From a virus, in the IMG/VR virus record IMGVR_UViG_3300043449_000945, positions 1 through 26,736 of that record: a DNA stretch of 26,736 nt. One strand, written 5' to 3'. How positions within the stretch are numbered: position 1 is the first letter of the stretch; each line of letters starts with the position of its first letter. Positions 1 to 26,736 of this stretch are shown in pieces. Under the pieces are notes generated by a model, which searched no databases, was not told the DNA's origin, and saw only the letters and a program-made list of their open reading frames with translations. A program made the translations under genes and the position numbers.

Positions 1-373
1 GACGATTGAGGATAAGCTGATAAGCAGCAGCCTGAACAGCCGGCGGAGCGGAGTTCATCTCGTCGAGGAACAAAATAATGTGTTTAAACTGAGCAGCAAA
101 CTCCTCGGTCGGAAGTTCGACCGGCGGCGCCCAAGACATAGTATTGTCGTTGGCGCTGTAATACGGGATACCCTTAATATCAGTAGGTTCCCAAAGCGAA
201 AGTCGCACATCAATAACGTGTGCGGACATTTCATCACCGAGCTGGTGAATTGCATCGGACTTGCCAATGCCGGGAGGACCCCAAATAAAGATAGGGCGAC
301 GCTTCTTAAAAGCATGGCGCAAAGCGGACTTAGCACCACTAATGCTAACTGTGCGGACATTTAGATCGGACAT
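1..373 (-). CDS. MoxR-like AAA+ ATPase, N-terminal part (truncated by window edge)
   Basis: The reading frame opens at an ATG at 371-373 and runs off the left edge after 124 complete codons without a stop. The start is supported by a strong Shine-Dalgarno AAGGAG (382-387) eight bases upstream. Residues 32-39 (GPPGIGKS) are a Walker A loop and residues 100-105 (ILFLDE) a Walker B strand with the catalytic Asp-Glu. The context DEMNSAPPAVQAA after Walker B is typical of MoxR/RavA-type AAA+ ATPases, which remodel partner proteins, often with a VWA-domain protein encoded nearby (not visible here). Sensor and lid regions lie outside the window. The gene is visibly richer in G+C than everything downstream and has its own sigma70-like promoter. 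The AAA+ class is secure; the MoxR subfamily is probable; the role in phage is unknown. Confidence 0.85.
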   Translation of the reverse strand, partial: MSDLNVRTVSISGAKSALRHAFKKRRPIFIWGPPGIGKSDAIHQLGDEMSAHVIDVRLSLWEPTDIKGIPYYSANDNTMSWAPPVELPTEEFAAQFKHIILFLDEMNSAPPAVQAAAYQLILNR

Positions 374-407
374 AATGTTGGCTCCTTGTATTACCGTCTA
401 TGCTGTA

Positions 408-435
408 ACTATAGCACCTTAAAATTATTCGTCAA
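408..435 (-). promoter_or_regulatory. sigma70-like (early-type) promoter for the AAA+ gene
   Basis: On the minus strand TTGACG (430-435) and TATAGT (408-413) are separated by 16 bases and lie about 35 bases upstream of the ATG at 373. The -10 box is preceded by TGC, which also fits an extended -10. This is a near-consensus host sigma70 promoter, as expected for early phage expression. It sits in the only gap between the AAA+ gene and the end of the gene at 467. Confidence 0.65.
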
Positions 436-466
436 CAGCGTTTCAAAACTTTGTGAGCCAAAATGT

Positions 467-871
467 CTAATATTTTATTTTTTCAATTTCTCGCTGTCTT
501 GCCATAGCTTTGGCTGTTCCATATTTTCGGACGTCGCCTGAGAAAAGAATAAGTTCCGCGGCTTTCTTTTCTTTAAACACATAAATTTCACGATTAGTGT
601 AATAATTTGGACAATCGATAAAATGGTCCAACCAAAGTATTATTTGGGTAGTAAAAGTAAAGTCTTTTGGAAATTCAATTTTGTAACATTTTAAGTTTAA
701 TTGGTTTTGGACAAAGTCGAAACCTTCGTCTGTGAGAGTGAGACTTTCGTTTAATTTTTGTCGAGGATTTCTCCACCATTTAAACAGATACTTGCGAACA
801 GTTTTATCATCTGTAGGCATGTTTGCTTGTGATAAAAATATTTTGGTGTAAACGTCCTTTAACCCTGACAT
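467..871 (-). CDS. conserved phage hypothetical protein, 134 aa
   Basis: The family is not recognised. The product is soluble-looking and mixed alpha/beta, with aromatic-rich stretches (FKWWRNPRQ near residue 30; LWLDHFIDCPNYY in the middle) and a basic, helical C-terminus (MARQREIEKIKY). It has no signal peptide or membrane segment. It lies 15 bases downstream of the gene at 887-1174 on the same strand and could share its late-type promoter. There is no clear Shine-Dalgarno before the ATG at 871; instead a CTAAATAG box (876-883) lies four bases upstream. The gene is followed by the promoter region of the AAA+ gene, with no obvious terminator. That it is coding is supported by length, orientation and tight packing. 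Confidence 0.7.
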   Translation of the reverse strand: MSGLKDVYTKIFLSQANMPTDDKTVRKYLFKWWRNPRQKLNESLTLTDEGFDFVQNQLNLKCYKIEFPKDFTFTTQIILWLDHFIDCPNYYTNREIYVFKEKKAAELILFSGDVRKYGTAKAMARQREIEKIKY

Positions 872-886
872 AAATCTATTTAGTGA

Positions 887-1174
887 CTAGGGATATATCT
901 GTTCGCCTTTTGTTAGCTTTACGACAGAAAAGTCGTTACACTTAAAAAGAACATTTAATTTCTTAGCAAGGTTTAGAGCATGTCCTTGATTACTAAAAGA
1001 TGTCTTTTTATATTTTGGTCCAGGATAGCTGGACACTAGGGAGTTGCTTTTCAGATTGAAAGGCTGTCCTTTATAAAAGACAGCCCAGATTGCTTCTGCA
1101 TCTAAAATTTGCTCTACTTTATAATTTTTCTTATTAGTGTATTCTAATAAAATAGTAGGTTTTGGACGACTCAT
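887..1174 (-). CDS. conserved phage hypothetical protein, 95 aa
   Basis: A small protein of unknown function. Visible features are a basic N-terminus, a central motif AIWAVFYKGQPFNLKS, then PGPKYKKTSF and a helix HALNLAKKLNVLFKC, ending in a beta-like SVVKLTKGEQIYP. From memory, short proteins with a 'YKGxPFNLK ... KYKKTSF ... HAxNLAKKLN' pattern recur in T4-like marine phages, always unnamed; this was not checked by search. A T4-like late promoter box (GATAAATA, 1195-1202) ends 20 bases before the start, so late expression is likely, probably together with the gene at 467-871. Confidence 0.75.
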   Translation of the reverse strand: MSRPKPTILLEYTNKKNYKVEQILDAEAIWAVFYKGQPFNLKSNSLVSSYPGPKYKKTSFSNQGHALNLAKKLNVLFKCNDFSVVKLTKGEQIYP

Positions 1175-1194
1175 ATTACACTTCCCCAGTATAA

Positions 1195-1202
1195 TATTTA
1201 TC
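1195..1202 (-). promoter_or_regulatory. T4-like late promoter box GATAAATA
   Basis: Minus-strand GATAAATAT lies 20 bases upstream of the ATG at 1174. It differs from the T4 late consensus TATAAATA only at the first base. The same octamer recurs before several other minus-strand genes in this window (17069, 25100, 26418, and CATAAATA at 4683), which supports a regulatory role. Confidence 0.55.
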
Positions 1203-1212
1203 GTAAATCCAA

Positions 1213-1434
1213 TTAAAAACCGCCACCGTCCATGGTTACAGTAGTTACAACTTCTTCAACTGTTTTCTCTTGATAGTTGTCAATCACACGTAAATTTAAA
1301 AGACTGAGGTGATGAACTAAATTCTCAGCCTCGGCAGTTGGAATACGTATTTCTTTTTGACCACTTTTTGCAGCCAATCTAACTTTCTTAATAAACTCTT
1401 CTAGAGTTGCTATAGATATTTTATCGTTCGACAT
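1213..1434 (-). CDS. conserved phage hypothetical protein, 73 aa
   Basis: A small acidic protein of unknown function. It is predicted largely helical (TLEEFIKKVRLAAKSGQKE; AEAENLVHHLSLLNLRV), followed by a beta-like tail ending in MDGGGF. The segment 'KSGQKEIRIPTAEAENL' looks like a conserved surface motif. The start overlaps the end of the upstream gene (1421-1888) by 14 bases, so translation is probably coupled. No catalytic residues, metal sites or membrane segments are apparent. Confidence 0.7.
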   Translation of the reverse strand: MSNDKISIATLEEFIKKVRLAAKSGQKEIRIPTAEAENLVHHLSLLNLRVIDNYQEKTVEEVVTTVTMDGGGF

Positions 1435-1888
1435 TACTCATTACCTGTCGTAGCTCTAGCTCAGTCTTGAAAGGACCTTTGCTTTCATACCTCTGTATAG
1501 TAATTAGCTTTGGACAGAAGCTTCTTACCCAACCTTTGTCAAAACGTATAGCATAATAACCAGCACAATAAACGCTCTTGCTGGCATCGCTCTTTGTAAA
1601 GAGAGGTAGTTTACGCTTGATGTCATACATTGGGTTATGTGGGACGCTATTGGTTGGAAATCCATAAATTTCGTTTGATTGCTTGGACTGATCAGTTTTA
1701 GCAGTAACGAAAAAGTTTTTTCCAAATTGCTTTTCCAGAGTTTTAATGTCTTTATAAATCGCCTTCTGTTTATTACTAACAAGTACGAACTTGTTCGATT
1801 CATCTCTCTGTAAAGTTCCAATTTTGTCGTCTCCACTTTCTATAATCCAAAACTTACCATCAATAATCGGTTTTGCTTTTATGTTCAT
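1421..1888 (-). CDS. conserved phage hypothetical protein, 155 aa
   Basis: The family is not recognised by name. The N-terminal ~55 residues are a beta-rich segment (KFWIIESGDDKIGTLQRDE). The C-terminal half carries the striking run PHNPMYDIKRKLPLFTKS, then KSVYCAGYYAIRFDKGWV and SFCPKLITIQRYE. From memory this C-terminal pattern recurs in hypothetical proteins of T4-like marine phages. Two cysteines (in YCAGYY and SFCPK) could be structural. The ATG lies three bases after the stop of the RNase H gene at 1892, so it is probably co-transcribed with it. A longer ORF in another frame at 1525-1836 is a shadow. Confidence 0.75.
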   Translation of the reverse strand: MNIKAKPIIDGKFWIIESGDDKIGTLQRDESNKFVLVSNKQKAIYKDIKTLEKQFGKNFFVTAKTDQSKQSNEIYGFPTNSVPHNPMYDIKRKLPLFTKSDASKSVYCAGYYAIRFDKGWVRSFCPKLITIQRYESKGPFKTELELRQVMSNVER

Positions 1889-1891
1889 TTT

Positions 1892-2860
1892 TTACTCCGG
1901 ATATTTGGCATTTAAGGGTTCTGCAAAACTCTGTGCCTGCTCAGATACCTTAACAAGGTTATACAAGCCACAGAACTTTAGCAGTCTAAGTCCTACTTGA
2001 TCAACATTCTTCGGGACACTACCTGTCTTGATAGTTTCCGCAATGATTGCTTTAATATCGTCAGGCTGATGCTTAAGATCAATAAGCCTACGATTACGTT
2101 CATAATCATCAAGTACACGGTGTTCAACACCTTCGTGATCAGCCCAACGCTGTAGCATAAGATTGTTCCATGCAAAACCTTTGTTTCTACGATCCTCGAA
2201 AGCCTCAAGAAGTTTAGTTTTGCGTACCTTAGGATAGGCACTAAAAACATTATCGGTAGCATCACCACGCATACACTTTTCAAAAAGAAGCCATTCTGGA
2301 TCAACTGCTCCCTTAGGCTTTTTAGTCTTGTTATCAATGACTGGTTTTCCCTTGAGAGTAAAGGTTCCTTCGTGCGTAATGATGTGTTCGTTGATACCGT
2401 GGTACTGCTTAACATTAGGTGCAATAAGTTGAACAAAATCAGAGTCAGTTGAGATAATGATATGATTGTCGTTAGGATGAGATTCAATCCATCCTGCAAT
2501 AAGATCATCAGCTTCAAGCTGAGGGTTTTGCAATACAGTACAATTAGTTTTTTCTGTAACAAATTCCTTAAATGCATCAAATGTATCCCAAAAGAGTTTA
2601 TCCTCTTCTGCTTCTTTTTCAGTTAGAGCGGCGCGAGCCTCTGTGCGATTTCGTTTATAAGGTGTATAATAGTCTTTGCGCCAAGACCGACCCTCCAGAC
2701 AAAATACGACATGGTTGCCTTGAAAGTCTTGCCATGCTTTTCTAATACTTGCCAATGTAACATGTAATGCCATCCCTAGTTTGGTATCTGTGTCTTGACG
2801 TGTCATAACATGTCGAGCACGGAAAAAAGTGTTTGCAGTATCAACGAGCAAATAGTTCAT
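1892..2860 (-). CDS. rnh: RNase H / 5'-3' flap exonuclease (T4 Rnh-like)
   Basis: A 322-residue member of the FEN-1/T4 RNase H family, which removes RNA primers and short flaps from lagging-strand fragments (T4 RNase H is 305 aa). Acidic metal-site motifs appear in order: VDTANTFFR (Asp7), FCLEGRSWRKDYYTPYKR (residues 53-70), LEADDL (Glu116, Asp118, Asp119), STDSDF (Asp139, Asp141) and RGDATDN (Asp200, Asp203), the last followed by a helix-three-turn-helix-like segment. The open frame extends further upstream, but the ATG at 2860 is chosen because homology-like sequence begins there and because it forms an ATGA overlap with the preceding stop. It works with the polymerase and clamp encoded at 12466-15902. 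Confidence 0.88.
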   Translation of the reverse strand: MNYLLVDTANTFFRARHVMTRQDTDTKLGMALHVTLASIRKAWQDFQGNHVVFCLEGRSWRKDYYTPYKRNRTEARAALTEKEAEEDKLFWDTFDAFKEFVTEKTNCTVLQNPQLEADDLIAGWIESHPNDNHIIISTDSDFVQLIAPNVKQYHGINEHIITHEGTFTLKGKPVIDNKTKKPKGAVDPEWLLFEKCMRGDATDNVFSAYPKVRKTKLLEAFEDRRNKGFAWNNLMLQRWADHEGVEHRVLDDYERNRRLIDLKHQPDDIKAIIAETIKTGSVPKNVDQVGLRLLKFCGLYNLVKVSEQAQSFAEPLNAKYPE

Positions 2861-3177
2861 GTAACCCTTACTACCTTGTTTATGTTGTCTTCGGCTAGAA
2901 CATTTTGGCACAACGCCTTGAACCAATTATCTAGGATTTCTTCATCTGTCTTGCCAGTATAACCTGCTTTTCGCAAATCGTCAATGAAGTAAGAGTTCCA
3001 ATCCAATTCAAAGTATCCATTTGCTGGATCCTTTGGATCGATATGGGTATCAAGAACACATACATATGGCTGCTTATTTTTAGTAGCAAGCTCTTTTGGA
3101 CTCAATACCTTTTCGGTTTCTAGAGCAGTTTCTGTTGGTACCACCACTTCGTTATTTTTGAATAACCAATTTAACAT
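2857..3177 (-). CDS. conserved phage hypothetical protein, 106 aa
   Basis: Unknown function. After a variable ~35-residue N-terminus with charged low-complexity sequence, the conserved-looking core reads PYVCVLDTHIDPKDPANGYF ... ELDWNSYFIDDLRKAGYTG ... WFKALCQNV, a small alpha/beta pattern I recall from other T4-like phages without a name. It is placed between queE (its ATG immediately follows the queE stop at 3178) and the RNase H gene, overlapping the latter by ATGA. The three genes therefore look translationally coupled. No transmembrane segments are seen. Confidence 0.75.
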   Translation of the reverse strand: MLNWLFKNNEVVVPTETALETEKVLSPKELATKNKQPYVCVLDTHIDPKDPANGYFELDWNSYFIDDLRKAGYTGKTDEEILDNWFKALCQNVLAEDNINKVVRVT

Positions 3178-4032
3178 TTAAGTTCCCCATTCGTTTTTGT
3201 AAAGCGGAACTTGAATTCGTGGACTGAATCTATATCCAATATCACGAGCATAATCCGCAACTTGTCTTTCATTCATTTCGTAAACTAAGTTAACGCCGCC
3301 GACCGGCATTAAGTAAACTGGAATATCAATACCGGCTTCCTTGTATTTTCCAAGAGCTATTTGTGCATCTAATGCATCTTGTTCTGTAGCAATAACAAAT
3401 TTAAAATAGCTTCTATGCTTTGGTAGCGTAAGATATTCTTTAACTACCTCGGGTTTAATAGCATCTTCCATCTTTTCACCACTACAAGGTAGTTTAGCAC
3501 TAATGGAAAATACAATTTCAAGATTAAACCCTTCTGCAAGCATACGAAGATACTCTTTAAGATCTGATTCTAACGGTTGAGTACCATTTGTTTCAAATGT
3601 AAGATAACGTAAGTTCATTTCGCGATTGTTAATCTCAATGAATAGATCACGATACATCTTCTGCCAGCCTAACAACGGCTCGCCGCCAGTAATAATTAAA
3701 TGCTTTTCACCAAATTTTCTATCAGGCAGTAATTCTTGGAAGCGATCTACAATTTCTTTAACAGTCATTGTTGGTGAAAGATGCTTAAATCTAGGATCCC
3801 AAGATGCATAACTGTCACAACCTGTGGGCACTAAAGGCAAATCTTTATAATCTTTATATTCCTTTGCCTTTGCTGCAATAGTATCACGTTCGGTTGAAAC
3901 TTGCCCACGCGGCATGCCGAACGAACTGCATGTAAAATTACATCCAAATGTTCTTAAGAATATGCTAGGAGTACCAACATACAATCCTTCGCCTTGTAAA
4001 CTATAAAAAATCTCAGATACCTTAATCTTCAT
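3178..4032 (-). CDS. queE: QueE-like radical SAM 7-carboxy-7-deazaguanine synthase
   Basis: QueE converts 6-carboxytetrahydropterin to 7-carboxy-7-deazaguanine with a [4Fe-4S] cluster and SAM. The 284-residue product begins with the QueE signature SEIFYSLQGEG (residues 6-16), then a cluster region GCNFTC (Cys31, Cys35), the SAM-binding TGGEPLL (115-121), ETNGT (147-151), FSISAK (175-180) and a C-terminal YLMPVGG (240-246). The usual CxxxCxxC is not complete: Cys35 is followed by SSFGMPRG, and the next cysteine is Cys72 in TGCDSYASW, so the third cluster ligand is either Cys72 or absent. The start at 4032 has an AGGA upstream and overlaps the homing endonuclease gene by 11 bases. It belongs with folE, the queD-like gene and dpdA. 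Confidence 0.88.
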   Translation of the reverse strand: MKIKVSEIFYSLQGEGLYVGTPSIFLRTFGCNFTCSSFGMPRGQVSTERDTIAAKAKEYKDYKDLPLVPTGCDSYASWDPRFKHLSPTMTVKEIVDRFQELLPDRKFGEKHLIITGGEPLLGWQKMYRDLFIEINNREMNLRYLTFETNGTQPLESDLKEYLRMLAEGFNLEIVFSISAKLPCSGEKMEDAIKPEVVKEYLTLPKHRSYFKFVIATEQDALDAQIALGKYKEAGIDIPVYLMPVGGVNLVYEMNERQVADYARDIGYRFSPRIQVPLYKNEWGT

Positions 4033-4666
4033 TTTTAATTTCCTGTAAATTAAATCCTATTTCTCTTGGAGTTTTTCCTCTCCATTCTTTAATTGTTCTT
4101 CTACCTTCTCGATTAAGCGGAGTATCTAAGTTAGTTAAATACTTTCTTAATGTATTCCCATCAGTTATAACACATTTATTGCCTAAAAGTCTTTCTTTTT
4201 TTGCTCGATCTAATGCATCTAACCCGGATTCAAATTCTCCCCAGGGAGTAATAATATAACCTTTGAATTGATAGTTATTAGAACCTTTGATTTTTTTATA
4301 AAATTCTAATCTAACGTTAGTTTGAGTTTTTGGTTTTTTCATCCGAGATGTATCTTTTATATTCCATGTTTTACCAAGTTGTCCAGTTCCAACTAGTCCG
4401 CCGTTGCCTTTTTCTTCAGTTAAGTTTGCCCAGTTTGGGTTATTAACTACATCAAAATGTTTGGAATAAAATAGTCCTGCTTCTCTAAGTTCTTCTTTAG
4501 TTTCAAAATTGCCTATTACGCAAGTTACAATCCAACTGTTATGTTTTTTAATGTGGTTTAACCAACGTTTTCCTGAACCCTTATATAGATATGGATCTTG
4601 ACTTGATGTTTTGCATAGATACATCAACCCGGTATTCATACATTTCTTAATCATGAGTTTGTGCAT
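4022..4666 (-). CDS. putative GIY-YIG/Seg-like homing endonuclease
   Basis: The 214-residue product has an N-terminal region compatible with phage Seg-like GIY-YIG nucleases: LMYLCKTSSQDPYLYKGSGKRW (around residues 14-35) with the 'GSGKxW ... HIKKH' pattern, then TKEELREAGLFYSKHFDVV and WANLTEEKGNGG. The classical GIY...YIG strands are not clean, so this is an assignment by pattern. The C-terminal part (ITPWGEFESGLDALDRA, then TDGNTLRKYL) resembles the DNA-recognition modules of such enzymes. It has its own Shine-Dalgarno (GGAGG) and a late-type promoter box (4683-4690), as free-standing homing endonucleases often do. It is adjacent to an HNH endonuclease gene and inserted directly before queE, whose start it overlaps. 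Confidence 0.6.
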   Translation of the reverse strand: MHKLMIKKCMNTGLMYLCKTSSQDPYLYKGSGKRWLNHIKKHNSWIVTCVIGNFETKEELREAGLFYSKHFDVVNNPNWANLTEEKGNGGLVGTGQLGKTWNIKDTSRMKKPKTQTNVRLEFYKKIKGSNNYQFKGYIITPWGEFESGLDALDRAKKERLLGNKCVITDGNTLRKYLTNLDTPLNREGRRTIKEWRGKTPREIGFNLQEIKNED

Positions 4667-4682
4667 ATAAAGTCCTCCAGAC

Positions 4683-4690
4683 TATTTATG
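4683..4690 (-). promoter_or_regulatory. T4-like late promoter box CATAAATA
   Basis: Minus-strand CATAAATAG lies 16 bases upstream of the ATG at 4666, with a GGAGG ribosome binding site between box and start. It sits in the 49-base gap after the HNH gene. It differs from T4 TATAAATA at the first base only. Confidence 0.5.
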
Positions 4691-4715
4691 TGTGAAGGAT
4701 TATAATCCGCCGCAT

Positions 4716-5699
4716 TTAAGATAATTTGTTTTTGCAATTATTGCCGTGCCATCGATTATAATTTGCAGTAACACATTCCTTACCACAATGTTCGCAAACA
4801 ACAGTACGGCGTTTAATACCAGTCATTCTTTCACTCATTTTCTTTTTCCAATGTTCGGGTTTTGGCATTCGACACCCCTTAGATCTACCCTCAGCAATTC
4901 TTGCTTTAGCATCTTCAGATAATTCTCTATTACGAATAGAATTTAACATTTTTTCGATAGTTTCTGGAGAATATATCTCTTCCCATTTCTTACCTCTTTT
5001 AGCTGCTGCTGTTTTTTCAACAGTAGCAGGATCTCTTTTAACCCCTATACGTTTATCAGCGGCAGCTCTTCTTTTAGCTTTTATATCTGGCCGTTGATTT
5101 ATAAGAGCTCGTTTCTTTAATATTTTTTCTCTAAATTCAAGATCTTCCCATATTTTTTTTGCGATTGTACTTCTCAGTTGACGTTGTTCTTCTGTTAAAT
5201 TTAATTTTTTGCCCCATGAAGGATTTTCTGGTCCTCTTTTAAAAAGTTTCTTTTTGCTTTTTTCTCCAATAAGTCGTTTAGTTTCGTCAGAATGCTTTTT
5301 TCCAAAAAAATGATTTTTTTCTCCCTTTTGAGTTTCGCTAAGTAGTTTAGAATACATAATTCTAAACGACTCATAGATTTTGCTATTAATCTTATAGTTA
5401 TGATCATCTGTGACATGCATTTGTCTTATAAACGTATTAAAAGCATAAGCCATTTTGTGTCCGTACACTCCGGAAAAATTCATTTTCCAAAGGAGTGCAT
5501 GAGCAATATAATGTTCTCTAGCAGTAAGCACGGCAATATTTGATTTATCATTACTACCACCAAATGATCTAGGAACAATATGATGTTTTTCTTTGTAGGC
5601 GTCCTTAGGTAATTTTCTATTTAATGCTTTAGTGATTAATTCTTCATACCACCTACTATATTTCGATTCTATATAAGGGAACTCCCAATCAATAACCAT
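4716..5699 (-). CDS. HNH homing endonuclease with NUMOD3-like motifs
   Basis: A 327-residue free-standing homing endonuclease. The HNH core lies at residues 38-67: KHHIVPRSFGG (His39/His40), SNIAVL (Asn54) and REHYIAH (His63, His67). It is followed by NUMOD3-type DNA-binding repeats (GEKNHFFGKKHSDETK around 126-141, and ENPSWGKK around 158-165), a long basic helical region, and a C-terminal zinc-finger-like CEHCGKEC...H...C. The frame is open further upstream into the phosphoribosyltransferase gene, but the ATG at 5699, four bases past that gene's stop at 5704, is chosen because translation reads naturally from there. Such genes spread by cutting alleles that lack them. It occupies the junction between the phosphoribosyltransferase and the second endonuclease. 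Confidence 0.85.
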   Translation of the reverse strand: MVIDWEFPYIESKYSRWYEELITKALNRKLPKDAYKEKHHIVPRSFGGSNDKSNIAVLTAREHYIAHALLWKMNFSGVYGHKMAYAFNTFIRQMHVTDDHNYKINSKIYESFRIMYSKLLSETQKGEKNHFFGKKHSDETKRLIGEKSKKKLFKRGPENPSWGKKLNLTEEQRQLRSTIAKKIWEDLEFREKILKKRALINQRPDIKAKRRAAADKRIGVKRDPATVEKTAAAKRGKKWEEIYSPETIEKMLNSIRNRELSEDAKARIAEGRSKGCRMPKPEHWKKKMSERMTGIKRRTVVCEHCGKECVTANYNRWHGNNCKNKLS

Positions 5700-5703
5700 A
5701 AGT

Positions 5704-6222
5704 TTAGTCGTACCAAAACTCTTCCCAAGGGAACACAATCCATTCATCATTTTCTGCTTTATTAATTTCAGCAGAGTAGTAATCAACAGTTTGTTCACTG
5801 GATAAGTTATTGACTAATACAGCAATACGAACATTACTGCCCCAAATTTCCTTCCACATTTCGTGATCCGGAAGACAAGAGCTTTCCCAGTCTTGCTTAA
5901 TCCAAGCAATAGTAGCTCCGGTGTCGTTAATATCGTCAATAACTAGAATATTCTTTTTCTGCTCAAGTGAATCAGGATATCCAAAAGCATCTTCGCTCAT
6001 CCAAGCGTTCGTTTCAGGACCTGTGCCGTCGCCGTCACGCAAGCGGACGTCAAGGCTATAAGTTTTAATGCCTAGCATCTTACCAAGCATAATAGCAGGA
6101 AGATCGCCTCCGCTGTGAATTCCTACAATATAATCCGGCCTCCAGTTGTCACGAAACAACTTTACAGCAATATTTGTTACATGCTTTTCAACATCTTTCC
6201 AAGTAAGATAAGTTTTAGTCAT
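5704..6222 (-). CDS. phosphoribosyltransferase (purine PRTase-like)
   Basis: A 172-residue type I phosphoribosyltransferase. The PRPP-binding loop NILVIDDINDTGATI is at residues 91-105 (paired aspartates 96-97, TGAT), and the N-terminal YIVGIHSGGDLPAIML (31-46) matches the conserved 'GI.rGG' strand and loop. The C-terminal hood (IVFPWEEFW) resembles xanthine/guanine phosphoribosyltransferases (Gpt/Xpt-like), which make GMP or XMP from base and PRPP. The start is set at 6222, 11 codons inside the longest frame, because similarity begins at MTKTYLTW; it overlaps the upstream stop by 8 bases. A purine-salvage enzyme inside a 7-deazaguanine cluster may act on GTP supply or on a modified base, but the substrate cannot be read from sequence. 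Confidence 0.82.
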   Translation of the reverse strand: MTKTYLTWKDVEKHVTNIAVKLFRDNWRPDYIVGIHSGGDLPAIMLGKMLGIKTYSLDVRLRDGDGTGPETNAWMSEDAFGYPDSLEQKKNILVIDDINDTGATIAWIKQDWESSCLPDHEMWKEIWGSNVRIAVLVNNLSSEQTVDYYSAEINKAENDEWIVFPWEEFWYD

Positions 6223-6454
6223 TTTTTCTTTTCTCTTTGTAATCATCTTTAACAAGATTATACACCATCTTAAAGTTTTCGTATGCTTTTGCTAATGCAG
6301 GATATTCTTTACACATATCCTGCACTTTTCCAAAATCTGGCATTATATTTTCAAATTCTTCAAAAGTTAACCATTGATGTGATGCATCTAAATATGTTTC
6401 TTCAAGAACTGCCCATTCTGAACTGTCTTTTGTTCTATTTGGATGAATTATCAT
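6215..6454 (-). CDS. small phage hypothetical protein, 79 aa
   Basis: Unknown function. It is acidic and helical. The C-terminal part (IMPDFGKVQDM ... EYPALAKAYENFKMVYNLVKDDY) aligns by eye with the C-terminus of the protein encoded just upstream (6435-6908; IIPNFEKHEKYEALKKAYDHY), so the two share a domain by duplication or common ancestry. It overlaps the upstream gene by 20 bases and the downstream phosphoribosyltransferase by 8, indicating coupled translation. From memory, short helical proteins ending in 'aL..AYe.y' are common in T4-like marine phages. Confidence 0.7.
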   Translation of the reverse strand: MIIHPNRTKDSSEWAVLEETYLDASHQWLTFEEFENIMPDFGKVQDMCKEYPALAKAYENFKMVYNLVKDDYKEKRKND

Positions 6455-6908
6455 TGTCTTCTCCTAGCATAGATTCAATTAGCTTGTAATGATCGTATGC
6501 TTTCTTCAATGCTTCGTATTTTTCATGCTTTTCAAAATTAGGAATAATAATTAAAAGGCGTTCTCTTAAAGTTTGCATCAATATTGCCAATTCGTCAACA
6601 TCGATCTTATTCTTATCAGTAGCAATGTATGGACCGTTTCCGTAAATATGAACACCATTGTTTGGCATTGTATAAGTGTAGGGAAATGTTGTAGTACCGA
6701 CACCAATGCCTGTGTTTATTCCACCTAACCCTCCAGGAACAGTATATGTTCCTGTAGTTGGAGGATGACTACCCATTGTCCCGTAATATCCACCTGTTAC
6801 ATATGTACTATCAATAGTAGACAAATATGATTCGCCTGTATTAATAGTTGAAGTATCCATTGTTTCTTGTTCTGTTTTGTCTACAAATATATTTTTTAAC
6901 CAACTCAT
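6435..6908 (-). CDS. phage hypothetical protein with Gly/Thr/Tyr-rich middle, 157 aa
   Basis: The N-terminus MSWLKNIFVDK is amphipathic. Residues ~20-90 are low-complexity and rich in Gly, Thr, Tyr and Pro (for example TVPGGLGGINTGIGVGTTTF). Residues ~100-150 form a helical domain (DELAILMQTLRERLLIIIPN, then YEALKKAYDHYKLIESMLGE) that resembles the C-terminus of the adjacent 79-residue protein. The architecture of a flexible glycine-rich linker before a helical hairpin suggests a scaffold or tether, but no function is known. It directly follows folE (stop 6909, start 6908). The frame is open without frameshift. Confidence 0.7.
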   Translation of the reverse strand: MSWLKNIFVDKTEQETMDTSTINTGESYLSTIDSTYVTGGYYGTMGSHPPTTGTYTVPGGLGGINTGIGVGTTTFPYTYTMPNNGVHIYGNGPYIATDKNKIDVDELAILMQTLRERLLIIIPNFEKHEKYEALKKAYDHYKLIESMLGEDNDNSSK

Positions 6909-7601
6909 TTATTTCATCCTTGATACTATATTAAAGAATTCCTGCTTCAAGTTAGGATCTTCACGAAACTTTCCACGCATAATAGAAGTAGTCATGTCGC
7001 TCTCGTGTTCGCGAACACCACGATGTGTCATACACAGATGTTCTGCCTGAACTAGAACAGCAACACCGTCTGCTTCGGTTACCTTTTCAATAGCATCGGC
7101 AATCTGCACAGTCATTTCTTCCTGAATCTGCGGACGACTAGTGATCCAATCTGTAATACGATTGAACTTACTTAGACCGATAACATTCTTACCAGGAAAC
7201 ACGCCGATGTAAGCCTTACCTTGAATAGCTTGGAAGTGATGAGCACAAGTTGAACGTATTGAAATAGGACCAGTTACATATAACTCGTCATATGCATTAG
7301 CATTTGGAAACGCTGTAATCTTTGGAACAGGATTGTAACGTCCAGAGAACACCTCGTTAATAAACATCTTAGCAACACGACGAGCAGTATCATGTGTGTT
7401 ATGATCATTTTCGATATCAATGACAAGACTTTCGAGAACCTTCTTCATATTCTCTTCGACTTCGTCTATTAATAGTTCATATTCTTCAGGAAGAATATGC
7501 TCACTTATGTTGTCATTACAAAAAAATCGAACTCCACGCTCTTTCAAGCGACTAGCAATTAAAGCTGAAGTTCCGTTACACGTACAATTAGTCATAGTCA
7601 T
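6909..7601 (-). CDS. folE: GTP cyclohydrolase I (FolE)
   Basis: Converts GTP to 7,8-dihydroneopterin triphosphate, the first step both of folate and of 7-deazaguanine synthesis. The 230-residue product shows DTARRVAKMF (71-80), the zinc site STCAHHF (Cys119, His122) with the second cysteine in HLCMTHRGV (Cys190), GKAYIGVFPGKNVIGLSKFNR (128-148), and the QIQEEMTVQIADAI strand-helix (158-171). The family usually has CEHH; here Ala replaces Glu. The last ~30 residues (SDMTTSIMRGKFRED) match the family end. The start at 7601 has a GGAG (7609-7612) seven bases upstream; a second ATG two codons in is possible. Here it most likely feeds the queD-like, queE and dpdA steps rather than folate. Confidence 0.95.
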   Translation of the reverse strand: MTMTNCTCNGTSALIASRLKERGVRFFCNDNISEHILPEEYELLIDEVEENMKKVLESLVIDIENDHNTHDTARRVAKMFINEVFSGRYNPVPKITAFPNANAYDELYVTGPISIRSTCAHHFQAIQGKAYIGVFPGKNVIGLSKFNRITDWITSRPQIQEEMTVQIADAIEKVTEADGVAVLVQAEHLCMTHRGVREHESDMTTSIMRGKFREDPNLKQEFFNIVSRMK

Positions 7602-7654
7602 TAAATATCTCCGATGTTAACGCAGGGGATTGCGATTTGTTTATATTACAGTAT

Positions 7655-8731
7655 TTAGGTTGTAGAATCAATAATTGTTTGATAAAGTTTATGACCGTCA
7701 AAATATTTTACTCCTACATCTTCGGCAATGCTTCTTGATTCTACTAACATAGGAACTTCATATTCGTTCATAATTTTATGAATAATAGCAATTAACTCAT
7801 CTTTATGTTTTAGATATGATTCCCAGCTTTCAGTCCACTCACTAGGGTATAGTCTATTTCCAGGCCACATTTCTGAATAACTCAATCTATCAGGCATCAA
7901 CGGGAAGGATCCCATCATTGCACCTTCGTACACACTTATGCCTAGTGTTTCTTGTAAGTTAGCACTGAAGACTATCTTAGACTCTCCTAATAATCTATAA
8001 TATTCAGCCTTAGTTAATGTTGTTTCTTGTGCAAAAACCCATTCGTATTCAGGAGTTGAATTAGCAAGGTCTCGAGCAATCTCAGGTTGCTTTTCAGGAG
8101 CAAGACGATGTGGGAAAATAATTTTGTTTTCTTTAGGAGTAGTCATATATGAAGCTAATAGTTCGTACATATACTCCATTGGCCATCCGACTCGTTTTAC
8201 ACTAGGATGATGTTTCATAAAGTCTTCTACATCGTCACAACCAAACAGCCTATTAATAAACATTTTGATATGAAAGTCTGTAGCAAAAAAGTTATCATCG
8301 TAACAATAAAACATTGATGATTCAGCATTGCGAACCCAAGGAACATCACCAATAAGTCTTCCTAAGAAATCCTGTGGGTCATAGCTTCCGGCATGCCACA
8401 TACCGCCAATTCTAATTTTTATGCCTAATAAAGACGCCATATACTTTAGCTGTATAACAGTGGGATTCCAAGCATCGGTATATAAGAAATAATCACCGTC
8501 TTTAATAGTGCCATTAGTAAAGAGTTGTGTAATTCTAATCATTTGCTGACTCTTATAATGATTAGTGCCAGCAAAATTCAGGAATGCACCAGGAGTGGTT
8601 ACTTGAGGAACATGACCACCGGGAATCACAGTCGTTTCAATACCAGCTTCACGAAGTTGCATTGGTAGATAATGTCTCCACTGTTTAGTGTAACGAGTAT
8701 CTACTGCTTCTAAATCAATTAAGTATAACAT
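7655..8731 (-). CDS. GT-B glycosyltransferase resembling queuosine-tRNA mannosyltransferases
   Basis: A 358-residue GT-B-fold transferase with no signal peptide or membrane anchor. The C-terminal donor domain shows IIFPHRLAPEKQPE (204-217), VFSANLQETLGISVYEG (254-270) and MPDRLSYSEMWP (279-290). This order and spacing recalls GT4-type enzymes and in particular, from memory, the DUF3524/QTMAN (GTDC1) family (HRWEHDKDPE ... HEFFGVAMLEAV ... YPEIFP), which mannosylates the 7-deazaguanine base of queuosine in tRNA. It overlaps the upstream small gene by 17 bases and sits between folE and the queD-like gene. A role in glycosylating a deazaguanine base in phage DNA is therefore plausible, but is inference; a role in surface glycans is the alternative. 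Confidence 0.8.
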   Translation of the reverse strand: MLYLIDLEAVDTRYTKQWRHYLPMQLREAGIETTVIPGGHVPQVTTPGAFLNFAGTNHYKSQQMIRITQLFTNGTIKDGDYFLYTDAWNPTVIQLKYMASLLGIKIRIGGMWHAGSYDPQDFLGRLIGDVPWVRNAESSMFYCYDDNFFATDFHIKMFINRLFGCDDVEDFMKHHPSVKRVGWPMEYMYELLASYMTTPKENKIIFPHRLAPEKQPEIARDLANSTPEYEWVFAQETTLTKAEYYRLLGESKIVFSANLQETLGISVYEGAMMGSFPLMPDRLSYSEMWPGNRLYPSEWTESWESYLKHKDELIAIIHKIMNEYEVPMLVESRSIAEDVGVKYFDGHKLYQTIIDSTT

Positions 8732-8921
8732 TGACGCGATCTTCTTCCCAGTTATTGTTTATTCTGTGACCTTTACGATAACGGTCAAACAACCCATATG
8801 GACTCTTATAATTCCATAGGTCTTTTTCATTATATACAAAGCCGAATTCTTTACAAAATTCAAGATAAGCATCGAGCTCGTCAAAAATTCTGTTAATATC
8901 GGGATAACGTGTATTAATCAT
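8715..8921 (-). CDS. conserved phage hypothetical protein, 68 aa
   Basis: Unknown function. The conserved-looking core is RYPDINRIFDELDAYLEFCK, EFGFVYNEKDLWNYKSPYG and FDRYRKGHRINNNW, a pattern I recall as an unnamed small protein in T4-like marine phages. The open frame begins at 8945, but the ATG at 8921 is preferred because it forms an ATGA overlap with the stop of the queD-like gene (8918) and because the recognisable sequence starts just after it. It overlaps the downstream glycosyltransferase by 17 bases. It is basic towards the C-terminus and has no membrane segment. Confidence 0.7.
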   Translation of the reverse strand: MINTRYPDINRIFDELDAYLEFCKEFGFVYNEKDLWNYKSPYGLFDRYRKGHRINNNWEEDRVNVILN

Positions 8922-9301
8922 TCTAGTCTCCATTTTTTGAAACAACCGTTTTCACCATCTTCACTAACTTCAATCCAGATATCTCTTTCTGGATATTTTT
9001 TTGCAATAGTTGCATATAGATCGTCTGCGATCATTTCACAACTTTTGTAATTCAATTCAAGTGTACCAGAATATAAACTCTCTAGCCATCTCTTGAATTG
9101 AATAAATTCTACTTCTCGATCATTATGAAAAACTTCAAGCCATACCTTAAAATGAAAGATATGCCTGTGAGGATATCCTAAAAAATTTACGTCTTGAAGT
9201 TTCTCATCTTCTAGTGCCGCTGGGTATTTATGAATACCTTCGCGCTTAAATGTAACCCAAATCATATTGGTATCAAGTAACATAATTGAATTGTAATCCA
9301 T
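8918..9301 (-). CDS. QueD/6-pyruvoyltetrahydropterin synthase-like protein (divergent)
   Basis: QueD turns dihydroneopterin triphosphate into 6-carboxytetrahydropterin, the QueE substrate. The 127-residue length fits the family. Likely zinc ligands are His24 (REGIHKYPAA) and His45/His47 (GYPHRHIFHFKVWLEV, replacing the family HGH). The later DREVEFIQFKRWLESLY matches the 'D..fg.vidf..lk' segment, SCEMIADDLY (87-96) the 'TaEnla..i' helix, and IEVSEDGENG (110-119) the C-terminal active-site strand. The usual catalytic cysteine four residues before HGH is absent (Leu41 there), so the protein may be a divergent QueD, use another residue, or do something related. It lies in the deazaguanine cluster directly after the unknown gene at 9302 (TAA-ATG junction). 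Confidence 0.6.
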   Translation of the reverse strand: MDYNSIMLLDTNMIWVTFKREGIHKYPAALEDEKLQDVNFLGYPHRHIFHFKVWLEVFHNDREVEFIQFKRWLESLYSGTLELNYKSCEMIADDLYATIAKKYPERDIWIEVSEDGENGCFKKWRLE

Positions 9302-9883
9302 TTACTCTTCTCTAATAAAAATGCTATCAATTACAGTTGTAGTAACAGTTTCGGACGGAGAATCTGTAATAACAAGAGGCTTATCCTGAGTATATTTAGA
9401 CCAATCAGTAAATTTACTTCTATCTTGTAAGTCATGTAACTGATGCACCCAAACACCTGGATTAGTTTCTCTAAAACCCGAATCGTCAATCTTTATACAA
9501 GTATTGTAGTTAAGCAATGTAGCATAAGGTAATTTAACAGAAATTTGTGTAATAAATCTATCATATTCATTCCACGCAGTTAGATTATCTATAATGTCGT
9601 TGTAATAGGAAATATCAAAATCTAAAGTAACCCAAAAGTCTCGCTTTAGCAGTTCATTAATAACTGCCTCCCAAAACATAAGATTGGTATTATTAAAACT
9701 TTGATTAGCACCTAGATAGATATGTTCGATACCCATATCCTCAGCAAGTTTTGCAACCTTGTCAGGATTATGTAAGCCTACAACAAAGAGTGTAGTCTTT
9801 CCATATACTGGAGTATGTTCTACTTCTGTACCGACGAAAAAGGTAACATCGTCTTTAGTACCATTGTTGTAGGCTCTTTCCAT
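9302..9883 (-). CDS. unknown conserved phage protein in deazaguanine cluster, 193 aa
   Basis: The family is not recognised. The sequence alternates predicted strands and helices: TFFVGTEVEHTPVYG (14-28), KTTLFVVGLHNPDKVAKLAE, IEHIYLGANQSFNN (53-66), a helix MFWEAVINELLKR, the strand FWVTLDFDI, RFITQISVKLP and NTCIKIDDSGF, then TNPGVWVHQLHDL. This looks like part of a TIM-barrel-like alpha/beta fold. GTEVEHT, LDFD and KIDD hold conserved-looking acidic residues that could bind metal or substrate. The start overlaps the stop of the DUF465-like gene by one base, and the stop abuts the queD-like start. The position between dpdA and the queD-like gene suggests a role in base modification, but that is only context. 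Confidence 0.75.
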   Translation of the reverse strand: MERAYNNGTKDDVTFFVGTEVEHTPVYGKTTLFVVGLHNPDKVAKLAEDMGIEHIYLGANQSFNNTNLMFWEAVINELLKRDFWVTLDFDISYYNDIIDNLTAWNEYDRFITQISVKLPYATLLNYNTCIKIDDSGFRETNPGVWVHQLHDLQDRSKFTDWSKYTQDKPLVITDSPSETVTTTVIDSIFIREE

Positions 9884-10071
9884 TACTGTGTCCTTAGCTG
9901 ATGTTCGATTCGATCAATTTCTTCCTTAAGATGAAGCTTTTCTAACTTCAACTTATTAATCTTAAGATCGTCTACATAGTGATTGTATGCTTCATTGATC
10001 GTTTTGTCAAGTGCATCGTGTTTAGCTTTAATCATCTTGTAATGCGATTCGAGCTTATCCATTGTAATCAT
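9883..10071 (-). CDS. DUF465/YdcH-like small coiled-coil protein, 62 aa
   Basis: Almost entirely helical: KLESHYKMIKAKHDALDKTI, then INKLKLEKLHLKEEIDRIEHQL. The pattern 'H..Ld..I ... LK..KL.LKeeI' resembles the YdcH/DUF465 family of short antiparallel coiled-coil proteins, whose function is unclear. The start at 10071 forms an ATGA overlap with the dpdA stop (10068); an internal ATG three codons later is possible. It ends overlapping the next gene by one base. Confidence 0.7.
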   Translation of the reverse strand: MITMDKLESHYKMIKAKHDALDKTINEAYNHYVDDLKINKLKLEKLHLKEEIDRIEHQLRTQ

Positions 10072-11609
10072 TCTACTGACTCCTCTAGTTTTTCAAGATT
10101 AGTTTCATCTAGCCCACTATCGTCTATATGGTGCTTAACCTCTACTTCAACTTCCTTAAACTTATCATTGTAAGCAGTTGAAGAGTTAACAGTTTTCTTT
10201 CCAGTAGCACCTCGTGTTCCGATAATACTGATCCAGAACTTGTTATAATCTTCAATAATTTTTTCTGCCTTTTCTCTATCGTCTGTTTCAAAGATTCTAT
10301 CAACAACATCTCTGAAATAAATTCGATCATATCCTTCAATGAATAACATATTTGGAATTACTTTCGAATCATATTGCCTATTTGCTTCTTGAACAGAATT
10401 AATATGCATCCACACATTATGACCCATTTGAATAGCGTAGGAAAAACTGTCCCATGATGTTCTTCCTTCTTTGCCTATCTTATTTAGATCGCCTGGCTTA
10501 TAAATGCATACATCTTTGACTAAAGTTTTTGTGCTTATTGGACTATCTTCAAAGTTTTTAAAGATCTTATCTTGTAATGTTGCATCTCTAAACAGTCGAG
10601 TGTCTGTTGCATACTTTTTGTTATCAACAGATGGGACCATTCGATAAGTCCACTTTTTATGATGTGGAGTTTCGGTTTGAATGTAAATCTGTCCGTTAGC
10701 AGTAGCAAGGAATGGACTAGCGCAGTCGAAGCTAATAGTAAACTGCTCGTTATGATATTTTCTAACAGCTCGTTGTATGTCAGTTAGCAAACAAGCCCAC
10801 TCAAGTTTACTGGTACCTAGAAAGTGCATCCAGTCCTGTTTGCCTTTCTCAATTAATCCATCAAAACGTAATGCAACAAGGCGACGTAATACAAGATGAA
10901 CATCACACATATTTTGTCCTCCCATCGACCACCCATTAAAGTGTTCATTAGGATAGTGCTTTGGATCACTATACTTCTTCATTCTATCATACCAGTCATC
11001 TGCTTCAGTATGATTTTCGCCCTGTAACACGTTTAAGAATTTACAGTTACCATTTCTATTACGAATGAAGTAGTCGTTGTTAATGTATGTTGCATTAACA
11101 GCTTCTTGATACGTGTTAATGCCTGTCTTTTCTCTACCATTTGGACTTCTAGCGACCCATGCTGGAATATCAAGAATCATTCCATAGTCCATAAGACTAT
11201 CCATCCAGGCAAGAACCTGTTCACGCTTCTTTTTAGCCTTAGGACAGTTAGGATCTTTCCAATCGCCCTCCCACACACCTTTACCAATCTGAAAGCCTCC
11301 ACTATCCCCAACAACAATACTATTGCCATTGCGTGGACGATTGCGGAACATATCTTCCTTCTCACTAAACTTGTTTAAGTCTAGTTCAGCATGACCTGCA
11401 GAATACAAGCACCACTTATAATAAAAGTATCCTGCTTCTGGATCTAGAAAGTTGAGTCCTTCGATACCATTTGTAAATCCTGCAGGAATACGTGCAGGAT
11501 CAACATAGGGACCAAAACGCTGTTTACCTATAAAAGTGGAATAAAAAGAACTAACTGCTGGTAAAAATACAGCATAGTCCTTTTGTGTTTTTGTTAAATT
11601 TTCATTCAT
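10068..11609 (-). CDS. dpdA: DpdA-like DNA guanine transglycosylase (TGT superfamily)
   Basis: A 513-residue protein with the core motifs of tRNA-guanine transglycosylase in order: VVGDSGGFQIG (99-109, general acid Asp102), LNVLQGENH (192-200), NGWSMGGQN (225-233), MHFLGTSKLEW (261-271) and SFDCASP (293-299, candidate nucleophile Asp295). The zinc-binding CxCxxC...H of true TGT enzymes is not seen. That combination, together with neighbouring queE/folE/queD-like genes in a phage, points to DpdA, which swaps guanine in DNA for a 7-deazaguanine. The C-terminal ~150 residues are phage-specific and charged. The start makes an ATGA overlap with a 32-residue membrane micro-ORF, and the stop an ATGA overlap with the next gene. 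A TGT-like fold is near certain; DNA as substrate is well supported by context. Confidence 0.88.
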   Translation of the reverse strand: MNENLTKTQKDYAVFLPAVSSFYSTFIGKQRFGPYVDPARIPAGFTNGIEGLNFLDPEAGYFYYKWCLYSAGHAELDLNKFSEKEDMFRNRPRNGNSIVVGDSGGFQIGKGVWEGDWKDPNCPKAKKKREQVLAWMDSLMDYGMILDIPAWVARSPNGREKTGINTYQEAVNATYINNDYFIRNRNGNCKFLNVLQGENHTEADDWYDRMKKYSDPKHYPNEHFNGWSMGGQNMCDVHLVLRRLVALRFDGLIEKGKQDWMHFLGTSKLEWACLLTDIQRAVRKYHNEQFTISFDCASPFLATANGQIYIQTETPHHKKWTYRMVPSVDNKKYATDTRLFRDATLQDKIFKNFEDSPISTKTLVKDVCIYKPGDLNKIGKEGRTSWDSFSYAIQMGHNVWMHINSVQEANRQYDSKVIPNMLFIEGYDRIYFRDVVDRIFETDDREKAEKIIEDYNKFWISIIGTRGATGKKTVNSSTAYNDKFKEVEVEVKHHIDDSGLDETNLEKLEESVE

Positions 11610-11704
11610 TTGTCATACCATCTCGAAACTAGTGCTATGATTATAGCACAAATCATTATTGTAATAGGTAATATTATAAAGGCAAATATCTCGTATCTGT
11701 TCAT
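11606..11704 (-). CDS. 32-residue single-pass membrane micro-protein
   Basis: An unlisted short frame beginning MNRYEIFAFIILPITIMI and ending ALVSRWYDK. A single ~22-residue hydrophobic stretch (FAFII through ALV) lies between polar ends, with charged residues on both sides. It fills the only gap between the phosphoribosyltransferase (11701-12066) and dpdA, and joins both by exact ATGA start/stop overlaps, the same junction used throughout this operon. That is stronger evidence for translation than its length. No clear Shine-Dalgarno is present, so translation probably depends on coupling. Function is unknown; membrane insertion is the only prediction. Confidence 0.65.
   Translation of the reverse strand: MNRYEIFAFIILPITIMICAIIIALVSRWYDK
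11640..11648 (-). promoter_or_regulatory. candidate extended -10 promoter upstream of dpdA
   Basis: Minus-strand TGCTATAAT is a consensus extended -10 element, about 30 bases upstream of the dpdA ATG and inside the micro-ORF. No good -35 box is found at 16-18 bases. The same GTGCTATA(A/G)T core occurs in the promoter at 408-418. It could give dpdA expression independent of the clamp operon, but lies within coding sequence, so it is tentative. Confidence 0.35.
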
Positions 11705-12066
11705 ATTATGTCCATTGTGAATAATGCTCTTACATATCTGTTGGCATCAAACACGACTTGAGATCTAGCAAAAATAACAAATCCAATATCTCCAGGCTGC
11801 ATTACTTCTGTCATGCTTTTGCCTGTAGTCCACACATCATCAACAACAAGACGACTTAAACTTTTTGGATTTACATATTTTTCTAATGCCTTTTGTAATT
11901 TTACCCCACCGCGTGGAATGCCATATACTTCTTTAAACTGGCAACGGTCACTAATCATTTTAGCAAGGCAATCCCAGTCTTCGTCTGTTAATGCATCACA
12001 TTCAATCTTCCAATCTAGTTCTTTGCCTGCATGTGATGTAAATTTTCCTAATTGAAATAAACTCAT
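11701..12066 (-). CDS. small phosphoribosyltransferase-fold protein, 121 aa
   Basis: A compact type I PRTase domain. KEVYGIPRGGVKLQKAL (45-61) is the N-terminal loop and RLVVDDVWTTGKS (72-84) is the PRPP-binding motif with paired aspartates 76-77. It is shorter than typical orotate or purine PRTases (~180-210 aa) and lacks an obvious hood domain, so base specificity cannot be assigned; a regulatory or degraded member is possible. It is joined by ATGA overlaps to the gene upstream (12063-12278) and to the membrane micro-ORF downstream. It is the second PRTase in the window; the other is at 5704-6222. Confidence 0.75.
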   Translation of the reverse strand: MSLFQLGKFTSHAGKELDWKIECDALTDEDWDCLAKMISDRCQFKEVYGIPRGGVKLQKALEKYVNPKSLSRLVVDDVWTTGKSMTEVMQPGDIGFVIFARSQVVFDANRYVRALFTMDII

Positions 12067-12278
12067 TTTTCGTCGCTTTCGTAAATTGTCTTGCCAGTAT
12101 TGTCTACATAAAATCCGGCTCTAACTTCTATTCCTTCGTCTTTTATCATTTTATCAAATTTAAAAAGTTGTCCTGTGTACCATTGTTGTCTTTTAAGTTC
12201 TATAGTTTCTTCACATTTTTGACCTTTTAAATACTCTTCAAACCGTTTGTAAAATTCGGCTTGGGTTATAGAACTCAT
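12063..12278 (-). CDS. small phage hypothetical protein, 71 aa
   Basis: Unknown function. The N-terminal half is helical and charged (QAEFYKRFEEYLKGQKCEE), the C-terminal half probably beta (IEVRAGFYVDNTGKTIYESD). No motif is recognised. Its ATG overlaps the stop of 12275-12469 and its stop overlaps the phosphoribosyltransferase start, both as ATGA, which is the main support for its being real. Confidence 0.65.
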   Translation of the reverse strand: MSSITQAEFYKRFEEYLKGQKCEETIELKRQQWYTGQLFKFDKMIKDEGIEVRAGFYVDNTGKTIYESDEK

Positions 12279-12469
12279 TTTTTCCCTTCACAAAATTCGT
12301 AAAATTGTATCTCTTTAAAAAACTCATACATATCTGGTGCAACTTTTCGATCTAACCGAATAGTATAGCCATCACTAGCAAATTTAATTCTAATTGATCT
12401 AGTCTCCTCATCTAACCAAATGGTTAGATAAGGTTTACCACTAGGTTGTATAATGTCTCGTTTAATCAT
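12275..12469 (-). CDS. small phage hypothetical protein, 64 aa
   Basis: Unknown function. It is predicted mostly beta with a C-terminal helix: PYLTIWLDEETRSIRIKFAS, GYTIRLDRKV, then DMYEFFKEIQFYEFCEGKK. No metal or catalytic motif is evident. It is linked by ATGA to the sliding clamp gene upstream (stop 12466) and by ATGA to the gene downstream, so it is co-translated with the clamp. Confidence 0.65.
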   Translation of the reverse strand: MIKRDIIQPSGKPYLTIWLDEETRSIRIKFASDGYTIRLDRKVAPDMYEFFKEIQFYEFCEGKK

Positions 12470-13197
12470 TTCATCTGCGCAAGAATGTAGTAATCATACA
12501 CTGAAATACCACTGTCAATAGTAATTAGGATAACACCGTCATCGCTAAACTTAATAGTCTTCTCACCAACAAGTCCTAGGATACTAATGAACTGCTTAAT
12601 AGGATACTGATGTGCTTGCTTGAGCTTGCCCTTAATTCCGGACTGGAACACAAAGCTACCTTCGTGGGTTGATGCATCACCGAAGTAAACCTTTAAGTCA
12701 GCACCTTCTGTCTTAACAAGGAATGTATTTTCTTCACTGTGAACTGCTGCCTGAAGCTTCATACGCTCAATGCTAACAATGCTAGGTTCAATTTCAACCT
12801 GCCAAACAGCACCCTTAAACTTTGTGGACTTAACCTTTTCGTTAACAAGTGTTTCGCCCATTAACTTGTACTCGTTCTTAAAGTCACCTGTAGCATTTTC
12901 AAAGTGAATAGAAACTGGCTTGTCTTCGCCGTTTCTCTCTTCCCATACAACTGCAACTTGTGCGTCTTCTTTATATTCGGGATTCTTCAAGTGCAAGTCT
13001 AGCTTATTAAGGAAAGGCATACCAAATGTTCCACTAACTTCCTTTACAGGATTTTTAGTAGTAGCACTAATAACAACTGTGCGATCCTCAGCTAGTGCAT
13101 CAATAGTAGTGGAATTTTTGTCGCCTGTAATTTTAACAAGGTCAATAATGCCTAATGCGTGTGTATGTTGTACAAGGTCTTTTAAAAAGTCAATCAC
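12466..13197 (-). CDS. 45: DNA polymerase sliding clamp (gp45-like)
   Basis: A 243-residue clamp-like protein (T4 gp45 is 228 aa), expected to form a trimeric ring that tethers the polymerase and, in T4, activates late transcription. It has no catalytic motif. Recognition rests on its repeated beta/helix layout, such as TIDALAEDRTVVISATTKNP, FGMPFLNKLDLHLKNPEYKE and KLKQAHQYPIKQFISIL, on a C-terminal IKFSDDGVILITIDSG strand pair, and on its place directly downstream of the polymerase gene. The start codon is GTG (13195-13197), preceded by GGAG (13205-13208) seven bases upstream. A 35-base gap separates it from the polymerase stop. It heads the ATGA-coupled chain leading to dpdA. Confidence 0.82.
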   Translation of the reverse strand: MIDFLKDLVQHTHALGIIDLVKITGDKNSTTIDALAEDRTVVISATTKNPVKEVSGTFGMPFLNKLDLHLKNPEYKEDAQVAVVWEERNGEDKPVSIHFENATGDFKNEYKLMGETLVNEKVKSTKFKGAVWQVEIEPSIVSIERMKLQAAVHSEENTFLVKTEGADLKVYFGDASTHEGSFVFQSGIKGKLKQAHQYPIKQFISILGLVGEKTIKFSDDGVILITIDSGISVYDYYILAQMK

Positions 13198-13232
13198 AAT
13201 AAGTCTCCATTTGTTTTAGTATAGATAATTTG

Positions 13233-15902
13233 TCAGTCAAAGTCAAAAAGTTTATTAAAAGTATTCTTCTCATGCGTTTTACTTAGGTCCCAATCTAGAA
13301 CTCCTATAAGGTTACCGATCTTGTTATCAATAATAGTTGACTCCATTTCTGCATCGTCAAAAGGTAATTCCTTAAACCATTGGGGTAACCTAAGCTCATC
13401 AACTGGGTATGCAACAGAAGTATATCCCATTGGGTTTGATCTCAATTTACAAACAATAACTTTTGATCCATCACTAATCGGAATAGAATAATGATCATTA
13501 TACAATCTCTTTAGTGTGTTCCAGTTAATACTTGCTCTAACATGACCAGGCATATTTGCCTTGCCTTGTTTTTGCTCCTTTTTCATGTACTCAGTAATAT
13601 TGTTTGCTCTCTTAGGAGATCCTTTTTCCCACCCTGGTCTGCTCTTAAAGTCTGTTCTAAATGCTGTAATCATATCGAGAATTTCATTTTCTTCTGCATT
13701 ATTTAGAACGCGGTCTAGAACCTTACTTAAAAACTCCTGCATAAATTCTGGAGTATCTGATCTCTTAAGATCGAGCCCCATAGCTTTGATCTCACCTGGC
13801 TTATCACCGTTGTCATATCGTTTACCTTCCTTATCATAATAAAGAACAGCATAACGCTTCTTAGTAATAAACAAGCCCTTGGACGCAACAATTTCACGGC
13901 CACCTTTGATAACCTCACCGCGGCTTTTTGGACAGTGAAATGATTGCAACATAAAGTTACAAAATGTTCTGTTAACTTCATCTGCTATTTGATCATAGAG
14001 GCTAATGACATTATCTTTGGTCCAAGGAATGTTTCCGCTTTCAATATCTTTCTTTAATACATTATAAGCAGAAAAATACACGGAGTCGGTATCACCGTAA
14101 ATGATTGCCTTACCCACATGGTCATATTCGCCTGTAACGATTTCATTAACCTTACTAGCCATATGCTTGGCGATCTGTCTACCAACTAGTGTAGTTGACT
14201 GTCCAATACGCTTATCAAAGAATCGGCAACCAGGATTAAGAATAGCACCATACAAACTGTTTAGGTTAATCTTCTTAACTAGCTGGCGCTTGTCCCAAAA
14301 CGCATATTCGACTTTATTGTCTGCCTTTAGAGCTTCTTTGGCTTTCGCCTGTAGTTCTTTACGTTCAGCATACCAACGCTTTAGCAGTCCGGGAATAACA
14401 CCTTCGAACTCATGTGTAAAGATAGTACCGTTCGAAGTTAGCATCCAAGGGTTGTTACTATCAAATATTAGCTTGTTAATCTCAGCGCCACTCATTACAG
14501 TGGATTCGCCATTTTCCCAATCAACAGTAATATCTTCAGCTTTGTCGTTAGACATAACCCAGTCATACTCAAACGTGCCAAACATTCCTTCCCATGCTGC
14601 TGCAAAGCTCTTTTTGTGTAGGCGCATCTGAGTTTCAATGTATTCGTCTGTCTTTGTTGGACGTAACTGCCCAACGATAGTTTCTGGAGCCATGTTTAGG
14701 GCTCTAATTGCTGAGGGATACAGTGAGTTAATATCAATACTGCCAATGTCGTTGTGCAATCCTTTCTTAGGATAAGCAACGTAAGCACCTGCGGCTTGGG
14801 TGTTCTCATCATCGTCACGCTTTGGACGATTGGGAACAATTAGTCCACGACGGTGTGCTTCGTTAATAATTGCCTGTTCAGTAACAGCAACAGCGCCCAT
14901 TGTGGTTTGTAGCAAAACAGTATTAGCATGAGCAAGTTCGTTGCTAAGGTCAATAAATCTTAACTTGTCATCTAGCTTATTTAGAAGTGCAACGTCTTGT
15001 CTGTTATACTCAATAAACTTGCGGAAATCATTGTTATACAGTTGATCAAGAGTACCTTCATACACAGTCTTACGCTCACCGATTTCCATTTCACCGATAG
15101 CATCGAGTCGATAAGTGTGCCTCTCTTCATAAGTGTATTTGCGATAAAGTTCAAGACTATCTAGATGCACACGACCAACAAAGTCATATGTAACCATTTG
15201 ACGTCCAAACTTTTCAAACTCACGCTTCTTTGGAAATTCATTCCACAAGCAGAACCGTCTTGTGTCCTCTTTACTTAGAACACGAGCAATTCTGTTTACA
15301 GTGTAAGGAACGTCGTAGCCTTCGCTGTTCCAACCGCTTAGAATATCTGCGTCGTCAATTAAGTCCAAGAACGTCTCTAACATATCTGATTCATGTTCAA
15401 ATACGTAGCAGTCGCTAAACTCCTTACACATTTCTTCAGCTTTAGGTACTGAAAGTCCTTTAGGGGGAACGGATAGTGTTACTAACCTGTTGAGCCATTT
15501 AAGATGAACAGATATTGCTGTAATGCCCATAAAAGGGTCGCCAGGATCAGCAAAGCCACGTTCAGGATCAAAGTCAGTCTCAATATCGAAAAATGCAATA
15601 TGTAGTTCTGGAGCATCGATGTTTAGATAATTGTCTTCTAAACATCTAAAAATTGGATTAATATCACTTTCATAAAGTCTTTTGCCGTTGTGTATCTTTA
15701 GCTCTTTATGAAAGTCCTTTTTGTTACGTGCGCTAACACGCCCTAACTTTTCTCCATAGACACTTTCGTATTTGCCTTTTGGATCTGGATAATAAAAAAC
15801 ATAACGTGCAGGATATTCTTTGTATTGTCTCTTACCGTTTTGGCGCTCAACAATCTTAATTACGTCGTTATTTCTGTCAAATATACCGTCAATATAACTC
15901 AT
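13233..15902 (-). CDS. 43: family B DNA polymerase (gp43-like)
   Basis: An 889-residue replicative polymerase (T4 gp43 is 898 aa) with intact exonuclease and polymerase sites. Proofreading motifs: ExoI AFFDIETDFDPE (Asp106, Glu108), ExoII GWNSEGYDVPYT (Asn192-Asp197), ExoIII YNRQDVALLNKL (Tyr299, Asp303). Polymerase motifs: A SIDINSLYPSAI (Asp390), B KKINLNSLYGA (543-552), C IYGDTDSVYFS (Asp604, Asp606). KKRYAVLYYDKEG follows in the palm/thumb. The C-terminus ends TFNKLFDFD, which resembles a clamp-binding tail, consistent with the clamp gene next door. The ATG at 15902 has a GGGAG upstream. No intein or intron interrupts it, although this gene is a common homing target in phages. Confidence 0.97.
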   Translation of the reverse strand: MSYIDGIFDRNNDVIKIVERQNGKRQYKEYPARYVFYYPDPKGKYESVYGEKLGRVSARNKKDFHKELKIHNGKRLYESDINPIFRCLEDNYLNIDAPELHIAFFDIETDFDPERGFADPGDPFMGITAISVHLKWLNRLVTLSVPPKGLSVPKAEEMCKEFSDCYVFEHESDMLETFLDLIDDADILSGWNSEGYDVPYTVNRIARVLSKEDTRRFCLWNEFPKKREFEKFGRQMVTYDFVGRVHLDSLELYRKYTYEERHTYRLDAIGEMEIGERKTVYEGTLDQLYNNDFRKFIEYNRQDVALLNKLDDKLRFIDLSNELAHANTVLLQTTMGAVAVTEQAIINEAHRRGLIVPNRPKRDDDENTQAAGAYVAYPKKGLHNDIGSIDINSLYPSAIRALNMAPETIVGQLRPTKTDEYIETQMRLHKKSFAAAWEGMFGTFEYDWVMSNDKAEDITVDWENGESTVMSGAEINKLIFDSNNPWMLTSNGTIFTHEFEGVIPGLLKRWYAERKELQAKAKEALKADNKVEYAFWDKRQLVKKINLNSLYGAILNPGCRFFDKRIGQSTTLVGRQIAKHMASKVNEIVTGEYDHVGKAIIYGDTDSVYFSAYNVLKKDIESGNIPWTKDNVISLYDQIADEVNRTFCNFMLQSFHCPKSRGEVIKGGREIVASKGLFITKKRYAVLYYDKEGKRYDNGDKPGEIKAMGLDLKRSDTPEFMQEFLSKVLDRVLNNAEENEILDMITAFRTDFKSRPGWEKGSPKRANNITEYMKKEQKQGKANMPGHVRASINWNTLKRLYNDHYSIPISDGSKVIVCKLRSNPMGYTSVAYPVDELRLPQWFKELPFDDAEMESTIIDNKIGNLIGVLDWDLSKTHEKNTFNKLFDFD

Positions 15903-15961
15903 TTGTTCTCCCGCGGCTTCTGGCCCGCATACCTTCTACATGTTGCTTAAGGCAACGACTC

Positions 15962-16186
15962 TTAAAAAATAAGCCCAGCAATAAAAATAAGATTAACACC
16001 GGCATTAATAATTATAATAGTTTTCTCTTTCCAAAGAAACCCAATTATTGTCCAAAGTGTATTAGAAAAGATATATCCATAAGCATAATATGGATAGTAA
16101 TTACGAGAAGCCATAAAAGCAGAGATTAGCACACAGAATGTTCCAATCCAGGCTAACCACTGATATGGCTTCTCGTCAGTTGTCAA
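15962..16186 (-). CDS. small three-helix membrane protein, 74 aa
   Basis: Three hydrophobic segments are visible: LAWIGTFCVLISAFMA (about 11-26), YAYGYIFSNTLWTIIGFLW (about 34-52) and TIIIINAGVNLIFIAGLIF (56-74), with only short charged loops (SRNYY, KEK). It is probably an inner-membrane protein of the infected cell. The family is not recognised; the layout vaguely recalls small host-like membrane proteins of the PnuC or SemiSWEET type, but no signature supports this. The ATG at 16186 overlaps the stop of the DsbA-like gene by ATGA. A 59-base gap follows before the polymerase start. Confidence 0.75.
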   Translation of the reverse strand: MTTDEKPYQWLAWIGTFCVLISAFMASRNYYPYYAYGYIFSNTLWTIIGFLWKEKTIIIINAGVNLIFIAGLIF

Positions 16187-16440
16187 TGATCTCGTCCAAC
16201 TGTTATAAGAATGTTTTCAAGCTCGTTAAACTCATCCTGTGCGTCATTGAAGTTACGCTTGTGGGCAACGTTAACTGCCTTAGTTAAAAGACTTGGCTTA
16301 ATATCAAGTTCCTCGGCGATGCTCTTAATAGTGTCTCTAAGACCTCCCTTAAGATCATCTACTTCCTGTAAAACTGCAACGCCTTGGTCAATCACACTTA
16401 ACAACTTAGCCTTTTCCTCAGGCCCATAAACACGACTCAT
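16183..16440 (-). CDS. DsbA-like dsDNA-binding late-transcription protein
   Basis: An 85-residue all-helical, charged protein. Residues ~20-75 (LQEVDDLKGGLRDTIKSIAE, LDIKPSLLTKAVNVAHKRNF, DAQDEFNELENIL) match the layout of T4 DsbA (89 aa), a dsDNA-binding protein that stimulates late promoters: a helical hairpin, then 'l..K.f.k...v.hK.nf' and an acidic helix. The similarity is judged by eye and moderate. The start at 16440 has a strong AAGGAG eight to ten bases upstream. The presence of late-type promoter boxes elsewhere in the window fits such a factor. In T4 the gene lies beside rnh and gene 33; here it is upstream of a membrane protein and the polymerase. Confidence 0.6.
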   Translation of the reverse strand: MSRVYGPEEKAKLLSVIDQGVAVLQEVDDLKGGLRDTIKSIAEELDIKPSLLTKAVNVAHKRNFNDAQDEFNELENILITVGRDH

Positions 16441-16467
16441 GCTTTTCTCCTTATGTATAATATACTA

Positions 16468-17046
16468 TCAATTCATCTCAGATTCAAGATTCCAGGTTAA
16501 ACTAGAACCTAAATCTACAAGTTTAACTCGATCTTCAAAATCATATCCCATAGTAACCACTTTATCGCCTAGCATATAGTCAGCAGGGCTTGCTCCCCAT
16601 TTTTCTGTCCAATCTATAAGTTTTTTAGCACCACTTGGTTTTAAAATGTAGGCATGAGCACCTTCGTGCCAGTTACCTGTAGCAGCAGGTTTAGATACCC
16701 TAAATCCATGTAGCTTAATTACGTCAGTATTCTTTAGGGACCAAAGTGGTCCTTTGCAAAAAAGAACATCGCTTTCAAAAATAGCAATAGGCTCGTTCAG
16801 TTTTAAACAGCGTTTCCAAAGTTCATAATGACTTGCAAAACATCCTTTAACTCCTGGACGTAAAAATTGGTCTGCTCCCTTTTGGTATCGCTGATCGATT
16901 TTAAAAGGAAACGGCGTAGTTAGACCATTATATCCAGCAAAGAACTCAATCGGTTCCCATTTATTCCGTATAGCACTTTCTTTGAGAATAGGAAGGTGCT
17001 CTTCTGTCTTTTTATGCCCAGGCAAATAAATTACAAATGATTTCAT
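16468..17046 (-). CDS. family 25 (LPS-type) glycosyltransferase
   Basis: A 192-residue GT25-like enzyme; bacterial relatives transfer sugars such as galactose onto lipooligosaccharide. Motifs: the N-terminal FVIYLPGHKKTEEHL, GCFASHYELWKRC (68-80, the family 'G.i.cf.SH...w' block), AIFESDVLF (88-96, an acidic metal site in the place of the usual E-D-D), GAHAYILKPSGAKKLI (129-144) and PADYMLGD (154-161). The family core is intact though short. The gene lies on the opposite strand to the glycan cassette starting 46 bases away and has its own late-type box (17069-17076). It could glycosylate host surface, a virion protein or DNA; the substrate cannot be told. Confidence 0.82.
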   Translation of the reverse strand: MKSFVIYLPGHKKTEEHLPILKESAIRNKWEPIEFFAGYNGLTTPFPFKIDQRYQKGADQFLRPGVKGCFASHYELWKRCLKLNEPIAIFESDVLFCKGPLWSLKNTDVIKLHGFRVSKPAATGNWHEGAHAYILKPSGAKKLIDWTEKWGASPADYMLGDKVVTMGYDFEDRVKLVDLGSSLTWNLESEMN

Positions 17047-17068
17047 GATAGGTACTTTTTAAAAGAAT

Positions 17069-17076
17069 ATTTATCA
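17069..17076 (-). promoter_or_regulatory. T4-like late promoter box GATAAATA
   Basis: Minus-strand GATAAATAT lies 22 bases before the ATG of the family-25 glycosyltransferase, in the 45-base divergent gap between the two strands. On the plus strand the same gap holds only a CTAAATAT box (17081-17088), three bases from the first cassette ATG, and no good sigma70 hexamers. Confidence 0.55.
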
Positions 17077-17091
17077 TACACTAAATATCTC

Positions 17092-17856
17092 ATGATTTCA
17101 ATCGTAATGGCTTATTACAACAGAATTTCGCTGCTCAGATTTACTTTGAAGACTTTTTTACTATCTAATGCATCTGATTACGAAATTATAATAGTTGATG
17201 ATTTTAGTGATTCAGCACATGATCCGAATTTGTTGAAAGATGAGTTTCCAACACTACCTATTCGAATTATTAAAATGAGTGACTTAGGAGAAAAGACTTG
17301 GTGTAATCCTTGTATTCCTTATAATGTTGGATTTAGAGCCAGTGTAGGTGACAAAATTATTATCCAAAATCCAGAATGTTGCCACTTAGGTGATGTAATA
17401 AGTTATACAAGTGAAAATTTAACAGATGAAAATTATTTGAGTTATCATTGTTATGCTTGTAAAGAATCTGATCTCGATATCTTACATAACGGCGGCATAA
17501 TAGACATGCCAAATGAGAAAGACGAATGGTTTTGGTCGGGATGGTACAATCATAAAGAATATAGACCAGCATCGTTTCACTTCACAACTGCTATTACAAG
17601 AAATAATTTAAAAAAGTTAAACGGATTTGATGAGAGATTTGCTCATGGAATCGGATACGATGACAATGAATTTATTATTCGTGTTAAGCGTCTAGGGCTT
17701 AAGATTGATTATGTTGAAGATCCAATGGTAGTGCATCAGTTTCATGCAAAAATTAATTCTTTTACACCTGATAAATTAAACAACGAAACTTTTTACAAGG
17801 AAACAAAAGGTAACAAAAGTTTGATTAGAGTTGAAAATCAAGCAAATATTGTTTGA
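17092..17856 (+). CDS. family 2 glycosyltransferase
   Basis: A 254-residue GT-A/GT2 enzyme. SIVMAYYNRISLLRFTLKTF (3-22) opens the nucleotide-binding fold and IIIVDDFSD (32-40) is the first acidic site. The position of the usual DXD is occupied by QNPECCH (92-98), which lacks the standard aspartates. The acceptor-side motif LNGFDERFAHGIGYDDNEF (176-194) is well preserved and includes the likely catalytic Asp pair. It is the first gene of the plus-strand glycan cassette. No Shine-Dalgarno is evident. It is probably cytoplasmic; donor and acceptor are unknown. Confidence 0.87.
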   Translation: MISIVMAYYNRISLLRFTLKTFLLSNASDYEIIIVDDFSDSAHDPNLLKDEFPTLPIRIIKMSDLGEKTWCNPCIPYNVGFRASVGDKIIIQNPECCHLGDVISYTSENLTDENYLSYHCYACKESDLDILHNGGIIDMPNEKDEWFWSGWYNHKEYRPASFHFTTAITRNNLKKLNGFDERFAHGIGYDDNEFIIRVKRLGLKIDYVEDPMVVHQFHAKINSFTPDKLNNETFYKETKGNKSLIRVENQANIV

Positions 17857-17887
17857 AAACATAACTAAATGGTTTTATAATCACTAG

Positions 17888-18979
17888 ATGAGTAAAAAAT
17901 TAAAAATTCTAACAATTCTTGGTACACGCCCGGAAATTATAAGACTATCTGTTATAATTCCTAAATTAGATCAACTGTGTGATCATCATGTTTTACATAC
18001 AGGACAGAACTATGATGAAAAATTAAATGATGTTTTCTTTAAAGAGCTAGGTCTAAGAGCACCTAACTATGTAATTGATAGTAAATCAAATACGTTTTCT
18101 GAACAACTAGGCAAGATTTTAGTTGGTGTAGAACAGTACCTAACAAGTTTTCAGCCAGATCGTGTGCTAATTTTAGGTGACACTAATTCTGGATTAGCTG
18201 CAATCATTTGTGAGCGTATGGGAATTCCAGTCTATCACATGGAAGCAGGAAACAGATGTTATGACAACTTAGTTCCAGAAGAGAAAAACCGTAGAATTAT
18301 AGATTCAATTTCAACTGTGAATTTGCCTTACACAAATTTAAGCAGAGAGAATTTGCTTAGAGAAGGAATTGCAAACAATAGAATTTTTGTAACTGGCAAT
18401 CCTATTAACGAAGTTCTAAATGTTTATCAAAGCTCAATAGAAAAATCAATAATCTTAGATCAGTTAGGGCTTGAGGAAAACAAATATATTATTGCTACAG
18501 CACATAGAGCAGAAAATGTCGATAATGATGAAAGACTAAAAAATATTTTTGAGAGTTTTGTTGAGATTTCAAATGAATACAAGATAGTTTTTAGCTGCCA
18601 TCCCCGAACTAAACAAAAGTTAGAAAAGTTCGGTATTGATACATCTAATCCAAATATTATTATAGTTGAACCTCTTGGGTTTTTTGATTTTGTGCAACTA
18701 GAGTTTCACAGTCGTATGGCGATCACAGACTCCGGAACTGTACAAGAAGAAATGTGTATATTTGGAATACCTACAATAACAATCAGAGCAACTACCGAAC
18801 GTCCTGAAACTGTGTGGTGCGGATCAAATATCGTTAGCGGGTTAAATAAAGAGAGAATAATACACTGTTATAATCGAATGAAAAATAACAATGTAGTTTG
18901 GGAAAGACCTGCAGGGTATACTAAAGATAATGTGTCTGACGTAGTAGTTAATATCTTGCTTTCAAATTCGGAGAAATAA
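17888..18979 (+). CDS. UDP-N-acetylglucosamine 2-epimerase family (WecB/FnlC/WbvD-like)
   Basis: A 363-residue non-hydrolysing 2-epimerase. All family motifs are present: GTRPE (12-16), HTGQNYD (37-43), ILGDTNS (95-101), HMEAGNR (117-123), PEEKNRRIID (130-139), ATAHRAEN (203-210), CHPRT (237-241), DSGTVQEE (281-288, usually DSGGxQEE) and TTERPE (302-307). Alone this could be WecB (UDP-ManNAc formation). Together with the dehydratase at 21217 and the reductase at 22200 it fits the last step of UDP-L-FucNAc or UDP-L-QuiNAc synthesis (FnlC or WbvD). A 31-base gap separates it from the GT2 gene; no strong ribosome site is seen. Its stop directly abuts the GTG start of the next gene. Confidence 0.93.
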   Translation: MSKKLKILTILGTRPEIIRLSVIIPKLDQLCDHHVLHTGQNYDEKLNDVFFKELGLRAPNYVIDSKSNTFSEQLGKILVGVEQYLTSFQPDRVLILGDTNSGLAAIICERMGIPVYHMEAGNRCYDNLVPEEKNRRIIDSISTVNLPYTNLSRENLLREGIANNRIFVTGNPINEVLNVYQSSIEKSIILDQLGLEENKYIIATAHRAENVDNDERLKNIFESFVEISNEYKIVFSCHPRTKQKLEKFGIDTSNPNIIIVEPLGFFDFVQLEFHSRMAITDSGTVQEEMCIFGIPTITIRATTERPETVWCGSNIVSGLNKERIIHCYNRMKNNNVVWERPAGYTKDNVSDVVVNILLSNSEK

Positions 18980-19633
18980 GTGAACTTAAATCAGTATAAA
19001 GAGTTATTTGAGCAATATAAGTTGCTGTCAGGTGAAAACTATTACGAAGATGGTAAAGAACAGTTCTTTGAAAAATATGGTGAACCGAGAGGTGGCTCTG
19101 CTCAATTAATATGTGAGTTTCGAACTCTACTAGAATATTATATCGACTTACAACCTAAAACAATATTAGAAATAGGAACATATCACGGTGGAACTCTTTG
19201 GTACTGGGTTAAATATGCTCCGCTTAATGCGTTAATAATTAGCATCGACGTAAATCATGAACAATGTCATTTATGGAATGAAATAGAAGCTATGAGACCT
19301 GATATTACGTTAGTAAAGATCACAGCAAACTCTGATGATCCTAAAACTCTAGAAAGAGTCATGGGATTAACTGACGAATTAGATTTTGTTTTTATAGACG
19401 GATATCATCATTTTCCAGTAGTGAGAACAGATTGGGAAATGTATGGAAAGAAGTCTAAAGTGTGTGCATTTCATGATATAGGGTCAGGATTTGATTTTGA
19501 TAATCCGCAAGATATTAGAGTATTGTGGAATGAAATTACGCAAGAATATACAAATACCTTATCAATGATTAGAAGAGAACCAACTGATCTTTGTTATGGA
19601 ATAGGAATAGTTGAACTCGGAGAAAATAAATGA
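18980..19633 (+). CDS. class I SAM-dependent methyltransferase
   Basis: A 217-residue Rossmann methyltransferase of the Methyltransf_24/cephalosporin-hydroxylase-like group. TILEIGTYHGGTLWYW (61-76) is the SAM-binding glycine loop, SIDVN (88-92) holds the ribose-binding Asp, and LDFVFIDGYHHFPVVRTDW (134-152) is the typical metal-linked 'fiDG.H.y..v..D' segment, followed by FHDIGSG (164-170). The start is GTG, directly after the preceding stop, with a GGAG just upstream (18970-18973); the end overlaps the next gene by ATGA. In a glycan cassette it probably O-methylates a sugar. Confidence 0.85.
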   Translation: MNLNQYKELFEQYKLLSGENYYEDGKEQFFEKYGEPRGGSAQLICEFRTLLEYYIDLQPKTILEIGTYHGGTLWYWVKYAPLNALIISIDVNHEQCHLWNEIEAMRPDITLVKITANSDDPKTLERVMGLTDELDFVFIDGYHHFPVVRTDWEMYGKKSKVCAFHDIGSGFDFDNPQDIRVLWNEITQEYTNTLSMIRREPTDLCYGIGIVELGENK

Positions 19634-20475
19634 CAATATATCTAGCACCTGAGGTTGCAAGCGGATTAGGAGAAGATACTTTTTGGACTTGGTTTAAGCG
19701 TGAAGTTCCGGAGTCACAGTGGTATGATGCCTCAATACCTATTACTGACAATGATGTTATTTTAAGATACTCTACTACAGGGTCATCATTACATCCTAAG
19801 CAGACAATTTGTTTGCTATGGGAGCTTTATCCTGAAATGAATGCCATGCTGAACACTAATGAATGGGATTGGAGAGTTAATGTCATTAATGAATCAATTA
19901 GAACTTCCAGAAAATGCACAGTCGCTAGTGAAATCATGCTTCCTTATTATGATCATGCTGATACTGTAGATGTGTTACCTCTTGCACTTGATACAGAGGT
20001 ATTCAAGCCACTTAACAACAAAGAAGAGTTAAGAAAGAAGTATGATCTCCCACTTGATAAGACTATCGGCGTTTGGGGTGGAACGACTCATTTAATGAAG
20101 GGCTTTGATAGATTTTTAGAATATAAGGAAGCTAATCCTAATATTCATTGGATTGTAATATGGAAGTGGTGGCAGGAAGCACAACCTGTTGACGGTTGCA
20201 GTAATTATGTTCAGATACCGCAAACACAAATGAACGAATTGTTTAATTGTGGTGACTTCTTTTTATCCACAAGCCGCTTACGCCCATACTTTATGACAGA
20301 GTGGGAAGCTCTAGCAGCAAATATGAAGTTTGTGTTTACTCATCCTATAGAAAAGGATTTTGTTCCAGGTAAGAACCCAAGGCAGCAAGTACTAGACTTG
20401 GGTTGGGATCGTATAACTGCAAAGCAAACATGGTTAGATTATATTAATAATTTTATTGCAGAGAATAATGCATGA
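19630..20475 (+). CDS. GT4-like (GT-B) glycosyltransferase
   Basis: A 281-residue glycosyltransferase with a short N-terminal domain (TIYLAPEVASGLGEDTFWTW, then ICLLWELYPEMN) and a C-terminal Rossmann donor domain: DVLPLALDTEVFKPL (the hinge 'p.GvD...F.p'), KTIGVWGGTTHLMKGFDRFL, NYVQIPQTQMNELFNCGDFF and RPYFMTEWEALA, where the usual 'E.fG...lEAmA' is reduced to a Glu in TEWEALAAN. It may be a trimmed GT4 enzyme. It is ATGA-coupled to the genes on both sides. No signal peptide or membrane anchor is seen. Substrate unknown. Confidence 0.8.
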   Translation: MTIYLAPEVASGLGEDTFWTWFKREVPESQWYDASIPITDNDVILRYSTTGSSLHPKQTICLLWELYPEMNAMLNTNEWDWRVNVINESIRTSRKCTVASEIMLPYYDHADTVDVLPLALDTEVFKPLNNKEELRKKYDLPLDKTIGVWGGTTHLMKGFDRFLEYKEANPNIHWIVIWKWWQEAQPVDGCSNYVQIPQTQMNELFNCGDFFLSTSRLRPYFMTEWEALAANMKFVFTHPIEKDFVPGKNPRQQVLDLGWDRITAKQTWLDYINNFIAENNA

Positions 20476-21224
20476 TTACAATCGTTTGTTTGATTTATCG
20501 ATCAACAAAATATGCTAAGGCGGTGTATGAGAACTTACACAAATACACTCCTATGCTTTCTACAGGTGAAGCAGAATTACTCTTTGTAGCTAATGATGCT
20601 ACTCCTGAAGTTTTAAAGTTCCTAAAAGACAACAAATATCCACATATTGTTAATAACAATCCGATTTATACAGATGAACAATTATTAGAGAGAGGATATT
20701 ATCCTCCAGAGTATATTGGCAGAGTATATAGAGGATATAATCAGGGTGTTAAAGCCGCTAAAGGTGAAATTGTAGTTCTCATAAACAGTGATAATTTATT
20801 TGCACCAAATTGGTTAGAAAATTTATGTAAGCATATGGAGAGACGGTTAGTTGTCTGCTCACGATTAGTTGAGCGTAGCCATCCTGTGCATGGTGTATTT
20901 TGTATGGCATTACATGCTGATTTTGGTAGTCATCCAGACAATTTTAGAGAAAAAGAATTTATCGAATATGCTGAAAAGATAGCAACTGAATATGCAGGTG
21001 AAACTACTCCAGGTGGAGCATTTATGCCTTGCATGATTTATAAAGATGTATTTGAAAAAGTAGGCGGATATCCAGAAGGAAATAAGTCTCCATTAGGCGA
21101 TAGCAGTATGCAGACCGGTGATAAGGTATTATTTGAAAAGTTCTTTTTCACCGAAGGTATGGGGCAACTTACAATTTGTGATTCATTATCATATCATTTT
21201 AAAGAAGGCGAGCGAGATGAGTAG
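20472..21224 (+). CDS. family 2 glycosyltransferase
   Basis: A 250-residue GT-A enzyme. TIVCLIYRSTKYAKAVYENL (3-22) opens the fold; LLFVANDATPE (36-46) takes the place of the first acidic motif; GYNQGVKAAKGEIVVLINSD (88-107) followed by NLFAPNWLENL is the classical GT2 donor-site region with Asn-Ser-Asp as the DXD equivalent; TPGGAFMPCMIYKDVFEKVGG is the acceptor-side segment and leads into a conserved 'D..l..k' region (MQTGDKVLFEKFF). It overlaps the upstream gene by ATGA and the dehydratase gene by 8 bases. Confidence 0.87.
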   Translation: MITIVCLIYRSTKYAKAVYENLHKYTPMLSTGEAELLFVANDATPEVLKFLKDNKYPHIVNNNPIYTDEQLLERGYYPPEYIGRVYRGYNQGVKAAKGEIVVLINSDNLFAPNWLENLCKHMERRLVVCSRLVERSHPVHGVFCMALHADFGSHPDNFREKEFIEYAEKIATEYAGETTPGGAFMPCMIYKDVFEKVGGYPEGNKSPLGDSSMQTGDKVLFEKFFFTEGMGQLTICDSLSYHFKEGERDE

Positions 21225-22203
21225 TATATTTGACGGTGCTAGAATTTTAATCACCGGAGGAACCGGATCTTGGGGACAAACAATGACCCAGATGCTATTA
21301 GACGAACACGATGTAAAAGAAATTATTTGTTTCTCTAGAGGAGAACTACAGCAAGTTCTCATGCAACGTAAGTTCAAAAGTAATAAACTAAAATTTGTTA
21401 TTGGTGATGTTAGAGATTATGAAGCAGTAAAAGTAGCCACACGTGGTGTTGATTATATATTCCATATGGCTGCTCTTAAACATGTTCCGATTTGTGAGGA
21501 TCATCCTCAAGAAGCAATTAAAACTAATATTATTGGAACAAATAATATAGTTAATGCTGCTATTGAAAACAAGGTAAAGAAGGTTATCGATGTGTCAACT
21601 GACAAAGCGGTTGAACCTAATAACTTGTATGGTATGACTAAGTCAGTGGGCGAAAAAGTAATTATTCAAGGAAACCATTTATCGGACTATACAAAGTTTG
21701 TTTGTATTCGTGGTGGTAACGTAATGGGTTCTAATGGGTCTGTTATACCGTTGTTTATAGAGCAAATGAAAAAAGGTGAACCTATATCAATTACAGACAA
21801 TAGAATGACTCGTTTCTTTTTAACATTGAGAGAAGCGATTGAGTTAGTTATTAAAGCAGCTGAAGCAAGCCACGGTGGTGAAACGTTTGTTATGAATATG
21901 CCGTCTTGTTATATTTTAGATGTTGCTGAAGTATTAATGGAAACCTATGGAAAAGTAGATGTTGATATAATGGGTGTTCGTCCAGGTGAAAAAATGGATG
22001 AAATGTTGATCTCAGAGCACGAAGCACCTCTAGCTTATTGCTATGATAAAGATTATTACGTAATACTTCCGTCTGGAAATTCTGAGTTACATGAACTATA
22101 TATTGATTTAGAAAAGTTTCCTCGTCCAGAATTTTCTTCAAAGACATTCCTTATCAATAAGGAAAAAATACGTGAGATGTTAAGAAAAGGAAATTTCATA
22201 TGA
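21217..22203 (+). CDS. UDP-GlcNAc 4,6-dehydratase/5-epimerase family (CapD/FnlA/WbvB-like)
   Basis: A 328-residue extended SDR. ILITGGTGSWGQTMTQMLL (10-28) is the NAD(P)-binding loop. VIGDVRDYEAV and YIFHMAALKHVPICEDHP (80-97) are hallmarks of the CapD/PseB/FnlA dehydratases. VSTDKAVEPNNLYGMTK (126-142) carries the active-site Asp129/Lys130 and Tyr138...Lys142. IRGGNVMGSNGSVIPLF and TDNRMTRFFLTL are typical substrate-side segments, and GVRPGEKMDEML closes the domain. The frame is open 33 codons further upstream within the GT2 gene, but the ATG at 21217 fits the family start and has AAGAAGG just upstream. With the 2-epimerase and the reductase it suggests UDP-6-deoxy-L-HexNAc synthesis; PseB-like activity is the alternative. 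Confidence 0.9.
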   Translation: MSSIFDGARILITGGTGSWGQTMTQMLLDEHDVKEIICFSRGELQQVLMQRKFKSNKLKFVIGDVRDYEAVKVATRGVDYIFHMAALKHVPICEDHPQEAIKTNIIGTNNIVNAAIENKVKKVIDVSTDKAVEPNNLYGMTKSVGEKVIIQGNHLSDYTKFVCIRGGNVMGSNGSVIPLFIEQMKKGEPISITDNRMTRFFLTLREAIELVIKAAEASHGGETFVMNMPSCYILDVAEVLMETYGKVDVDIMGVRPGEKMDEMLISEHEAPLAYCYDKDYYVILPSGNSELHELYIDLEKFPRPEFSSKTFLINKEKIREMLRKGNFI

Positions 22204-23012
22204 AAATTGTAGTCCTTGGTGCAAATGGTATGGCAGGTCATGTTGTTACAAAATATTTAAAGCAGCAGGGACACGATGTTACTGAAGTTACTAGAAATCA
22301 ACTCGATGTTGAAAATCAAATTCGAGTTGAAAACTTTTTTACTATTTTAAATCCTGATATTGATTTTGTTATTAATTGTATTGGATTGCTTGTTAAGGAT
22401 AGTATTGATCGTCCTGATAGAGCAATTATGATTAATTCTTGGTTCCCTCATTATATGGAACAACAATTATTAAACAGAAAAACAAAAATAATCCATTTAT
22501 CGACAGATTGTGTTTTTAACGGAGCAGACGGAAGTTATCTTGAAACTGATGTACACACTGAAACAAACTTTTATGGAAAATCGAAATCTTTAGGTGAGAT
22601 AAACAATAATAAAGACATAACTTTTAGAATGTCAATTATAGGACCCGAATTAAAGAACGGTACAGGACTGTTTAATTGGTTTGTAAAAAATAGTCCAGAA
22701 GAAGTAGATGGTTGGGTCAATGCTTGGTGGAATGGTATTACTACATTAGAATTAGCAAAATGTATTAACAAATATATAAACGATCCAACAATTACAGGAG
22801 TTTATCATTTAGTTAACAACTATAATGAAATTAACAAGTACGAATTATTAGTATTAATTAATGAAATATTTTCGTTGAATAAAATGATAAATCCAATTCG
22901 TGGGCCAAAACATATTAATAAGGTTTTAGTAAACACAAGACAAGAAATAGATTTTGAAATACCTAATTATCGTATTATGCTTACTGAACTAAAGGATTTT
23001 ATAGTAACTTAA
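22200..23012 (+). CDS. RmlD-like SDR nucleotide-sugar reductase (WbvR-like)
   Basis: A 270-residue SDR of the dTDP-4-dehydrorhamnose-reductase group. IVVLGANGMAGHVVTKYL (3-20) is the dinucleotide loop, VINCIGLLVKDSIDRPDRAI (58-77) and IHLSTDCVFNGADGSYLE (98-115) are family signatures, and YGKSKSLGE (125-133) gives the catalytic Tyr and Lys. RmlD acts on dTDP-4-keto-rhamnose, but no RmlA/B/C genes are present. Beside a CapD-type dehydratase and a 2-epimerase the better parallel is WbvR, which reduces the 4-keto intermediate towards UDP-L-RhaNAc before WbvD makes UDP-L-QuiNAc. The assignment to that pathway is inference. The gene starts with an ATGA overlap and its end overlaps the convergent gene by 14 bases. 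Confidence 0.87.
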   Translation: MKIVVLGANGMAGHVVTKYLKQQGHDVTEVTRNQLDVENQIRVENFFTILNPDIDFVINCIGLLVKDSIDRPDRAIMINSWFPHYMEQQLLNRKTKIIHLSTDCVFNGADGSYLETDVHTETNFYGKSKSLGEINNNKDITFRMSIIGPELKNGTGLFNWFVKNSPEEVDGWVNAWWNGITTLELAKCINKYINDPTITGVYHLVNNYNEINKYELLVLINEIFSLNKMINPIRGPKHINKVLVNTRQEIDFEIPNYRIMLTELKDFIVT

Positions 23013-23625
23013 TAGTGTCATAGGCTCTAGGTAGACCTAAAAATCGACAACGCCAATCACTTTGATCGTCGCTATTCATTCCTTCCCAATCTGATTTACG
23101 AAGCATAATTTTATTCATAACATCAGACCAGTCAGTATTAAGAACAATATCTTCTAACTTTGCTTTCCATTCTAAAATTTCGTTTAGGTTATGACGGTCT
23201 ATTTCGATATGAAAGATTTCCGAAATATCTCCGTCAGGCCATTGGTATTCCATAGAAATATCAATTCCATATTTTGATTTTATTTTAAGAAGTTTGTTTA
23301 AGCAAGGCCTTTTTCTTGCAAGTTTTTCTAATTGTATTCTTGCGTCAAACCCATAATCGTATCTTGTAAGAATCATACAGTGATCAAAGTACGGACCGAC
23401 TCGGGGTTCTAGTGGACCTAAAATCCATTCTTGTTCAGCACATATATGATATAATGAACGTCCTGTATGGATACCATTAACACGGTAGTATGCTTGTTCG
23501 AGTTTGTTAAGTTCAAACCCCTCCTTGTCAAAATATTTCATATTAGTGCTAAGAACAGAGTCATCATTGATAGCATGTTTTAGAGTAGGATCAGGATTAA
23601 ATTGTGCTTTGGATAATTTGAACAT
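22999..23625 (-). CDS. conserved phage hypothetical protein, 208 aa
   Basis: Unknown function. The sequence contains RSLYHICAEQEWILGPLEPRVGPYFDHC (residues ~56-83), YDYGFDARIQLEKLARKRPC, IKSKYGIDISMEYQWPDGD and IEIDRHNLNEILEWKAKLED, a pattern I recall from unnamed proteins of marine T4-like phages. It appears soluble, mixed alpha/beta, with several Cys, His and Trp residues in the first half. It starts with a TAATG overlap at the end of the tail-fibre-like gene, which suggests a role linked to it (chaperone or accessory), but that is context only. Its stop lies inside the end of the plus-strand reductase gene. Confidence 0.75.
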   Translation of the reverse strand: MFKLSKAQFNPDPTLKHAINDDSVLSTNMKYFDKEGFELNKLEQAYYRVNGIHTGRSLYHICAEQEWILGPLEPRVGPYFDHCMILTRYDYGFDARIQLEKLARKRPCLNKLLKIKSKYGIDISMEYQWPDGDISEIFHIEIDRHNLNEILEWKAKLEDIVLNTDWSDVMNKIMLRKSDWEGMNSDDQSDWRCRFLGLPRAYDTIKLL

Positions 23626-24782
23626 TATGAAACTTTTAGAATAGCAAAATTAAAAATGATTGTATCTGTTAGCGGACCACTTCCGTTATTTGTAATAGTA
23701 ATATTAAAACTACCAACTTGAACTCTTGAAACGGTTATAGCATAACTATCAACAGTTGCTCCACTTTGAATATTAAGAATTACAGTATCAGTTACAGCGG
23801 TAACAAAAGAATTAGTTACTGTAAATGTAACTGAAGACCCTTTTGCTATTGAAGCATTGTTTGTTGTAATTTGACCTGTACGACCATTGCAAGTTACACC
23901 TATATTCTTTGCTGCGCCAGCGCTCTGTGTAACTGTAGAATTGCCTGTAGCAATGTCATATCTAAAATAACCCGCAGCCGCTGTGATACCATTTGCTACA
24001 TCAACAACTATAATTTTATTTTGTGTAGTACTACCATTTGGACATGCCCACATCTCAAGGCGCCCGCCCTGAGCAGTATTTTCTTGATTTTCGTTAGCAT
24101 AGATACTAAGTCGTCCGGCGCCTGTTGCTTTCCAACCGCCACCTGTATAAGCATTTGCTACAAAGCGAGCAATTTCGTCGTTAGCAAGAACTTTAGTTGG
24201 GGATGCTGCTGTTCCGTTATATCTTCTTGCTACCCATCCAGAATATGCTCCCTGAGCATCATTATAAATTCTTGATGGAATACCTGGAGTTCCTGCTATA
24301 CCAGTAATATGTAGCATAACACCAGTATTAACAGGGGGTTGGTAAATACCATCTAAACCGCCTATAATTTCGATAGCACCGGCAATCGCATCTGCATCGG
24401 GGACAAGCATTCTAACCTGTCCGTCGTTGCTTACACGGAATATAGAATTACGTGAATATATATCGCCGTCTGGATTAAAAACATTAAACTCACCTATAAC
24501 ATTTACAGCACCAGTACCGTTAGAGTAAATGTTAATATCTTGATTTATGTTAACAGAACTTAATGAAGCAGATCCGTCTGCTGGAGTGGTAGCAACAAAG
24601 TCGCCAAAAGTAAATTGGAAGTCTGATGCTATAAGTGTTAAGGGATTGCCACCAGGAGTTGTACCGTCACTAATTCTAAGAGCACCTGTTGCTTCGTTAT
24701 AAAATATAGTTCCATAATCTCCGACCCATGTTGCAGCATTGGCAGTAGGAACTCGTCCAGCTCTTAGTTTTCTTAATGACAT
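23625..24782 (-). CDS. tail-fibre-like / receptor-binding structural protein
   Basis: A 385-residue, Asn/Thr/Gly/Ala-rich beta protein. The N-terminus LRKLRAGRVPTANAATWVGD, then GTIFYNEATGALRISDGTTP, is the hallmark opening of many phage fibres and adhesins, in which 'l.lsDG.tpGG' marks the head- or tail-binding domain. The middle consists of short strands with many Gly-Asn turns. The C-terminus (ITTNNASIAKGSSVTFTVTN ... ITITNNGSGPLTDTIIFNF) resembles the repeated beta domains of exposed phage fibre tips. No enzymatic or autoproteolytic motif is visible. It probably forms a trimer on the virion. It is one base downstream of the stop of 24784-25080 and is likely transcribed from the late box at 25100. 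Confidence 0.8.
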   Translation of the reverse strand: MSLRKLRAGRVPTANAATWVGDYGTIFYNEATGALRISDGTTPGGNPLTLIASDFQFTFGDFVATTPADGSASLSSVNINQDINIYSNGTGAVNVIGEFNVFNPDGDIYSRNSIFRVSNDGQVRMLVPDADAIAGAIEIIGGLDGIYQPPVNTGVMLHITGIAGTPGIPSRIYNDAQGAYSGWVARRYNGTAASPTKVLANDEIARFVANAYTGGGWKATGAGRLSIYANENQENTAQGGRLEMWACPNGSTTQNKIIVVDVANGITAAAGYFRYDIATGNSTVTQSAGAAKNIGVTCNGRTGQITTNNASIAKGSSVTFTVTNSFVTAVTDTVILNIQSGATVDSYAITVSRVQVGSFNITITNNGSGPLTDTIIFNFAILKVS

Positions 24783-24783
24783 A

Positions 24784-25080
24784 TCAGTTTAATCCAGCAA
24801 TCTTCTTAATTCTTTCTAATTCACCACCACCTTGATTATCAAAGTCGCTAGGTACATTGACCGCTTTTTTCTTTAATTCTAGATCTTGCTGTAGTGGGAA
24901 TGTCATAACACGTTGACCGTCACATTCTTTCTTAGCAGACTCGTGATCGGACTCGTCAGCGCCCTTTTTATTTTTTAGTTCAATTGGCTTAAGTCGCTTT
25001 GTAGTTGTATCTACAGGCATATTTCCCTCTTTGCCTCTTACCATACTAAAAATGGCATTAATTAATTCTTCCGCTCTCAT
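24784..25080 (-). CDS. small late phage protein with MRAEELI N-terminus, 98 aa
   Basis: Unknown function. The N-terminus MRAEELINAIFSMVRGKEG nearly repeats that of the protein at 25342-26412 and resembles the T4 capsid-targeting sequence (MKTYQEFIAEA), but lacks the Glu that completes the protease site. The rest is charged: TKRLKPIELKNKKGADESD, then MTFPLQQDLELKKKAVNVPS and a C-terminal GGGELERIKKIAGLN. From memory the 'PLQQ.LElLKKA..v.s' segment recurs in small proteins of T4-like marine phages. An AAGGA ribosome site and a GATAAATA box (25100-25107) precede the start, pointing to late expression. Confidence 0.75.
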   Translation of the reverse strand: MRAEELINAIFSMVRGKEGNMPVDTTTKRLKPIELKNKKGADESDHESAKKECDGQRVMTFPLQQDLELKKKAVNVPSDFDNQGGGELERIKKIAGLN

Positions 25081-25099
25081 TATAGCATCCTTGTTAGTG

Positions 25100-25107
25100 T
25101 ATTTATC
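25100..25107 (-). promoter_or_regulatory. T4-like late promoter box GATAAATA
   Basis: Minus-strand GATAAATAC lies 19 bases upstream of the ATG at 25080, with AAGGA in between. It overlaps the stop codon of the preceding gene. It probably drives 24784-25080, the tail-fibre-like gene and 22999-23625. Confidence 0.55.
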
Positions 25108-25342
25108 AGTCGTCTGGGTAGATAATAGTTCCTGTTGGAAACTGCGGTGGTCCGGAACTATCGCCTACCTGTTGTGCTATTTTCCAGTCCTGAACATATT
25201 CTGCCCAAGCAAGTTTTGCTGCTTTACGATCTTCTTTAGTGTCGGCAGGGTCGGTGCTTTTAGAATGAGCTATACCGTTTGGATCACGAGGATCGTTTGG
25301 TCTATTTGGATTATATGGTGCTTGTACAGTTAAGTTTGCCAT
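25106..25342 (-). CDS. small Pro/Asp-rich phage hypothetical protein, 78 aa
   Basis: Unknown function. The N-terminal third is proline-, asparagine- and aspartate-rich and probably disordered (APYNPNRPNDPRDPNGIA). A helix follows (KAAKLAWAEYVQDWKIAQQV), then a short tail with PPQFPTGTIIYPDD. No domain is recognised. It begins with a TAATG overlap at the end of the 356-residue protein upstream, so it is probably co-translated with it. The location among structural genes suggests a minor virion or assembly protein. Confidence 0.7.
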   Translation of the reverse strand: MANLTVQAPYNPNRPNDPRDPNGIAHSKSTDPADTKEDRKAAKLAWAEYVQDWKIAQQVGDSSGPPQFPTGTIIYPDD

Positions 25343-26412
25343 TATTTCTTAATCTTTACACAGTTGTCAACGGTCTTACCGCCTTTTTGTTTTGTCCCCA
25401 TGCGCTTGTATCCTTTCCAACAAGCCTTACCATCTACGCCTTTTTGCTTATCTTCGTTAACTTCTTCGTACGCCATATAATCGTGAACAGAATTAAGATA
25501 ATCAGCAGCCTTAGTAATCTTTGCTGCTACCCAACCTTCTAGGTTATCGCCATCTTTGATTATCTCCATAAGAGCTATAGCATTTTTACAAGCATTGTAG
25601 AGTTGACCCTTTGCCATTGATGCTTCGTGATCCGTCTCGGTACCTTCATCATACTTGTCGTACTTGTTACGAATTTTGTCTAATTTTTCGTCACTTGCTC
25701 CGTTACGCCCTGCCTTAGCAAGGGCCTTCATACCGTCCTTACCGTATTTCATAACGCCTTTACCAGCACGACTCATTGTTTTGTCATCTTCTTCTTTAAA
25801 TGCTCTTCTGTAAGAATTTGGATCCATACTATGACGACTTCCGATAACATGCTTACCCTCGCCACCAAGCATTAGGTCATACATTAATTTGATAACATCT
25901 ATTGGTTTTCTTTTGCTGTCAATAGTTTTATTAAGCCAGGCAATCTTTTCAGGACGCATTGGTTTTTGACTTGGAGTAGAAATTAATTCTTTAGCATATG
26001 CCTTCATCTGATTGACATCAGTCATTTTTTCCATTTTCTTAATATCATCTATTGAGAAGTTATCAGGCATACGATTATCTAATTCGTTCATCTTCATATT
26101 ATTTTCCTTAACGTGTTTAGCAAATAAAGCCTCTAATCCATTAACAACTACATCTATATTTTGAGTAGCAAAAAACTTAGCAAATAGATCAATAAATGGC
26201 TGTGGAACACTGTGGCGAGCAGCGTCCTTCAAATAAATTTCGTTATTACGGGGCGGTTTAAACGCCCCGTCTTTATAAATGCTTAGATCTTTTTCGCCTT
26301 TAACTACGTAGAAAATATGATCTGAATAAAGTTGAAGCTCTAAACTCCCAACCTGTAAACGATTACCTCTACGACTTACTACACCCTCGTTAATTAATTC
26401 ATCAGCTCTCAT
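25342..26412 (-). CDS. putative head-packaged/virion protein with capsid-targeting-like N-terminus, 356 aa
   Basis: Starting at the ATG at 26412, the protein begins MRADELINEGVV. In T4, internal head proteins begin MKTYQEFIAEA and are cut by the prohead protease after an (L/I)-x-E; here I7-N8-E9 provides that pattern. The protein then appears modular: a beta-rich N-terminal domain (LQVGSLELQLYSDHIFYVV, 19-37), a middle helical part, KYGKDGMKALAKAGRNGAS (222-240) with DKIRNKYDKYDEG, a helical bundle AKGQLYNACKNAIALMEII (267-285) with LEGWVAAKITKAADYLNSV, and a C-terminal GKACWKGYKRMGTKQKGGK (328-346) with NCVKIKK. Similar modules recur in unnamed marine phage proteins, as I recall. The frame is open 13 codons upstream, but the ATG at 26412 matches the N-terminus of 25080. 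Confidence 0.75.
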   Translation of the reverse strand: MRADELINEGVVSRRGNRLQVGSLELQLYSDHIFYVVKGEKDLSIYKDGAFKPPRNNEIYLKDAARHSVPQPFIDLFAKFFATQNIDVVVNGLEALFAKHVKENNMKMNELDNRMPDNFSIDDIKKMEKMTDVNQMKAYAKELISTPSQKPMRPEKIAWLNKTIDSKRKPIDVIKLMYDLMLGGEGKHVIGSRHSMDPNSYRRAFKEEDDKTMSRAGKGVMKYGKDGMKALAKAGRNGASDEKLDKIRNKYDKYDEGTETDHEASMAKGQLYNACKNAIALMEIIKDGDNLEGWVAAKITKAADYLNSVHDYMAYEEVNEDKQKGVDGKACWKGYKRMGTKQKGGKTVDNCVKIKK

Positions 26413-26417
26413 GCTGA

Positions 26418-26425
26418 TATTTATC
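26418..26425 (-). promoter_or_regulatory. T4-like late promoter box GATAAATA (very close to start codon)
   Basis: Minus-strand GATAAATAT lies only five bases before the ATG at 26412 and directly after the stop of the upstream gene (26427). If it works like a T4 late promoter the transcript would begin at or near the start codon, so either the mRNA is nearly leaderless or the box is fortuitous. Confidence 0.4.
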
Positions 26426-26426
26426 T

Positions 26427-26723
26427 TTATCGGCGTGCATGGAGGTACCAATTAACACGGTCCGTTAATTGGTTGTCTTGGCTACGAGCAGACTTTTTGC
26501 TGCTAGTTCTAATCTTGTGTCGCTTCATTACATATCTACGATGTGCATGTTTGTTCCAACCGTTTTTATATTCATGCTCATCTAAGCAGGCAAGAGCTTT
26601 TCTTTTAAGGTCACCACGAGGTGGAATTACTTTGACTTGTTGTGAGTAGTATGGCCATAAGGTATCAAAATCAGCCCAATTAACTTCTGTTGTGAGCTGA
26701 TCGTTTAAAAGTCTAGTTGTCAT
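26427..26723 (-). CDS. small basic phage hypothetical protein, 98 aa
   Basis: Unknown function. It is strongly basic in its second half (WNKHAHRRYVMKRHKIRTSS followed by KKSARS), suggesting nucleic-acid or capsid binding. Two copies of a short motif frame the protein: NDQLTTEVNW (7-16) and DNQLTDRVNW (83-92). The middle has FDTLWPYYSQQVKVIPPRGD. An AGGAGT ribosome site lies just upstream of the ATG at 26723, at the window edge, which supports the start. No membrane segment is seen. Confidence 0.7.
   Translation of the reverse strand: MTTRLLNDQLTTEVNWADFDTLWPYYSQQVKVIPPRGDLKRKALACLDEHEYKNGWNKHAHRRYVMKRHKIRTSSKKSARSQDNQLTDRVNWYLHARR
26448..26472. repeat. inverted repeat, 9-bp arms
   Basis: CCAATTAAC (26448-26456) and GTTAATTGG (26464-26472) are perfect inverted arms around a seven-base loop, inside the 3' end of the gene at 26427-26723. 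No T-run follows on the minus strand, so it is not a typical terminator. The GTTAATTGG sequence is also present near the gene's 5' end because of the protein's internal QLTxxVNW repeat. Confidence 0.5.
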
Positions 26724-26736
26724 GTAAATTACTCCT

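Follow-up and report, generated by a model that had tools for sequence, protein, structure and literature searches.

A phage gene cassette predicted to supply an L-quinovosamine-type sugar donor for a cytosolic acceptor

On balance, we favor the interpretation that an operon of seven genes in a T4-like phage contig produces a sugar donor of its own for transfer to a cytosolic acceptor, for which a virion protein is the best guess. The window analyzed here is the whole 26,736-nucleotide stretch of IMG/VR record IMGVR_UViG_3300043449_000945. The seven genes are tightly packed on its + strand between 17092 and 23012, the remaining genes of the 26.7 kb contig are on the − strand, and the GC skew changes sign across the interval. 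The genes of the cassette, in the order GT1, EPI, MT, GTx, GT2, DEH, RED, and the neighboring GT25 gene are as follows:

17092..17856, + strand: GT1, a GT-A glycosyltransferase of 254 aa (Pfam Glycos_transf_2 and Glyco_transf_7C)
17888..18979, + strand: EPI, a non-hydrolysing UDP-HexNAc 2-epimerase of the CapG/QnlB/WbvD kind, 363 aa (similarity and HMEAGNRC signature)
18980..19633, + strand: MT, a SAM-dependent sugar O-methyltransferase-like protein of 217 aa with a GTG start (Pfam RMNT_CmcI / Methyltransf_24)
19630..20475, + strand: GTx, a probable GT-B (GT4-like) glycosyltransferase of 281 aa (through a relative in L099)
20472..21224, + strand: GT2, a GT-A glycosyltransferase of 250 aa (Pfam Glycos_transf_2; homologue in L099)
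21217..22203, + strand: DEH, an inverting 4,6-dehydratase with the Tyr-type motif STDKAVEPNNLYGMTK (profile scores, motif, and tree)
22200..23012, + strand: RED, an RmlD-like 4-reductase of the QnlA/WbvR/Mg535 type, 270 aa (Pfam, alignment, and residues)
16468..17046, − strand: GT25, a family-25 glycosyltransferase divergent from the cassette (Pfam)

The stop and start codons overlap at MT/GTx, GTx/GT2, GT2/DEH, and DEH/RED, which joins five of the genes, and therefore the seven are read as one operon. The start of DEH was placed by homology at the ATG at 21217, overlapping the preceding stop codon, and the listed ORF start at 21118 is too early. The Pfam scores were 309 bits for Epimerase_2, 320 bits for Polysacc_synt_2, and 87 bits for RmlD_sub_bind, and two Glycos_transf_2 proteins and one RMNT_CmcI/Methyltransf_24 methyltransferase were also found in the cassette. 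No Pfam family matched GTx above the cut-off; this protein is 63% identical to the product of L099:3982-4836, itself a sub-threshold match to Glycos_transf_1 (PF00534; E 0.21), and is probably a GT-B glycosyltransferase. The GTx sequence had no match in the PDB, and its AlphaFold model (pLDDT 44) was too poor for use. The initial annotation had described a seven-gene glycan cassette on the opposite strand, and the ORF coordinates, the strands of the flanking genes, and the GC skew bear this out. The gene classes it gave hold for the methyltransferase, the 2-epimerase, the dehydratase, the RmlD-type reductase, and two glycosyltransferases, the third glycosyltransferase being only probable.

It was confirmed that the gene set is more than a chance assemblage: all seven genes recur in L099, and GT1-EPI-DEH-RED recurs in many phage contigs. 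Most EPI-bearing phages keep GT1 (55% identical to its L001 homologue) upstream of the EPI/DEH/RED trio, the transferases vary from phage to phage across the islands, and GT25-like genes belong to several other phage islands.

EPI matched CapG of S. aureus far more closely (1.4e-92, 314 bits) than WecB of E. coli (2.4e-40, 142 bits), which rules out a plain WecB, although wecB was the best NCBIfam model for this protein (290 bits, above the cut-off). EPI is also 43% identical to the protein at the QnlB position in E. coli O-antigen loci, and the 2-epimerases of bacterial triads share its HMEAGNRC signature with small variants.

The dehydratase gave near-equal scores against the structures of WbjB, CapE, and H. 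pylori PseB (271, 255, and 252 bits). The profile searches that had been proposed to separate FnlA, WbvB, and PseB were run, and DEH fell below both curated cut-offs, with 271.6 bits against a cut-off of 730 for FnlA/CapE/WbjB (the WbvB type) and 336 against 407.75 bits for PseB, its best NCBIfam model. DEH has Tyr in place of the Met of the FnlA-type motif STDKAxYPINAMG; this residue, Tyr138, is the catalytic SDR Tyr, which is kept in the window protein and is Tyr in all aligned phage rows. In a tree that took in eight PseB proteins above the cut-off, a 14-row FnlA/CapE clade, and others, DEH was placed in its own clade (support 100/100) with phage, Paenibacillus, Priestia, and Rummeliibacillus proteins, outside the FnlA/CapE clade and outside the PseB clade (100/100). 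Therefore, the earlier assignment of DEH to the FnlA/WbvB type is not upheld, nor is DEH a PseB; by motif and phylogeny, it is a member of a separate, previously unnamed Tyr-type clade.

The reductase has the catalytic residues Thr102, Tyr125, and Lys129, and in the RED alignment, Tyr and Lys of the T...YxxxK pattern are invariant (79 of 79 rows), with Thr present in 78. The RmlD motif STDYVF is STDCVF in RED, and the Cys, Cys104, occupies the site that serves C-3 epimerization in GDP-fucose synthase, where it aligns with Cys109 of the E. coli GDP-L-fucose synthase (fcl; our reference L238 was taken from NZ_CP028744.1). This Cys is the base in C-3 epimerization by GDP-fucose synthase (PMC12362431), and a review reports its conservation in the Megavirus enzyme Mg535, a bifunctional 3-epimerase/4-reductase (PMC9614988). 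All 74 family members have Cys at this position, whereas two RmlD-like PDB chains have Tyr. The Cys was also found in Bacteroidota relatives of RED (L193-L201), whose short flanks showed neither EPI nor a convincing DEH, and its occurrence is thus not confined to L-sugar triads. RED is predicted to be bifunctional, catalyzing C3 epimerization and C4 reduction, and the presence of Cys104 would therefore make the route complete without a separate 3-epimerase. RED is 35-36% identical to the reductase whose gene, in E. coli O-antigen loci, separates the dehydratase gene from that of the 2-epimerase, a position called QnlA (PMC5560731). RED is assigned to the QnlA/WbvR kind, and this name rests on gene position. 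The FnlB/CapF (WbjC/FnlB) model NF047837 was absent from the profile matches of RED, and this, with the RmlD_sub_bind match, agrees with the original description of an RmlD-type rather than an FnlB-type reductase.

EPI, DEH, and RED quite probably form a single donor pathway, to UDP-L-RhaNAc and then UDP-L-QuiNAc. DEH would convert UDP-GlcNAc to UDP-4-keto-6-deoxy-L-IdoNAc by 4,6-dehydration with inversion at C5; RED would epimerize C3 by means of Cys104 and reduce C4 to give UDP-L-RhaNAc; and EPI would invert C2 to give UDP-L-QuiNAc. The glycosyltransferases and MT might then build a short methylated glycan from the donors of the cassette and host UDP-sugars. The enzyme classes, the catalytic residues, and the gene linkage are seen in the sequence, whereas we infer the products and their order, and the C5/C3 stereochemistry is transferred because no assayed enzyme of the DEH clade was found in the literature. 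The WbvB-WbvR-WbvD-like route put forward in the initial annotation is thus retained for the pathway and for the QnlA/WbvR-type reductase with no FnlB/CapF, although the dehydratase is not of the WbvB type. It is also conceivable that the three enzymes are uncoupled, with a PseB-like DEH and an EPI that makes UDP-ManNAc feeding separate host pathways, as their best NCBIfam models, PseB and wecB, might suggest. However, DEH branches outside the PseB clade, no PseC partner aminotransferase was found within the seven-gene cassette, EPI resembles CapG far more than it does WecB of E. coli, and the DEH-RED adjacency is constant among the phages, and we consider uncoupled enzymes highly improbable.

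With regard to the acceptor of the glycan, genes for Wzx (PF01943) and for an initiating phosphoglycosyltransferase (PF02397) were found in none of 50 phage records, whereas in 14 control genomes PF01943 was present in 13 and PF02397 in 9. GtrA was absent from all 32 related phage records. No transmembrane-like stretch was detected in any ORF of 14 phage islands or in any of the seven window proteins, and the same script found transmembrane segments in the E. coli controls WzxC, WcaD, WcaJ, and Wzc. A Gtr-type seroconversion cassette was rejected on these results for GtrA and for transmembrane-like ORFs. Because the transferases are soluble, the donor is the phage's own, and there is no membrane step, a cytosolic acceptor appears the most likely. 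Our best guess is a protein of the phage virion, a choice that we regard as evenly balanced; host lipid-linked intermediates rank second and DNA third. The benefit of such a modification would probably be protection or an altered particle surface. Of the two purposes suggested initially, remodeling of the host envelope and decoration of the virion, decoration is favored by the gene content, as the sampled phages encode no lipid-carrier or membrane step. Two considerations weigh against the virion as acceptor: host enzymes could export a glycan started by the phage transferases, and DNA rather than protein could be the cytosolic acceptor.

The same donor pathway could instead serve transferases whose substrates are lipid-linked or LPS intermediates of the host, modified on the cytosolic side of the membrane, with host Wzx/Wzy/WaaL completing the glycan, such that the cell surface changes and other phages are excluded. 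This is the published view of cyanophage sugar clusters, in which surface modification acts against rivals (PMC7824862), and it is in keeping with the O-antigen role of the bacterial triad (PMC5560731) and with the diversity of the transferases between phages. However, the sampled phages lack an initiating transferase, a flippase, GtrA, or any other membrane glycan gene. In addition, the T4-type late-promoter motif NATAAATA was found ahead of the run's first gene in 10 of 36 phages but ahead of none of 233 internal genes; this fits late expression in those phages and speaks for the preferred reading, and late-type promoters ahead of the run in several phages would be late for superinfection exclusion. 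We therefore regard modification of host intermediates as unlikely.

Attachment of the sugar to modified DNA of the phage, to mark it against restriction, has a precedent in the glucosylated DNA of T-even phages (PMC9614988), and 7-deazaguanine genes (QueE-like and FolE-like) are also present on the contig. Nevertheless, the GT2-type and GT25-type transferases and the methyltransferase in variable islands resemble oligosaccharide assembly, and no base-glycosylation gene was recognized in the window. We consider DNA as the acceptor very unlikely.

Returning to the preferred reading of virion decoration, scans of IMG/VR yielded dozens of contigs with related cassettes, from uncultured phages. 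Most of these records are fragments, and counts were made by distinct protein because many of the contigs could be near-duplicates that come from separate assemblies; matches to 'Staphylococcus phage SA 1298/1306 Kay' and 'Listeria phage' were left out, as they look like bacterial DNA filed under phage. Among 51 distinct phage DEH proteins, RED adjoins DEH in all 49 that have enough downstream sequence, and EPI is located 5′ of DEH in 25 of the 40 with enough upstream sequence (L098 included). The DEH rows without EPI, in which SSDK replaces STDK, group together as a single nested clade (100/100), and therefore a single loss of EPI is probable. EPI was found nowhere in three contigs of 162-210 kb from this clade, and these phages are predicted from their gene content to stop at UDP-L-RhaNAc. 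Many islands adjoin uvsW-like and uvsX-like genes or are located between them, and the gp23 capsid gene was found in six phage records; therefore, the carriers are taken to be T4-like phages. The B-family DNA polymerase on the − strand of the contig has its best phage relatives (43-51%) among the polymerases of jumbo and T4-like phages. P-SSM2-type cyanophages are likewise T4-like and carry sugar-enzyme and glycosyltransferase islands. Identity between DEH and the nucleotide-sugar epimerases of these clusters is, however, only about 28%, and the clusters yielded no relative of RED.

The closest cellular counterparts are on Priestia plasmids and in Paenibacillus genomes (L161, L162, L166, L167, L175, and L178), which have EPI-DEH-RED in the same order as the phages and a DEH of the same clade (100/100) with the Tyr-type motif. 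They differ in their setting, which is cellular or plasmid-borne and includes other transferases, and their RED clusters with RED from part of the Met-type triads and apart from the phage RED; therefore, the trio need not derive jointly from such a source. In E. coli O-antigen loci, the order is DEH-RED-EPI, and the window DEH, RED, and EPI are 47%, 36%, and 43% identical to the respective proteins. The FnlA-QnlA-QnlB and WbvB-WbvR-WbvD sets of E. coli, Proteus, and V. cholerae O37 are adjacent genes with the same kinds of reductase and 2-epimerase as the phages and, as for the phage cassette, a predicted product of UDP-L-QuiNAc. In contrast, FnlA has Met where the phage DEH has Tyr, forms its own clade, and in bacteria goes with lipid-linked O-antigen assembly, the triad serving O-antigens (PMC5560731).

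A viral counterpart is Mg534-Mg535-Mg536 of Megavirus chilensis, a set connected with virion fibril glycans, which is virus-encoded and comprises the same three enzyme classes: a Tyr-type inverting dehydratase, an RmlD-like reductase of 270 aa that has the catalytic Cys, as does the phage RED, and a WbvD-type 2-epimerase, as is EPI. Mg534 and Mg535 yield UDP-L-RhaNAc in vitro, Mg536 is a predicted 2-epimerase, and the virions contain L-QuiNAc, RhaNAc, and 4-O-methyl-RhaNAc (PMC9614988; PMC10117803). The 2-epimerase is missing from the Megavirus relative CTV1, as from one phage clade, and this giant virus has been proposed to stop at UDP-L-RhaNAc (PMC10117803). Megavirus differs in infecting amoebae and in its DEH-RED-EPI gene order, and Mg534, a single long branch in our tree, is apart from the phage 100/100 clade. 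Mg534 used as a query for giant-virus triads in IMG/VR returned one locus, L165, of unrelated context.

We tentatively propose, with some doubt, that a widespread T4-like lineage coats its virions with L-quinovosamine/L-rhamnosamine glycans by way of an unnamed Tyr-type dehydratase subfamily, that one clade dropped the 2-epimerase and switched sugar, and that this parallels the Megavirinae. If true, this large group of uncultured T4-like phages would gain a named sugar chemistry, tied to a biochemically worked-out giant-virus precedent. The proposal is a definite, testable claim about the sugar, the three enzymes that make it, and the acceptor. Because the sampled islands lack membrane steps, it also calls into question the customary view that phage sugar islands serve to modify host LPS, and the EPI-less clade offers a natural comparison of L-RhaNAc and L-QuiNAc producers. 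The pathway itself is known in bacteria and the Megavirinae, and what is new here is its carriers, the dehydratase clade, and the widespread phage module; no report of the trio in bacteriophages was found in the open-access literature, most subscription papers being outside the search.

In the window itself, sigma-70 and terminator scans performed no better than on shuffled sequences, and neither a late motif before the cassette nor an exact TATAAATA late promoter was found; the missing late motif counts against the preferred reading. A T4-type late-promoter motif, GATAAATA, is present at about 17068-17075, just upstream of the − strand GT25 gene. The ATAAATA form occurs in the window on the − strand only, and five of the six sites are about 20 nt before the starts of − strand genes.

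It was found that the locus L163 (LR745206.1, positions 427014-445805) of a 635 kb uncultured phage encodes relatives of both the inverting 4,6-dehydratase (DEH) and the RmlD-like reductase (RED) in a single sugar island, in which they are separated by about 5 kb; the best solved relative of this DEH is the Megavirus dehydratase Mg534. Records filed as Staphylococcus phages (L164, OR849864 and OR844989) contain a capE-to-capG capsule locus, and in the trees their DEH and UDP-HexNAc 2-epimerase (EPI) are identical to CapE and CapG. Because of this locus and this identity, these records are probably bacterial contigs.

A further bacterial type of triad was represented by L181, L184, L186-L188, L190 and L202, in which the dehydratase has the motif STDKACKPxNxMG or a near variant and is placed in the tree as sister to FnlA/CapE, with a RED, and often an EPI as well, adjoining it. 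Part of L214-L230 encodes inverting-dehydratase-like proteins, most with a TMG motif, which form an additional clade (support 100/99) separate from PseB and FnlA. The RED relatives of the Bacteroidota genomes L193-L201 keep the catalytic Cys, and neither an EPI nor a convincing DEH was present within about 1.5 kb of them.

In the window itself, outside the cassette, the following minus-strand genes were identified:

3178-4032, minus strand, QueE-like radical SAM protein
4716-5798, minus strand, HNH endonuclease with a NUMOD3 motif
6909-7601, minus strand, GTP cyclohydrolase I

The QueE-like protein and GTP cyclohydrolase I point to 7-deazaguanine synthesis, and perhaps to modified phage DNA. 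The 513-aa protein encoded at 10068-11609 had no family match; by eye, it resembles a relative of tRNA-guanine transglycosylase. The HNH/NUMOD3 protein is likely a homing endonuclease.

ATAAATA sites, overall fewer than expected by chance, occur exclusively on the minus strand (positions including 1195, 4683, 17068, 25100 and 26418). Five of the six lie about 20 nt upstream of minus-strand genes, the same placement as that of T4-type late promoters.
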